Source of the DNA: Amycolatopsis sp. GM8
GTDB lineage: Bacteria; Actinomycetota; Actinomycetes; Mycobacteriales; Pseudonocardiaceae
Assembly (NCBI RefSeq): GCF_021653975.1
Contig: NZ_JAJKFK010000007.1
Coordinates: 62,001 to 126,000, forward strand
Reading direction: 5' to 3'
DNA length: 64,000 bases
Shown: one piece after another, positions 1-64,000 of the stretch
Layout of the letters: each line of letters begins with the position of its first letter
How positions within the stretch are numbered: the first letter of the stretch is position 1
Made by a program: the position numbers and the translations under genes
The notes under the pieces: generated by a model
The model's input: only the letters and a program-made list of their open reading frames with translations
Told to the model about the DNA's origin: nothing
Database searches by the model: none

Positions 1-1379
<1,379 letters not shown>

Positions 1380-3161
1380 TCACTGCTCCGAAGCGTTGTC
1401 CTTGCGGTGGGACCCGGGGATGACTCCCTCGGTGATCGCCTGGGACGGCGCCTTGTGCCCGTTCTCCAGCTTCGGCTTGCCGGTGAAGGTGATCTCGCCT
1501 TCGGTGTGCAGCCGCTCCACCATGTGCGGGTAGTGCAGCTCGAACGCCGGGCGCTCGGAGCGGATCCGGGGCAGCTCGGTGAAGTTGTGCCGCGGCGGCG
1601 GGCAGCTGGTGGCCCATTCGAGCGAGTTGCCGTAGCCCCACGGGTCGTCGACCGTGACCAGCTCACCGTAGCGGTAGCTCTTGAACACGTTGTAGATGAA
1701 CGGCAGCGTGGACGCGCCGAGGATGTACGCGCCGATCGTGGAGATCGTGTTCAGCGTGGTGAACCCGTCCGTGGGCAGGTAGTCGGCGTACCGACGGGGC
1801 ATGCCCTCCGCGCCGAGCCAGTGCTGCACCAGGAACGTGGTGTGGAAGCCGATGAACGTGGTCCAGAAGTGGAGCTTGCCCAGCTTCTCGTCCATCATCC
1901 GGCCGGTGATCTTCGGGAACCAGAAGTAGATCCCGGCGAACGTCGCGAACACGATCGTGCCGTAGAGCACGTAGTGGAAGTGCGCCACCACGAAGTAGCT
2001 GTCCGACACGTGGAAGTCGATCGCCGGCGCGGCCAGCAGGATGCCGGTCAGACCGCCGAAGAGGAACGTGACCAGGAAGCCGATCGAAAAGATCATCGGC
2101 GTCTCGAAGGTCAGGTGCCCCTTCCACATCGTGCCGATCCAGTTGAAGAACTTGACACCGGTCGGCACCGCGATCAGGAACGTCATGAAGGAGAAGAACG
2201 GCAGCAGCACCGCGCCGGTGGCGTACATGTGGTGCGCCCACACCGCGACCGACAGCGCCGCGATGCCCAGCGTCGCCCAGATCAGGCCCTTGTAGCCGAA
2301 CACCGGCTTGCGGGAGAAGACCGGGAAGATCTCCGACACGATGCCGAAGAACGGCAGCGCGACGATGTACACCTCGGGATGGCCGAAGAACCAGAACAGG
2401 TGCTGCCACAGGATCACCCCGCCGTTGGCGGGATCGAACACGTGCGCCCCGATGTGCCGGTCGGCGATCAGGCCCATCAGCGCCGCGGTCAGGATCGGGA
2501 ACGCGAGCAGGATCAGGATCGACGTGACCAGGATGTTCCAGGTGAAGATCGGCATCCGGTACATCGTCATGCCGGGCGCGCGCAGGCAGACGATCGTGGT
2601 GATCATGTTGACCGCGCCGAGGATCGTGCCGAGACCGGACACCACCAGGCCGGCGAGCCACATGTCGGCGCCGACGCCGGGTGAGTGGATCGCGTCCGAC
2701 AGCGGGGTGTAGGCGAACCAGCCGAAGTCGGCGGCGCCACCCGGGGTGAGGAAGCCGGACACCACGATGATGCCGCCGAACAGGTACAGCCAGTACGAGA
2801 ACGCGTTGAGCCGCGGGAACGCCACGTCGGGCGAGCCGATCTGCAGCGGCATGATGAAGTTCGCGAACCCGAACAGGATCGGGGTCGCGTACAGCAGCAG
2901 CATGATCGTGCCGTGCATGGTGAACAGCTGGTTGTACTGCTCGTTCGACAGGAACTGCTGTCCCGGCCGCGCCAGCTCCGTGCGGATCAGCATCGCCATC
3001 GCGCCGCCCACCATGAAGAAGGCGAACGACGTGACGAGGTACATGATGCCGATCTGCTTGTGGTCCGTCGTGCGGAACAACCGCAGCAGGAACGAACCCT
3101 TCACCGTCTCGCGCGCCGGATACGGCCGCGTAGCGATCGGCTGCGGGGCTACGGCTGTCAC
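1380..3161 (-). CDS. ctaD: Cytochrome c oxidase subunit I (aa3-type)
   Basis: Catalytic subunit of the terminal oxidase, an integral membrane protein of about 593 residues with twelve predicted helices that carries heme a, heme a3 and CuB. Visible family motifs are HPEVYI (CuB His with the proton-channel Glu region), AHHMYATG and [10 protein letters not shown]. The GTG at 3161 ([10 protein letters not shown]) is preferred because GGAGGCAGGAG lies just upstream; a start at 3248 would add 29 residues of unlikely composition. As in mycobacteria, subunit I stands beside serB and away from the other cytochrome oxidase genes. It is divergent from the phosphotransferase gene at 3268. Confidence 0.96.
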
Positions 3162-3267
3162 TCCTGCCTCCAAGAACCTCGGTATCTGCCTGCGGCCGCC
3201 GCGGCAGCCGATCGGATCGTATCCCTCGCGTCCGACAGCACTGCGCACCGGCTGGGAAGATCACGCG

Positions 3268-4077
3268 ATGGTAGACGCGTTCGTGCGGACGGCTCTTGAC
3301 ACGGCGGTCGCCGTCGGCCGGCGGCTCGGGCTGGCGACCGAGGCGCCGGAAGTACTCGCGGAACGGTCGAACGTGCTGGTCAGACTGGGTTCAGTGGTCG
3401 CGCGCGTGCCGGCGACGACGCGGCTGCTGCGCCCGGGCGTCGAGGCGTGGATGGCCCGTGACGTCGCATTGTCGGCGTTCCTGGCGGAGCGGGACGCACC
3501 GGTCATTCCGCCGTACGAAGACCCCGGACCGCACTTCGCGAACAATCTTCCGGTGACACTGTGGCATTTCACACGTCACGACCCCGGGCATGTCTTCGCA
3601 CCCGCGGAAGCCGGCGGTCTGCTGGCCACGCTGCACGCGGCGCTGCGAGAGTTTCCCGGCGATCTGGGTGAGGCCGGTCCGGTCGGGGATCTGCGGCGAG
3701 CGCTGGATTTCGTCGACGACGAGCGGATGCACGAGGCGGCCGCGCGGGTGGTGGCGGGGCTGCCGGAGCTGCCCGTCCAGCCGTTGCACGGCGACGCCCA
3801 TGTGCGAAATCTGATGCTGAGCGAGCACGGCCCGCGGTGGTTCGACTTCGAGGACACCTGGCGCGGCCCGATCGCGTGGGATCTCGCTTGCCTCGTCCCG
3901 GCCGCGCGGGCGGCCTATCCCGGCGACGTCGAGGGGGTCGACGCGTACCTCCGGCTGCGCGAGGTGTTCGGCGTCTGCTGGCGGTTCGTCAAGGCCGCGC
4001 GGTTCCCCGGCCTGCGTCGCGAGGCGGAGGCGGCCGTGGACGCCTTCCTTACAGCCAGCCGAGAATCGCCTCGGTGA
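3268..4077 (+). CDS. Aminoglycoside phosphotransferase-family protein
   Basis: 269-residue protein of the APH/choline-kinase fold. The catalytic loop is LHGDAHVRN (residues about 172-180), with the HGD...N signature, and the metal-binding Asp follows in WFDFEDTW. Such chromosomal actinomycete enzymes phosphorylate a small molecule or antibiotic, but the substrate cannot be read from sequence. It is divergent from ctaD, and its last 29 bp overlap the convergent hydrolase gene. Start chosen as the first ATG after the divergent intergenic region. Confidence 0.8.
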   Translation: MVDAFVRTALDTAVAVGRRLGLATEAPEVLAERSNVLVRLGSVVARVPATTRLLRPGVEAWMARDVALSAFLAERDAPVIPPYEDPGPHFANNLPVTLWHFTRHDPGHVFAPAEAGGLLATLHAALREFPGDLGEAGPVGDLRRALDFVDDERMHEAAARVVAGLPELPVQPLHGDAHVRNLMLSEHGPRWFDFEDTWRGPIAWDLACLVPAARAAYPGDVEGVDAYLRLREVFGVCWRFVKAARFPGLRREAEAAVDAFLTASRESPR

Positions 4078-4792
4078 GGGCGGCCGGGGCGTCGAGCGCG
4101 GTGAGGTGACCGGCGCCGGCGAGGACCACCAGCTCCGCCTTCGGCAGCACGTCCGCCATCGCCCGGGCGTCTTCCGGCGGGGTCAGCCGGTCCTCGTCGC
4201 CGACCACGACGAGCGCCGGGACATCGGCGGCTGCGAGCACATCCATCGAATCCGGCCGGGCCGCCATCGCTCGCGCGGCCCACGCGACACCGGACGGCCG
4301 CTGTGACTCGATCAGGTCGCGCACGGTCTCCACGACGTCGGGCCGCCCGGTGCGGGTCCGCTCGGCCAGCAGGTTCGGCAGCATCTCCTCGAAGAGCCAG
4401 CCGAGGCTGTCCTCGGACTCGGCGCGGGTCGCGACGCGTTCGCGGTTCGCCACGATTTCGGGCGCGTCCGCGCTCGCCCTGGTGTCCATCAGCACCAGCC
4501 CGCCGACGCGTTCCGGCGCCAGCCGCAGCACCGCCATCGTCAGGTAACCGCCCATCGAGCAACCGCCGAGCACGACCTGGTCCAGTTCGAGTTTGTCCAG
4601 CAGCGCGACGACATCGCGCGCGGCGTCGTCGAGGCTGGGCGCGCGATCGGTCCCCGGCAGCGGGCTGCGACCCAGGCCCCGCTGATCCGGCGTGATCAGC
4701 CGGACGTGCGCGGCGAGGGGCTCGCGGACCGGGTTCCACAGCCGGGCGTCGACCGGGAACGCGTGGAGCAGAACGAGCGGCAGATCGGCCAT
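4049..4792 (-). CDS. Alpha/beta hydrolase
   Basis: 247-residue cytosolic hydrolase. The triad is readable: nucleophile Ser in GCSMGG, acid Asp in GDEDRLTPP, and His in GAGHLTALD. The oxyanion-hole strand is LVLLHAFPVD near the N-terminus. It resembles 3-oxoadipate enol-lactonase/esterase-type hydrolases, but no pathway neighbours support a specific substrate. The 3' end overlaps the convergent phosphotransferase gene by 29 bp. The upstream region is shared with the divergent GNAT gene. Confidence 0.82.
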   Translation of the reverse strand: MADLPLVLLHAFPVDARLWNPVREPLAAHVRLITPDQRGLGRSPLPGTDRAPSLDDAARDVVALLDKLELDQVVLGGCSMGGYLTMAVLRLAPERVGGLVLMDTRASADAPEIVANRERVATRAESEDSLGWLFEEMLPNLLAERTRTGRPDVVETVRDLIESQRPSGVAWAARAMAARPDSMDVLAAADVPALVVVGDEDRLTPPEDARAMADVLPKAELVVLAGAGHLTALDAPAALTEAILGWL

Positions 4793-4820
4793 AGTGCCCT
4801 ATTGTGTCGGACCGTCGCGC

Positions 4821-4826
4821 TAGCGT
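4821..4826 (+). promoter_or_regulatory. -10 element TAGCGT for a leaderless GNAT transcript
   Basis: TAGCGT ends 6 nt before the GTG at 4833, the spacing expected when transcription begins at the start codon. No Shine-Dalgarno sequence lies between them. The same hexamer precedes the LysE gene at 31155. Confidence 0.5.
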
Positions 4827-4832
4827 CGTGGG

Positions 4833-5342
4833 GTGACCGTCGAGTTCCCCGACATCCGCACCGAGCGGCTCCTGTTGCGCCGGCTGACCGAAGCCGACCG
4901 CGAGACGGTGGTCCGGATCCAGAGCGATCCGCGCACGAACAAGTACAACCCGGACCTGCCGGACGTCGAGCAGAGCAACGCCAAGTTCGACTCGTGGCTG
5001 CGAGACTGGCGCGTCGACGGGTTCTGCTACGTGCTGGTCGACGACCTGGCCGGCGACGACACGCTCGGCATCGGCGGGCTGCAGCTGCGGCGGTTCAACG
5101 GCGAGGACATCGTCAACCTGTACTACAGGTTCCTGCCCGAGGCTTGGGGCAAGGGCTACGCGACGGAGATGGCGACGGCGGTGATCGCGTGGGCCGACCG
5201 GGAAGTACCGGAGTATCCGGTGCAGATCAGCGTGAACGTGACCAACCAGCCGTCGCTCAACGTGGCCAAGCGGCTGGGTTTCCGGACCTATCTCGAGACC
5301 ATCTACGAAGGCGCGCTCACCCGCCACTTCCGCCGGGACTAG
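4833..5342 (+). CDS. GNAT-family N-acetyltransferase
   Basis: 169-residue acetyltransferase of the RimJ/RimL-like type (opening TERLLLRRLTEAD). The acetyl-CoA loop appears as PEAWGKGYATE, and the C-terminal NQPSLNVAKRLGF motif is typical of the family. Target, whether ribosomal protein N-terminus or small molecule, unknown. The GTG start is fixed by a -10 hexamer six bases upstream, implying a leaderless mRNA. It ends 7 bp before the end of a convergent haloperoxidase-like gene. Confidence 0.85.
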   Translation: MTVEFPDIRTERLLLRRLTEADRETVVRIQSDPRTNKYNPDLPDVEQSNAKFDSWLRDWRVDGFCYVLVDDLAGDDTLGIGGLQLRRFNGEDIVNLYYRFLPEAWGKGYATEMATAVIAWADREVPEYPVQISVNVTNQPSLNVAKRLGFRTYLETIYEGALTRHFRRD

Positions 5343-5349
5343 AGAATGT

Positions 5350-8027
<2,678 letters not shown>

Positions 8028-8042
8028 TGGATGCGCGAAAGC

Positions 8043-8063
8043 AAGCGGACACACTCTCCGCTT
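8043..8063. promoter_or_regulatory. Candidate TetR operator
   Basis: AAGCGGA (8043-8049) and TCCGCTT (8057-8063) form 7-bp perfect arms around a 7-bp spacer. The site begins a few bases downstream of the predicted MFS transcription start (about 8067) and lies between the divergent MFS and TetR genes, as expected for repression of the exporter. Confidence 0.6.
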
Positions 8064-8073
8064 CTATGCAGCT

Positions 8074-8103
8074 ATCATATGGAGGAAGTCTCCGGTTGCG
8101 CAA
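8074..8103 (-). promoter_or_regulatory. Promoter of the MFS exporter
   Basis: On the minus strand TTGCGC (8103-8098) and TATGAT (8079-8074) are separated by 18 bp. This is a good sigma-70-type pair for a GC-rich actinomycete. Confidence 0.55.
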
Positions 8104-8143
8104 GTCTATCCGGAGATTGCGTCCGCTTCCAGAAGGAGTGCCG

Positions 8144-8716
8144 GTGGGATCAACGGCGACACCACGGCCCATGCGTGCCGACGCACGCCGCAACTACGAA
8201 CGGATCGTCAACGTCGCACGGGAAGCCTTCACCGAGCACGGCCCCGAAGCGCCGCTCGACGACATCGCCCGCCGCGCCTGCGTGGGCCCGGGCACGCTCT
8301 ACCGGCATTTTCCCAACCGCGAGGCGCTCATCGAAGCTGTCTACCGGGCGGACGTCGAGAAGCTGACGGAGCGGGCGGCGGAACTGGCGGAGTCGCACTC
8401 CCCCGGCGACGCCCTGGCGGAGTGGGTGCGCGAACACGTCGGGTTCGTCGTGCAGAACCACGGGCTCGCGGCGACGCTCAAGGCGGCGATGGACCGCGAC
8501 TCGCAGACGTTCGCGCTGTGCAAGACCATGCTCTACGACGCGGCCGAGAACATGGTCGTGGCGGCGCAGGACGTCGGCGCCATCCGCGATGACATCAAGC
8601 CGCGGGACCTGCTGTTGATGGCGCACGGCATCGGCTCCGCGTCGCAGAACTCACCCGACGCGGCCCCGCGGCTGGTGGAAGTGATGCTCGACGGGTTGCG
8701 GCGTCAGGAGCCGTAG
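8144..8716 (+). CDS. TetR-family transcriptional repressor
   Basis: 190-residue regulator. The N-terminal helix-turn-helix (residues about 14-60) includes RRACVGPGTLYRHFPNREAL, followed by an all-helical ligand domain. GTG at 8144 is chosen because AAGGAG lies 6 nt upstream; the frame is open for 39 codons further but that stretch overlaps the promoter region. It probably represses the divergent MFS pump and itself through the palindrome at 8043-8063. Its last 13 bp overlap the convergent phosphodiesterase gene. Confidence 0.88.
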   Translation: MGSTATPRPMRADARRNYERIVNVAREAFTEHGPEAPLDDIARRACVGPGTLYRHFPNREALIEAVYRADVEKLTERAAELAESHSPGDALAEWVREHVGFVVQNHGLAATLKAAMDRDSQTFALCKTMLYDAAENMVVAAQDVGAIRDDIKPRDLLLMAHGIGSASQNSPDAAPRLVEVMLDGLRRQEP

Positions 8717-9867
8717 GCGATCGCGAGCGGGACCAACTGTTCCGCCGTGGTGAGCGAGCCGTGCTGGCCGATCAGGGACGACTCGATCGGCTCGGCCGTG
8801 CGGCGCACCATGCCGAACCGGTCGCGTGCGGCGACGACGAGATCGCCGATCCGCGGGCGCACCCGGTCGCTGACCCGGTGTCCGAACCACCCCGCGTCGA
8901 TCGCCTCGTCGCGGGTGGCGACCCACGCCCGGTCCCCGAGTTCGGACCGCCACACGGCGAGCACGTCGTCCATCGCGCCGTTGTCCGCGTAGACATGCCG
9001 CGCCCGTGCTTCGCCCGCGATCACGCGCACTCCTTCGAGCAGCCACGGCGTCGCGTCGAGATCCACGGTCGACTCGTCGAGGGCGATCATGCCGTGATCG
9101 GCGACCACGGTGAGCATCCGGCCCGCCGGCAGACTGTCCACAATAGACTCGACGAGCCGGTCGACGTGCTTGAGCTGATGACGCCACGCCGGTGATCCCG
9201 GGCCGTAAACGTGGCCGAGCATGTCGAGCTGGCTGTGGTAGCCGTAGCAGAAGCTGCGGGGTTTCTGAAGAATTTGGACAATCGACGCGGCGAGGTCGCC
9301 GAGCGCGAACACCCCGACGTACCGGCCGCCGCGTTGCACGGCTTCGGTCAGCGCGGATTTGGCGAACTGCGCGTCGGACACCACGGCCGAGTCCACTCCG
9401 GCGGCTGCCGCCCTGGCGAATGTCGTCGGCAGCGGCTGCGCGTCCTCCGGCGGCAATTGTTCACGCAGATCCGGCCCGCCCGGATGCCCGGCCCACCGCA
9501 ATGCGTTCAGCACCCCGACGCCAGGAACCTCGAAGGTGTACCCGGTCATCCCATGCTCACCGGACGTCACCCCGGTGCCGATCGCCGCAAGCCCGGCAAC
9601 AGTGGTCGCGGGATAGCCGACCTGCAACGGACTACGGGACATCGCCGCGAGCACCGGCGCGTCCTCGGCAAACTGTTCGAGCAGCTCCCAGCCGAGGCCG
9701 TCGATCAGCAACACGCAGGCGCTGGTGATCGGGGGCAGCCGGAGGGTGTCGGCGTACCCGGGGACGTCGAGCGCGGCGAGGACGGACGGCACCACCTGGG
9801 CCAGATGGGGCTGGCTTTGCGGGCTTGGCAGATCCACGAACACAGCTTGGCAGGGACTACCCCACAT
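8704..9867 (-). CDS. Alkaline phosphatase-superfamily phosphodiesterase / nucleotide pyrophosphatase
   Basis: 387-residue metal-dependent hydrolase. Metal ligands and nucleophile: VLLIDGLGW near residue 55, the Thr nucleophile in GYPATTVAGLAAIGTG, YHSQLDMLGHVYG, VADHGM and GQHGS. This is the two-zinc arrangement of the type I phosphodiesterase/nucleotide pyrophosphatase family. Substrate unknown. ATG at 9867 is preferred because GGGAG lies 5 nt upstream; a GTG two codons earlier is possible. No signal peptide is obvious, so it is probably cytoplasmic. It is divergent from the FmdB-type gene. Confidence 0.82.
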   Translation of the reverse strand: MWGSPCQAVFVDLPSPQSQPHLAQVVPSVLAALDVPGYADTLRLPPITSACVLLIDGLGWELLEQFAEDAPVLAAMSRSPLQVGYPATTVAGLAAIGTGVTSGEHGMTGYTFEVPGVGVLNALRWAGHPGGPDLREQLPPEDAQPLPTTFARAAAAGVDSAVVSDAQFAKSALTEAVQRGGRYVGVFALGDLAASIVQILQKPRSFCYGYHSQLDMLGHVYGPGSPAWRHQLKHVDRLVESIVDSLPAGRMLTVVADHGMIALDESTVDLDATPWLLEGVRVIAGEARARHVYADNGAMDDVLAVWRSELGDRAWVATRDEAIDAGWFGHRVSDRVRPRIGDLVVAARDRFGMVRRTAEPIESSLIGQHGSLTTAEQLVPLAIAYGS

Positions 9868-9883
9868 CCGCACTCCCGGCCGA

Positions 9884-9889
9884 TAATGT
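9884..9889 (+). promoter_or_regulatory. Possible -10 element TAATGT of the FmdB-type gene
   Basis: TAATGT ends 4 nt before the ATG at 9894 and no ribosome-binding site is present, so the mRNA may be leaderless. The spacing is slightly short, which lowers confidence. Confidence 0.3.
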
Positions 9890-9893
9890 TCGT

Positions 9894-10115
9894 ATGCCGA
9901 CTTACGCCTTCCGGTGCCGCGAGTGCACCGAAACCTTCGAGGTCAACCGGCCCATGAGCGAGTCCAGCGCACCCGCCACCTGCCCCGAAGGCCATGCCGA
10001 CACGGTGAAGCTCCTCACGACAGTGGCCCTGACCGGCTCCGTCGGCGCCCCCATGGGTGGTGGCGGCGGCGGTGGTGGAGGTTGCTGTGGCGGTGCTTGT
10101 GGATGTGGGAACTAG
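9894..10115 (+). CDS. FmdB-type zinc-ribbon protein with Gly/Cys-rich tail
   Basis: 73-residue protein. It starts MPTYAFRCRECTETFEV, the FmdB/CxxC zinc-ribbon signature, followed by a second metal-ligand segment TCPEGH. After residue 52 it becomes almost pure glycine, a run of nine, ending CCGGACGCGN, which adds four more cysteines. FmdB proteins are putative regulators or metal-binding factors without a settled role. The tail could bind metal or be a flexible linker. It is followed by the palindrome-rich region and is convergent with dhaM. Confidence 0.75.
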   Translation: MPTYAFRCRECTETFEVNRPMSESSAPATCPEGHADTVKLLTTVALTGSVGAPMGGGGGGGGGCCGGACGCGN

Positions 10116-10152
10116 CGACGCCGGGAGGCGTAAGGCCGTAAGGCCATGGGCC

Positions 10153-10307
10153 GAGTTGGGTGGTCATCCCGTCGCCTGACACAGGAACGATCACTTTTCG
10201 TCAGGGCCGCAACCTTCCTGCCCGGCTTGCGCCCGAGAACACAAAGCTTGCGGCCCTGAGGAAAAGTGATACTCGAAACCGCAGGCGACGGGATGACCAC
10301 CCAACTC
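10153..10307. repeat. 155-bp quasi-palindromic intergenic element
   Basis: A perfect 26-bp inverted repeat (10153-10178 with 10282-10307) encloses symmetrical 11-nt internal loops and then a 23-bp inner repeat (10190-10212 with 10248-10270) broken by one mismatch. Weak pairing continues inwards to a loop of about 27 nt. Both strands show open frames that mirror each other because of the symmetry; these are not genes. It lies in a convergent intergenic region. It could be a MITE-like or REP-like repeat or a transcribed RNA hairpin. No target-site duplication was visible. Confidence 0.75.
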
Positions 10308-10315
10308 AACCACCC

Positions 10316-10345
10316 ACTCAAGGTGAGATCCCTTTGGGCTTGAGT
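10316..10345. repeat. Short inverted repeat
   Basis: ACTCAAG (10316-10322) pairs with CTTGAGT (10339-10345) around 16 nt. It lies between the long quasi-palindrome and the twin hairpins and may belong to the same structured array. Confidence 0.45.
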
Positions 10346-10387
10346 CATCCTGGAGCCTGCCCGTCCGGCGAGGACATCTTTTTCTTT

Positions 10388-10426
10388 CCCCTCGCTCCGC
10401 GAGGGGTCCCGGCGCTTCGCGCCGGG
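10388..10426. repeat. Two back-to-back 8-bp hairpins
   Basis: The first hairpin (10388-10406) pairs CCCCTCGC with GCGAGGGG around TCC. The second (10408-10426) pairs CCCGGCGC with GCGCCGGG around TTC. A single unpaired T separates them. The T-rich stretch precedes them on the plus strand instead of following, so neither is an ordinary terminator for fmdB; for minus-strand transcripts they would be followed by A, not T. Confidence 0.65.
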
Positions 10427-10441
10427 TGGCTGTGATGGCCC

Positions 10442-10572
10442 ACCCCGATCGCCGATCGTCTAACGGTTGGCACGCCGTATCAAGGGCGCCTTCGGCGTCG
10501 CTTCGCGATGACCGCTGGCGCGGTCACCCTTGACACGACCCGCCAACCGCTAGGGCGGCTTTCTATCGGGGT
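10442..10572. other. Nested inverted repeats forming a cloverleaf with a four-way junction
   Basis: Three coaxial stems nest: 10442-10449 with 10565-10572 (8 bp), 10460-10471 with 10542-10553 (11 of 12), and 10477-10486 with 10527-10536 (9 of 10). The innermost stem closes on three contiguous hairpins: 10487-10497 (4 bp, TTC loop), 10498-10508 (4 bp, TTC loop) and 10509-10526 (7 bp, TGGC loop). No junction nucleotide is left unpaired, and 5-nt linkers separate stems two and three on each side. It may be a noncoding RNA, a mobile palindromic repeat, or a protein-recognised DNA cruciform. No known RNA family was recognised. Confidence 0.6.
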
Positions 10573-10730
10573 TGCGGGGGATATGGATGGGCTGGGTTGG
10601 TGGTTACGTTCCGTAGCCAGGCTCGTCTGCCGAGGGGCGGGTGCGGACTGCGCGGGCGTGTTTGCCCGCTGCGTCGGTGAATTTGCTCGTGGTGCGCGTG
10701 AGTTTGCGTGCTGCGCGGTGGGGCCGTGTC
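10573..10730. other. Remainder of the fmdB-dhaM intergenic region
   Basis: Nothing gene-like is supported here. The only structure seen is a weak GGGC/GCCC hairpin around 10655-10672. It may hold the 3' end of the dhaKLM transcript. Confidence 0.4.
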
Positions 10731-11408
10731 CTAGGCCTCGCCGAAGTTTTCCTCGACTAGCTTCCGGACGACGTCGAGGGCTTGTGTGGCCTGTGCGCCA
10801 CGTGCGCGCACCTCGATCCGGTCGCCTTTGCGGGCGCCTAGCGACATCAGGGCTAGGACGCTGTGGGCATCGGCCTCCTGCTCGCCGAGTGCCACGCTGA
10901 CATCCGCTTCGACGCCTACCAGTGCACGAGCCATCACTGCGGCCGGGCGTGCGTGTAGGCCAACTTCGTTGTGCAGCACCAATTCTACGCGATCCACGTC
11001 CGCTCCCCTGGTCGCTGTGGGAGCTGCCAGGTCCGGCGCACCGGCGGCGGCCGCGGCGGCGAGGACATCGGCACGGCTCGCCCCGCCCTGGGCGGCGACG
11101 GCGGCCGCGACCGTGCCTTCGACGAAGGGGGCGTCCGCGACGACAGCGGCTTCGGGATCGGGCAGCGACTCGACCGCCAGCTCGGCAGTCATCTGCGCGC
11201 TGCCCAGGTCATACAACAGCACGACGCCATCACCGCGATCAGCACGCTGGACCGCCGCCACGACCCGGTCGTAGTCCGTGCCGATCGTGCCCTCGGGCAG
11301 GCCACCCGCGGGCACGATCAGCACATCGGGCGCCATCTGCTCGGCGACCTCCGCGAGTCCTTCGGCCAGTTTTCCACTGTGGGACACCAGAACCAGTCCG
11401 ACGGTCAC
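10731..11408 (-). CDS. dhaM: Dihydroxyacetone kinase phosphoryl donor DhaM (EIIA-HPr fusion)
   Basis: 225-residue cytoplasmic PTS protein that passes phosphate from phosphoenolpyruvate, via enzyme I and HPr, to the ADP bound on DhaL. The N-terminal mannose-type EIIA domain carries the active histidine in LVLVSHSG (His10). After a long Ala/Gly-rich linker comes an HPr-like domain (about 138-225) with its active His152 in NEVGLHARPA. The EI-like third domain of Escherichia coli DhaM is absent, so general enzyme I must serve. It overlaps dhaL by 4 bp. Confidence 0.93.
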   Translation of the reverse strand: MTVGLVLVSHSGKLAEGLAEVAEQMAPDVLIVPAGGLPEGTIGTDYDRVVAAVQRADRGDGVVLLYDLGSAQMTAELAVESLPDPEAAVVADAPFVEGTVAAAVAAQGGASRADVLAAAAAAGAPDLAAPTATRGADVDRVELVLHNEVGLHARPAAVMARALVGVEADVSVALGEQEADAHSVLALMSLGARKGDRIEVRARGAQATQALDVVRKLVEENFGEA

Positions 11409-12031
11409 CGCGCCGCCCTCGCGAACGAGCCGAGCAGCAGGGCCGTGGACCGGGCACCGGGATCGAGATGACCGGCGCTCCGTTCACCAAGGTACGACGC
11501 CCGACCCTTGCGCGCCACCAAATCTACAGTGGACTCAGCACCCTTGGCAGCGGCATCCGCGGCCGCGCTCAGCACAGCCGCGATGTCCGCACCTTCGGTG
11601 CCGGCCGCTTGTTCGGCGGCGGCCACCGCGGGGATCAGCGCGTCGACCATCGTCTTGTCACCCTCGACGGCCTTGCCGCGCGCCTGCACACCTTCCAGCG
11701 CGGCCCGCAGCCCGGCGACAACCGCGGCAGTGTCCAATTCGGACCCGACAGCCGTCGAAGCGCGCAGGAAAGCCGTTCCATACAACGGACCGGCGGCACC
11801 GCCGACCTTCGAGATCAGGGTGGTCGCGGCCAGTTTCAGCACGGCACCCGGCGTCTCCGGCACCGCAGTGTCCAAAGCGGACACTATGGCGGTGAATCCC
11901 CGGTTCATGTTCTCGCCATGGTCGCCGTCCCCGATCGCGCGATCGAGTTCGATCAGCTCGACGCGGTGCTCGGCGACCACGGCAGCGGCGGCACGCAACG
12001 CATCCGCGACCCCGCTCGCGGTGCAACTCAT
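11405..12031 (-). CDS. dhaL: Dihydroxyacetone kinase ADP-binding subunit DhaL
   Basis: 208-residue subunit that holds ADP as a permanent cofactor and is rephosphorylated by DhaM. The Mg-ADP motif GDGDHGEN is at residues 34-41, and the family-typical SKVGGAAGPLYGTAF and KTMVDAL segments follow. It lies 1 bp after dhaK and overlaps dhaM by 4 bp, so the three are translated together. Length and motifs match stand-alone DhaL, distinct from ATP-dependent fused kinases. Confidence 0.94.
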   Translation of the reverse strand: MSCTASGVADALRAAAAVVAEHRVELIELDRAIGDGDHGENMNRGFTAIVSALDTAVPETPGAVLKLAATTLISKVGGAAGPLYGTAFLRASTAVGSELDTAAVVAGLRAALEGVQARGKAVEGDKTMVDALIPAVAAAEQAAGTEGADIAAVLSAAADAAAKGAESTVDLVARKGRASYLGERSAGHLDPGARSTALLLGSFARAAR

Positions 12032-12032
12032 C

Positions 12033-13034
12033 TCAGGCCCTCCAGCGCAGTCCGGCGGTCTTCACCGGAGCATCCCACAAGTCCACCATCTCATCGTCCA
12101 CTTTGAGCAGTGTGATGCTGATTCCCTGCATTTCCAGGCTGGTGATGTACGGCCCGACGAGCCGCCGTTCGACCGTGATGCCCCGCTCGGCGAGCAGGCG
12201 TTCGGCGATCCCGTGCGCAAGATACAGCTCGACCAGCGGAGTACCGCCCATCGAGTTCGTGAACAACACCACCCGATCGCCCGCACCGTAGGGTAGGTCC
12301 TCGACAACCGCGTTGATCATGCGCTCGACCAGCGCGTCGGCCGGTTCGAGCTTGATGCGCTCACGGCCGGGCTCGCCGTGAATACCGATACCGAACTCGA
12401 TCTCGTCGTCCGCGAGGTCGAAGCTGGGCTCCCCCACGTGCGGCACGGTCGGCGCGGTGAGTGCCACCCCGATCGAGCGAACCTGCCCGATCACCTTGCG
12501 CGCCAACGCTTCCACGGCGTCCAGCGAGTCCCCGCGGGCGGCGGCCGCGCCGGTGATCTTCTCCAGCAGGATCGTCCCGCCGACACCCCGGCGACCGGCG
12601 GTGAAGGTCGAGTCGGCGACCGCGACGTCGTCGTCGATCACGACGCTGCGCACGTCGAGCCCTTCGGCCGCGGCGAGTTCGGCGGCGGTTTCGAAGTTCA
12701 GCACGTCGCCGGTGTAGTTCTTCACGATCAGCAGCGCACCCGCCTCGCCGGTGGTGGCCGAGACCGCGGCCTGGATCGCGTCCGGTGTGGGCGAGGTGAA
12801 CACCGCGCCCGGCGCGGCCGCGTCGAGCATGCCCTCACCGACGAAACCGCCGTGCATCGGCTCGTGGCCGGAGCCGCCACCCGAGATGAGCGCGACCTTC
12901 CCGGCGACGGGCGCGTCGGCCCGGATCACCACATTCGGTTCGTACTGGACACGCACGAGGTCGGCGTGGGCGGCAACGAAACCCCGCAACGACTCGGTGA
13001 CCACATCGGCCGGATCATTGATGATCTTTTTCAT
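12033..13034 (-). CDS. dhaK: Dihydroxyacetone kinase substrate-binding subunit DhaK
   Basis: 333-residue subunit that binds dihydroxyacetone covalently as a hemiaminal on a histidine, His219 in GIGIHGEPG. The glycine-rich SGGGSGHEPMHGGFVG motif (51-66) contributes to the active site. The product dihydroxyacetone phosphate enters glycolysis. It is the first gene of dhaKLM; ATG at 13034 has GGAGG 8 nt upstream. The leader holds a direct GATCGAAG repeat that might bind a regulator. No regulator gene or glycerol dehydrogenase is adjacent. Confidence 0.95.
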   Translation of the reverse strand: MKKIINDPADVVTESLRGFVAAHADLVRVQYEPNVVIRADAPVAGKVALISGGGSGHEPMHGGFVGEGMLDAAAPGAVFTSPTPDAIQAAVSATTGEAGALLIVKNYTGDVLNFETAAELAAAEGLDVRSVVIDDDVAVADSTFTAGRRGVGGTILLEKITGAAAARGDSLDAVEALARKVIGQVRSIGVALTAPTVPHVGEPSFDLADDEIEFGIGIHGEPGRERIKLEPADALVERMINAVVEDLPYGAGDRVVLFTNSMGGTPLVELYLAHGIAERLLAERGITVERRLVGPYITSLEMQGISITLLKVDDEMVDLWDAPVKTAGLRWRA

Positions 13035-13095
13035 TGGCCCGCCTCCGTTGGCTTCGATCTCCGGTACTCTGTCTACCTTCGATCCTGCCCGCCCG

Positions 13096-14079
13096 CTAGG
13101 CGCCCGGCAGCGCGGGAAGCAGGCCCTTCACGACCGTCGCGGCCTTGCCACAGGCGTCGTCATTGCCCGCGTCGTCGTGAAAGTTGTCGTACTTGAACGA
13201 CACCACCTCGCCCTTACCGTCCCCCGTCGCGCGGTGTAGCCAGTCGATTGTGCACTGTCGCCCGGCGCCGGTCTCCAGCTTCTGGTAGCCGGTGACGCCG
13301 CCGCCCAGATCCACCGGCGCCGCCCCGTCGCGGGCGTCCGGCACAAGCCGGATGTCGTAGTCCAGATACGCGGTCGCGAGGCCACCCGACCACGTGCACC
13401 CGTGCAGCCCGTAGACCGACGACTTCGAGCCACGGCCGAGCACGTTCGTGACGAGACCCTCGTCGACGATCGCGCAGAAGTCGACGGCGACGAGCGACCC
13501 CGACGGCTGGGGCAGCTTGGCGGGGTTGTCGTGCAGGCGTTGCACGACAACCTGCAGCCCGCTTTGCGCGGCGCGGCAAGGATCTCCGCCGTCGTAGCCG
13601 ACGCGAACCGAGATGCCGTAGCCCGGCGTGTAGGAGGTGACGGCGGTGGCGGTGCACGAGTTGCCGTCCGGACCGTTGACGAGCAACGGCAGTCCGCCGA
13701 CCGCGCCGGGAGTGCTGCCGTTGGTGAGCGTGATGTCGTCGAACTGCAGGTGCAGCGACAGGTCCTTACCCCCGGCGTCCGTGAGATCGACGGAGCACTC
13801 ACCGAGCGCGGACGGGTCCTGCGAGCCTGCCCGGACCGTGCCGAGATCGGCCAGCGCCTGCGAGCCGAGCAGCGCGCACGGGTCGATGGTGCGCAGCGTG
13901 GCGAAGGAGACGGCTTCGTCGGTGATCGGACCGTCCGCCGCGGCGGACGCGGTCACCGTGGTCCGCGGGAAGTTCTGCCTGCCGAGATCCGGCCCGCAGG
14001 CCGTGCCCGTCGACACGATCAGCAGCGCGGCCAGGACCAGCACGAAACGAGGCCGGGCGGACCGGGCAGGAGAACGCAC
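13096..14079 (-). CDS. Putative lipoprotein with two DUF3558-like halves
   Basis: 327 residues. The N-terminus is basic, then hydrophobic (FVLVLAALLIVSTGTAC), giving a signal peptide with a borderline lipobox because Gly occupies -3. The mature part shows two similar halves, each with a DPCALL- or DFCAIV-type opening, a conserved Gly-Cys segment (GECSV and HGCTW), and later cysteines. This pattern is common in Pseudonocardiaceae surface lipoproteins of unknown role. GTG at 14079 is chosen because it begins the signal peptide; longer in-frame extensions look noncoding. It stands between dhaK and the symporter genes. Confidence 0.68.
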   Translation of the reverse strand: MRSPARSARPRFVLVLAALLIVSTGTACGPDLGRQNFPRTTVTASAAADGPITDEAVSFATLRTIDPCALLGSQALADLGTVRAGSQDPSALGECSVDLTDAGGKDLSLHLQFDDITLTNGSTPGAVGGLPLLVNGPDGNSCTATAVTSYTPGYGISVRVGYDGGDPCRAAQSGLQVVVQRLHDNPAKLPQPSGSLVAVDFCAIVDEGLVTNVLGRGSKSSVYGLHGCTWSGGLATAYLDYDIRLVPDARDGAAPVDLGGGVTGYQKLETGAGRQCTIDWLHRATGDGKGEVVSFKYDNFHDDAGNDDACGKAATVVKGLLPALPGA

Positions 14080-14125
14080 GCCTGCACCGTAACCGCACCG
14101 GCCTCGCCGAGTACGCCGAACCGTG

Positions 14126-14389
14126 TTATTCGGCGGGGGGCTCTTCCTCCGGCACCCGGATCGGGCGAACGAGCGCCCACAACACGAACAGCGCGGTGAA
14201 GATGAGCATGCCGATGCCGGCCCACAGGTTGATGTTGACACCCGCGGCCTTCGTGATGTCGGCGTCGTTGGTGAACGCCGCGCCCATGATCGTCAGGACG
14301 ATGCCGTACACGCCCGTCAGCAGGGCGATGATCAGCCGGATGTCGAACGCGCCTGCCTTGCGCGTCCGCGGCGTTGGTTCCGTTGCCAT
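14126..14389 (-). CDS. Small two-helix membrane protein, probable symporter partner
   Basis: 87 residues with two clear transmembrane segments (about 18-40 and 54-74), a charged Arg/Lys N-terminus and an acidic C-terminus ending EEEPPAE. It follows the SSS symporter gene by 13 bp on the same strand. Small two-helix proteins are commonly paired with symporters of this family and may stabilise or modulate them; that role is inferred from position only. Confidence 0.65.
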   Translation of the reverse strand: MATEPTPRTRKAGAFDIRLIIALLTGVYGIVLTIMGAAFTNDADITKAAGVNINLWAGIGMLIFTALFVLWALVRPIRVPEEEPPAE

Positions 14390-14402
14390 GACGGTCGTCC
14401 TC

Positions 14403-16103
14403 CTAGAAGGCGATGTTCAGCACGATGGTGATGGCCAGGGCGATACCGGCCAGCAGGACCGGGTTGCGGTACCAGCCCGCGTCGTCGCCCGTCGTCGAGT
14501 GCTCGCGCGTGGACTTCGGGGTGAGCGAGTACACGAGGCCGACCAGTTCGGTCTCGGGCTTCGGCTGCGTCGCGTAGGTGACCACGACGCTGACGACGAT
14601 GTCGACGACGAAGGCCGCGATGGCCGCGACGAAACTGGCGCCCTGGCCCGGCAGGCTGATCGTGCCGGTCTCGTTGAGCACGAACACCACGATCGCCGAC
14701 GCGGTCCCGAACACCAGGCCCGACCATCCCGCCGCCTTGGTCATCCGCTTCCAGAACATGCCGAGGATGAACGTGGCGAACAGCGGCGCGTTGAAGAACG
14801 AGAACAGGGTCTGCAGATAGTCCATCAGGTTCGAGTAGGTCGAAGCGATGAACGCCGTGCCGATCGCGAGGATGGTGGCGATCGCGGTGACGATCCGCCC
14901 GAGGTTGAGGTAGTACCCGTCCGGCCTGTTCTTCTTGATGTAGGTCTGCCAGATGTCGTAGGTCCACACCGTGTTGAAGGAGCTCAGGTTCGCGGCCATC
15001 CCGGCCATGAACGAGGCCAGCAGACCGGCGATGGCGACGCCGAGGATGCCGTTGGGCAGCACGTCGCGCATGAGCAACAGCAGCGCGTCGTTGAAGGTCG
15101 CGCCACTGGGCGCGCTCTGCCCGTCGAGCAGGGCCTGCTTGTTCTGGCCCATCAGCTCGGTCACGGTGACCGCGGCGATCATGCCCGGGATGATCACGAT
15201 GAACGGGATGAACATCTTCGGGAACGCGCCGATGATCGGGGTGCGGCGCGCGGCGGACATGCTCTTGGACGCCATCGCGCGCTGGACCTCGACGAAGTTC
15301 GTCGTCCAGTAGCCGAAGGACAGCACGAACCCGAGGCCGAAGACGAGGCCGAGCACCGAGAGGAAGTTGCTGGAGAACCCGGTCAGCTGGTTGCCGGGCC
15401 AGGAGTGCAGCTGCTCCGCACCGCCGGGGCTGCCGGTCACCTTGTCCATCAGGCCGCTCCAGCCGCCGACCTTGTACAGGCCGACGATGGTGAGCGGGAT
15501 GAGCGCGGCGAGGATGACGAAGAACTGCAGCACCTCGTTGTAGATGGCGGCGGAGAGGCCGCCCAGCGCGGTGTAAGTGAGCACGATCGCGGCCGCGATG
15601 ATGATCGAGACCCAGATCGGCCAGCCGAGCAACAGGTTGACGACGCTCGCCAGGAGGTACAGGTTCGCGCCCGCGATGAGGATCTGCGCGAGCGCGAAGC
15701 TGGCGCTGTTGACCCAGTGCGCGGCGGGCCCGAAGCGGCGGAGCATGAACTCGGGGACGCTGCGGACCTTGGAGCCGTAGTAGAACGGCATCATCACGAC
15801 GCCGAGGAACAGCATCGCCGGGACGGCGCCGATCCAGAAGTAGTGCGCGGTCGGCAGGCCGTACTGCGCGCCGTTGGCCGACATGCCCATGACCTCGATC
15901 GCGCCGAGGTTCGCGGAGATGAAGGCGAGCCCGGTGACCCAGGCCGGCAGCGACCGCCCGGACAGGAAGAAGTCGAGGCTGGTCGAAACCTGCCTTCGGG
16001 CCAGGTAGCCGATGCCGAGCACCAGCACGAAGTAGAACGCGAGCAACACGTAGTCGATCGCACTCGCATCAAGTCGCAGGTTCGCTGCGGCTAGGACATG
16101 CAC
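14403..16103 (-). CDS. Sodium:solute symporter (SSS family)
   Basis: 566-residue transporter with about 13-14 helices. The SSS core appears in ALGGLSAAIYNEVLQFF, and the SGRSLPAWVTGLAF segment after helix 1 is a family landmark. It is closest in character to galactose/glucose-type (SglT-like) symporters, though the substrate is not proven. GTG at 16103 is preferred over 16130 because GGAGGT lies 6 nt upstream. It is transcribed from a recognisable promoter with an embedded palindrome at 16166-16194, so substrate-controlled repression is likely. Confidence 0.9.
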   Translation of the reverse strand: MHVLAAANLRLDASAIDYVLLAFYFVLVLGIGYLARRQVSTSLDFFLSGRSLPAWVTGLAFISANLGAIEVMGMSANGAQYGLPTAHYFWIGAVPAMLFLGVVMMPFYYGSKVRSVPEFMLRRFGPAAHWVNSASFALAQILIAGANLYLLASVVNLLLGWPIWVSIIIAAAIVLTYTALGGLSAAIYNEVLQFFVILAALIPLTIVGLYKVGGWSGLMDKVTGSPGGAEQLHSWPGNQLTGFSSNFLSVLGLVFGLGFVLSFGYWTTNFVEVQRAMASKSMSAARRTPIIGAFPKMFIPFIVIIPGMIAAVTVTELMGQNKQALLDGQSAPSGATFNDALLLLMRDVLPNGILGVAIAGLLASFMAGMAANLSSFNTVWTYDIWQTYIKKNRPDGYYLNLGRIVTAIATILAIGTAFIASTYSNLMDYLQTLFSFFNAPLFATFILGMFWKRMTKAAGWSGLVFGTASAIVVFVLNETGTISLPGQGASFVAAIAAFVVDIVVSVVVTYATQPKPETELVGLVYSLTPKSTREHSTTGDDAGWYRNPVLLAGIALAITIVLNIAF

Positions 16104-16165
16104 CGGTGCACCTCCAGGAGTCAACACCATTCAACAAGAAACACCAGGATCAACCTGACGAGCGC

Positions 16166-16194
16166 ACATTACTACCTGGTAGTCCACCTGTGAA
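16166..16194 (-). promoter_or_regulatory. Promoter of the symporter operon with embedded operator
   Basis: On the minus strand TTCACA (16194-16189) and TAATGT (16171-16166) are 17 bp apart. A perfect 13-bp palindrome, ACTACC-T-GGTAGT at 16171-16183, lies in the spacer and touches the -10 element, where a bound repressor (GntR-like by appearance) would block polymerase. Confidence 0.6.
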
Positions 16195-16331
16195 CGCGCC
16201 CTGGGCGTCTTGACCGGGTTGAGACCGAAGTTGGTCAGAAGCCAACCGTGCGGAGGGCGCCGCGGCAACTCGAGCGGCGGTGGCGGCTCAGCGAACCCTG
16301 GAAATCCCCGGGCTTGTGGGAGACTCGGCCC

Positions 16332-16694
16332 GTGCCCACCGGCGATTCAGCACCGCAACTGCACACGGTCACGCCGCGGATGTTCGTCGCCGACCCCGCG
16401 GCCGCGGTCGTGTTTCTCCGTGACGTCTTCGGCGCGTCCGGCGAGTTCGATCCGGACCGGCCGGCCGAGGTCGTGATCGGCGATTCGACGGTGATGATCA
16501 GCGACGCGAGCGTGCGCGAGTTGTTCCCCGCCTTCCTCTACATCTACGTCGAGGACGCCGACGCGACGTTCAGGCGCGCGATCGACGCCGGCGCCGTCGC
16601 GCTGGAGGAACCGCTCGACACCCCGTACGGCGACCGGCGCGCGATGGTCCGCGACCCGTTCGGCAACGTTTTCCAGATCGCGAACCGGCGGTAG
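16332..16694 (+). CDS. VOC/glyoxalase-superfamily protein
   Basis: 120-residue protein of the vicinal-oxygen-chelate fold, with the typical end YGDRRAMVRDPFGNVFQIANR. A PhnB/bleomycin-resistance type role is possible. The GTG at 16332 has GGGAG 9 nt upstream. It precedes the hydrolase gene by 3 bp, so the two are probably co-transcribed. Substrate unknown. Confidence 0.75.
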   Translation: MPTGDSAPQLHTVTPRMFVADPAAAVVFLRDVFGASGEFDPDRPAEVVIGDSTVMISDASVRELFPAFLYIYVEDADATFRRAIDAGAVALEEPLDTPYGDRRAMVRDPFGNVFQIANRR

Positions 16695-16697
16695 GCC

Positions 16698-17477
16698 ATG
16701 GCGTACACGGTCCGGTATCTCGACGAAGGCAGCGGCGAACCGATCGTCATCCTCCCCGGCGGCATGAACGACCCCGGCGACTGGAAAGCCGTCGCCGCCC
16801 GGCTCACGGCGCGGTTCCGCGTCGTGCGCGTGCACCGCCGCCAGTACCGGACCGATCAGGACTTCGGCCGCCCGGTCACGATGGCCGACGAGGTCGAGGA
16901 TGTCCTTGCGGTCACAAAGGAAATCGGCCGCCCTGTGCTCCTCGTCGGCCACTCCTCCGGCGCGGTGCTCGCGCTGGAAGCCCTGGTGGCCGCGCCGGAA
17001 CGGTTCGCCGGCGCGGTTCTGTACGAGCCGCCGGTGGTCGTCGGCGAACCGCTCGGCGGCGAGGCGCTGGAGCGCGCCCGGGCCGCGGTAGCCGCCGGAA
17101 AACCTGGCAAGGCCCTCGAAATCTTCCTGCGCGACATCGTCCGGATGCCGGCGTGGCTGGCCGTACTGGCGAGGCTCGCCGTCCTGATCGTCCGGACGTT
17201 GCGCCCGCGGGTCGCGCGCCAGATCGACGACGCGGACGCCATCGACGCGCTGGGGGTGCGGCTGGACGCCTATGCGCAGCTCCAAATCCCGGCCGTGCTG
17301 CTCCGCGGCGATCGCAGCCCCGACCATCTACGTGAGCGGACCGAGGCGCTGGCACGGGTGCTGCCGCGCGTCGAGCGGGTGGTCGTGTTGCCTGGTCAGG
17401 CCCACGGCGCCAACGATCGTGCACCGGCCAAGGTCGCCCGCGTCATCGAAGACTTCGCCGGAAAACTGTTCGGATAA
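16698..17477 (+). CDS. Alpha/beta hydrolase
   Basis: 259 residues. The nucleophile is in VGHSSGAV (near residue 80), the acidic residue in LLRGDRSPDH, and the catalytic His in PGQAHGAND. The N-terminal IVILPGGMNDPGDW replaces the usual HG oxyanion motif with PGG. It starts 3 bp after the VOC gene and probably shares its mRNA. No substrate can be assigned. Confidence 0.8.
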   Translation: MAYTVRYLDEGSGEPIVILPGGMNDPGDWKAVAARLTARFRVVRVHRRQYRTDQDFGRPVTMADEVEDVLAVTKEIGRPVLLVGHSSGAVLALEALVAAPERFAGAVLYEPPVVVGEPLGGEALERARAAVAAGKPGKALEIFLRDIVRMPAWLAVLARLAVLIVRTLRPRVARQIDDADAIDALGVRLDAYAQLQIPAVLLRGDRSPDHLRERTEALARVLPRVERVVVLPGQAHGANDRAPAKVARVIEDFAGKLFG

Positions 17478-17557
17478 CCGTTTTTCCGGTAACGCGGGCA
17501 CGCTGACGGGCGACTTCTTCACGTCGAATCGCGTCCTTTCGTCTGCGGGAGCCAGGC

Positions 17558-18052
17558 ATGGCCGAGATCAACAAAGGAAGATGGACAGCCGAGATCGACG
17601 GTGACTTCGTCGTGTTCCTCATCGGACCGCGGCCGAACCCGCGCCATCCCCTCGCGTGGTGGCGGGACCTGGGCGGCCGCCGCGGGATGCGGCACATGCT
17701 GCAGCGGCTCAGCGCGGATCCCGACAGCGGCCTGCTCGGCTTCACGATGGGCTATCCCGTCATCGTCCAGTACTGGCGCAGTTTCGAACATCTCGAAGCA
17801 TTCGCCGCCAACACCGGCGAATCCCACGCCAACGTCGAGAAAACGTACTGGCAGCGCGCGAGCCGCAACGGGCAGGCCGCCGGCATCTGGCACGAGACGT
17901 TCCTCGTCAAGGCCGGACAGTACGAAGCCGTCTACGGCAACATGCCGACGTTCGGGCTCGGTACGGCGCGCGGTATCGAGCTGAGACGAGCCGGCCGCAC
18001 GGCCCGGGAACGCCTGCGCGTCCACGCACCGGACGCCGCAGCCGAAAGTTGA
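17558..18052 (+). CDS. DUF4188 protein (monooxygenase-like)
   Basis: 164-residue protein recognised by GRWTAEIDGDFVVFLIG at the start, then PVIVQYWRSFEHLEAFA and the C-terminal GIWHETFLVKAGQYEAVY. Members have a ferredoxin-like dimeric alpha/beta-barrel shape and are often called monooxygenases, but catalysis is unproven. It lies 80 bp downstream of the hydrolase on the same strand and is convergent with the gene at 18174. Confidence 0.78.
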   Translation: MAEINKGRWTAEIDGDFVVFLIGPRPNPRHPLAWWRDLGGRRGMRHMLQRLSADPDSGLLGFTMGYPVIVQYWRSFEHLEAFAANTGESHANVEKTYWQRASRNGQAAGIWHETFLVKAGQYEAVYGNMPTFGLGTARGIELRRAGRTARERLRVHAPDAAAES

Positions 18053-18173
18053 GGCTCAGATACCCGACAGCCGTCGAACCTGGCGCAAATCGTAGATCAT
18101 CTGCGGCGATGTTGTCCGGGTCCGGCTGCTGCACCGACAACCGCCACGCTCCGCGTGGGCGATCCCGGTCCGG

Positions 18174-19019
18174 TCAGCGGAGCGCGGATTCGGCGATATG
18201 CAACAGCAGGCGCTCGTTGCCGCCGATGCTCACGCGGTCCCCTACCTTGGTGTCCGCGTCACCGGGGCGTCCCGGTCGCCACTCCAGCCAGGGTTGATTC
18301 AAAAGCGCGCCGACCGACCACTCACGCTCCTCGGCGCCGTCGAGCACGAGCACCCGGTCGGGCCGGTTGCCCTCGCTGACGAAGGTGCGCCACCGGACAC
18401 CGTCGTAGGGGCCGCCAAGGGTCACGATCCTCCAGAACCGGGTCCAGTCGATCGGCCACGAGGAAAGGGTCGGGCCGAGCAGGCTCGCCCACGACGGCTT
18501 GCCTCCGACCACTCGGGAGCTGTTCAAGGTGAACAGCGTCGCCCGCTTGCGACGCGGTGCGTTCCAGCCGTGCGGCAACGCGGCGGCCACGGATCGTGCG
18601 GACATCACGTAGAGCCAGTCGCCGAACCAGGCGCGGCCAATCCTCCGCCGCCACCATTCCGGCGGCGCCGCCGCAGACCCGTTCGGAGCGGCCGGGGCAG
18701 TACCGGAATGGGACGTCAGGGGCCCGGTCCAATGTGGAGTCGGGAACACGTAGTAGACCGGCAGCGGCGGCCCGGCCGGCGGGTTGACGTAGCGAGCCAG
18801 TTGGCGCGTGTCGATCTCCAGCACGTGATCGGTACCGCGCGCCTCGGTCGTCTTCAGCTCCAGCGCCAGGGACTTGCCTGGCCCGGACGCGGCCAGCCGG
18901 GGCAACTCGACCAGGACGTCCTCGCCAGAGACTGGCCACCACAACGCACCGTTGGGGAACCGGTTGGACAGATAGATGCTGGTCCAATGCTCCAGCGTCT
19001 TCTCCGGAATGGAACGCAT
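18174..19019 (-). CDS. Hypothetical protein with a PD-(D/E)XK-like N-terminal motif
   Basis: 281 residues, not recognised as a named family. The N-terminal 100 residues contain GEDVLVELPRL then SLALELKTTEA, giving a D...ExK arrangement on adjacent strands as in PD-(D/E)XK nucleases, followed by an acidic-basic helix (LEIDTRQLARYV). The remainder is Trp-rich (EWWRRRIGRAWFGDWLY, IDWTRFW). It lies about 100 bp upstream of the start-distal side of nucS on the same strand. A nuclease or DNA-interaction role is inference; the motif could be chance. Confidence 0.6.
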   Translation of the reverse strand: MRSIPEKTLEHWTSIYLSNRFPNGALWWPVSGEDVLVELPRLAASGPGKSLALELKTTEARGTDHVLEIDTRQLARYVNPPAGPPLPVYYVFPTPHWTGPLTSHSGTAPAAPNGSAAAPPEWWRRRIGRAWFGDWLYVMSARSVAAALPHGWNAPRRKRATLFTLNSSRVVGGKPSWASLLGPTLSSWPIDWTRFWRIVTLGGPYDGVRWRTFVSEGNRPDRVLVLDGAEEREWSVGALLNQPWLEWRPGRPGDADTKVGDRVSIGGNERLLLHIAESALR

Positions 19020-19119
19020 ACGACCCCCGTCACGGCTCGCGATTGACGGTGCACATGATGTCGCTACCAGGGGCTGTCAGCCAGTTCGGGCGCATACGAG
19101 GCCGATGGTGCCGTGAGGC

Positions 19120-19779
19120 TCAGAACAGCCGGAACTCGTCGCTTTCCGTGCCACGCAAGGCGTCGTAGTCCAGCGTCAGGCACCGGATGCCGCGGTCCTC
19201 GGCGAGTGTCCGCGCCTGCGGCTTGATCAGCTGCGCCGCGAACACGCCCTGCACCGGCGCGAGCAGCGGGTCCCGGTTGAGCAGTTCCAGGTACCGGGTC
19301 AGCTGCTCGACCCCGTCGATCTCGCCGCGGCGCTTGATCTCGACCGCGACCGTCGTGCCCGTGGCGTCGCGGCACAGGATGTCCACCGGGCCGATCGCGG
19401 TCGGATACTCGCGCCGCACCAGCGAGTAGCCGTCGCCCAGCGTCGTGATGTGCTCGGCCAGCAGCTCCTGCAGGTGCGCCTCGACGCCGTCCTTCTGCAG
19501 CCCGGGCTCGGCCCCCAGCTCGTGCTTGACCTCGTCGATCCGCTCTTCGATGCTGATCACGAGCTTCTCGCCGGCCTTGTTCTGCACCGTCCAGGTGTCG
19601 CCGTCCTCGATGAGCCAGCACGGCGGGCTCATCCAGTTCAGCGGCTTGTAGGCCCGGTCGTCCGAGTGGATCGACACCGACCCGTCGGCCTTGATGAGCA
19701 GCAGACGGGTCGCCATCGGCAGGTGGGCGGTCAGCCGACCGGCGTAGTCGACCTGGCAACGAGCGATCACGAGGCGCAC
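19120..19779 (-). CDS. nucS: Mismatch-specific endonuclease NucS/EndoMS
   Basis: 219-residue nuclease that cuts both strands at G:T, G:G and T:T mismatches and gives actinobacteria, which lack MutS/MutL, a mismatch repair route. The N-terminal DNA-binding domain starts [19 protein letters not shown]. The C-terminal PD-(D/E)XK catalytic core shows GPVDILCRD and [20 protein letters not shown]. The tail, ending EFRLF, resembles the hydrophobic sliding-clamp-binding end known in the family. It is divergent from the NUDIX gene. Confidence 0.94.
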
Positions 19780-19817
19780 CCGAGGAGGGTAGAAGACGCG
19801 TTCGGCACACTGATCGG

Positions 19818-20354
19818 GTGGATCCCATTCACCAGGTCAGCTCCCGCGAGGTGTATCGCAACAATTGGATGGTCGTGCGCGAGGACGGCATCCGGCGCCC
19901 CGACGGCTCCGCGGGCATCTACGGCGTCATCGACAAACCCCAGTACGCCCTGGTCATCCCGCTGGACGGCGACCGGCTGCACCTCGTCGAGCAGTACCGG
20001 TACCCGCTGGGCCTGCGCCGCTGGGAGTTCCCGCAGGGCACCGCCCCCGACCGCGCCGACGCCGAGCCGCTGGAACTCGCCGCCCGCGAGCTGCGCGAGG
20101 AAACCGGGCTCGTCGCAGGGAAAATGGAGGATCTCGGCCTGCTCGACGTCGCCGCCGGAATGTCGAGCCAGCGCGGCCGCGTCTTCCTCGCCACCGACCT
20201 GACCGAGGGCCCGCACGAGCGCGAGCACGAGGAACAGGACATGCGCACGGCCTGGTTCACCCGCGCCGAGTTCGAGCGCCTCATCCGGGCCGGAGAGATC
20301 ACCGACGCCCAGTCGATCGCGGCTTACACGCTGTTGTTGCTCAGGGAACGGTGA
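19818..20354 (+). CDS. NUDIX hydrolase, ADP-ribose pyrophosphatase-like
   Basis: 178 residues. The Nudix helix is [14 protein letters not shown], preceded by WEFPQGTAP; the spacing between Gly and Glu is longer than the classical box, as is common for this actinobacterial subgroup. It probably hydrolyses ADP-ribose or a related nucleoside diphosphate. GTG at 19818 lies 38 bp from the divergent nucS start, so both may share a promoter region involved in nucleotide-pool and DNA quality control. Confidence 0.87.
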
Positions 20355-20365
20355 TTTCCGCAGCG

Positions 20366-20768
20366 ATGATGGCCGAGCGTCAACTGTCGTTCAAGGAAGC
20401 CATCAACACCGCACTACGGTCCGCGCCGGCGAAACGCGGCGGAGAGCCCTTTCGATGTGTTGCCGTGCGCGGTGAATCGCGACGCTCCGAACCACGAGGC
20501 CCCACACACCTGGCTGGATCGAACGCCGGCAGGACGGCCGGTCCTGACCGTCGAGGCCTGGCTCGGTCAGCCACGTGCGGTGATCGTCCAGCCGACGTCC
20601 CGTCACCTCGGCGTGCTCCGGGGGCTGCTCCGTCCCATCGGTACGGCTGGCAATCTCGTGAACGACGCACACCTCGCGGCGATCGCCGCCGAGCATGGTG
20701 CCGATGTCACCTCGTTCGATGTGGACTTCACGCGGTTCGAGGGGCTGCGCGTAAACAGACCGGAGTGA
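20366..20768 (+). pseudogene. Decayed vapBC toxin-antitoxin module
   Basis: A VapB C-terminus remains in one frame (from 20366: ERQLSFKEAINTALR, then KRGGEPFR). In a second frame a VapC PIN domain follows: DVLPCAVNRDAPNHEAPHTW near its start and NLVNDAHLAAIAAEHGADV, then SFDVDFTRFEGLRV near its end. The antitoxin lacks its DNA-binding N-terminus. The toxin lacks its middle third, including the second acidic region, and has lost one expected Asn/Asp position after DV. It lies immediately after the NUDIX stop. Toxin activity is unlikely. Confidence 0.7.
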
Positions 20769-20769
20769 C

Positions 20770-21531
20770 TCACCAGTTCAGCTTGCGCTTCTCCAGGAAC
20801 GCGGCCATGCCCTCGCGGGCGTCGGGTGTCTGCGAGGCGGCGGCCATCACTTCGACGGCCACCGTGTAGGCGTCCGCCTCGGGGCGGTCGAGCTGGGCGT
20901 ACAGGGTGGCCTTGCCGAGCGCTTTGCTGGCCCGGCTCCCCCGGGTCGCCCGGCCGAGCAGCTCGGCGACCGACTCGTCGAGCTGCTCGTCGGGCACGAC
21001 GCGGTTGACCAGACCCCAGTCGAGGGCGGTCGCAGCGTCGATGACGTCACCGGTGAGGGCGAGTTCCATCAGCCGCTTGCGCCCGATCGAGCGAGCCACG
21101 GGCACCGCCGGCGTGTGGCAAAACCAGCCGCCCTTGCCGCCGGGCAGTGCGAACCCGGCCGACTCGGCCGCGACGGCCAGGTCGCACGAGGCGACGAGTT
21201 GGCAGCCGGCCGCGGTCGCGAGCCCGTGCACCCGCGCCACGACGACCTGCGGCACGGACTCGATCGTGTGCATCAGTTCGGTGCACAACCGGAGCAGCGC
21301 GCGGACACCGTCGAGATCGCGAGCGGCGACGTCGCCGAAATCGTGGCCGGCGGAGAAAACCGGCCCGGCCCCGGCGAGCACGATGCCGGTCGCGTCGGTC
21401 GCTCCCGCCTCACGGAACGCCGCCAGCAACTCGGCGAGATGCGCCTCGGACAACGAATTCCGCCGCTCGGCGCGGTTCATCGTGATGGTGATCGTGTCGC
21501 CATCTCGCTTTACCAGGATGTGCTCGGCCAT
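20770..21531 (-). CDS. Enoyl-CoA hydratase/isomerase family protein (ECHDC3-like)
   Basis: 253-residue crotonase-fold enzyme. The oxyanion-hole regions are FSAGHDF and HGLATAAGCQLVASCDLA. It resembles the ECHDC3 group, with ATAAGCQLVASCD and ending AAFLEKRKLNW. The first catalytic Glu of classical hydratases is not at the expected position in ATAAGCQLVA, so hydratase chemistry is uncertain and an isomerase or hydrolase role is possible. Its 3' end abuts the vapC relic. Confidence 0.85.
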   Translation of the reverse strand: MAEHILVKRDGDTITITMNRAERRNSLSEAHLAELLAAFREAGATDATGIVLAGAGPVFSAGHDFGDVAARDLDGVRALLRLCTELMHTIESVPQVVVARVHGLATAAGCQLVASCDLAVAAESAGFALPGGKGGWFCHTPAVPVARSIGRKRLMELALTGDVIDAATALDWGLVNRVVPDEQLDESVAELLGRATRGSRASKALGKATLYAQLDRPEADAYTVAVEVMAAASQTPDAREGMAAFLEKRKLNW

Positions 21532-21851
21532 GTCCTGAGCCTAGGTCCAGCGCGCGGTCAGCAGAACCACCACAGCGGGGCGGCCATGACCACGAAGGCG
21601 AATACGAGGGCGGCGCGATGCGAACGAGCTGACACCGGTGTGCTCCAACGGAAGTCGGGGATCGGGGAGCTCGCTGCTAGATCAACACCGAGCGCGGCGA
21701 ACCTAGCCGGGGAACGGCCCACCGGCAAGTGCCGCGACTCGGTGCGGATGGACGCGGCGAGCACACCATCCGTGCACCAATGGCAACTCTTATGGGGGTA
21801 CTAGCAGTCCAAACAGGCGTAACGGTGACAGCCGTGCTACTCAGCGTGTGC
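21532..21851. other. Intergenic region without a supported gene
   Basis: 320 bp between the hydratase start and the stop of the AfsR-type gene. A 68-codon minus-strand frame ends in a hydrophobic stretch (ALVFAFVVMAAPLWWFC) that could be a membrane peptide, but it has no ribosome-binding site and atypical composition. The region probably carries the hydratase promoter. Confidence 0.4.
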
Positions 21852-24824
21852 CTAGGTTTTGCCCAGTGAACTACCCGTTCGGGTGACCGGATTGCCGCGC
21901 GCGGCGGGGATGGACGCCTCCGGCAGCGACGCGGCCCGCCGGGTGAGGGTGTCGGCGCGCCAAACCTGACCACGGCCCCGGAAGATGTCCGCGGCCAGCA
22001 GCCAGGCGGCCCGCGCCTTCTCGGGCTCCCCCGACTTCGCGTGGCCCTGCCCGAGCAGATCGAGCGCCGGTGCCGCGGCCTCGACGTTCCCGGTCGGCTT
22101 GGCCAGCTCGACCGCCTGCCTGGCGGACTCGACGGCGTCAGGGTAGCGCCGCCGGTCCAGGTTCAACTCGGCCAGCACGGTGTGCAGCCGGATTCCCGCC
22201 GAGACGTCGTGGACCAGTTCCAGCAACGCGGACGCCCGCGCGGCAATCTCGTCGGCCGGCCCGTAGCGCCCGAGGACTCGTGCGAGGTGACAGAGCTCGG
22301 CCAGGGTCGAAACCAGACCCGCGGCGTCGGAAATCTCTTCGCGCAGCCCCAGCGCTCGCTCGAAATGCTCCTGCGCGATGTCGTATCGCCTCTCCTCGGC
22401 ACACAACTCGCCGAGACAATGCTCGACCTTCGCCTCCCGGTCGGCATCTCGCTGCTCGCGTGCCATCGCCAGACAGGCCTGGTAGAGCCGGGCGGCCTCG
22501 GCGCGGTCGCCTCGCTTCCGCTGCGTGGCGGCCACGTTGATCCGCACGGTCAGCACGCCCGTCGGCGCGTCCACCTCGGCCAGGATTTCCAAGGCCCGTT
22601 CGAAATTCCGCTGCGCGGCGTCCGTCTCGCCGAGCTTGAGCTGAAAGTAACCGAGATCGTTGAACGTCGTCGCCAGCGCCGGATTCCGTTGCTCGGCAAG
22701 GATTTCCGCGGTCGTGGTGAACGCGGCGACGAGCTCGGAGTAGAACCCGAACCGGTCCATGAACCGGGCCACCAGATGGGGCAGCACCCAGCCGTACTCG
22801 GCCCGTCGGGTATACACGGAATGGATAACATTGTGGAGACTCGCCCGCTCCCGCAGGTACCACGCATTCGCCTCGGTGTTACCGGCGAAGGCCACCGGCT
22901 CGACTCCGTCGACCGCGGGCGGCGGCGGTGGCGACGCGATGTGCGGGAACGCCACCCGATGCGCGTTCAGCGCCGATCCCAGGTAGAAGCTCAGCATCCT
23001 CGATGCGGCGGCGGCCTCCGCCTCGGCGAGGCCGGCGGCATAAGCCAGCACCAGATCGTGCATCCGGTACCGGTCGACGTCGCCGGCCGGCTCGACCAGG
23101 TGCGCGCGGACGAGTTCGTCGAGGCACTGACGCGTCCGCGGCACGCCGTCGCCCCCCAGCGCCGCAGCGACCTCGACGCCGAACTCCGCGCCCGGGTGCA
23201 GGCCGAGCAGCCGGAAAAGCCGGCCCGCGTCGACCGAAAGTGCTTGGTAGGAAAGGGAGAACACCGCGTTGAGGCTGCCATCGGCGCCGTCGCCGTCATT
23301 GCCGATGGCCAGCAGGGTCCCGCTGTCGCGCAGCTGCGCCACCAGTGCGGGCACGGGAACACCCGGCCGGCTCGCGATCCGCTCCGCCACCAGGGTCAGC
23401 GCGAGTGGCAAGCCCTGACACAGCTCCACGAGCACCCGCAAGGCTTCGGGTGCCTCGTCCGCGCGCTCGCCGATCCGCGCCGCGAGCAGCGAGATCCCTT
23501 GCGTGGCACCGAGTGGGCCGACGGTCAGCGATGGAATACCGTGCTGGACGGCGAGTTCGGTGAGCCGGTGCCGGCCCGTGATGACCACCGCGCACTCGCC
23601 GAACAACGGCAGCAGCGAACGCACATGCGCCGAGTTCCGCACGTTGTCGAGCACGACCAGCCTCGGCTGCTCCTCCAGGAGCGCGCGAAGTTTCTCGGCG
23701 CGACCGGCGGGGCCGATGATGTGCTCGACCGGATATCCCAGCGCGGAAAGGAAATCGTCGACGACGTCACCGGGCTCCAGCCGGCGTGCCCGGGAGAACC
23801 CGCGAAGGTCGGCGAACAGCACACCGACCGACAACCGGGCCGACGCGCGGCGTGCCCAGCGAACGGCGAGTGCGGTCTTGCCGACCCCGCCGATACCGGC
23901 GAGCATCACCACGGATCCGCGTAGTCGCCCCGCCTCGACGCCGGTGTGCTCGTCCAGCGAGCGCACCAGGTCGGCGCGGCCGGCGAAGTCGACGACATCG
24001 GGCGGCAACAACCGCGGTCCGGCGCCACGCGGCCGGACCGGCTCGGCCGGCCGCGCCGCCTCGAATCGAGACTTCAACCCGTCGTGGAAGTGCCGCAGCT
24101 CCTCCGCTTCGGCGTCCTGGCCGCGGGCGCGCAGCTTCTGGTAGCCGGCGAGGTAGCCCTCCGTTGCCTCGTGGTGCCGCGACAGCGAGTGCAAGATCCG
24201 CAGGCGACGTTTGACCAGCCGCACGTCGAAGCCGTACTGCCGGCTCACCTCACCGAGGCGCGCCAGCGCGGGCTCGAAGCGGCCGAGCGTGATCAGCTCG
24301 TCGAGCAGGAACACGTTGGCGGGCAACCATTCCTCGGCGACCACGACCCGCCGCCAGCTCTGCGCGAGGCTGCTGTCGAGGTCCATCAGCGGCTGGTCCC
24401 GCCAGAGCCCCAGTGCGTCCATGGCGAGGGCGGCCGCCTGTTCGTGCTCGCCCGCGGCACGACTGTTCTGCGCTTGGGAAAGCAGGTCACGAAAGAGGTA
24501 ATAATCGATGAAACGCTCGTCGACATCCAATCGCCAGCCGCCATTCACCGTGCTCAGTCGCGCGGTGACGCCGGCGGTCTCGAGTAATCGCCGTATTCGG
24601 TGTCCGTAGGTATGGAAGGTGCTTTTCGGATTGGCGGGCGGCTGCTCGTCGTCAGTCCAGATCCAGTCGACGAGGTGGCCGAAGGAAAGGCGGCGGTTGG
24701 GCTGGACGAGCAACGCGGCGAGCGCCTGGCGCTGCCTGCCCGGGACGGGTTGCTGCACGAGTGGATTCCCGTGCGGATGCACGATCGTGCCGCCGAGAAT
24801 CCCGAACTCGAATGTGGTGCGCAC
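21852..24824 (-). CDS. AfsR-type regulator: SARP DNA-binding, BTAD, NB-ARC and TPR domains
   Basis: 990-residue multidomain regulator. Residues 1-100 form an OmpR-like winged helix (SARP), 105-250 a bacterial transcriptional activation domain, 275-600 an NB-ARC ATPase with P-loop GIGGVGKTA (310-318) and LVVLDNV Walker B, and 690-970 TPR repeats (for example NPALATTFNDLGYFQLKLGETDAAQRNF split over two helices). Such proteins switch on secondary-metabolite or developmental genes after ATP binding. GTG at 24824 is chosen because AGGAGG lies 8 nt upstream. No biosynthetic cluster is adjacent; the divergent gene is the likeliest target. Confidence 0.92.
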   Translation of the reverse strand: MRTTFEFGILGGTIVHPHGNPLVQQPVPGRQRQALAALLVQPNRRLSFGHLVDWIWTDDEQPPANPKSTFHTYGHRIRRLLETAGVTARLSTVNGGWRLDVDERFIDYYLFRDLLSQAQNSRAAGEHEQAAALAMDALGLWRDQPLMDLDSSLAQSWRRVVVAEEWLPANVFLLDELITLGRFEPALARLGEVSRQYGFDVRLVKRRLRILHSLSRHHEATEGYLAGYQKLRARGQDAEAEELRHFHDGLKSRFEAARPAEPVRPRGAGPRLLPPDVVDFAGRADLVRSLDEHTGVEAGRLRGSVVMLAGIGGVGKTALAVRWARRASARLSVGVLFADLRGFSRARRLEPGDVVDDFLSALGYPVEHIIGPAGRAEKLRALLEEQPRLVVLDNVRNSAHVRSLLPLFGECAVVITGRHRLTELAVQHGIPSLTVGPLGATQGISLLAARIGERADEAPEALRVLVELCQGLPLALTLVAERIASRPGVPVPALVAQLRDSGTLLAIGNDGDGADGSLNAVFSLSYQALSVDAGRLFRLLGLHPGAEFGVEVAAALGGDGVPRTRQCLDELVRAHLVEPAGDVDRYRMHDLVLAYAAGLAEAEAAAASRMLSFYLGSALNAHRVAFPHIASPPPPPAVDGVEPVAFAGNTEANAWYLRERASLHNVIHSVYTRRAEYGWVLPHLVARFMDRFGFYSELVAAFTTTAEILAEQRNPALATTFNDLGYFQLKLGETDAAQRNFERALEILAEVDAPTGVLTVRINVAATQRKRGDRAEAARLYQACLAMAREQRDADREAKVEHCLGELCAEERRYDIAQEHFERALGLREEISDAAGLVSTLAELCHLARVLGRYGPADEIAARASALLELVHDVSAGIRLHTVLAELNLDRRRYPDAVESARQAVELAKPTGNVEAAAPALDLLGQGHAKSGEPEKARAAWLLAADIFRGRGQVWRADTLTRRAASLPEASIPAARGNPVTRTGSSLGKT

Positions 24825-24987
24825 GGACAACACCTCCTCTGCCGGCTTCCCCAGAATGCCACCCGACGCACGGAAATGGGCGAGAATCGGAAATCTTACA
24901 TTCAGCTGTCACCTCAAAAGATCGACTGTCATATTTCTGTCCACCCGGCGACCGGCCCGCGACAGCACGGCGGCACAAGCTCGGCAC

Positions 24988-25986
24988 ATGGAAACGAACC
25001 TTTTCCGCAGGGTTCTCGTCGTGGTTCCGGCCATGGCGGCGGGCGCCCGGCTGTTCGATCTGTTACCTCTCGTGGAGGCCGACTTCCGGGTGCGGGTCGT
25101 GTTCACGGTGCCCGGCACGGCGCCCGAGGTGGACCGGTACGTGGCCGAGCAAGGTGGGCTCGTCGTGCCGTGGTCGCAGGCGATCCGGCACGAATGGGAG
25201 CTGGTCCTCGCGGCGGACGACAGGCACGTCGCGCAACTGAGCGGGCCGGTCCTGATCCTCTCCGAGGCCGACGGCCGTGCCCTGTGCCTGGATCGGATGC
25301 GCGCCAGCCTGCCGTTCCGCGCGACCTACCGGGAAGCGCTCGGCGCCGACGGCCTCCTCGTCACGATGTGCTCGACCTGGTCGCGCGGCTCGGTGTTCGA
25401 GACCATGCCGGAGCTGTGCGGCGAGCTCCTCGCCGAATTACCGCCCGATCGCGGCTGTGTGGCGCTGGTGCTGCATCCCCGGGTCTGGGCCGCGTACGGA
25501 CCGCGGCAGGTCCGGGCCTGGCTCTCGCCCTACCTCGACGCCGGACTGGTGCTCGTCCAAGAAGCCTGGCGGGCGACTCTGATTGCCGCCGACTGGGTGC
25601 TGGGCGATCACGGCTCCGCGACCGCGTACGCCGCGGCGGTGGGCGCACCCGTGACGATGGCGACCGGCGCCGACCAGCTCCGCTGCGGCCCGGGAGACGT
25701 ACTCCGGCAGTTCGCACCCCGGCTGCAGCACGACCGAGCCTTGCTGTCGCAACGCCGGATCGCGGCGCAGCGCGCGGCACAGCTGCGGCGGGTGATCGCA
25801 CCGGAAATCGGCGCCACGCCCGGCACCGCGGCCGCGCTGCGTGCCACGATGTACGAGTTGCTCGACATGCCCGAGCTCGATCGCGGCCAGGTCTGCGGCG
25901 CCCTCCGCGTGCCCGGCCCACTGGTCAGGCGCGGTCGAGCACCGCGTGCAGGAACGCTCGCGTGCGCTCATGGTCCGGTTGGGTGA
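24988..25986 (+). CDS. Glycosyltransferase-like protein of unknown function
   Basis: 332 residues. It has a GT-B-like layout: an N-terminal Rossmann-like half (VLVVVPAMAAGARLFDLL) and a C-terminal half with VLHPRVWAAYG and LGDHGSATAYAAAVGAPV, which resembles the donor-binding region of CDP-glycerol or UDP-sugar transferases. Streptomyces relatives are sometimes mislabelled translation initiation factor 2. It is divergent from the AfsR-type regulator with a 163-bp gap. Its last 62 bp overlap the convergent ehuA. Activity and substrate unknown. Confidence 0.7.
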   Translation: METNLFRRVLVVVPAMAAGARLFDLLPLVEADFRVRVVFTVPGTAPEVDRYVAEQGGLVVPWSQAIRHEWELVLAADDRHVAQLSGPVLILSEADGRALCLDRMRASLPFRATYREALGADGLLVTMCSTWSRGSVFETMPELCGELLAELPPDRGCVALVLHPRVWAAYGPRQVRAWLSPYLDAGLVLVQEAWRATLIAADWVLGDHGSATAYAAAVGAPVTMATGADQLRCGPGDVLRQFAPRLQHDRALLSQRRIAAQRAAQLRRVIAPEIGATPGTAAALRATMYELLDMPELDRGQVCGALRVPGPLVRRGRAPRAGTLACAHGPVG

Positions 25987-26707
25987 AGAGCTTTTCCGGC
26001 GACGCCTCTTCGATGACCTGGCCCTGGTCGAACATCATCACCCGATCCGACACGTCCCGGGCGAACTGCATTTCGTGGGTCACGCACAGGAACGTGATGT
26101 CCGTTGTGGACGCGATCTCCTTGAGCACCTTCAGCACGCCCGCCACCAGCTCGGGGTCCAGCGCCGAGGTCACCTCGTCGAGCAGCAGCACCTCCGGCCG
26201 CATCGCGAGCGCCCGCGCGATCGCGACCCGCTGCTGCTGGCCGCCGGAAAGCTGGCTCGGGCGGGCCGTCGTCTTGTCCGTGAGCCCGACCATGTCCAGC
26301 AGGTCGACGGCGCGCGCCTCGGCCTCCCCTTTGGACAGTCCGAGCGCACGGATCGGTGCCTCGGTGATGTTCTGCAGCACGGTCATGTTGGGGAAGAGGT
26401 TGAACTGCTGGAACACCATGCCGATCCGCTTGCGCATCCGGCGCAGGTACTTTTCGTTGGCGGGCACCAGTTTGCCGCCCTTGGGCATATGCGTGAGGCA
26501 CTCGCCGCCGACGTGGATCCTGCCCTCGTTGACGTGTTCGAGCGTCATCAGCAGGCGCAGGATCGTCGTCTTCCCCGAGCCGCTCGGACCGATCAGCGTG
26601 ACGAACTCACCGGGCGCGACACTGAAATCCAGCTCCCGCAACACGACGTGGTCGCCGAAGCGTTTCACCACGCCATCGAACCTGATCATGCTAGAGCTGT
26701 CCGACAC
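25925..26707 (-). CDS. ehuA: Ectoine/hydroxyectoine ABC transporter ATPase EhuA
   Basis: 260-residue ATPase of the polar amino-acid uptake class. Walker A GPSGSGKTT (near 42-50), signature LSGGQQQRVAIARAL, Walker B VLLLDEV. It powers uptake of the compatible solutes ectoine and hydroxyectoine with EhuBCD. It overlaps ehuD by 17 bp if GTG at 26707 is used; an ATG at 26689 (MIRFDGV) is a possible later start. The 3' end overlaps the convergent gene at 24988 by 62 bp. Confidence 0.9.
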   Translation of the reverse strand: MSDSSSMIRFDGVVKRFGDHVVLRELDFSVAPGEFVTLIGPSGSGKTTILRLLMTLEHVNEGRIHVGGECLTHMPKGGKLVPANEKYLRRMRKRIGMVFQQFNLFPNMTVLQNITEAPIRALGLSKGEAEARAVDLLDMVGLTDKTTARPSQLSGGQQQRVAIARALAMRPEVLLLDEVTSALDPELVAGVLKVLKEIASTTDITFLCVTHEMQFARDVSDRVMMFDQGQVIEEASPEKLFTQPDHERTRAFLHAVLDRA

Positions 26708-27344
26708 GGCGTTCCAACCTTCTCACCAGGATCGACGACGGGAGGCTGATCAGCAGGAACAGCAGGCCGGCCAGGGTGTAGGGCTCGATCGCCCGGAACG
26801 TGACGGCGGCCTGCTCCTTCGCCTGGTTCAGCACGTCGAGCACGCCGATCGCGAGCAGCAACGGGGTTTCCTTGAACATCGAGATCATGTAGTTGCCCAG
26901 CGCGGGCAGCACGCGTGGCACCGCCTGCGGCAGGATGATGCCCGTCCACGTCCGGCCGCGCGGCAGGCTGAGCGCGGTCGCGGCCTCCCACTGTCCTTTC
27001 GGGACTGCTTCGATCCCGGCGCGGTAGACCTCGGAAGTGTAAGTGGCGTAATGGAGTCCGAGCGCGATGACACCGGTCGTGAACGCGTTGAACCGGATGC
27101 CCACCTCGGGCAGCAGGTAGAAGATGACGAACACCTGGATCAGCAGCGGCGTACTGCGCACGAATTCGACGAGCAGGAACACCGCCTGGCTGACCACCGG
27201 AATCCGCGACCGGCGCAGCAGCGCGAACACCAGCCCCAGCACGTAAGCCACCAGCGAACCCAGCAACGTCAGCTCCACCGTGACCAGCAAACCCTGCAGC
27301 AGCAAGGGAATCGAGTCGCGGGCGTTCTCCCAGTCCCAGTTCAT
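26691..27344 (-). CDS. ehuD: Ectoine/hydroxyectoine ABC transporter permease EhuD
   Basis: 217-residue membrane permease with about five helices of the HisM/ArtM class. The EAA loop is YRAGIEAVPKGQWEAATAL, and the substrate path is formed with EhuC. The ATG directly follows the ehuC stop, and the 3' end overlaps ehuA, so translation is coupled. Confidence 0.9.
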   Translation of the reverse strand: MNWDWENARDSIPLLLQGLLVTVELTLLGSLVAYVLGLVFALLRRSRIPVVSQAVFLLVEFVRSTPLLIQVFVIFYLLPEVGIRFNAFTTGVIALGLHYATYTSEVYRAGIEAVPKGQWEAATALSLPRGRTWTGIILPQAVPRVLPALGNYMISMFKETPLLLAIGVLDVLNQAKEQAAVTFRAIEPYTLAGLLFLLISLPSSILVRRLERRVGQL

Positions 27345-28073
27345 CTACAACCCCGCTCCCGTGGTGTCGGGCACCTTCTGGGAGACCCGCCGCCGCCGTT
27401 TCCTGACCGCCGGCTCGCGCCCGAGCCGCCTGGCACCTCTTCGCTCCAGGAACCGCATCACCACCGTGATCAGGACCGCGAGCAGCAGGTACCACACCAG
27501 CTCGACGCCGTAGATGAAGACGAGCTTGCTGCCGTACACCGGTCGCAGCAGCTCACCCTTTTCGGTGATCTCACCGGCCGAGATGAACGACAGCAGCGCG
27601 GTGCTCTTCAGCAGCTGGATGAACAGATTGTTGAACGGCGGGTACATCTCGACCACCGCCTGCGGCAGCAGCACCCGGAACATCCGCTGGAACGGCGAAA
27701 GCGACAGCGCTATCGCGCCTTCGCGCTGCGCCTTCGGCACCGACTGGACAGCGCCACGCACGATTTCCGCGCCGTACGCGCCGTGGTTGAGCCCCAGCAC
27801 GATAATGCCTGCGAACAGCGGAATCAGCTTGAACCCGACCAGCGCCGGAAGCACGAAGAACAGCCAGAACAGCTGCACCACTTCCGACGTCCCGCGGAAC
27901 GCCTCGACGTACACCCGGCTGACGAACCGCACCCACCGTGACGAAGAGAGCATCGCGAGGCCCGCGACGAACGACAGGACGATCGTCAGCGCGATGCCCC
28001 CGAGCGTGGCCTCGATCGTGGCGTCCAGTCCACTGAGGATGGACGAGAAAATGTACGAATAGTCGCCGGACAC
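27345..28073 (-). CDS. ehuC: Ectoine/hydroxyectoine ABC transporter permease EhuC
   Basis: 242-residue permease. The EAA-type loop reads VRGAVQSVPKAQREGAIAL. Helices near residues 20-45, 60-95 and 180-210 are clear. A basic C-terminal tail (RRGARRLGREPAVRKRRRRV) extends beyond the usual core. It starts 4 bp after ehuB, with GTG, and abuts ehuD. Confidence 0.9.
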   Translation of the reverse strand: MSGDYSYIFSSILSGLDATIEATLGGIALTIVLSFVAGLAMLSSSRWVRFVSRVYVEAFRGTSEVVQLFWLFFVLPALVGFKLIPLFAGIIVLGLNHGAYGAEIVRGAVQSVPKAQREGAIALSLSPFQRMFRVLLPQAVVEMYPPFNNLFIQLLKSTALLSFISAGEITEKGELLRPVYGSKLVFIYGVELVWYLLLAVLITVVMRFLERRGARRLGREPAVRKRRRRVSQKVPDTTGAGL

Positions 28074-28077
28074 GGAA

Positions 28078-28971
28078 TCAGGCAGCGCAGAGCTTGGCGG
28101 TCGTCAGATCCGGTTTGGGCAGGTTGCTCTGGTCGAACCCGAACGGCGCGGCGATCTGCAGCCACTGTCCGCTGGAATGCAGAGTCTGCAGCTGCTGGTT
28201 GAACGCGTCTCGCAGCGACGTGTCGTCCTGGCGGAATACGAACCCTCCCGCCGAGACGACCGGCTGACCGTTGTCGGTGGGCGTGAAGCCCGGCGTGACC
28301 TCGACCCCCGCGTCGGGGTTCTGCTTGGCCAGGTACTTCAGCGAGATGTCGGTCAGCGCTGCGGCGTACACCCGGCCGGTGGTCACGGCACGCAGCATGT
28401 TGTCTTGTGTGTCAAGGGTTTCGATGTCACCGTCGGACACCCCGGCGCCGGTCGCGTACCCCTTCTCGACCGCCGCGGACAGCACGGCGAGCTTCACCTT
28501 CTTCGCCGCGACGTCCTGCAGCGTCTGGACGCCCTGCGGATTTCCCTTGGGTACCAGCAAAGCCGTCAGCGCGGAGTAGTCCGGATCGGAGAACAGCGCC
28601 GCCTTGCACCGGGTCGGCGTGATGTTCATACCAGCGGCCACGACATCGAACTGCTTGGCGTTCAACGCGGGAATGAGCTGGTCGAACGGGACGACGCTGG
28701 CCTGCACGTTGTCGATACCGATCGCCTTGAAGGCGGCCCGCGCGACCTCGGGCGCCTCACCCGTCGTGTTCCCCGAGGAATCGGCGTATCCGTACGGCGC
28801 CTCGTTCGCGATCCCGATCTTGATCGTCTTGGCGTTCTTCGCCGCGGTCAGCGTGTCCCCGCTGCCGGTGCTCTGACATGCGGACAACAGCACCGGACCG
28901 CCGATCGCGGCCACTCCCACCACTGCCGAACGCCGGAAAAAGTCTCGCCTCGTCCACGTACCCTGCGCCAT
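28078..28971 (-). CDS. ehuB: Ectoine/hydroxyectoine-binding lipoprotein EhuB
   Basis: 297-residue solute-binding protein that delivers ectoines to EhuCD. The signal carries a twin-arginine motif (TRRDFFRRSAVVG) and a lipobox LLSAC with Cys32, so it is probably exported folded via Tat and lipidated. The mature part starts with the EhuB-type IGIANEAPYGYAD and GEAPEVARAAF, and MNITPTRC and TDISLKYLA follow. ATG at 28971 begins the signal. It leads the ehuBCDA operon behind the promoter at 29006-29034. Confidence 0.9.
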   Translation of the reverse strand: MAQGTWTRRDFFRRSAVVGVAAIGGPVLLSACQSTGSGDTLTAAKNAKTIKIGIANEAPYGYADSSGNTTGEAPEVARAAFKAIGIDNVQASVVPFDQLIPALNAKQFDVVAAGMNITPTRCKAALFSDPDYSALTALLVPKGNPQGVQTLQDVAAKKVKLAVLSAAVEKGYATGAGVSDGDIETLDTQDNMLRAVTTGRVYAAALTDISLKYLAKQNPDAGVEVTPGFTPTDNGQPVVSAGGFVFRQDDTSLRDAFNQQLQTLHSSGQWLQIAAPFGFDQSNLPKPDLTTAKLCAA

Positions 28972-29005
28972 CGCAGCACCCCGTTCTGGTTTCGAGTTGC
29001 TACCG

Positions 29006-29034
29006 AACGTAGGCGGCTGGACCGATCGGGTCAA
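29006..29034 (-). promoter_or_regulatory. Promoter of ehuBCDA
   Basis: On the minus strand TTGACC (29034-29029) and TACGTT (29011-29006) are separated by exactly 17 bp, the best vegetative-type promoter seen in this part of the window. The leader to the ATG at 28971 is about 28 nt. Confidence 0.65.
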
Positions 29035-29054
29035 AGAGCGTTATCGGAACGAGA

Positions 29055-31058
29055 TCATTCTCGGAGCATTCCCCGCGTCTCGCGAATGACCGTCACGATC
29101 TCGTCCATGATGCCGGTCAGCTCATAGTCCTTCGGCGTGAAAACGCGCGCGATACCCCGTTCTATCAGCAGCTTCGCGTCGGCCGGCGGAATGATCCCGC
29201 CGACGATCACCGGGATGTCCGCGGCGCCCGCCGCGCGCAGCCGGTCCACGACTTCCGGCACGACTTCCAGATGTGAACCTGACAACACCGAAAGCCCCAC
29301 TACGTGCACGCCTTCCTGCACGGCGGCCGCGACGATCTGGTCCGGTGTCAGGCGAATTCCCTGGTAGATCACCTCGAACCCGGCATCGCGGGCGCGCACG
29401 GCGACCTGCTCGGCACCGTTGGAATGCCCGTCGAGCCCAGGTTTCCCGACCAGAATGCGCAACCGCTCGCCCAGTTCCCCGCCAGTGGCCTTCACGCGAT
29501 CGCGCACACGGGACAATTCGGCTGCTTCGCCCGGTGTCGACGCGGCGGAAACCCCTGTTGGCGCACGGTATTCGCCGAAGACGTCACGTAGCGCGCCCGC
29601 CCACTCCCCCGTCGTCACCCCGGCCCGCGCGCACGCGAGCGTTGCCTCGAACAGGTTCTCGCTGGTCTTCGCGGTCTCGCGGAGTTCGGCGAGCGCGGCG
29701 TCCACAGCGGAGTTGTCGCGCTGCTGGCGCCATTCCTCGAGCGCGGTCACGGCCTGTTTCTCCACGGCCGGATCCACCGTCTCGATCGCGTCGGCGCCCT
29801 CGGCCTGCAGCGGGCTCGGCTCGGTGGTCTCGAACCTGTTGACCCCCACCATGATCCGCTCGCCGGACTCCACCGCGCGCCGGTAGTCGGCGAACGAGGA
29901 CACCAGTTGCGACTTCATGTAACCGCTTTCCACCGCGGCCACCGCACCGCCCATTTCCCGCACCCGGTCGATCTCCGCCCGCGCGCCGGCGACGATCTCG
30001 TCCACTTTGGACTCGATGACATGCGAGCCGGCGAAGATGTCCTCGTACTCCAGCAAATCCGTCTCGAACGCGAGGACCTGCTGCATCCGCAGCGCCCATT
30101 GCTGATCCCACGGCCGCGGCAGCCCGAGCGCCTCGTTCCAGGCCGGCAGCTGAATCGCGCGGGCGCGCGCGTCACGCGAAAGCGAAACCGCGAGCATTTC
30201 CAGCACAATGCGCTGCACGTTGTTTTCCGGCTGCGCCTCGGTCAATCCCAGCGAGTTGACCTGGACGCCGTAGCGCAGGCGGCGCGCCTTCGGGTCCCGC
30301 ACGCCGTAGCGTTGCGCGGTCAGTTCGTCCCAGAGCCTTGCGAACGCGCGCATTTTGCACAGCTCTTCGACGAAGCGCACACCGGCGTTGACGAAGAACG
30401 AGATCCGGCCGACGACCTTGCCCATGTCGACCTCGTCGATCTGACCGGAATCGCGAATCGCGTCGAGCACCGCGATGGCCGTCGAGAGCGCGTACGCGAC
30501 TTCCTGCGTGGGCGTCGCGCCGGCCTCCTGCAGGTGGTAGCTGCAGATGTTGATCGGGTTCCACTTCGGCACGTGGTGCACCGTCCACGCGATCACGTCG
30601 GTGATCAGCCGGAGACTCGGCGCGGGCGGGAAGATGTACGTGCCGCGGGAGAGGTACTCCTTGATGATGTCGTTCTGCGTGGTGCCGGTGAGTTTCGCCA
30701 GCGCATCGGGGCCGGACTGCTCCTCGGCCACGGTCACGTAGAGCGCAAGGAGCCACATCGCCGGAGCGTTGATCGTCATCGACGTGTTCGCCTCGGCCAG
30801 CGGGATACCGTCGAAGAGCTTGCGCATGTCACCGATATGGGCGATCGGCACCCCGACCTTGCCGACCTCACCCTTGGCCAGCGGGTGGTCGGCGTCGTAA
30901 CCGGTCTGCGTGGGCAGGTCGAACGCGACGGAGAGTCCGGTCTGGCCCTTGGCGAGGTTGCGGCGGTACAGCTCGTTGGACGCCGTCGCGGAGGAATGGC
31001 CCGCATACGTCCGCATCACCCAGGGGCGGTCGCGCTCACGGTCCGTGGGGTAGGGCAC
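29055..31058 (-). CDS. meaA: Ethylmalonyl-CoA mutase (MeaA), adenosylcobalamin-dependent
   Basis: 667-residue mutase that converts (2R)-ethylmalonyl-CoA to methylsuccinyl-CoA in the ethylmalonyl-CoA pathway and supplies extender units. The catalytic TIM barrel fills residues 1-500 (GLSVAFDLPTQTGYDADHP, TINAPAMWLLALYV, NICSYHLQEAGATP). The C-terminal B12 domain has DGHSNG with cobalt-ligand His545, then SVLSGSH and GGIIP. GTG at 31058 has GGAGGT 5 nt upstream and is preferred to ATG at 31106, which lacks one. Cofactor would come from the adenosyltransferase at 35127. Confidence 0.92.
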   Translation of the reverse strand: MPYPTDRERDRPWVMRTYAGHSSATASNELYRRNLAKGQTGLSVAFDLPTQTGYDADHPLAKGEVGKVGVPIAHIGDMRKLFDGIPLAEANTSMTINAPAMWLLALYVTVAEEQSGPDALAKLTGTTQNDIIKEYLSRGTYIFPPAPSLRLITDVIAWTVHHVPKWNPINICSYHLQEAGATPTQEVAYALSTAIAVLDAIRDSGQIDEVDMGKVVGRISFFVNAGVRFVEELCKMRAFARLWDELTAQRYGVRDPKARRLRYGVQVNSLGLTEAQPENNVQRIVLEMLAVSLSRDARARAIQLPAWNEALGLPRPWDQQWALRMQQVLAFETDLLEYEDIFAGSHVIESKVDEIVAGARAEIDRVREMGGAVAAVESGYMKSQLVSSFADYRRAVESGERIMVGVNRFETTEPSPLQAEGADAIETVDPAVEKQAVTALEEWRQQRDNSAVDAALAELRETAKTSENLFEATLACARAGVTTGEWAGALRDVFGEYRAPTGVSAASTPGEAAELSRVRDRVKATGGELGERLRILVGKPGLDGHSNGAEQVAVRARDAGFEVIYQGIRLTPDQIVAAAVQEGVHVVGLSVLSGSHLEVVPEVVDRLRAAGAADIPVIVGGIIPPADAKLLIERGIARVFTPKDYELTGIMDEIVTVIRETRGMLRE

Positions 31059-31154
31059 GGTGTACCTCCGTCGATGGGTTTCCGGCTCAGCGTACTTCGC
31101 GGTCATCGCCGCGCAGCACGCTGAAAATCACTTCTCCGAGGGTGCCCGGAGAGC

Positions 31155-31160
31155 TAGCGT
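31155..31160 (+). promoter_or_regulatory. -10 element TAGCGT of the LysE-family gene
   Basis: TAGCGT ends 8 nt before GTG at 31169 with no ribosome-binding site between. It is the same hexamer as at 4821. Confidence 0.4.
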
Positions 31161-31168
31161 GGGTGGGC

Positions 31169-31792
31169 GTGACGTGGAGCTCCTATGGCACCTACCTGAT
31201 CTTCGTCGTGCTGGTCGTGCTGGCACCCGGCCCGGACACGATGGTCACGCTGAAGAACGCGCTCGCGGGCGGCACCCGCGGTGGGCTGCTGGCGATCTTC
31301 GGGATCGGCGTCGGCAACCTCGTGCAGGGCACCGCGGTGGCGCTCGGGCTGGGCACGCTGATCGTGCGCTCGCAACCGGTGTTCTTCGCGCTGCGCTGGG
31401 CGGGCGTGCTGTACCTGTGCTACCTGGGTTTCCAGGCGCTGCGCGGCGCGTGGCGCGGGAACTACCACAAGCTCGACGAGTTCGCCTCGCGCGCCACCGG
31501 GTTCCGGCGCTGGCGCGAGGGATTCCTGTCCAACATCACGAACCCGAAGGTGCTGGCGCTGTACTTGTCCGTGCTGCCGCAGTTCCTCGAGCCCGGCCGC
31601 AGCACCCCGGGGGACGCGCTGCTACTGGCGTACACGGTCGTCGTGCTGGGTACGGTGTGGCTCCTGGTGCTGATGGCGCTGGTGCACCGGGTGCGCGTCT
31701 GGCTGCAGCGCCGCCGCGTGCGCCGTTCCCTGGACGCGGTGACCGGTACCGCCCTCATCGGCTTCGGCGTGGCGTTGGCCACGGAAGGCTAG
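31169..31792 (+). CDS. LysE-family amino-acid exporter
   Basis: 207-residue membrane protein with six helices. LVVLAPGPDTMVTLKNAL is the RhtB/LysE signature near the N-terminus, and LSNITNPKVLALYLSVLPQF is the second. It exports amino acids or derivatives. GTG at 31169 (VTWSSYGTYL) is chosen from a -10 hexamer just upstream; in-frame GTG at 31163 is an alternative. It is divergent from meaA, with the VOC gene 8 bp downstream. Confidence 0.87.
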   Translation: MTWSSYGTYLIFVVLVVLAPGPDTMVTLKNALAGGTRGGLLAIFGIGVGNLVQGTAVALGLGTLIVRSQPVFFALRWAGVLYLCYLGFQALRGAWRGNYHKLDEFASRATGFRRWREGFLSNITNPKVLALYLSVLPQFLEPGRSTPGDALLLAYTVVVLGTVWLLVLMALVHRVRVWLQRRRVRRSLDAVTGTALIGFGVALATEG

Positions 31793-31800
31793 GTTTCGCG

Positions 31801-32181
31801 ATGGCATGTCGGATCAGTGAACTCGTGCTCGGTTGCCGCGACCCCGAGCTGCTCGCGCGGTTCTGGTGCGAAGTGCTGGACTTCGTCGTGCTCGACCGCG
31901 AGGACGACGGCACGCTGGAGATCGGGCCACGTACGGGGTTCGGCGGTCCGCAGCCGACGATCATCCTCAGTCGCCGGGACGAGCCGGAGCCCGGGAAATC
32001 CCGGTTGCACATCGATGTCAATGCCACCGACCGCGATCAGGACGCCGAGCTCGAACGCCTCCTGGCGCTCGGTGCCCGCCCGGCCGACATCGGCCAGACG
32101 GGGCAGGAGCCGTGGCATGTGCTGACCGACCCCGAAGGCAATGAGTTCTGCCTGCTCAAGGCCCGCCTCGACGCGCTCTGA
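31801..32181 (+). CDS. VOC/glyoxalase-like protein
   Basis: 126-residue protein of the glyoxalase-like class with MACRISELVLGCRDPELLARFW at the start split over strand and helix, HIDVNATDRDQDAELERLL in the middle, and HVLTDPEGNEFCLLK at the end. It has one metal-type His and Glu set, typical of half-barrel repeats. It is probably co-transcribed with the LysE gene and convergent with murA 4 bp away. Substrate unknown. Confidence 0.78.
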   Translation: MACRISELVLGCRDPELLARFWCEVLDFVVLDREDDGTLEIGPRTGFGGPQPTIILSRRDEPEPGKSRLHIDVNATDRDQDAELERLLALGARPADIGQTGQEPWHVLTDPEGNEFCLLKARLDAL

Positions 32182-32185
32182 CGGC

Positions 32186-33460
32186 TCAGGCGCGGTCCGG
32201 CTGCCCCGTCACGCGCTCGATCCTCGCGCCCAGCCGGTTCAGGTTCTCCACGAAATGCGGGTAGCCGCGGTCGATGTGGAAGACGTCCCACACCTCGGTC
32301 ACGCCGTCGCCGCACAGGCCGGCCAGCACGAGGCCCGCGCCGGCGCGGATGTCGGACGCCCACACCGGCGCGCTGGAGAGCGCGTTGATCCCGCGCACCA
32401 CCGCGTGGTGCCCGTCGGTGCGCGCGTCGGCGCCCAGGCGCACCATCTCCTCGATGAACCGGAACCGCGCCTCGTACACGTTCTCCGTGATCATCGACGT
32501 CCCCTCGGACACCGCCGACAACGCGACCGCGAACGGCTGCAGGTCGGTGGCGAACCCCGGATAGGGCAGCGTCACGAAGTCGACCGCCTTCGGCCGCTCC
32601 GCCTGGACGACCCGGAATCCCTTGTCGTCAAAGGGAGTTACCTCCGCACCGGCCAGGCGCAGCTTGTCCAGCACCAGATCCAGGTGATGCGGGTTCACGC
32701 CGCGCACGGTGAGGTCGCCGCGGGTCATCGCCGCGGCGAAGGCCCAGGTGGCGCCGACGATGCGGTCACCGATCACCCGGTGCTCCGTCGGGTGCAACGA
32801 ATCGACCCCGTGCACCGTCAGCGTGGAGGTCCCGGCGCCCTCGATCTTCGCGCCCATGTCGATGAGCATCGTGCAGATGTCGGCGATCTCCGGCTCACGC
32901 GCGGCGTTGTCGATCACCGTCGTGCCTTCGGCCAGCACCGCGGCCATCAGGATGTTCTCGGTCGCGCCGACACTCGGGAAGTCCAGCCAGATCTGCGCGC
33001 CCCGCAGCTCATCGGCCTTCGCCACCACGCAGCCGTGCTCGATCGTGCTCGTCGCGCCCAGCGAGCGCAGCCCGCTCTGGTGCATGTCCAGCGGTCGCGA
33101 GCCAATCGCGTCACCGCCCGGCAGCGCCACCACCGCCCGCTTGAGCCGGCCGACCAGCGGGCCCAGCACGCAGACCGACGCCCGCAGCTTGCCCATCGCC
33201 GGTGAGTCGGCACGGTGCGACAGCTCGGAAGGCGTGGTGATGGTGGCCGTGTCGCCGTCGAGCTCGACCTCGCAGCCGACACTGCGCAGCACATCCGCCA
33301 TCAGCGGCACGTCGAGGATCGTCGGGCAGTTGGTGATCGTCGTGGTGCCCTCGGCGAGCAGCGCTGCCGCCATCAGCTTCAGGACGCTGTTCTTCGCGCC
33401 CACAACGTCGACTTCGCCCTCAAGCCGGGCCCCGCCATGCACATCGAAGTGCTCGCTCAT
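32186..33460 (-). CDS. murA: UDP-GlcNAc enolpyruvyl transferase MurA
   Basis: 424-residue cytosolic enzyme of the first committed peptidoglycan step. N-terminal [18 protein letters not shown] and [14 protein letters not shown] are family landmarks. The active-site loop reads [11 protein letters not shown] with Asp117 where most bacteria have the fosfomycin-reactive Cys, the state known in M. tuberculosis. ATG at 33460 is chosen by homolog start ([10 protein letters not shown]); in-frame ATGs lie 9-12 bp upstream. It is divergent from the M16-like gene. Confidence 0.94.
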
Positions 33461-33538
33461 GGCCGCCATCATGCCTGCCCGACGCACCACCCGATCGGTG
33501 GGGCACACGATGACACGCCGCAACACAATTCAGGCGAA

Positions 33539-33551
33539 AGTGTGAAACACT
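33539..33551. promoter_or_regulatory. Short palindrome in the murA/M16 divergent promoter region
   Basis: AGTGT-GAA-ACACT, with 5-bp perfect arms, lies in the 150-bp region between the two divergent starts. It may be a regulatory site; no factor is suggested. Confidence 0.3.
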
Positions 33552-33611
33552 ACGCGCTCCCAGAGCGATGAACGTCCGGCGCTTAACCCTCTTGGGGGAG
33601 GAAGACCCGAT

Positions 33612-35117
33612 ATGGTGGCTCGCCCGGCCGCACCCGATCTACCTGCGGTTCACCGGACCGAGGTGGACGGCGTCCCGGTGTTCTGGCACACCCAACCCGG
33701 ACGGCTGAACGCGAGCCTGCTCTTCGGAGTCGGCATCGCCCACGAGACGTTCCTCGAAACGGGCATAACACACCTCGTCGAGCATCTGGCGATGCGGCCG
33801 CTGCGCACCGGCCGGTACGAAAACAACGCGTCGACCGCGATGCTGCACACGAGTTTCGATGTCACCAGCAGCACTGAGACCGTCGTCGACCACCTCCGCC
33901 GGATCTGCGTTTCGCTGAGCAATCTCGACACCGGGCCGCTCGAAGTCGAACGCGACATCCTCGTCGCCGAGGAGCGCACCAGCGACGGACCCGGGGTGAC
34001 CGAATGGCTGCCGGCCTCGATCTGGTTCGGCAACCAGGCGTTCGGCCTGGCGGGCAATCTCCAGGTCGCGACCGTGCACGCCAGCGCCGACGACGTGCGG
34101 GCCTGGCGCGCCCGGTGGTTCCATCGCGGCAACGCGGCGCTGGTGCTGTCCGGACCACCGCCCGCGGAGCTGCGTCTCCCCCTGCCCGACGGGCCGCGGC
34201 GACAGCCGCCGCCGGTCACCCCGTTCGACCTGACGACACCCGCGCAGACCACCGTGCCCAACGGCGTCGTGGCCTGCGCACTCGTCGACTGGACCGCCGA
34301 AATGGCTTGTGCGGCAGGCATTCTGATGTCCCGGCTGACGGATCGCCTGCGGCATCTGGAAGGGCTGGTCTACGACATCGGTTTCGACCACCAGCTGATC
34401 GACGGGCGCCGGGCCGTGCTCGGGTTCGGCACCGACGTGCCGGACAAGCACGTGCGCCGCGTCCTCGACGCGATCCGCACCGAACTGGCCACACTCGGCG
34501 CGAACGGGCCGACCGGCGAGGAGCTGGCCGCGGATCGCACGGGTCTCGTGGAACAGCTCACCGAGCGCGAGTTCATCGAGTACCGCGCGTTCGACGACGC
34601 GATGAGCGAGCTGACCGGCTGGGATTCGGCCGCGGCACACCAGAAGCAGGTGCTGGCCGGGGTCGGCGCCGGCGCGGTCGCGGCGGCCGCCCGGGAACTG
34701 GCCGGGAAGCTCGTGCTGTGCGGCCCGCAGGGCCAGCTGCCGGGGGATCTGCCGGAACTGCCGGGCAGCCCGCTCGCGCCGGTCGCCGGCCGGGAGCTGA
34801 GCCGGGCACTGGTCGGCTCGACGGCGCCGCGCGGGTTCCGGCTGGTGGTCGGCGCGGCGGGGCTGACCTCGTACTACGGCTCGAGTTCGGTGCCGGTCGC
34901 GGTCGTGCGGTTCGACGATCTCGCGGGCGTCGGGGTCGAGCACACCGACGGCCGGCTGCCGATCCTGCACGTGTTCGGCCGGCACGGCGGCATGATCACC
35001 GTCCGCCCCGGCGACTGGCGCGGCGGCCGGAACCTGGTGCGGGACCTGCAGTCCCGCTTCCCCGCCGAGGTGTGTTTCGACGCGCCGGACGCCATGCGAT
35101 TGTTCGAGCAGTCCTAA
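33612..35117 (+). CDS. M16-like metallopeptidase domain protein
   Basis: 501 residues. The inverted zinc motif HLVEH is intact at 54-58, with a downstream ERDILVAEE segment (113-121) that can supply the third ligand. The second half (from about 215) resembles the non-catalytic M16 repeat, and the last 100 residues, including the PILHVFGRHGGMITVRPGDW stretch, look like an added domain. M16 peptidases normally work as paired halves. No signal peptide. GGGGGAGGAAG ahead of ATG at 33612 supports the start. Role unknown. Confidence 0.75.
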   Translation: MVARPAAPDLPAVHRTEVDGVPVFWHTQPGRLNASLLFGVGIAHETFLETGITHLVEHLAMRPLRTGRYENNASTAMLHTSFDVTSSTETVVDHLRRICVSLSNLDTGPLEVERDILVAEERTSDGPGVTEWLPASIWFGNQAFGLAGNLQVATVHASADDVRAWRARWFHRGNAALVLSGPPPAELRLPLPDGPRRQPPPVTPFDLTTPAQTTVPNGVVACALVDWTAEMACAAGILMSRLTDRLRHLEGLVYDIGFDHQLIDGRRAVLGFGTDVPDKHVRRVLDAIRTELATLGANGPTGEELAADRTGLVEQLTEREFIEYRAFDDAMSELTGWDSAAAHQKQVLAGVGAGAVAAAARELAGKLVLCGPQGQLPGDLPELPGSPLAPVAGRELSRALVGSTAPRGFRLVVGAAGLTSYYGSSSVPVAVVRFDDLAGVGVEHTDGRLPILHVFGRHGGMITVRPGDWRGGRNLVRDLQSRFPAEVCFDAPDAMRLFEQS

Positions 35118-35120
35118 GCT
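35115..35120 (+). promoter_or_regulatory. -10 element TAAGCT of the adenosyltransferase gene
   Basis: TAAGCT overlaps the stop codon of the M16-like gene and ends 6 nt before ATG at 35127, indicating a leaderless transcript. Confidence 0.45.
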
Positions 35121-35126
35121 CAAGGC

Positions 35127-35711
35127 ATGCCCGTACGGATCAACCGTGTGTACACCAAGGTCGGCGACAACGGGACCACAGCGCTCGGCGACGGTTCACG
35201 CGTCCCGAAGACCTCGCCCCGGCTGGGCGCGTACGCCGACGTCGACGAGGCGAACTCCGTCATCGGGCTCGCGCTGGCGATGGGCGGGCTGAGCGAGGAG
35301 ATCGCCGATGTCCTGCGGCGAGTCCAGAACGACCTGTTCGACGTGGGCGCCGACCTGTGCGCCCCGGTGGTCGAGAACCCGCCCTATCCTCCGCTGCGGA
35401 TCACCGACGACTACATCACCCGCCTCGAAGGCTGGTGCGACTTGTTCAACGAGCGGTTGCCGAAGCTGACGTCGTTCATCCTGCCCGGCGGCACCCCTGG
35501 GGCTGCTTTCCTGCACCAGGCACGAACGGTTTCGCGCCGGGCCGAGCGGAGCGGGTGGGCGCTCGTCGAGGCGGACGAACAGCGCACGAACGTGCTCGCG
35601 GTGAAGTACCTGAACCGCCTGTCCGACCTGCTGTTCATCCTCGCGCGCCTGGCCAACCCGGACGGCGACATCCTCTGGCAGCCCGGCGGCGAAACTCAGG
35701 CGAAGGGCTGA
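35127..35711 (+). CDS. pduO: Corrinoid adenosyltransferase, PduO type
   Basis: 194-residue trimeric enzyme that transfers the adenosyl group of ATP to cob(I)alamin. The N-terminal ATP loop is YTKVGDNGTTALGDG. The helical core carries LPGGTPGAAFLHQARTVSRR and YLNRLSDLLF. It matches the stand-alone PduO/MMAB class, and in M. tuberculosis (Rv1314c) it also neighbours murA and the atp operon. The product supports MeaA. Its 3' end overlaps the convergent vapC by 16 bp. Confidence 0.92.
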   Translation: MPVRINRVYTKVGDNGTTALGDGSRVPKTSPRLGAYADVDEANSVIGLALAMGGLSEEIADVLRRVQNDLFDVGADLCAPVVENPPYPPLRITDDYITRLEGWCDLFNERLPKLTSFILPGGTPGAAFLHQARTVSRRAERSGWALVEADEQRTNVLAVKYLNRLSDLLFILARLANPDGDILWQPGGETQAKG

Positions 35712-36124
35712 ACCCAGCGCAGCCCGGGAAACTTGGCGAAATCCCGGTCGTTGCTCACCCAGGTCGCGTCCTGTTCCAGCGCCAGCGCGGCGTGATAGGC
35801 GTCCGGAACCAGGTTTCCGCGGGCCTCGACCGTGCGGCACAGGCCGGTGAAGATGTCCCAATGCCGCGGCCCTGGCCGCACCGGCACCGCGGCCGGGGCG
35901 CTACGGACCGCGTCGCAGAACTCGAGTGCTTTCGCCGGTGTGCTGGGCGCCCGGAAGACCCGGTGGTTCGTCACGATCCTGAGCACACCGGACAGCACCA
36001 GTTCGCTGATCCCGACCGGCTCGACGCCGGTGAGCTTGCTCTCCAACCAGATGCGATGCCGCTCGTGGTGTTCGACGTCCTGGCGGAACGCGTGCACGAG
36101 GACATTGACGTCAACGATGATCAT
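35696..36124 (-). CDS. vapC: VapC-type PIN-domain toxin
   Basis: 142-residue ribonuclease toxin. Acidic residues are in IIVDVNVLVHAF (Asp at residue 5), ISELVLSG (Glu), NLVPDAYHAALALE (Asp) and SNDRDFAKF (Asp), so the PIN active site is complete. Targets of such toxins are usually tRNA or rRNA. ATG at 36124 lies inside the end of vapB with a 14-bp overlap. It is the intact counterpart of two decayed modules in this window. Confidence 0.87.
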   Translation of the reverse strand: MIIVDVNVLVHAFRQDVEHHERHRIWLESKLTGVEPVGISELVLSGVLRIVTNHRVFRAPSTPAKALEFCDAVRSAPAAVPVRPGPRHWDIFTGLCRTVEARGNLVPDAYHAALALEQDATWVSNDRDFAKFPGLRWVQPFA

Positions 36125-36377
36125 CGGAGAACGGGGCGTCCTCACCGAAGAGCGCTGCCATGGCTTCCTTGTCATCCAGATCGACGCCGAACTGCAGGCC
36201 GCCCCCACTGTCGGTGGGCAGGTGGAACTCCTCCTCCTGCTCACGCGATTTGGCCTGGCGCGCAAGCAGAACCCGGAGGCCATCCTCGAGGATGGCACCC
36301 AGCGACTTGCCGCTCTGCACGGCGAGAGTCTTGGCATCATGCAGCAAGTCGTCGTTGATGCTCACCGTGGTCCGCAT
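36111..36377 (-). CDS. vapB: VapB-type antitoxin
   Basis: 88 residues. The N-terminal ribbon-helix-helix is MRTTVSINDDLLHDAKTLA with SLGAILEDGLRVLL, and the acidic tail (LDDKEAMAALFGEDAPFSDD) should wrap the VapC active site. The pair autoregulates through the palindrome just upstream. ATG at 36377 lies 6 nt after a -10 hexamer, so it is probably leaderless. It overlaps vapC. Confidence 0.85.
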   Translation of the reverse strand: MRTTVSINDDLLHDAKTLAVQSGKSLGAILEDGLRVLLARQAKSREQEEEFHLPTDSGGGLQFGVDLDDKEAMAALFGEDAPFSDDHR

Positions 36378-36383
36378 ACCAAC

Positions 36384-36403
36384 ATCATAGCATCAGAGCT
36401 ATG
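36384..36403 (-). promoter_or_regulatory. vapBC -10 element and autoregulatory operator
   Basis: Minus-strand TATGAT (36389-36384) ends 6 nt from the vapB ATG. CATAGC (36386-36391) and GCTATG (36398-36403) form a palindrome with a 6-bp spacer that covers the -10 element, the usual place for VapBC autorepression. Confidence 0.55.
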
Positions 36404-36437
36404 CATCATGATGCGCCAGCGGCCTGACCTGCGGAAA

Positions 36438-36872
36438 TCAACTCGCTCGCGGCAGCCGGCGGCCGGGGGGCGCGGACTCCAGCCAGGACAGGAAGCCGGT
36501 CAGCGCACCCGGTCCCATCGCGATCTCGATCGGCCGGTGTCCCTCGGACTCGCAGCGCAGCACGGTCGCGTCGGCAGGGACGGCATACGCCTCTGTGCCC
36601 GCCGGATCGCGGCGGTCCGCGATCATCAGGGTCTCCCGGTCGAACACCCGGTCCGGCCCATTACGCAGGCTCCATACGCGGTACCAGGCGAAGATCTCGC
36701 CCTCGTACCGGCCGATACCCAGATGCCAGCCGGCGCGGGCGTTGTCCGGATTCCACCGCAGCGCGACGCTCACCCCACCGGCACGCCGCATCCGCACCCA
36801 GCGCCGGCCGTACCAGGTCGCCAGGATCGCGAGACCGAGCAGGACGACCAGGACACCCAAGGCGATCTCCAT
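36438..36872 (-). CDS. DUF2550 membrane protein
   Basis: 144 residues with one N-terminal transmembrane helix (about 2-20: IALGVLVVLLGLAILATWY) then a cytoplasmic domain with RWNPDNARAGWHLGIGRYEG and EIFAWYRVWSL, the DUF2550 hallmarks. It corresponds to Rv1312 at the end of the M. tuberculosis atp operon. ATG at 36872 has GGGAG upstream. It follows atpC by 25 bp and is likely co-transcribed. Function unknown. Confidence 0.85.
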   Translation of the reverse strand: MEIALGVLVVLLGLAILATWYGRRWVRMRRAGGVSVALRWNPDNARAGWHLGIGRYEGEIFAWYRVWSLRNGPDRVFDRETLMIADRRDPAGTEAYAVPADATVLRCESEGHRPIEIAMGPGALTGFLSWLESAPPGRRLPRAS

Positions 36873-36897
36873 GGCCGGCTCCCGCTCGTCGCCCGCG

Positions 36898-37263
36898 TCA
36901 GGCCGGCTGGCCGGCCGCTCGCAACTGGGCGGCTGCTCTCGCCCGTTCCGCCTCGTCTTCGGCGCTGAGCGCGGCCCGCGCCGCCTCGACGTCGATCTCG
37001 CTGGCGAGCTCGGCGGACTCGGCGAGCACACTCACCCGCTCATTGGTCACCGACAGGAAGCCGCCGTGCACGGCGGCCTGTACGGTCTCGCCGTCGGTGG
37101 TGTCGATCTTCACGATGCCACCCTCGACGAGCTGCCCGAGAACAGGCTCGTGACCAGGCATGATGCCGATCTCACCCTCGGTGGTCTGCGCGACCACGAA
37201 CGTGGCCTGGCCCGACCAGAGGCGGCGCTCGACGGCGACAAGCTCGACGGAAATCTCAGCCAC
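36898..37263 (-). CDS. atpC: ATP synthase epsilon subunit
   Basis: 121-residue central-stalk subunit. N-terminal beta sandwich [21 protein letters not shown] and [16 protein letters not shown], then a helical hairpin ([26 protein letters not shown] split over two helices). GTG at 37263 has GAGGAG 6 nt upstream. Unlike most operons, a terminator-like hairpin and an apparent promoter separate it from atpD. Confidence 0.94.
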
Positions 37264-37305
37264 GTGGCTCTCCTCAATAACGGCACCGGGCGCCCGCTCA
37301 CGCAG

Positions 37306-37334
37306 AGTGTAATACGCCCGGGGCGGCTGACGAA
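37306..37334 (-). promoter_or_regulatory. Candidate internal promoter for atpC-DUF2550
   Basis: Minus-strand TTCGTC (37334-37329) and TACACT (37311-37306) are 17 bp apart, starting within the hairpin that follows atpD. The leader to atpC would be about 36 nt. Confidence 0.45.
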
Positions 37335-37388
37335 AACGGCGAGGCTGAGAGTCCACAAAGGACGCTCGCCTCGCCGTTCGCCGTCAGC
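37326..37388 (-). terminator. Terminator-like structure between atpD and atpC
   Basis: An 11-bp perfect stem (37335-37345 with 37368-37378) is followed on the minus strand by TTTTC. A flanking 7-bp stem (37326-37332 with 37382-37388) can extend it. It starts directly after the atpD stop. It could end or attenuate most transcripts before atpC. Confidence 0.55.
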
Positions 37389-38813
<1,425 letters not shown>

Positions 38814-39722
38814 CTACTCATCACTTCCTACAGCGGCGAGCGCATCGGCCCCACCGACGATTTCGCTGATCTCCTGGGTGATCTGAGCCTGCCGCGCCTG
38901 GTTGGCCAGCCGGGTGTAGGTGTTCACCAGATCGTTGGCGTTGTCGGACGCCGCCTTCATGGCCGTCCGGCGGGCGGCCAGCTCCGACGCCGCCGACTCC
39001 AGCAACGCCGAGAAGATCCGCGTGTTGACGTATTTCGGCAGCAGGGCCGACAGCAGCTTGTCCGCGCTGGGCTCGAACTCGTACGAGGGCAGCAGGTCCG
39101 CCGCCGCCGGCGGCTGCTCCTGCTCCGCGGTGTACTCGATTTCCAGCGGGGCGACGCGCTTGGCCGTGGGCACCTGGCTGAGCATGGAGCGGAACTCGGT
39201 GTACACGATGTGCACCTCGTCCACGCCGGCCTCGGCCAGGAACGACTCGGTGAGCGCGTTGCCCGCGACCGCCGCGTTCTCGTAGTGCGGCTGGTCGGAG
39301 AAACCGGTCCAGCTGCCCGCGACCTCGCGGCCCCGGAACTTGTAGTAGTTCAGGCCCTTGCCACCGATGACATACACCGACGGCTCCTTGCCCTCCTTGC
39401 GCAGCAAGGAAAGCAGCTCTTCGGTGGCCCGCAGCACGTTGGTGTTGTAACCACCGCACAGACCCTTGTCACTGGTCACCACCAGCACCGCGGCCCGCGT
39501 CGGGTTGACCCGCTCCACCAGGAACGGATCGTCCAAATTGGACGCCGCGCCGGCCAGCGCCGAGAGCACCTTGGTGATCTCGGTCGAGTAGGGCCGGGAG
39601 GCCGCCACCCGCGCCTGCGCGCGGCCGATGCGCGAGGTGGCGATCAGCTCCATCGCCTTGGTGATCTTGCCGATCGATTTCGTCGCCCGGATCTTTGCCC
39701 GGAGCTCGCGAAGTTGCGCCAT
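38814..39722 (-). CDS. atpG: ATP synthase gamma subunit
   Basis: 302-residue rotor shaft. The N-terminal helix starts [25 protein letters not shown], in two readable parts, and the C-terminal helix includes [21 protein letters not shown]. The [13 protein letters not shown] strand-loop is the family landmark. The stretch at about 195-215 ([16 protein letters not shown]) fits the actinobacterial extra loop seen in mycobacterial gamma. It lies between atpA (11 bp) and atpD (no gap). Confidence 0.95.
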
Positions 39723-39733
39723 CAGCTATCCGG

Positions 39734-41377
39734 TCAGTTCTTCGGGGCGGGCTTGTTGACCTTGACGGTCTCCTGCCCGACCTGGTCGGCGTCCATGGCC
39801 TCGGCTTCGGCCTCGTTGACCAGCCGGCCGCCTTCCGAGGTGGTGAAGCCCTTCTTGAACTCGTTGGTCCCCGCGACGACGCGCTCGGCCAGATCCTCCG
39901 ACCACTTACCCTTGTCGCGGATCTCGGCGAGGATGTCGTCGTGCTTGTGGCGCAGGTTCTCCAGCAGCTCGTGGTTGAACCGCGCGACGTCGTCGACCGG
40001 CACGTCGTCGAAGTGCCCGTTGGTCCCGAGGAACACCGTGAGGACCTGCTGCTCGACCGGCACCGGCGAGTACTGGGGCTGCTTGAGCACCTCGTACAGG
40101 CGGACACCGCGGTCCAGCTGGGCACGTGAGGTCGGGTCCAGGTCGGAGGCGAAGGCGGCGAACGCCTGCAGCTCCTGGTACTGCGAAAGGTCGATCCGCA
40201 GCGAGCCCGAGACCGTCTTCATGGCCTTGATCTGCGCGTCACCACCGACCCGGGAGACCGACGTGGTCACGTCGACCGCCGGGCGCTGGCCCGAGTTGAA
40301 CAGGTCCGACTGGAAGAAGCACTGGCCGTCGGTGATCGAGATGACGTTCGTCGGGATGTAGGCCGAGATGTCGTTGGCCTTGGTCTCGATGATCGGCAGC
40401 CCGGTCAGCGAGCCGCCGCCCAGCTCGTCGGACAGCTTCGCGCACCGCTCGAGCAGGCGCGAGTGCAAGTAGAAGACGTCGCCGGGGTACGCCTCGCGGC
40501 CCGGCGGGCGGCGCAGCAGCAGCGAGATCGCGCGGTAGGCGTCGGCCTGCTTGGACAGGTCGTCGAACACGATCAGCACGTGCTTGCCCTGGTACATCCA
40601 GTGCTGGCCGAGTGCCGAGCCGGTGTAGGGGGCGAGCCACTTGAAGCCGGCCGAGTCCGAGGCCGGGGCGGCCACGATCGTCGTGTACTGCAGTGCGCCC
40701 GCGTCCTCCAGGGACTTGCGCACACCGGCGATGGTCGAGCCCTTCTGGCCGACCGCGACGTAGATGCAACGGACCTGCTTCGACGGGTCGCCGCTGTCCC
40801 AGTTCGCCTTCTGGTTGATGATCGTGTCCACGCAGACCGCCGTCTTGCCGGTCTTGCGGTCACCGATGATCAGCTGGCGCTGGCCGCGGCCGATCGGCGT
40901 CATCGCGTCGATCGCGGTGATCCCGGTCTGCAGCGGCTCCGACACCGGCTGCCGCTGCACCACCGAAGCGGCCTGCAGCTCCAGCGCGCGCCGCTCGGTC
41001 GAGGCGATGTCGCCGAGGCCGTCGATCGGTGCGCCCAGGGGGTCGATGACCCGGCCGAGGAAGTCCTCGCCGACCGGGATCGACAGGATCTGCCCGGTCC
41101 GCTTGACCTCCTGGCCCTCTTCGATCTTCTCGTAGTTACCCAGGATCACGACGCCGATCCGGCGCGGTTCCAGGTTCTGCGCGACGCCGAGGATGCCGCC
41201 GGGGAACTCCAGCAGCTCGTTCGCCATGGTCGAGGGCAGGCCCTCCACGTGCGCGACGCCGTCGCCGGTGTCCACGACGAAGCCGACCTCTTCCCGGCTC
41301 ACGTCGGGTGAGTAACTCGAGACGTAGTTCTCGATCGCGCTACGGATCTCGTCCGAGGAGATCGTCAGCTCCGCCAT
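39734..41377 (-). CDS. atpA: ATP synthase alpha subunit
   Basis: 547-residue non-catalytic F1 subunit. P-loop [10 protein letters not shown] near 172, then [20 protein letters not shown] and the visual R in SVSRVGG. The C-terminal extension beyond about 510 ([17 protein letters not shown] and Lys/Pro-rich end) matches the actinobacterial tail that restrains ATP hydrolysis in mycobacteria. It lies 58 bp downstream of atpH. Confidence 0.96.
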
Positions 41378-41435
41378 GTCGTTCCCGCTCTCGCTTCGTT
41401 CTTACCTGTATCCAAAGTCTGTGTTGCCCGCCGTG

Positions 41436-42266
41436 TCACGCGAGCTGCCTGCGCAGTGTCGCGATCCGGCCGGCCGCGCTGCCGTCGATGACCTCGTCAC
41501 CGACGCGGACGACGAGCCCGCCGCCGAGCCGGGGGTCCACCTCGACGTGCAGGGCGATCGGCCGCCCGTAGATCCCGTGCAGTTTCTCGGCCAGCTGATC
41601 TTGCTGCTGGGCGGAAAGGGCGCTCGCGCTGACGACGTAGGCGACGGAGCGCCGGCGCCGTTCCGCGGCCAGCTTGACCAGCTGGTCCAGGCCGAACCCG
41701 ACACCGCGGCCGGTCCGGCGGGCGACCACCTGCTCGACCAGTGCCAGGCTCACCGCACCGACCTTGCCGTCGAGGAGTTCGCGCACCAGCTTGCGCTTGG
41801 CCGCCACGGGCGCCATCGCGTCCGAAAGCGCCTGTTCGAGTTCGGGCTCACCGACCACGATACGAGCAATCCGGAACAACTCGTCCTCGACAGTGTCCAG
41901 GTTCCCGGCCTTTTCCGCGCTGGTCAACAACGCGGTGCGACCGAGGTCCTCGAGACCGTCCAGCAGCTCCCGCGGGCTGGACCACCGCTGGCCGACCGCG
42001 GCGTCGAGCACCCGCAGCGCGGGCGCGGACACCTTGCCGGTCAGCAGCGACGAGACCAGGCGCTTGCGGGCCTCCGGGTCGGAGGATCCGTCGCCGAGTG
42101 CCCGGCGCAGCCCGATCTCCGCGGTCAGCAGGTCGACCACGGAGAACAGCTCCGTACCGAGGGCCTCCGGTCGCACACCGGCCTGGCCGAGCACCTCGTC
42201 GAGAGTGCGCCCGGCCTCGGCGAGTGCTTCGCGGCTGGCGGCGTGCAGTGATGTCGGGCTAGTCAT
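41436..42266 (-). CDS. atpH: ATP synthase delta subunit
   Basis: 276-residue peripheral-stalk subunit. The OSCP/delta signature is the C-terminal VDPRLGGGLVVRVGDEVIDG. It is about 100 residues longer than Escherichia coli delta, as in many actinomycetes, but it is not the mycobacterial b-delta fusion since it lacks an N-terminal membrane helix. ATG at 42266 lies 6 bp after atpF. Confidence 0.93.
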   Translation of the reverse strand: MTSPTSLHAASREALAEAGRTLDEVLGQAGVRPEALGTELFSVVDLLTAEIGLRRALGDGSSDPEARKRLVSSLLTGKVSAPALRVLDAAVGQRWSSPRELLDGLEDLGRTALLTSAEKAGNLDTVEDELFRIARIVVGEPELEQALSDAMAPVAAKRKLVRELLDGKVGAVSLALVEQVVARRTGRGVGFGLDQLVKLAAERRRRSVAYVVSASALSAQQQDQLAEKLHGIYGRPIALHVEVDPRLGGGLVVRVGDEVIDGSAAGRIATLRRQLA

Positions 42267-42272
42267 CGGCCC

Positions 42273-42821
42273 TTACTTCCCCGCGCCGTTGCCGCTGCCG
42301 AGCTCGGCGAGGAAACGGTCGACCGTGCCGCGGCGCCGCGCGTCGTCCTCGAGGGACTCGCCGACGATCCGGCTGGCCAGCTCGACCGAGTTCCGGCCCA
42401 GTTCGGCCCGCAGTTCGGCGACGATCTGTGCCTTCTGGGCCTGCAGCGCGGCGTGGCCCTGCGCGATGATGCGCGCGGCCTCGTCCTGTGCCTCGGCCCG
42501 CAACTCTTCCTTGATGCGCTCGGCCTCGAGCCGCGCGTCGTCGCGGATCTTCGCCGCCTCGGAGTAGGCGTCGGCGAGCTGGGCCTTGTACCGGGCCAGC
42601 GCCTCCTCCGCCTCAGCCTCCGCCTTTTCGGCCTTCTCGATGCCGCCCTCGATCTTGGCGGTCCGCTCCTCGTAGAGCTTCTCGAACCGCGGCACCGCGA
42701 ACTTCCACAGCAGGAACAGCAGGATCAGGAAGGCGACGAGGCCGAGAATGATCTCGCTGGGGTGCGGCAGCACCGGGTTCGGCGCTTGCTCCGCAGCGAG
42801 CAGGATCTGGGTCTTCACCAC
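42273..42821 (-). CDS. atpF: ATP synthase b subunit
   Basis: 182-residue peripheral-stalk subunit. One N-terminal membrane helix (24-44: ILGLVAFLILLFLLWKFAVP) and then a long charged coiled coil (EKLYEERTAKIEGGIEKAEK onward). GTG at 42821 has AAGGAG upstream. It joins delta to the a/c ring. Confidence 0.95.
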   Translation of the reverse strand: MVKTQILLAAEQAPNPVLPHPSEIILGLVAFLILLFLLWKFAVPRFEKLYEERTAKIEGGIEKAEKAEAEAEEALARYKAQLADAYSEAAKIRDDARLEAERIKEELRAEAQDEAARIIAQGHAALQAQKAQIVAELRAELGRNSVELASRIVGESLEDDARRRGTVDRFLAELGSGNGAGK

Positions 42822-42851
42822 AACGACACTCCTTAAACGTGAGCGGGAAAC

Positions 42852-43109
42852 TCAGGCGTTGGAGGCGATGAAGTAGATGACCAGGCCGATCAGCGCGAGC
42901 ACCTCGGTAAGCACGAAGGTGGTCCACGCGATACCCATCAGCTTGCCCTGCGCCTCCGGCTGACGAGCGGTGCCGTTGATGACCGCGGCCCAGATCAGAC
43001 CCACACCGATACCGGGGCCGATCGCACCCAGGCCGTAGCCGATCGCGGCGAGACCGGGGTTGAGGTTCACAGCGGCTTCCGTGGCCTGGGCAAGAACGAT
43101 GTTGCTCAC
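42852..43109 (-). CDS. atpE: ATP synthase c subunit
   Basis: 85-residue hairpin of two helices. The proton-carrying carboxylate is the Glu in [12 protein letters not shown], and the glycine-rich first helix is [22 protein letters not shown] at 43109 has AAAGGGAAG 6 nt upstream. This ring subunit is the bedaquiline target in mycobacteria. Confidence 0.95.
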
Positions 43110-43176
43110 TTGGTACTTCCCTTTCAGTCGGTCCGCGGTCAGTGTGCGGATCGGGGCTTGCGGTTTTCGTTGCCTG

Positions 43177-43974
43177 TCAGTGGTCTTCGGCGAGTGCCGC
43201 GCCGATGTAGTTGGCGGACAGCACCGCGAACACATATGCCTGGACGACCTGGATCAGCGCCTCGACGAAGATCATCAGGATCGCGAAGAGGAACGAGACG
43301 ACCGAAACCGGCTTCGAGATGACGCCACCGGCCTGGGTCAGCAGGTACTCACCACCGATGGTGAACACCAGGATGATCAGGTGACCGGCGAACATGGCGG
43401 CGAACACCCGGATGGCGAGGGTGATCGGGTTGAGCACGAACTTCTGCAGGAACTCGATGGGAGTCAGCAGGAAGTAGATCGCCAGCGGGGCGCCCGGCGG
43501 GACGGTCGCGTGCTTGAGATAGCCCACGAAACCGTGCCGCTTGAAGCCCACGAAGTGGTAGACGGGGTAAACAACGAGCAGCGACAAGGCGATCGGGTAG
43601 CCGATGTGCGCCAGCGTCGGGAACTGCAGGATCGGGATGATCCCGAACACGTTGTTCACCAGCACGAAGCTGAACAAGCTGAGTACGAGCGGGATGTACG
43701 GCTTGAAATCCTTCGAACCGATCTGCTCACGAGCGATGCCGTTGCGCGCGAAGTCGTAGATGTACTCGGCGGCGAACTGGCCCTTGCTCGGCACGATCTT
43801 CAGCTTGCGAGAGCTGATCAGGAAGTATGCCGCGATGATGATCACCGACAGCACGACGAGAATCATCGGCTTCGTTACGCCGCCGAAGATCGGCGGCAGG
43901 TCGAAATCTCCGGCACCGGGAGGCGTGAAGGCCGTCAAGGCACTGCCGCCCTCGGTTACTACCAGCGCGCCCAA
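43177..43974 (-). CDS. atpB: ATP synthase a subunit
   Basis: 265-residue membrane stator subunit with five to six helices. The essential Arg lies in [17 protein letters not shown]. It starts with TTG at 43974 ([10 protein letters not shown]), supported by AAGGAG 5 nt upstream, so translation may be modest. A 311-bp leader separates it from the upstream membrane protein gene. Confidence 0.94.
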
Positions 43975-44285
43975 CTGGGCTCCTTCCGGTTCTCCCGGCC
44001 GGCGTTCACTCCGCCGGGGGAATCGTCACGATCTGGACTTAACGTACCCGACACGTTTCGGGTAGTTGGAAGCGGCTCCCGTCAGTGAACCGGGGGTTAA
44101 CAATCAGCCACCGGGGGAGTTCAGCGTTACGTTCCCGAAGACGAGTCCAGAACGACCGATGCCCGAGGCTCCATCACGATCGCCACAGTGCTGGTCGGGG
44201 TTCCGCCATCGGGAGCGCGGCCGGTACCCGCCTCCACGATCCGGACGATACCAGCCGGTATACGGCTGCCGTACGGGCGTACTCC
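43975..44285 (-). promoter_or_regulatory. atpB leader / intergenic region
   Basis: No gene is supported in these 311 bp. A perfect hairpin TACCCGA-cacgtt-TCGGGTA lies at 44045-44064, about 70 bp upstream of atpB, and a palindrome GTACGggCGTAC lies near 44272-44283. No convincing -35/-10 pair was found, though a promoter for the atp operon is expected here. Confidence 0.4.
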
Positions 44286-44726
44286 TTAAGACTCCGACGC
44301 GGGAATGATGGTCGGAATCCTGGTCCGGCGGAAAGCCACGAACTCGGCGGCGGCCCAGACGAGAATGACCGCCAGCATCGTGAACGCCAGCGCTTTCGAA
44401 TGCAGGAACGATACGTGCCGCAGTCCCATCATCACGCCGAGTAGCACCAGGATCTTCACGATGTAGCCGCCGAGCGACACGGCCATCACGGCCATCGGGT
44501 CCATCGCGGCGGTCCTGCGCATCATCCACAGCGTCACCAGCGAGGAGGCGAACGCGACGGCGCCTCCGGCGATCGCGCCGAACAGGCCGGGCAGCCCGAC
44601 CAGGATCAGCGACACCACCGCACCGATCACGACGGTGGCCACCGCCGGCCAGAGCGCACCCCGGTACATCGCGTCCGCGAGCTTGAGCACGGACTGGGCG
44701 TGCGGGTTTTCGGTCTTCTCGGTCAT
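44286..44726 (-). CDS. AtpI-like membrane protein (Rv1303-type)
   Basis: 146 residues with four hydrophobic segments (about 27-45, 48-66, 78-100, 112-130). In position and size it matches the small membrane protein preceding atpB in actinomycetes, comparable to AtpI, which helps assemble the c-ring. It overlaps wecA by 4 bp. Confidence 0.8.
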   Translation of the reverse strand: MTEKTENPHAQSVLKLADAMYRGALWPAVATVVIGAVVSLILVGLPGLFGAIAGGAVAFASSLVTLWMMRRTAAMDPMAVMAVSLGGYIVKILVLLGVMMGLRHVSFLHSKALAFTMLAVILVWAAAEFVAFRRTRIPTIIPASES

Positions 44727-45886
44727 GACACTCCCTGCTGGTTCCTCGACCTCAGTCTAGGGATGACCGAAACGATGATCGCGAGCACCAGTCCCGCGCC
44801 GACGATCCACAGCACCACGGCGGTATCGAACAGGGTCAGCGAAACGGCACCGAAACCGAGTAGCCCGGCCCACAGATAAATCAGCAGCACGGCCCGGCGC
44901 TGGGAGTGCCCGATTTCCAGCAGCCGGTGGTGCAGGTGCATCTTGTCCGCAGCGAACGGGCTCTCGCCGCGCCGGGTGCGCCGGATGATGGCCATCAGCA
45001 GGTCCAGCACCGGCAGGAACAGCACCGCGACCACGACCAGCAGCGGGGACAGCAGCGCGAGCGCGTCCGAGCCGCCGAACCGGGTGTAGTTGATCTTGCC
45101 GGACGCCGAGGTGGTGGCGCCGGCCAGCATCAGGCCGATCATCATCGAGCCGGAGTCGCCCATGAAGATCTTCGCGGGCTGGAAGTTGTGCGGCAGGAAG
45201 CCCAGGCACGCGCCGGCGAGCGTGGCCGCGATCAGCGCCGGCGGGTACGTGCCCACGTCGCCGCCCGCGGAGTTGAGCAGGCCGAGCGAGAACGCGCAGG
45301 TCGCCGTCGCGGCGATGAAACCGAGGCCGGCGGCGAGCCCGTCGAGGCCGTCGACGAAGTTCATCGCGTTCACCAGCAACACCACCAGCACCACCATCAG
45401 CAGGCTGCCCTGGTTGGAATCGAGCGTGATGACCTGGCCCAGCGCGGCGCCGTTGCCGCCCCACGGCACCCAGAACACGTTCCACTGCACGCCGAAGATG
45501 ACCAGGATGCCCGCGCACAGCACCTGCCCGGCGAGCTTGGTCCAGGCGTCGATCTCGAACCGGTCGTCGACGGCGCCGATCAGCACGATCACGCCGCCGC
45601 CGATCAGCACGCCGATCGGGTCGAGCGAGTACTCGAAGGCGCGGCGCAGCACGGGCAGCTGGTGCGCCATCGCCATGCCGCCGGCCACGCCGAGGTACAT
45701 CGCGAGGCCACCCATCCGCGGGATCGGGATGACGTGCACGTCGCGCGCGCGGGGGTTGGCGATGGCGCCCACCCGGATCGCGAACCGGCGGACGAGGCCG
45801 GTGAGCAGGAAGGTCAGGGTCGTCGAGATGAGCCCGACGAGGATGTACTCCTTGATGGGGAGCCCGGCTGTGGCGATGGGAGTCAT
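44723..45886 (-). CDS. wecA: Polyprenyl-phosphate GlcNAc-1-phosphate transferase WecA (Rfe)
   Basis: 387-residue membrane enzyme with about 11 helices that starts arabinogalactan linkage-unit synthesis by adding GlcNAc-1-P to decaprenyl phosphate. Motifs: GAVDDRFEIDAWTKLAGQ (DD metal site), NAMNFVDGLDGLAAG, KIFMGDSGSMMIG, HLHHRLLEIGHSQRRAV. ATG at 45886 overlaps the sua5 stop by one base. In M. tuberculosis the same gene (Rv1302) sits here. Confidence 0.93.
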   Translation of the reverse strand: MTPIATAGLPIKEYILVGLISTTLTFLLTGLVRRFAIRVGAIANPRARDVHVIPIPRMGGLAMYLGVAGGMAMAHQLPVLRRAFEYSLDPIGVLIGGGVIVLIGAVDDRFEIDAWTKLAGQVLCAGILVIFGVQWNVFWVPWGGNGAALGQVITLDSNQGSLLMVVLVVLLVNAMNFVDGLDGLAAGLGFIAATATCAFSLGLLNSAGGDVGTYPPALIAATLAGACLGFLPHNFQPAKIFMGDSGSMMIGLMLAGATTSASGKINYTRFGGSDALALLSPLLVVVAVLFLPVLDLLMAIIRRTRRGESPFAADKMHLHHRLLEIGHSQRRAVLLIYLWAGLLGFGAVSLTLFDTAVVLWIVGAGLVLAIIVSVIPRLRSRNQQGVS

Positions 45887-46536
45887 CAGGACGGGACGGT
45901 CACCGGGAAACCGAGCACCTCGGACACCGCGTCGGCACTCACCGCACCCGCACGCAGCAGGACGGGTTCGTTGCCGGTCAGGTCGACGATGCTGGAGGGG
46001 ACGGGGTCGCCGCTCGGACCGCCGTCGAGGTACACCGCGACGGACTCGCCGAGCTGGTCCTGGGCGTCCTGGGCGTTCGCCGCGGGCGGCTGCCCGGACA
46101 CGTTCGCGCTCGACACGGCCATCGGGCCGACGTCGCGCAGCAGTTCCAGCGCGACCGGGTGCAGCGGCATCCGCAGCATCACCGTGCCGCGCGTGCTGCC
46201 GAGGTCCCACTGCAGGCTCGGCGCGTGCGGCAGCACCAGTGAGAGGTCACCGGGCCAGAACGCCTCGATCAAAGCCCTTGCCTGCGGCGGCATTCCCAGC
46301 ACCAGGCCGTCCACTGTGGACCACGAACCGACCAGCACACCGACCGGCATGTCCGGCCCGCGGTGCTTGGCCTGCAGCAGCGAACGCACCGCGCCGGCGT
46401 CGAACGCGTCCGCGCCGATGCCGTACACCGTGTCGGTCGGCAGCACGACGAGCCGGCTCGAACGCACCGCCCCCGCGGCCGCCGCCAACCCCTCGGCCCG
46501 TGATTCCGGCCGGCCGCAGTCGTACACCGCACTCAT
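45886..46536 (-). CDS. Threonylcarbamoyl-AMP synthase (Sua5/YrdC)
   Basis: 216-residue enzyme that makes threonylcarbamoyl-AMP for the t6A modification of tRNAs reading ANN codons. It is the YrdC-core type: RLVVLPTDTVYGIGADAF at the start, then KHRGPDMPVGVLV and SSANVSGQPPA. It lacks the C-terminal Sua5 extension. It is 45 bp downstream of prmC. Confidence 0.93.
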   Translation of the reverse strand: MSAVYDCGRPESRAEGLAAAAGAVRSSRLVVLPTDTVYGIGADAFDAGAVRSLLQAKHRGPDMPVGVLVGSWSTVDGLVLGMPPQARALIEAFWPGDLSLVLPHAPSLQWDLGSTRGTVMLRMPLHPVALELLRDVGPMAVSSANVSGQPPAANAQDAQDQLGESVAVYLDGGPSGDPVPSSIVDLTGNEPVLLRAGAVSADAVSEVLGFPVTVPS

Positions 46537-46581
46537 GGCCCAGAGACTATTCGGCGGCCTGTGATGCTTTCGTTGCGGGTC

Positions 46582-47454
46582 CTAAGCGCGGCGGGCGGTG
46601 ACGAACCGCGGGCGGCCGGCCAGATCCCGGTGGTCCCGGACATCGGTGAGGACCTTGCGCGAGGTGACGATCGCGGGCGCCGCCGCGCCGTGGGAGTCGT
46701 CGTGCTCGATCGCCATGCCGCCGCCGGGCCTGAGCAGCCGCGCCGCGGTCGCGACGGCCTGGCGGATCACCGCGAGCCCGCCCTCGGCGGCGAACACGGC
46801 CTGCGCCGGGTCGTAGTCGATCACCTCGGGCGGCAGCTCGCCGCCCGGCGGGACATACGGCGGGTTGCACACCACGAGATCCACGAGCCCGTCCAGTTCG
46901 GCGAAGATCGTGTTGTCGCCGACATCGCCCGAGTACAGCCGGATCGGCGTATCACCGTCGGCGGCGCGGGCGTCGGCGTTGTGGCGTGCCCAGGCGAGCG
47001 CGTTCGGATCGATGTCGACGGCATAGACCACCGCGTCCGGCCGGGCGTGCGCGAACGCGAGCGCGAGCGCGCCCGAGCCGGTGCACAGGTCGACGACCAC
47101 CGGGTACTCGCGGTGCTCGAGCAGGTGCAGGCCCCATTCCAGGAGCAGCTCGGTCTCGGGCCGCGGGATGAACACGCCGAGGCCGACGCTGACGGTGATG
47201 TCGCCGAGCGCGGCCCACCCGGTCAGGTGTTGCAGCGGCACCCGTTTGGCCCGCTGGGCGACGAGCTGCCCGATCGCCTCGATCACGGGCGGATCGACGA
47301 GCGGGATCAACGGCAGCCGCCCGCGCTCCACCCCGAGCACATGCGCGGCGAGCAGTTCGGCGTCGGTCCGCGGGGACGCGACGCCGGCCTGCTCCAGGAG
47401 CCTGGTCGCCTCGAGGATCGCCAGACGCAAGGGTTGCCGCTTCACGGTGCTCAC
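46582..47454 (-). CDS. prmC: Release-factor glutamine methyltransferase PrmC
   Basis: 290-residue SAM-dependent enzyme that methylates the GGQ glutamine of release factors. SAM motif VVDLCTGSGALALAFA and the catalytic NPPYVPPGGELPPEV are visible. The N-terminal helical domain includes RTDAELLAAHVL. ATG at 47454 follows the vapBC relic; in relatives prmC follows prfA directly. Confidence 0.95.
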   Translation of the reverse strand: MSTVKRQPLRLAILEATRLLEQAGVASPRTDAELLAAHVLGVERGRLPLIPLVDPPVIEAIGQLVAQRAKRVPLQHLTGWAALGDITVSVGLGVFIPRPETELLLEWGLHLLEHREYPVVVDLCTGSGALALAFAHARPDAVVYAVDIDPNALAWARHNADARAADGDTPIRLYSGDVGDNTIFAELDGLVDLVVCNPPYVPPGGELPPEVIDYDPAQAVFAAEGGLAVIRQAVATAARLLRPGGGMAIEHDDSHGAAAPAIVTSRKVLTDVRDHRDLAGRPRFVTARRA

Positions 47455-47490
47455 TTTCCCACAAGCGGCTGTGGAACTCGCGCATCCCGG

Positions 47491-47950
47491 TCAGCTGACG
47501 GGCACGAGTTCGACGACCTCGCGGACATCGGGTGCGAGGCCCCGGGTGAGGCCTCGGTCGAATGTGGCGAGCGTGCCTCCGTTGCGCACGGCCAGCGCGG
47601 CGAGATGAACGTCGATGACCTGTTGATGGCTGCCGAGCCGATGCAAATCGAACGGAGGCTCGCGTCAGGGATGACTTTCTTGTTCGACGACACGATTGTC
47701 GAACCACCGGCGAGCCGGTCGGTGGTGAAGGTGATTCGGCCAAGCCAAGGCGATGAGGACGTTGACGTCCAGCAGCGCGCTCACGGGATTACTCGTCAAG
47801 AGCCTGGCGCACCATGTCGGGGGTGATCGGGCTGGCATCCGGTGGTACGTCAAAAGTCGGAAAGTCAGTTCCCTCTCGCCGCACGGGGACAAGTCCGCGG
47901 CGAGCCAACTCGGAAACGACCGATCCGAGAGAACGCCCTTCGGCATCAGC
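47491..47950 (-). pseudogene. Decayed vapBC module between prfA and prmC
   Basis: A VapB remnant reads EGRSLGSVVSELARRGLV then PDASPITPDMVRQALDE and stops at 47789; its N-terminus is lost against prfA. Four bases later VapC starts (GTG at 47784) with VSALLDVNVLIALAWPNH, but meets an in-frame TGA at 47667-47665 after 39 codons. The same frame resumes as PPFDLHRLGSHQQVIDVHLA and ends NGGTLATFDRGL...VELVPVS at 47491. About 50 residues of the PIN centre are missing, so it is a nonsense-plus-deletion relic. Confidence 0.75.
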
Positions 47951-47965
47951 GCATCACATCGTTGA

Positions 47966-49036
47966 TCAGGAACCGGCCGCGGCGAGCCGCTCCTCGCGGT
48001 CCGCGGTCGCCAGTGCGTCGAGCACCGCGCCGAGTTCTCCGTCCAGCACCTGGTCCAGGTTGTACGCCTTGTAGTTGACCCGGTGATCGGAAATCCGGTT
48101 CTCCGGGAAGTTGTAGGTGCGCACCCGCTCGGACCGGTCCACGGTGCGGACCTGCGAGCGCCGCGCGTCGGCCGCCTTGCTGGCGGCCTCTTCCTCGGCC
48201 AGCGCCTGCAGGCGGGCCTGCAGCACCTGGATCGCGCGCGCCCGGTTCTGGATCTGTGACTTCTCGTTCTGGCACGACACCACGATCCCGGTCGGCAGGT
48301 GCGTCACGCGAACCGCCGAGTCGGTGGTGTTGACGCTCTGCCCACCCGGGCCCGACGAGCGGAAGACGTCGATGCGCAGGTCGTTCGGGTCGATCTCGAC
48401 CTCGACCTCTTCGGGCTCGGGGTAGATGAGCACGCCCGCGGCGGAGGTGTGGATCCGGCCCTGCGACTCGGTCGCAGGTACCCGCTGGACGCGGTGCACA
48501 CCGCCCTCGAACTTCAGCCGCGACCACACCCCGTCGGCGTCGCTTCCCTTGCTCTTCAAGGAAAGTGTGACGTCCTTGTAGCCACCGAGGTCCGAATCGA
48601 CCGAGTCGAGCACCTCGGCCTTCCAGCCGTGCCGCTCGGCGTAACGCAGGTACATGCGCAGCAGATCGCCCGCGAACAGCGCGGACTCCTCGCCGCCCTC
48701 CCCCGACTTGATCTCCATCACGACATCCGAGCCGTCGTACGGGTCGCGCGGCAGCAGCAACTCGGTGAGCCGCGACTCCAGCGCCGGGATGCGCGCGGCG
48801 ATCTCCTGCGCTTCGGCCGCGAACGCCGAGTCCTCGTGCGCCAGCTCCTGCGCGGCGGCCAGGTCGTCGCGGGCGGTGTCCAGCTCGCCGATCGCCTTGA
48901 TCACCGGGCTCAGCTCGGCGTAACGCCGGCCCAGCTTGCGCGCGCGGTTCTGGTCGGCGTGCACCGCCGGGTCCGCGAGCTGCTTCTCCAGCTCCGCGTA
49001 CTCGTCACGCAACCCGCGCAGGGAAGACGAATCCAC
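47966..49036 (-). CDS. prfA: Peptide chain release factor 1
   Basis: 356-residue factor for UAA and UAG. Stop-codon recognition motif PAT is in [15 protein letters not shown]; the catalytic GGQ is in [22 protein letters not shown] at 49036 has AGAGG 7 nt upstream. Its 3' end is followed by the vapB relic. Confidence 0.96.
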
Positions 49037-49073
49037 TTCACGACCTCTGTTTCGGCGAACAACTGCTGGACAT

Positions 49074-49116
49074 CAAAAACGGCGCCCGCCCCCGGTGTCC
49101 GGGTGGCGGGCGCCGT
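49074..49116 (-). terminator. Intrinsic terminator after rpmE
   Basis: A 12-bp perfect GC stem (49079-49090 with 49105-49116) has an inner CCCGG/CCGGG stem. On the minus strand it is followed by GTTTTTGATG. Unusually complete for a GC-rich actinomycete, it lies 8 bp after the rpmE stop. Confidence 0.8.
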
Positions 49117-49124
49117 CGATCAAG

Positions 49125-49352
49125 CTACTTGGCGTCGGTCTTCTTCTGACGCTTGCCGTAGCGCGCCTCGAAGCGCGCGACCCGGCCACCGGTGTCCAGA
49201 ATCTTCTGCTTGCCGGTGTAGAACGGGTGGCAGTTGGAGCAGATCTCGACCGTGATCTGGCCGGACGTCTTGGTGCTCCGCGTTTCGAACGTGGCGCCGC
49301 AGCCGCACGTCACCGTGGTCGGGACGTACTCGGGGTGAATACCGCTTTTCAT
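49125..49352 (-). CDS. rpmE: Ribosomal protein bL31
   Basis: 75-residue large-subunit protein. The zinc-binding (C+) form: cysteines in [12 protein letters not shown] and [20 protein letters not shown] at 49352 has AGAGG upstream. It is flanked by hairpins on both sides and so is probably transcribed alone as well. Confidence 0.96.
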
Positions 49353-49441
49353 GGGGTCCTCTCATCATGGCCGCCGGGTCCCCGCACGCGAGGTGAACCG
49401 GAGCCGGACTTCAGCGGAACTATTTTGCCTGATCGGACAAC

Positions 49442-49477
49442 GCGCCCCGCCGCCGGGGTATTCCAGCGGCGGGGCGC
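49442..49477 (-). terminator. Hairpin terminator after rho
   Basis: A 12-bp perfect stem (49442-49453 with 49466-49477) begins 8 bp after the rho stop. Only GTTGTCC follows, so it is T-poor. Confidence 0.6.
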
Positions 49478-49484
49478 CCGCCGA

Positions 49485-51434
49485 TCAATCGTCGTCCGCG
49501 CCGAGCGCCGTCTTCGAGACCTGCATCAGGAACTCGATGTTGGTCTTGGTCTTGCGCAGGCGGGACAGCAACAGGTCGATCGCCTGCTGCGAGTCGAGCG
49601 CGTGCAGCACCCGGTGCAGCTTGTGGTGCACGGCCAGCTCGTCCGGCGAGAGCAGCAGCTCTTCCTTACGGGTACCGGACGGGTTGATGTCCACGGCCGG
49701 GAACACGCGCCGCTCGGCGATCTTGCGGTCGAGCTTGAGCTCGGCGTTGCCGGTGCCCTTGAACTCCTCGAAGATCACCGTGTCACCGGTGGACCCGGTC
49801 TCGACCATCGCCGTGGCGAAGATCGTCAGCGAGCCGCCGTTCTCGATGTTGCGCGCCGCGCCGAGGAAACGCTTCGGCGGGAACAGCGCGGTCGAGTCGA
49901 CACCACCGGAGAGGATCCGGCCGGACGCCGGCGCCGCCAGGTTGTACGCACGGCCGAGACGGGTGATCGAGTCGAGCAGGACCACCACGTCCATGCCCAT
50001 CTCGACGAGCCGCTTGGCCCGCTCGATGGACAGCTCCGCGACCGAGGTGTGGTCCGACGGCGGCCGGTCGAAGGTCGAGGCGATGACCTCACCCTTCACC
50101 GAGCGCTGCATGTCGGTGACCTCTTCCGGACGCTCGTCGACGAGGACGACCATCAGGTGGCACTCGGGGTTGTTCGTGGTGATCGCGTTCGCGACGTCCT
50201 GCATGATCGTCGTCTTGCCGGCCTTCGGCGGCGACACGATCAGCGCACGCTGGCCCTTGCCGACCGGCATCACCAGGTCGATGACGCGGGTGGTCAGCTT
50301 GTGCGAGTCCGTCTCCAGGCGCAGCCGCTCGTTGGGGTAGAGCGGGGTCAGCTTGGTGAACTCGGGCCGCTTCTTGGCCGCGTCCGGCTCGAGGCCGTTG
50401 ATGGTGTCCACGCGCACCAGCGGGTTGAACTTCTGCCGCTGCTGCTCGCCCTCGCGGGGCTGCTTGACGACACCGGTGATCGCGTCGCCACGGCGCAGGT
50501 TGTACTTGCGCACCAGCGAAAGCGACACGTACACGTCGTTCGGCCCCGCCAGGTAGCCCGAGGTGCGGACGAACGCGTAGTTGTCCAGCACGTCGAGGAT
50601 GCCGGCGACCGGCAGCAGGACGTCGTCCTCGCGGATCTCGGTGTCCGGGGTACCGCCTTCGGTGCGGCCACCGCCACGGCGGCGACGGTCGCGGAACCGG
50701 CGACCGCGACGGCCGCCTTCCTCGTCGTCACCGTTGTCCGCGTTGGCCGGGTTCTGCTGACCGCGGTTGTTCTGCTGCTGGTTGTTGTTCTGCTGGCGGC
50801 GGTTGCCACCGCCCTGGCCGCCGTCACGCTCGCGCTGCGGCTGCTCGGTGCGCTGCTGCCCACCGTCACGCGGCGCGTTGTCACGCTGGCCACTGTCACG
50901 CTGGCCGCCATCGCGCGGCGCGTTGTCCCGCGGCCCGTTGTCACGCTGGCCGCCCTCCGGGCTACCGGCCGGACGGCTGGAGCCACGACGACGGCGGCTG
51001 CCGCCCTGACGGGCACCATCTTCGCCCTGCTGAGAGGCTTCCTCGCTGTTCTTCTCCGGCTGCGGGGCCTTCTCGGCCACGGGCTGCTCGGCAGCCTTCT
51101 TCTCCACGGGCTTCTCCCGCTTCTCCGCGGGCGCGGCGACGCTCGGCCGCTCGGCCACGCCGTCGAAGGGAAGCGTCTCGTCGACCGCGGCACGCTTGCG
51201 CGGCGTCTTGCCCTGGCGCTCCCGAATCGCGGCGATGAGGTCGCCCTTCCGCATGCCCTTGGTGTCCCCGACACCCAGCTCTGCCGCGAGTTCCCGCAGG
51301 TCGGCGATCACCATGCCGGAAAGGCCGCCGGTCTTGCGCTTGGGCGCGCTGCCGTTCGACTGTTCCGCTGATCCCGACGCGGCCGGAGCGGCCTGGGTGT
51401 CCAGGTCACCGCTCAAAAGATCGGTGTTGCTCAC
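49485..51434 (-). CDS. rho: Transcription termination factor Rho
   Basis: 649-residue RNA-dependent ATPase hexamer subunit. Residues 40-85 form the N-terminal SAP-like region (IADLRELAAELGVGDTKGMR). A low-complexity insertion (about 85-250), rich in Arg, Gly, Gln and Asn with repeated RDN/PRDGGQ units, follows. The RNA-binding cold-shock-like domain and ATPase core come next with P-loop SPPKAGKTT. GTG at 51434 has GAAGGA 7 nt upstream. Large insertions are known in actinobacterial Rho and raise RNA affinity. Confidence 0.95.
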   Translation of the reverse strand: MSNTDLLSGDLDTQAAPAASGSAEQSNGSAPKRKTGGLSGMVIADLRELAAELGVGDTKGMRKGDLIAAIRERQGKTPRKRAAVDETLPFDGVAERPSVAAPAEKREKPVEKKAAEQPVAEKAPQPEKNSEEASQQGEDGARQGGSRRRRGSSRPAGSPEGGQRDNGPRDNAPRDGGQRDSGQRDNAPRDGGQQRTEQPQRERDGGQGGGNRRQQNNNQQQNNRGQQNPANADNGDDEEGGRRGRRFRDRRRRGGGRTEGGTPDTEIREDDVLLPVAGILDVLDNYAFVRTSGYLAGPNDVYVSLSLVRKYNLRRGDAITGVVKQPREGEQQRQKFNPLVRVDTINGLEPDAAKKRPEFTKLTPLYPNERLRLETDSHKLTTRVIDLVMPVGKGQRALIVSPPKAGKTTIMQDVANAITTNNPECHLMVVLVDERPEEVTDMQRSVKGEVIASTFDRPPSDHTSVAELSIERAKRLVEMGMDVVVLLDSITRLGRAYNLAAPASGRILSGGVDSTALFPPKRFLGAARNIENGGSLTIFATAMVETGSTGDTVIFEEFKGTGNAELKLDRKIAERRVFPAVDINPSGTRKEELLLSPDELAVHHKLHRVLHALDSQQAIDLLLSRLRKTKTNIEFLMQVSKTALGADDD

Positions 51435-51822
51435 ACATGTCCTTCCTGACCGATCCACGCCTCCAGGTGGATCAGCGGACTACCGCCCGCGTCTGATCGC
51501 GCTGCGGTTCGCTACTGCCCGTGCGGCTTCGCCGGCTCGAGACCTGCAGGTCAGGGGTGGCGAAGCGGCCACACGGGATGCCTGCTCCGAGAGGAGCCTG
51601 CTGAATTCGTCACCGTGGCCACCGGAAACCCGCCTGAGGTCCATCCCAGCACAGCTGTGCGGGATCATCGGCTTCAACTGAAGATGCGATCCGGGAACGA
51701 TACCCCCGGGACCGTCACCGGGTGCGGAATGCGCACGGTGATCGAACGCCCCCGAGGGTAGACCGCACCGGGTTCAGGTGCAACAACCACCCCCGGCGTG
51801 CCGCGAAACCGGCGCATGCCCG
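51435..51822 (-). promoter_or_regulatory. rho leader region
   Basis: A 388-bp gap between thrB and rho. A 7-bp hairpin (51452-51458 with 51467-51473, GATCCAC/GTGGATC) lies 18 bp upstream of the rho start. No gene is convincing; a 65-codon frame at 51480-51677 has no supporting signals. Rho is commonly autoregulated through its leader, so this region is a candidate for that. Confidence 0.4.
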
Positions 51823-52704
51823 CTATCGGCCTGTGACCTGGACCCCACTGGAATCCACGGGCAGTTCGGAGACTACAAACCCACTAACGTCCACTCCTGC
51901 CGGAATTATTCCGTCCGTCGTCAACGCGAGCACCGAGGGCCCGGCACCGGACACGGTGGCAGCCACGCCGGCATCGCGCAGATCACTCACCAGCCGCGCG
52001 GTCGCCGGATAGGCGGGTGCGCGGTAGTGCTGGTGCAGCCGGTCCGCGGTGGCGGCCAGCAGCACCGAAGGATCACAGGTCAGCGCGTGGATGGCAAGGG
52101 CAGCCCGGCCCGCGGTGAAGGCGGCGTCGGCGTGCGGCACCTCGGCCGGTAGCAGGCCGCGTGTCGCGGCGGTGGAGGACTTGACCGCCGGCACCGCCAG
52201 CACCGGGCGGATCGACGGGTCCATGGTGAGCCGCTCGGCGAAGAACCGGCCGTCCTCGGACCACGCGATGACGAGCCCGCCGAGCAGGCTCGCGGCCGCG
52301 TTGTCGGCGTGTCCTTCGAACTCGGCGGCGACTTGAACAGCGTTTGCGTCCAACGGTTTCCCGGCCAGCGCGTAGCCCGCGGCCACGCCGGACACGACCG
52401 CCGCCGCGGACGAGCCGAGCCCCCGCGCGTGCGGAATCTTGTTGAGACACCGCAAATACAGCCCCGGCAACCGGACGCCGAGCCGCTCACAGGTGCGCCG
52501 GATCGCCCGCACCACCAGGTGTGTCTCGTCTGTTGGGACGTCTTCGATCCCGCCCGCGCCGGCGTCGAGCACCTCGACCTTCAGCCCGGATTCGATGACC
52601 TGCACCTCGATCACGTCGTACAGCCCGAGCGCGAGCCCGAGCGCGTCGAAACCGGGGCCGAGGTTCGCCGACGACGCCGGCACGGTCACCGTGAACGAGG
52701 TCAT
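51823..52704 (-). CDS. thrB: Homoserine kinase ThrB
   Basis: 293-residue GHMP-family kinase that makes O-phosphohomoserine. The ATP loop is [17 protein letters not shown] (near 88), with N-terminal [16 protein letters not shown] and C-terminal [11 protein letters not shown]. It overlaps thrC by 4 bp and is the last gene of the operon. Confidence 0.95.
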
Positions 52705-53765
52705 GACAGGTCCAGCGCCGCCGCCACCGCACGCGGGTCGACCGCCAGCGGCTCGACCTCGACGTTGCCCTCCAGTGCCGTCGCCGGGTCCTTGAGGCCG
52801 TGCCCGGTCACCGTGCAGACCACGGTGGATCCCTTGGGCAGCCGCCCATCCCCGGCGGTGAGCAGCAGCCCGGCCACGCTCGTGGCCGAGGACGGCTCCA
52901 CGAAAACGCCCTCCCGGCGGGCCAAAAGCCTATATGCGGCAAGGATTTGCTCGTCGGTGACCTTCTCGAACAAACCGCCCGAGGCGTTGCGCGCGTTGAC
53001 CGCGCCCTGCCACGAGGCCGGGCTGCCGATGCGGATGGCGGTGGCGATCGTGTCCGGTTCCTTCACCGGCTCGCCGAGCACGAGCGGCGCGGCACCGGCG
53101 GCCTGGAACCCGAACATCCGCGGCGTGTTCCCGACGATCCCGTCGGCGGCGTAACCGGTGTACCCCGCCCAATAAGCTGTGATATTCCCCGCATTTCCCA
53201 CGGGCAGGCAGTGCACGTCCGGCGCCTTGCCGAGCACGTCGCACACCTCGTAGGCGGCGGTTCGCTGGCCGATCAGGCGCACCGGGTTGACCGAGTTGAC
53301 GAGCGTCACCGGGTGGTCGATCGCGGTCTTGCGGGCGAGCTCGAGGCAGTCGTCGAAGTTGCCGTCGACCTGCAGGATCCGGGCGCCGTGCAGGACCGCC
53401 TGGGCGAGCTTGCCCATCGCGATCTTGCCCTGCGGGACGAGCACCGCGCAGGTGAGCCCGGCGCGCGCGGCATACGCGGCCGCCGACGCGGAGGTGTTGC
53501 CCGTAGAGGCACAAATGACCGCCCGCAGGCCACTGGCCAGCGCGTGCGTGATCGCGACGGTCATCCCGCGGTCCTTGAACGAACCGGTGGGGTTGGCGCC
53601 TTCGACCTTGAGGAAGACCTCGGCGCCGGTCAGCTCGGACAGGTGCGGCGCGAGCATCAGCGGGGTGTTGCCCTCGCCGAGCGTCACCACCTTGGCCCCG
53701 GCCGGAATCGGCACCCGGTCGGCATAGGCCTCGATGATCCCCGGCCAGCCCGGACCTGCGTTCAT
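52701..53765 (-). CDS. thrC: Threonine synthase ThrC
   Basis: 354-residue PLP enzyme that converts phosphohomoserine to threonine. The PLP lysine is in [13 protein letters not shown], and the phosphate cup [13 protein letters not shown] follows. The short class II-like form is without an N-terminal extension. It overlaps hom and thrB by 4 bp each. Confidence 0.95.
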
Positions 53766-55081
53766 CCGTCTTCGCCTTCCACGCGCATCACGCTGACCAC
53801 TTCCCGAACCACGTCCATCTTCCCGATCGCCGCGACGGTCGCTTCGAGGGCGGCGTCCGGGGCGAGGTGGGTCACGATGACCAGGCTCGCCGTCGCGAGC
53901 CGGTCCCGCTGGCGCACCGCGGCGATGCTCACCCCGTGGTCCGCGAACACCTGCGCGACCTGGGCCAGTACACCCGGTTTGTCGGCGACGTCGAGGCTCA
54001 CGTGGTAGCGCGTCGGGGTCTGGCCCATCGGCCGCACCGGCAGGGCGGCGTGCGCGGACTCGCGCGGGCCGCGCCCGCCGAGCACCCGATTCCTTGCCAC
54101 CGCGACGAGATCGCCGAGCACGGCACTCGCCGTGGGCGCGCCACCGGCGCCCTGTCCGTAGAACATCAGCTCGCCCGCGGCGTCCGCCTCGACGAACACC
54201 GCGTTGAACGCCCCGCCGACACCGGCCAGCGGGTGGCCCCGCGGGATCATCACCGGATGCACGCGCGCGGAGACCGACTCGGTGCCGTCGTCGGCGGTCA
54301 CCCGCTCGCAGATCGCGAGGAGCTTTACCGTGCGCCCCAACGCTTTCGCGGCCGCGATGTCCGGGGCGGTGACGCCCGAGATGCCCTCGCGGTGCACGTC
54401 GAGGGCCGTCACACGGCTGTGGAAGGCCAGCGACGCGAGGATCGCGGCCTTCGACGCGGCGTCGTAACCGTCCACATCGGCCGTCGGGTCCGCCTCCGCG
54501 TAGCCGAGACGGCTTGCCTCGTCGAGGGTTTCGGCGTACCCGGCGCCCGTCGAGTCCATTGCGGACAGAATGAAGTTGGTGGTGCCGTTGACGATGCCCA
54601 TCACCTTGGTGATCCGGTCACCGGCCAGCGACTCGCGCAGCGGGCGCAGCAACGGGATCGCGCCCGCGACGGCGGCCTCGAAGTAGAGGTCCGCGCCGGC
54701 GGAGTCGGCGGCTTCGGACAGCTCGGCGGTGTGCTCCGAGAGCAGCGCCTTGTTCGCCGTGACGACCGACTTTCCCTTGCGCAGCGCGGTGAGCAACCAG
54801 CCGCGGACGGGTTCGATGCCGCCGATCAGCTCGACGATCACGTCCACATCGGACTCGACGAGCCCGGCGGCGTCGTTCGTGAGCAGGTGCTGCGGCAGCT
54901 CCGGGTGCTTGTCCGGCCGGCGCACCGCGATCCCGGCCAGTTCGACCGGGGCCCCGGCGCGGGCGGCGAGTTCGTCGGCCTGCTCGGTGAGCAACCGGGC
55001 GACCTCGCTGCCGACGGTGCCGCAGCCGAGCAGCGCGACACGGACCGTCTTGCCGTCCGCTGTGGACAGTGCGGAGCTCAC
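53762..55081 (-). CDS. hom: Homoserine dehydrogenase
   Basis: 439-residue NAD(P)-dependent enzyme at the methionine/threonine branch. Rossmann motif [16 protein letters not shown], catalytic region [11 protein letters not shown] and [18 protein letters not shown]-terminal ACT domain (about 355-430; [22 protein letters not shown] in two parts) implies threonine feedback. It overlaps lysA and thrC by 4 bp. Confidence 0.95.
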
Positions 55082-56511
55082 GACACCTCCAGGTTCAGCA
55101 TGTCCTCCACGGTCTCCCGGCGCAGCAGCAACCGGTGCGCCCCGTTGCGGACCGCGACGACCGCGGGCCGGGGCTGCCGGTTGTAGTTGCTCGCCATCGA
55201 ATAGCAGTAAGCGCCGGTCGCGGCGAGCGCGAGCAGGTCGCCGGGGCCTAGTGTGTCGGGCAGCCAGCAGTCGCGGACGACGATGTCGCCGGACTCACAG
55301 TGCTTTCCCACCACGCGGGACAGCGCGGCACCGACCTCGCCGTTGCCATCGTCCGCAGAGCGGGACACCAGGCGGCAGTCGTAGAGCGCGTCGTAGAGCG
55401 CGGTGCGGATGTTGTCGCTCATCCCACCGTCGATGCTGACGTAACGGCGGCTTTCGTTGTCCCCCAGGGAAACATCCTTGATGGTGCCGACCTCGTACAG
55501 CGTGACCGTGCCCGGCCCGGCGATCGCCCGCCCCGGTTCGCCCGCGATCCGGGGCACCGGCAGGCCGGCGAACTCGCACTCCTTGCGCACGATCTCACGG
55601 ATCTGCGTGATCATCTGCGCGGGCGGCGGCGGGTTGTCCTTGTCGGTGTACGCGATCCCGAAACCGCCACCGAGGTCTACAATGGACAGTTGTTCGAGCA
55701 GGGATTCGCCGTGCTCCTTGGCCAGTTCACCGAGCAGCCCGACCACGCGGCGGGCGGCGACCTCGAACCCGTCGGCGTCGAAGATCTGCGAGCCGATATG
55801 GCTGTGCAGGCCGACGAGCTTGAGCGAGGACGCGTTGAGCACGCGGCGCACGGCCTCCGCCGCGTCCCCGGCCGCGAGCGAGAAGCCGAACTTCTGGTCC
55901 TCGTGCGCGGTCGCGATGAACTCGTGCGTGTGCGCCTCGACACCGACCGTGACCCGCACGAGCACGTCCTGCACGACGTCGAGGCGCGCGGCGACATCCG
56001 CGAGGCGGGCGATCTCGTAGTACGAGTCCAGCACGACCGTGCCGACCCCGGCGCCCACCGCGGCCTCCAGCTCGGCGACCGACTTGTTGTTGCCGTGGAA
56101 GGTGATCCGCTCCGCCGGGAAGCCCGCGCGCAGCGCGACCGCGAGCTCTCCCCCGCTGGCGACGTCCATACTCAGGCCCTGCGCGGCGACCCACCGCGCG
56201 ACTTCGGTGCACAGGAACGCCTTCGCCGCGTAATGCACCAGCGCGGGGTCGTCGAACGCCTCGGCGTACTCGGCACAGCGCGACTTGAAGTCCGCTTCGT
56301 CCACAATGAACAGTGGGGTGCCGTACGTCGCGGCGAGCTCGCGGACGTCGACGCCCGCGATCCGCACGACCCCGTCCGGCGCGCGATAAGTGTTGCGGGG
56401 CCAGACTTTCGGGTACAGCCGGTCGAGGTCCGCGGCCGTGGCCGGCGGGAAGCCCGAGGTGTCGACGTGCGGGTGCACGTCGGCGTGACGAGGACCTGCG
56501 GGGTGGGCCAT
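55078..56511 (-). CDS. lysA: Diaminopimelate decarboxylase LysA
   Basis: 477-residue PLP enzyme that makes lysine from meso-DAP. The PLP lysine is in [12 protein letters not shown]. Other motifs: [26 protein letters not shown] and [12 protein letters not shown]. It starts 3 bp after argS stops and overlaps hom by 4 bp. Confidence 0.95.
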
Positions 56512-56514
56512 GAG

Positions 56515-58173
56515 CTACATCCGTTCCGGGGCGGAGACACCGAGCAGCCGCAGGCCGTTGGCGAACACCTGGCGCGCGGCCTCGCACAGCGCGAGCCGCG
56601 CGAAGGTGAGCGGCGACGCTTCCTCGTCGCCCTTGGGCAGCACCGGGGCGACGGCGTAGAACTTGTGGAACGCGCCGGCCAGGTTCTCCAGATACCGGGC
56701 CACGCGGTGCGGTTCACGCAGTTCCGCGGCCCGCGAGATGATCGTCGGGAACTCGCCGATCGTGCGGATCAGGTCGCCTTCCTGCGCCAGCGTGAGCAGG
56801 CCCAGATCCGCGTCCGCGTGCGCCTTCAGCCCGAGGTCGGCGGCGTTGCGCTGCAACGAAGCCAGCCGCGCGTGCGCGTACTGCACGTAGTAGACCGGGT
56901 TTTCGTCGCTGCGCTTGCGCAGCAGGTCGAGGTCTACATCGATGCTCGAATCCACCGAGTACCGCGTCAGCTCGTAGCGCGCCGCGTCCACACCGACGGC
57001 CTCGACGAGGTCCTCCATCGTGATCACGGTGCCGGCGCGCTTGCTCATCCGGACCGGTTTGCCGTCGCTGACGAGGTTCACCAGCTGGCCGATGAGCACC
57101 TCGACCACGTCCGGGTCCTGCCCCATCGCGGCCGCCGCGGCCTTGAGCCGGGCGATGTAGCCGTGGTGGTCGGCGCCGAGCATGTAGATGCACAGGTCGT
57201 AGCCGCGGCCGATCTTGTTCTCCAGGTACGCGATGTCGCCCGCGATGTACGCCGGGGCGCCGTCGCTCTTGATGACCACGCGGTCCTTGTCGTCGCCGAA
57301 CTCGGTGGAGCGCAACCACCAGGCGCCGTCAGCGAGGTAGAGCTTCCCGGATTCCTTCAGCTCCTCGACGGCGCGCGAGACCGCACCGCTGGTGTGCAGT
57401 GAGTCTTCCTGGAAGTAGACGTCGAAGTCGGTGCCGAACTCGTGCAGGCTCTGCTTGATCTCCGCGAACATCAGATCGATGCCGATCCGTCGGAACGTCT
57501 CGTTCCGCTCCGCTTCGGGCAGCGAAAGCGCGCTCGGTTCCTGGCGCAGCACTTCGGCGGCGACGTCGGAGACGTAGCCGCCCGCGTAGCCGTCCTCGGG
57601 TGCGGGCTCGCCCTTCGCGGCGGCGATCAGGGAGCGGACGAACCTGTCGATCTGCGCGCCGGCGTCGTTGAAGTAGTACTCGCGGGTCACATCCGCGCCC
57701 TGGGCGGCCAGCATGCGGCCCAGCGCGTCGCCCACCGCGGCCCACCGGGTGCCCCCGAGGTGCACCGGGCCGGTCGGGTTGGCCGAGACGAACTCAAGGT
57801 TGATCTTGCGCCCGGTCAGCGCGTCACCGCTGCCGTAGCCGTCGCCCGCGGCCAGCACCTGGCGCACCTGTTCGCCCTGCGCGTCGGCGGCGAGCCGGAA
57901 GTTGAGGAAGCCGGGACCCGCGACCTCGGCACTGTCGACGCCGTCGTCCTTGGTGACCTCGTCGGCGAGCGCCTGCGCGAACTCGCGCGGCGGCATCCCT
58001 ACTTTCTTCGCTACCTGCATGGCCAGGTTGGTGGCGTAGTCTCCGTGTTCGGGATTGCGGGGTCGTTCGATCGTCACCGAGTCCGGCAGGACGGCATGGT
58101 CGAGGCCACGCGCCGTCAGCACCTGTACGGCGGACGAGCGAACGAGTTCGGCGAGCACGGCGGGAGTCACCAC
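56515..58173 (-). CDS. argS: Arginyl-tRNA synthetase
   Basis: 552-residue class I synthetase. The HIGH equivalent is in [21 protein letters not shown], and the KMSK region is [15 protein letters not shown]. The N-terminal Add-1 domain and C-terminal DALR anticodon domain (near 430-552) are present. First gene of argS-lysA-hom-thrC-thrB; the cognate tRNA-Arg(CCG) lies nearby at 60834. Confidence 0.95.
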
Positions 58174-58261
58174 GCGAGTGTATGTGGCCGTTGACCGTGC
58201 TCTGACATGCAGTCCCTAGACTCCTCCATGGGATATTCGATTCTCGAGCGGATGCGGAGCC

Positions 58262-59071
58262 ATGGCCAGCGGCACGAAGAAGAAGGCCTCCTCGAAGAAG
58301 GCCGTGAGATCGGCGCGCAACTCGGTGGTGACAAGGCGTGGCTTCCCGTGGGGCACGGTGATCGCGGTCGTCGCGGTCGTGGCACTCGCCGCCGTGGTCG
58401 TCACCTACTACCTCGTCCAGTCGGCTCCGCGGCGCGCGCTCGCCGAATGGGCGCCCACCGATTCGAACAAGGACCCGTCGCTACAGCTCACCGGCATCGT
58501 GACCGCGGCCTACAAGGGCAGCGTGCACGTGCTGCCGACCGAGCGGGTCGCCTACGACCACACGCCGCCGATCGGCGGGCCGCACGACGGTTACTGGGCC
58601 GCGTGCAACGGGATCGTGTACCCGAAGGCGGTCCGCAACGAGAACATGGTGCACGCGCTCGAGCACGGCACCGTGTGGATCACCTACAACCCGGACCAGA
58701 TCAAGGGTGACGCGCTGACCAAGCTGTCGTCGAAGGTCCAGGGCAAGCCGTACACGATGATGTCGCCCTACCCCGGCCTCGACAAGCCGATCTCGCTGCA
58801 GTCCTGGGGGCACCAGCTGAAGCTGGACAGCGCCGACGACCAGCGGATCGACGAGTTCATCACCGCGCTGCGCACCAACCCGAACACCACTCCCGAGGTC
58901 GGCGCCTCCTGTGACGCGCTCGGGCCGGGCGCGTTCGACCCGGACAACCCGCCGCCGTTCGACCCGACGCCGCCGGGGCCGGACGCGAAACCGATGGACT
59001 ACCAGGGTTCGCAGGGCACCCAGCAGGACACCGCTGGTGCCCCGATGCCGTCGACCACCGGCACTCCCTGA
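58262..59071 (+). CDS. DUF3105 membrane-anchored protein
   Basis: 269 residues. A lysine-rich cytoplasmic start (KKKASSKKAVRSARNSV) leads to one membrane helix (about 30-52), then an extracellular DUF3105 domain with HTPPIGGPHDGYWAACNG and VHALEHGTVWITYNPD, carrying His residues that may bind metal. The last 40 residues are Pro-rich. It overlaps the DUF305 gene by one base. Confidence 0.83.
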   Translation: MASGTKKKASSKKAVRSARNSVVTRRGFPWGTVIAVVAVVALAAVVVTYYLVQSAPRRALAEWAPTDSNKDPSLQLTGIVTAAYKGSVHVLPTERVAYDHTPPIGGPHDGYWAACNGIVYPKAVRNENMVHALEHGTVWITYNPDQIKGDALTKLSSKVQGKPYTMMSPYPGLDKPISLQSWGHQLKLDSADDQRIDEFITALRTNPNTTPEVGASCDALGPGAFDPDNPPPFDPTPPGPDAKPMDYQGSQGTQQDTAGAPMPSTTGTP

Positions 59072-59757
59072 TGACCGAAGCGGAACAGGCTCCCGCGCGC
59101 CCCGCCGCCCGGCCGCTGGTCATCGGCGCGACGGTGGTCGTCGTGCTGCTGGTGGGCGCGGTGATCGGGATGTTCCTGACCCAGCGGGCGCTGAACTCGT
59201 CCGAACCGGCCACCCCGGACGCGGGTTCGGTGGAGGTCGGGTTCGCGCAGGACATGTCGGTGCACCACCTGCAGGCGGTGACGATGGCGAACTGGGCGCG
59301 GGACCACAGCACCGACCCGGAGATCCGGCAGCTGGCGTTCGACATCCAGAGCACGCAGCTGGAGCAGGTCGGCCGGATGAAGGGCTGGCTGATGTTGTGG
59401 AACCAGCCCGAACAGTCGCCGGGCGCATACATGACATGGATGACTCAGCCGTCCGGGCACGACATGGCGGGGATGGCGATGCCGTCGGCGACCTCGAGTG
59501 ACTCGCCGATGCCCGGGATGGCGACGAACGCGGAGCTGGCGAAGCTGCGTTCGTTGTCCGGCAAGGATCTCGACGTGTACTTCCTGCAGTTGATGCTGCG
59601 GCACCACCAGGGCGGCACGGCGATGGCGCAGTACGCGCACGACCATTCGTCGCTCGGCGCGGTGGACGCGCTGACGCAGAGCATCCTGGCTTCGCAGAGC
59701 GCGGAGATGACGTTGATGAAGCAGATGCTCGCCGCGCGGGGCGCTCAGCCGCTGTAG
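59071..59757 (+). CDS. DUF305 protein with Met/His-rich segment
   Basis: 228 residues. One N-terminal helix (about 15-37), then a ferritin-like DUF305 domain with DMSVHHLQAVTMANWARDH and LMLRHHQGGTAMAQYA. A Met-rich stretch (HDMAGMAMP, SPMPGM) in the middle suggests copper binding. It is coupled to the DUF3105 gene and ends 1 bp before the convergent CDF exporter, which suggests a metal-related role for the pair. Confidence 0.8.
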   Translation: MTEAEQAPARPAARPLVIGATVVVVLLVGAVIGMFLTQRALNSSEPATPDAGSVEVGFAQDMSVHHLQAVTMANWARDHSTDPEIRQLAFDIQSTQLEQVGRMKGWLMLWNQPEQSPGAYMTWMTQPSGHDMAGMAMPSATSSDSPMPGMATNAELAKLRSLSGKDLDVYFLQLMLRHHQGGTAMAQYAHDHSSLGAVDALTQSILASQSAEMTLMKQMLAARGAQPL

Positions 59758-59758
59758 G

Positions 59759-60667
59759 TCACCAGGACAGTTCTTCGCACCGTTTGGCCGACTCGCAGGG
59801 CTCGACCTGCAGGGTCGCGTGCTTGATCCGGTAGTTGTTCGCGAGCAGATTCTGGGCCTGTACAAGGACTTGCGCGGGTTCGGCGTGCTGCTCGACGGCG
59901 AGGTGCGCGGAGGCGACCTCCATGCCGGACGTCAGGGTCCACACGTGCAGGTCGTGCACATCGCGGACGCCGGCGAGCGCGGTGAGACCGGCCGCGATGC
60001 CCTCGACGTCGACGTCGGCGGGCGCGTGCTGGAAGAGGATGCGCAGCGCGCGGCCCGCGAGTTTGGCTGTGCGCGGCAGGACGAACAGTCCGATCGCGAC
60101 ACCGATGATCGGGTCGGCGTAGCGCCAGCCGGTGGTCAGCGTGATGGCGCCGCTGACCAGGACGCCCACGGAGCCGATCAGGTCGGCGAGGACTTCGAGA
60201 TACGCGCCGCGGACGTTGATGCTCTCCTTGGCGCCTTGTCTCAGGAGTGAGAAGGCTGCGATGTTCGCGACGAGCCCGGCTGTGGCCGTGAGCAGGACGG
60301 GAAGTCCTGGTACCGCGGGCGGATCGGTGATACGTCCGATGGCCTCGAACAGGACGTACGCGGCGACGCCGAAGAGGAGAACGGCATTGCCGAGCGCGGC
60401 GAGCACCTCTGCGCGGTAGAACCCGAAGGTGCGCCGGTATGTGGGTCCACTGCGGCGGGCGAGCATGATCGCCGCGAGCGCCATGCCGAGCCCGAGGACG
60501 TCGGTGAGCATGTGCGCCGCGTCGGAGATGAGGGCCAAGGAGCCGGTCAGTGCGCCGACGATGACCTCGACCACGAGGAACGCGGCGCCGATCGCGAGCG
60601 CCGCCACCAGGCGGGACACGTAGCGGCCGGAGGCGCTCGACACGCCGTGCCCGTGACCGTGACTCAT
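59759..60667 (-). CDS. Cation diffusion facilitator (CDF) metal exporter
   Basis: 302-residue proton/metal antiporter with six helices and a C-terminal cytoplasmic domain (HDLHVWTLTSG). N-terminal MSHGHGHG is a metal-catching stretch. The transport site has HMLTD in helix 2 and EVLAD in helix 5, where zinc-type CDFs usually have His in place of Glu. ATG at 60667 follows AGAGAGGGGG. A DtxR/IdeR-box-like site and a palindrome lie upstream. Confidence 0.88.
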   Translation of the reverse strand: MSHGHGHGVSSASGRYVSRLVAALAIGAAFLVVEVIVGALTGSLALISDAAHMLTDVLGLGMALAAIMLARRSGPTYRRTFGFYRAEVLAALGNAVLLFGVAAYVLFEAIGRITDPPAVPGLPVLLTATAGLVANIAAFSLLRQGAKESINVRGAYLEVLADLIGSVGVLVSGAITLTTGWRYADPIIGVAIGLFVLPRTAKLAGRALRILFQHAPADVDVEGIAAGLTALAGVRDVHDLHVWTLTSGMEVASAHLAVEQHAEPAQVLVQAQNLLANNYRIKHATLQVEPCESAKRCEELSW

Positions 60668-60699
60668 TCGGGCCCCCTCTCTGCGGCCAACATATAGCG

Positions 60700-60711
60700 A
60701 CATGCGCATGT
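60700..60711. promoter_or_regulatory. 12-bp palindrome upstream of the CDF gene
   Basis: ACATGCGCATGT is perfect and lies between minus-strand TTGCAT and TATATG elements spaced 15 bp. That position suits a metal sensor of the ArsR or MerR kind. Confidence 0.4.
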
Positions 60712-60718
60712 ATGCAAT

Positions 60719-60737
60719 ACAGGCTAGCCTAACCTGC
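60719..60737. promoter_or_regulatory. Candidate DtxR/IdeR iron box
   Basis: ACAGGCTAGCCTAACCTGC matches the iron-box consensus TTAGGTTAGSCTAACCTAA at 14 of 19 positions, and the core half sites AGGCTAG and CTAACCT are near-perfect inverted repeats. It lies 52 bp upstream of the CDF start. Confidence 0.5.
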
Positions 60738-60805
60738 CTTTGGAGGCTACCGCCTGGGGTGCGCTTTGCACACGGGGTACTCGCGGCCCGGACCGGGGCA
60801 TGCGC

Positions 60806-60811
60806 TAGGCT
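60806..60811 (+). promoter_or_regulatory. -10 element TAGGCT of the tRNA-Arg gene
   Basis: TAGGCT lies 22 bp before the tRNA 5' end. No clear -35 was seen. Confidence 0.4.
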
Positions 60812-60833
60812 CTACCAAGTCGCACGATGATGC

Positions 60834-60906
60834 GCCCTCGTAGCTCAGGGGATAGAGCACTGCCCTCCGGAGGCAGGTGTCGCAGGTTCGAATCCTGCCG
60901 AGGGCA
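60834..60906 (+). tRNA. tRNA-Arg(CCG)
   Basis: 73-nt cloverleaf: acceptor GCCCTCG/CGAGGGC, D-arm GCTCAGGGGATAGAGC, anticodon stem CTGCC/GGCAG with loop CTCCGGA (anticodon CCG at 60867-60869), and T-arm GCAGG/CCTGC with TTCGAAT. No CCA is encoded beyond A-CCC. It reads CGG, a frequent codon in this GC-rich genome. Confidence 0.96.
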
Positions 60907-60927
60907 CCCAGTTTGAACACACAAAAC

Positions 60928-60960
60928 CGGCCCCTACCAGCGCAAACGCGGTAGGGGCCG
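60928..60960 (+). terminator. Hairpin terminator after tRNA-Arg
   Basis: An 11-bp perfect stem (60928-60938 with 60950-60960) with a further GCG/CGC inner pairing lies 22 bp after the tRNA. ATTCATGTC follows, with few T residues. Confidence 0.65.
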
Positions 60961-60967
60961 ATTCATG

Positions 60968-61063
60968 TCATTCCCGTGAGCCCCGGCGAAACCCCGCGGC
61001 GTCGAGCGCGTCCTTGCGGCGACCGGTGATGAAAACCTTGGCGCCCTCGGCTCCTCGGCGTGG
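60968..61063 (-). pseudogene. Fragment of a short-chain dehydrogenase gene
   Basis: The minus strand encodes GAEGAKVFITGRRKDALDAA near a stop at 60968. This is the beta2-turn segment of SDR Rossmann folds that normally follows GGxxGIG. The glycine motif and everything after about 30 residues are absent, so only a short fragment remains, lying between tRNA-Arg and the TetR gene. Confidence 0.5.
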
Positions 61064-61091
61064 CCCCGCAGCAGGCGTGCAGCGCAGTGAG

Positions 61092-61688
61092 CTAATGCAC
61101 TGGGGTGGGCAGCAGCCGCGCGAGGGCGGACTGGGCCACGGTGGTGAGCGTGTCGATGTCCATGCCAGTGCGCCCGAGCGCGACGAGGCCGAGTTGGGTG
61201 ACGAGGACCGCGCGGGCAGTCTCGGCGGGGTCGGCGTCAGCGGCGAGGTCGCCTTCGCGCTGGGCGCGCTCCAGTGCCGCGCTGAGGATGGCGGCGATCG
61301 CGTCGTAGCTGCGGCGGGCCTCAGCGGCCACATCCGGAGCGTTGGTGGCCAGCTCGGCGTTGCTGTTGGCCAGCAAACAACCTCGACGCGCAACCGCACC
61401 GGTCGGGTCGTCGGTCGGGCTCAGCAGGAACTCGCTCACCACGTCGATCCCTCGCGCCGCGGACACCAGGCGCTCGCGCAGCATCAGCAGGTTCGCGTCG
61501 TCGTAGTTGCGCAGCACCCGCAAGAACAGGCTTCGCTTGTCTCCGAACGCCCCGTAGAGACTGCCCTTGCCCAGCCCGCTCACACGTAGCAGGTCATCCA
61601 TGGACGTCGCCGCGTAGCCCTTGTCCCAGAACTCGTCGCGGATAGCTCGAAGCACAAGATCTTCGTCGAACTCACGAGGCCGGGCCAT
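61092..61688 (-). CDS. TetR-family regulator
   Basis: 198-residue repressor. HTH region MARPREFDEDLVLRAIRD, then LLRVSGLGKGSLYGAFGDKR. The C-terminal ligand domain (RRGCLLANSNAEL) is typical of the AcrR/TetR_C group. It lies 13 bp downstream of the MFS stop on the same strand, so it may be the last gene of the SIP-MFS-TetR operon and feed back on it. Confidence 0.88.
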   Translation of the reverse strand: MARPREFDEDLVLRAIRDEFWDKGYAATSMDDLLRVSGLGKGSLYGAFGDKRSLFLRVLRNYDDANLLMLRERLVSAARGIDVVSEFLLSPTDDPTGAVARRGCLLANSNAELATNAPDVAAEARRSYDAIAAILSAALERAQREGDLAADADPAETARAVLVTQLGLVALGRTGMDIDTLTTVAQSALARLLPTPVH

Positions 61689-61701
61689 GCCCCCACCGTA
61701 C

Positions 61702-63198
61702 TTACCTGCCGGATCTCGATCGCGTTCTCCCGCCGGTGGCGAGGGCGACGACGATGGCGCCGGCGACGAAGGTGAGTGCGGCGCCGGTTTGAAGGGCTGT
61801 GGCGGCGCCGGTGACGAAGGCGTCCGTGATCTGGCCGTGCGCATTGGGCTGGTGGGCGATGGCCTCGGCGACCGTGCGGGGCACCGGGTCGAGGGTTTGC
61901 AGGACCGCGGGCAGGTGCCGGGTGAACACGGCCACGGTGATCGTCCCGACGATGGCGATGCCCAGTGCGCTACCGAGTTCACGCGTCGCGGATTGCAGGC
62001 CGCCCGCGACGCCGGCTTGTTCGGGTGGCAGCCCGGAGGTCAGCTCGGCCGTCAGGGTCGGTAGTGCGAGGGCGAAGCCGGTACCGAGGACGACGAGCCA
62101 GAGCGCGTAGACGATGAACGGTTGCCGAGTCGCGCAGGACAGGCCGAGCAGACCGCCGCTGATGAAGACGAACCCGGCCGCAAGCGTGACGGGGATGCCG
62201 ATCCGTGCTGTGAGTGCGGGAATGAGCCGCGATCCGACGAGGATGGGGATCGCAATGGGCAGGGTCGCGAAGCCGGCGGCGAGCACCGTGAACCCGCGCC
62301 CGTACTGCAGCAGCGAAGCATTGAGATAGAAGAGCCCGAAGCTGCCGAACCAGGTCACGAGCATGCCGAGGCTCGCGCTCGTCAGTAACGGTGAGCGGAA
62401 CAGGCGCGGGTCGAGCAGCGGATGCGTGACCCTCAGCTCGACGAACACCCAGCCGGCGCCCAGGACGACGGCGAGAGCGAACGAGCCGAGTACGACGCCG
62501 CTTCCCCAGCCGCGTGCAGGGCCTTCGATGATGCCAGCGAGCAGGGCGACGGACGCCGCCACCAGGAGGAGGGTGCCCGCCGGGTCGAGGCTGCGATGCG
62601 CACGCGGGCTCGGCTTCGCGATGACGGCGATGGCGACGGCGCACAGCAGTGCGAACGGGGCGACGCCCCAGAACAGCGTCTGCCAGGCTCCGGTGTTCAG
62701 CAGTCCCGCCCCCGCCGTGTTGCCGACGATGCCGCCCATGCCGGAAATCGCGCCCCAGATCGCGAGCGCCCGACGGCGTCGGTCCTCGCTGGTGGCGTGG
62801 ACCAGAACGCCGACGCAATTCGGGAGCACGAGGGCGGCACCGAGGCCGGAGACGATCCGCCCAGCCAGCAGCATGGGTACGGCCGTCGAGAGAGCCGAGA
62901 CCGTGGCTCCGGCGGCGAAGACGACCAGTCCGGTCACAAGGCTGCCTTTGCGGCCGAAGCGGTCGCCGATCGCCCCACCCGGGATGACGAGGCACGCGAA
63001 AACGATCACGTACGCGTCGACGATCCACAGCAGCTCGGAAGAGTCCGGGTGCAGGCCGCTGCCGGCGAGCAGCGGAATGGCCAGATTGATGGAGGCGACG
63101 AAACCGACGACGAGAAGCGTGCAGACGCAGACTGCGATCAGGACAAGAGTTTCACGCCGCCGTGTCGCGACGCTCGGGGCGAATTGGGTGGTGGTCAT
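61702..63198 (-). CDS. MFS exporter, DHA2 type
   Basis: 498-residue, 14-helix transporter. GGAIGDRFGRKGSLVTG is motif A, and ALVLPNCVGVLV with ISGMGGIVGNTAGAGLL forms motif C. ATG at 63198 overlaps the siderophore-interacting-protein stop in an ATGA, so the genes are coupled. Export of a siderophore or drug is inferred from that partner. Confidence 0.88.
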   Translation of the reverse strand: MTTTQFAPSVATRRRETLVLIAVCVCTLLVVGFVASINLAIPLLAGSGLHPDSSELLWIVDAYVIVFACLVIPGGAIGDRFGRKGSLVTGLVVFAAGATVSALSTAVPMLLAGRIVSGLGAALVLPNCVGVLVHATSEDRRRRALAIWGAISGMGGIVGNTAGAGLLNTGAWQTLFWGVAPFALLCAVAIAVIAKPSPRAHRSLDPAGTLLLVAASVALLAGIIEGPARGWGSGVVLGSFALAVVLGAGWVFVELRVTHPLLDPRLFRSPLLTSASLGMLVTWFGSFGLFYLNASLLQYGRGFTVLAAGFATLPIAIPILVGSRLIPALTARIGIPVTLAAGFVFISGGLLGLSCATRQPFIVYALWLVVLGTGFALALPTLTAELTSGLPPEQAGVAGGLQSATRELGSALGIAIVGTITVAVFTRHLPAVLQTLDPVPRTVAEAIAHQPNAHGQITDAFVTGAATALQTGAALTFVAGAIVVALATGGRTRSRSGR

Positions 63199-63983
63199 GA
63201 GCGGGCCTCGTGGTGGTCGCCACTCCCGGCCCGGCCCGCTCTCCAATAGCCGGACACCTCGAAGTGAGTCTGTGTGAACTCGCTGGTCCGGAGATGCTGA
63301 CGCAGGGGGCCGACGATGCCGGACTCACCGGCCGCCCACAGGTACGTGCGGACGTCGCCGCCAGGAGTCGCGTCGACGAGAGCGCGAGCGAGTTCGCCGG
63401 CGCCGGACCCGTCGATCCACTGCACGGTCAGATTCGGGTGCTCGGGCAGGGCGCGCTGTCCCCCCTCGGGGGCGACGACGAAAGCATCGATGTGCGCTTC
63501 AGCGGGCGCTTCCTCAAGCCACCGCTCGAGCGCGGGAAGGCCGGTTTCGTCGGCGCCGAGCACATAACGGTCGAAGCCCGCGGGGTAGATGGTGTAGCCA
63601 CGGGGGCCGAGCACACCCAGCTCATCTCCGTCGCTCGCGCCGATCGCCCACCGCCCTGCCGGGCCGTGCTCATGCAGCACGAAGTCCAGCGTCAGCAGGC
63701 GAGCATCGGAATCGAAGCGGCGGACGGTGTAGTCGCGGATGGCAAGCTCGACGCCGTCGGGTGCGGCGAGGCCGAGCGGACCGAGGGTGGGCATTTCGAG
63801 TACGCCCGTCGTTTCCTGCGGCACGACCACCTTTACGTGCGTCGCGGTCGTGAGACGCGGAAAGGGAAACTCGGGTTCGAGTTCGTCGCCGGTGAGCACG
63901 AAACGGCGCATGGTCGGCGACAGGGTTTCCGTGCGGGCGACGGTGAGGGTGCGCACCTTGGGCGGGTACGCGTGGCGGGTCAC
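63195..63983 (-). CDS. Siderophore-interacting FAD-binding reductase
   Basis: 262-residue flavoprotein that releases iron from ferric siderophores. N-terminal FAD-binding fold with MRRFVLTGDELEPEFPF and IRDYTVRRFD; C-terminal NAD-binding part with VLGADETGLPALERWLEE and YLWAAGESGIVGPLRQHLR. It starts with GTG at 63983, near the right edge; no clear ribosome-binding site is visible in the remaining 17 bases. Confidence 0.9.
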   Translation of the reverse strand: MTRHAYPPKVRTLTVARTETLSPTMRRFVLTGDELEPEFPFPRLTTATHVKVVVPQETTGVLEMPTLGPLGLAAPDGVELAIRDYTVRRFDSDARLLTLDFVLHEHGPAGRWAIGASDGDELGVLGPRGYTIYPAGFDRYVLGADETGLPALERWLEEAPAEAHIDAFVVAPEGGQRALPEHPNLTVQWIDGSGAGELARALVDATPGGDVRTYLWAAGESGIVGPLRQHLRTSEFTQTHFEVSGYWRAGRAGSGDHHEARS

Positions 63984-64000
63984 TTCGAGGGTGGACGTCA

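Follow-up and report, generated by a model that had tools for sequence, protein, structure and literature searches.

A multi-copy cloverleaf-forming palindrome in an Amycolatopsis genome and its possible relation to the ends of DUF222-HNH elements

The analysed stretch of 64,000 nucleotides from Amycolatopsis sp. GM8, referred to here as the window, contains a palindromic element with a cloverleaf fold in a gap between two genes that are convergent by reading. The flanking open reading frames are one ending at 10115, which we take to be FmdB-like, and one at 10731-11408, presumably DhaM-like. The features of this locus are given in the order of the window coordinates.

10153-10307, - strand: separate second long palindrome, found at 35 places of the genome; in 14 cases it follows a strong cloverleaf
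10350-10387, - strand: conserved stretch AAAGAAAAAGATGTCCTCGCCGGACGGGCAGGCTCCAG, from the alignment of genome copies
10388-10406, - strand: hairpin two of the downstream block, CCCCTCGCGGAGCGAGGGG, from the same alignment
10408-10426, - strand: hairpin one of the downstream block, CCCGGCGCGAAGCGCCGGG, from the same alignment
10437-10592, - strand: cloverleaf unit, the stretch common to 17 near-full-length genome copies, the window copy among them
10442-10449, - strand: 3' side of the outer stem, partner of 10565-10572
10455-10460, - strand: -10-like hexamer GACGAT, between outer stem and long stem
10461-10486, - strand: 3' arm of the long stem, from folding and covariation
10478-10483, - strand: -35-like hexamer TTGATA, in the 3' arm beside the junction, 17 nt from 10455-10460
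10487-10497, - strand: hairpin 3, CGCC GAA GGCG, with a GNA triloop
10498-10508, - strand: hairpin 2, TCGC GAA GCGA, with a GNA triloop
10509-10526, - strand: hairpin 1, the first past the junction, of variable sequence and length; the window copy has a loop other than a GNA triloop
10527-10553, - strand: 5' arm of the long stem, from folding and covariation
10565-10572, - strand: 5' side of the outer stem, partner of 10442-10449
10628-10722, - strand: degenerate tandem repeat with units of about 21 bp, flanking the 5' side and common to many copies

The initial annotation had described a + strand element at 10442-10572, and direct reading of the sequence found its stems and three abutting hairpins where it had placed them. 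The fold stands, whereas the conserved fold lies on the - strand and the unit, at about 10437-10592, is larger. Read 5' to 3' on the - strand, an outer stem (10572-10565/10449-10442) is followed by an internal loop, the long stem and three hairpins without bases between them. The long stem closes with GTCAAGGG/CCCTTGAT (- strand) just before the hairpins, and the four-way junction has zero unpaired bases in the RNA and DNA folds alike. An A-C mismatch of the inner stem on the + strand (10479/10534) is a T-G wobble on the - strand. For the - strand, the cloverleaf was obtained by RNA folding (-85.3 kcal/mol, z -8.8) as well as by DNA folding (-51.0 kcal/mol, z -7.3). RNA folding of the + strand led to a different minimum (-68.6 kcal/mol, z -4.7) and DNA folding to the three-hairpin cloverleaf (z -5.2). 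On each strand, and with RNA and DNA parameters, none of 200 dinucleotide shuffles folded as well, in agreement with the earlier claim that chance formation is unlikely.

A BLAST search with a 171-bp stretch revealed 17 near-full-length copies in the genome, including the window copy, plus shorter ones. With a covariance model, 28 matches were detected, comprising 21 strong copies (score of at least 88 bits), 4 short matches of about 86 nt and 3 opposite-strand echoes. In the alignment of the 17 copies, conservation exceeds the element as first described: the 5' flank has the tandem repeat with its units of about 21 bp, and the 3' flank has two GC hairpins, the AAAGAAAAAGATGTCC... stretch and the second palindrome. 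The latter lies 129-138 nt past the cloverleaf in 14 of the 21 strong copies. One copy (L022) stops directly after the cloverleaf and another (L012) ahead of the second palindrome; because some copies end at such points, we regard the cloverleaf as the minimal common unit. The second palindrome (10153-10307) is a separate repeat family; with arms GAGTTGGGTGGTCATCCCGTCGCCTG, it lacks an adjoining strong cloverleaf at 21 of its 35 places. The degenerate tandem repeat (10628-10722) contains GCAAACACGCC and has 62 matches in the genome, several of them 5' of cloverleafs. As the contigs stand, 14 of the 21 strong copies are on the + strand, and no strand bias was seen. Likewise, inspection by eye of the matches listed for two other genomes (G006 and G016) showed no replication-strand bias, a weak comparison with the origin not located.

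Short matches of about 86 nt (G000 C1:887435, C12:632935 and C5:89930, and L051 from G009; three of the four in the window genome were inspected) retain the arms and the outer stem, and by eye a simple loop replaces the three hairpins. The four-way junction is a frequent, not an obligatory, top of one palindrome. At some loci (L169 near 5945, L034, L077 and L303 from G006) cloverleafs appear by eye to be cut by an insertion-sequence end (CTAACTAAGTGGCATTG or CTTAACTACGCGGCATTG), and in L169 the insertion-like joint lies immediately ahead of GTCAAGGG. An insertion sequence may target the cloverleaf structure.

For a test of covariation, copies were collected in three ways: a BLAST search with the window copy as query, an exact pattern of the core, and a core search allowing four substitutions. 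This gave 180 distinct copies, of which 173 were usable and were reduced to 61 cluster representatives; 57 of these formed the alignment (A1), with L207, L211, L127 and L169 left out. In these 57 divergent copies, 91.0% of 1650 cells are compatible with the cloverleaf pairing, compared to 31.6-51.1% when partners are slid. Both sides have changed in 17 of 29 pairs. The compensatory changes that the initial annotation suggested looking for are abundant: 222 both-sided cells stand against 74.5 (sd 6.0) in shuffles, none of 500 shuffles reaches 222, and the covariation score is 0.359 versus 0.108 (sd 0.007), the shuffles retaining the relatedness of the copies and the structure being drawn from the same copies. 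The G..A of two loops is prescribed by the exact core pattern, and core conservation is partly built in. Since the copies were chosen by their core, the support from covariation is that of the outer arms and hairpin 1, which underwent no selection on pairing and hold nearly all both-sided changes. One site, with the same neighbour families, is common to four genomes (L025, L136, L074 and L177); here the long stem is compensatory at three positions, which points to selection in place, and four stem cells are broken too.

Copies are not restricted to this genome. At E<=1e-6 the covariance model matched 82 of the 150 family genomes, distributed over 33 of 46 genera, many with 1-3 matches and five with 20 or more; within the genus, 13 of 19 genomes were matched (E<=0.001). 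The core pattern occurs in at least 116 stretches of GTDB genome contigs, from actinomycetes and from one record titled Acidobacteria MAG. It had no match in IMG/VR. The phage records and viral contigs that were searched gave no match either, on which ground a phage or viral origin was rejected, and among plasmid records only 2 matches were found. These two, on a Rhodococcus and a Streptomyces plasmid (L216 6001-6060 and L217 6001-6050), are single and cloverleaf-like and lie between annotated genes.

Presence and absence can be compared at the site of copy L022. Between its flank matches, the gap measures 382 nt in the window genome versus 59 nt in one relative (G006) and 345 versus 56 nt in another (G004). 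The flank matches are 42 nt apart in G018 and 6 nt in G008, compared to about 345-383 nt in the genome with the element; in other relatives the gaps are 106 nt or more. The site is filled here and near-empty in relatives, which are too diverged for an exact reading of the joint.

Regarding placement, 13 of the 21 own copies lie between convergent genes, compared to 7 of the 56 remaining gene pairs in the same stretches. These counts come from a home-made codon-usage ORF caller that misses the FmdB-like frame by the window copy, and with this frame 14 of 21 are convergent. Elsewhere, among the matches listed, 18 of 46 placements in loci of relatives and 25 of 113 in named loci are convergent. 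The nearest gene on the 5' side is directed at the unit in 17 of the 21 own copies, and the 3' side meets a gene end in 15. Genes that by eye resemble toxin-antitoxin pairs adjoin cloverleafs in Nonomuraea and Isoptericola (L140 369-1048 and L147 5966-6842).

Clustering of the open reading frames near cloverleafs yielded one large recurrent family, DUF222 with HNH, comprising 51 frames at 42 loci, some of which are one place fetched twice (e.g. L084 and L102). Other neighbour families have five members at most, and several reflect plainly orthologous neighbourhoods. Of the 124 core matches listed for the 116 named loci, 35 have a DUF222-HNH gene no more than 1.6 kb away on their 5' side and none has one on the 3' side; for many of these matches the available 5' sequence is shorter than 1.6 kb, and the DUF222 profile used for the count was built from frames adjoining cloverleafs. 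The 5'-side neighbours among these matches are found in Actinomadura (23 of 44), Herbihabitans (8 of 10), Labedaea (2 of 4) and YIM PH 21723 (2 of 3); DUF222 is nearby in none of the 63 listed matches from 23 of the 27 organism groups. The neighbour proteins are diverse, with identities to the first one as low as 19%. DUF222 was over the cut-off in all four neighbour proteins scanned from other genera, and in the same four proteins HNH was over the cut-off in one, below it in one and unreported in two. Across 16 neighbour proteins, columns of two Cys, His, Cys and His are invariant. In Pfam, DUF222 remains a domain without an assigned function. A cloverleaf upstream of a DUF222 gene lies on the strand opposite to the gene, and at seven or more Actinomadura loci as well as in YIM PH 21723 (L050, L212) two inverted units flank the gene with their 3' sides outward. 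By eye, no target-site duplication is evident in seven Actinomadura composites. At one locus (L143), a DUF6924 gene (6942-7370) and a DUF222-HNH gene are enclosed by two cloverleafs. As further neighbours, IscB was rejected (the IscB model scored 20.7 bits, cut-off 175, in one of three proteins, and no family was reported in the other two), as was a known defence gene in the three proteins scanned.

Approached from the nuclease side, the association is narrower. Searches for DUF222 gave no match in the window genome and none in G016, which has the most cloverleaf matches in the genus (42). Of 39 distinct DUF222 loci scanned with the cloverleaf model, two have a match at E<1e-6 (L257, and L254 to a short variant only); the scan included all 30 loci that a DUF222 search had returned. 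DUF222 loci do not generally contain the cloverleaf: some genera show a strong link, and most DUF222 loci have none. DUF222 genes themselves can be numerous, with at least 31 matches per genome in 4 of 61 genomes. A palindrome scan covered 50 DUF222 loci, of which 11 duplicate another and 39 are distinct. An upstream palindrome was found at 7 of the 39; one of these palindromes is at -9, another is the cloverleaf, and a third is the short variant. The baseline in the window is 1 of 61 genes, namely the one next to the second palindrome. Palindromes of other sequence lie 168-226 bp upstream of DUF222 genes in L271, L290 (G025), L266 (G024) and L288 (G033), and in L290 and L288 also downstream of the gene. 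That several palindrome families flank DUF222 nuclease genes is only suggestive.

The initial annotation had offered three options, a structured RNA, a mobile palindromic repeat or a protein-bound DNA cruciform. The repeat was borne out by the copies, the one filled or near-empty site and the nuclease neighbours elsewhere. Between the nucleic acids, the loops are informative. In the 67 copies found by BLAST, hairpin 2 has a GNA triloop in 56 of 65 cases and hairpin 3 in 62 of 66; the remaining 13 loops are four-base G..A loops in 12 cases and CCA in one, and in 30 three-base loops the middle base differs from the A of the window copy. Over all copies, GNA is found in 166 of 172 hairpins 3 and 158 of 168 hairpins 2, counts for which the core pattern fixes the loop G and A. 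Hairpin 1 is more variable in its loop than the other two. RNA more often uses tetraloops (GNRA, UNCG). GNA loops reportedly form extraordinarily stable DNA minihairpins, according to the title of Yoshizawa et al. (1997), a reference of PMC7432603. The loop type favours DNA over RNA; the ViennaRNA DNA parameters as loaded give every triloop one value, and triloop energies are not discriminating here.

Mispairs bear on the number of strands. In the long-stem arms of the 57 copies, G-T and T-G together number 46 versus 8 for A-C and C-A, whereas independent columns predict 53.4 and 30.8. A second count of the arms in 61 copies gave 38 mispairs of the G-T type versus 7 of the A-C type. For the inner eight pairs the numbers are 19 and 1 and for hairpin 1 they are 3 and 2; hairpin 2 is reversed (G-T 0, C-A 9), which we suspect to reflect misalignment of those copies whose hairpin 2 is longer. 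A two-strand cruciform should treat G-T and A-C alike; the arms therefore speak for the - strand, and the excess is more in line with a single folded strand than with a symmetric cruciform of two strands. Taking loops and mispair bias together, a single-strand DNA fold fits best, and the mispair bias fits RNA equally.

On balance, the element is rather probably a solo, non-autonomous palindromic repeat related to the ends of one group of DUF222-HNH elements. In such a scheme, the - strand, when single-stranded, would fold into the closed four-way junction of long stem and three abutting hairpins, and the cloverleaf would be the end, that is, the recognition site, of one DUF222-HNH element group. 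The DUF222-HNH protein would recognise the folded junction or the internal loop and would nick or cut there, and repair or replication could then move the element. HNH nucleases are members of the His-Me finger group, as is T4 endonuclease VII, an enzyme that cuts junctions. A four-way junction with every base paired would be a sensible nuclease substrate, and by analogy the inverted units around a gene resemble element ends. Solo copies may have been mobilised in trans or left behind, or the nuclease may since have been lost; they would sit in intergenic gaps as the place of least harm. Against mobility, the many genomes with 1-3 copies are equally consistent with vertical retention.

A more far-reaching proposal is that undescribed mobile DUF222-HNH (13E12-type) elements exist, with single-stranded DNA cloverleaf ends that are read by HNH as a structure-specific nuclease, and that solo copies over many actinomycete genera are their trans-mobilised offspring. 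This we put forward tentatively and regard as somewhat doubtful. The literature covered on DUF222, 13E12/REP13E12 and palindromic repeats, which included few subscription papers, contains no description of such an element.

Among the alternatives, a structured RNA fares best, although we consider it unlikely: the unit would be a 3' UTR or a small RNA with a protein-binding cloverleaf, transcribed from the - strand, or else a guide RNA for DUF222-HNH in the manner of HEARO/IscB. The - strand also gives the best RNA fold, the excess of G-T over A-C is expected for RNA too, and the 5'-side nearest gene directed at the unit in 17 of the 21 own copies would agree with a 3' UTR. However, hairpins 2 and 3 mostly carry GNA triloops, unlike the GNRA and UNCG tetraloops, and upstream of a DUF222 gene the element lies on the opposite strand, unlike omega RNA. 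Any Rfam family was rejected, as a search of 1.1 kb of the window and 43 kb of six loci left every family below its gathering score.

Rather improbable is a retained intergenic structure similar to REP/BIME, serving as terminator, topology sink or nucleoid site and having lost its mobility. The position of 13 of the 21 own copies between convergent genes, the compensatory changes at three long-stem positions of the four-genome site and the 1-3 copies in many genomes agree with it. However, four stem cells are broken at that same site, a scan found no terminator-like site, and the recurrent DUF222-HNH neighbour and the inverted pairs are left unexplained.

A single-stranded DNA promoter or origin (Frpo/sso-like), with the -35 in the duplex arm and the -10 in the bubble and a transcript or primer starting there, appears more improbable still. 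A pattern nACnnT follows TTGAnn by 15-19 nt in 43 of 61 3' arms versus 2 of 61 mirrored 5' arms, with 39 of the 43 spacings being 16 or 17, and was picked after the arms had been inspected; the pattern tried first, [TGC]AnnnT, gave 36 versus 6 mirrored (61 copies). By eye, hairpin-less short matches (L051, L239, L240 and L244) retain the arrangement. However, a sigma-70 consensus scan of the window element finds no site, the motif may instead be a protein site, the 3' side mostly meets a gene end (15 of 21 own copies), and there are only 2 matches in plasmid records and zero among phage and viral ones. Because the sigma-70 scan finds nothing, the promoter is kept here as a rival or an added function; it is compatible with the solo repeat proposed above and may be either. 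A local accident of a GC-rich gap, where high GC often gives weak stems, is contradicted by copies, covariation and shuffles and can be practically dismissed.

The solo repeat related to DUF222-HNH element ends can be compared with several known systems. MITEs are likewise short, non-coding, repeated and equipped with complementary ends, but the cloverleaf comes with no evident transposase or target duplication. Two traits of MITE- and REP-like repeats were found, namely dispersed non-coding copies (the 21 strong ones and the 82 matched family genomes) and, at the one L022 site, presence and absence at an orthologous position. REP/BIME with RAYT and the ends of IS200/IS605 are likewise short intergenic multi-copy palindromes that fold on one strand and whose gene-less copies outnumber the others; the cloverleaf differs from them in its four-way junction, its GNA loops and its DUF222-HNH partner in other genera. 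REP/RAYT as a present driver was rejected, as a search of the window genome for the Y1 HUH transposase (PF01797) found none, while the control was positive in 5 of 14 genomes. HEARO/IscB omega RNA is also a structured element that adjoins an HNH gene and has many solo copies. The cloverleaf, in contrast, has no Rfam match, lies upstream on the opposite strand, forms inverted pairs around some genes and has DUF222, not IscB, as its neighbour. Frpo-type promoters and sso share the one folded strand and the -35/-10-like hexamers, of which the -10 lies in a bubble, whereas the cloverleaf is chromosomal and multi-copy, no link to conjugation or rolling-circle replication was seen, and its promoter is putative.

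The mycobacterial 13E12 (REP13E12) repeats share their nuclease family with the proposed elements, DUF222-HNH being, according to Pfam, the family that adjoins cloverleafs. In the accessible portion of PMC10589994, REP13E12, HNH endonuclease and DUF222 are named together; cloverleaf ends are not mentioned in that portion or in the other 13E12 literature covered. The DUF222 family would gain a candidate substrate from the conserved DNA structure beside some of its genes and, if the proposal is true, the cloverleaf DNA fold would join the small number of single-strand folds that are known to drive mobility.
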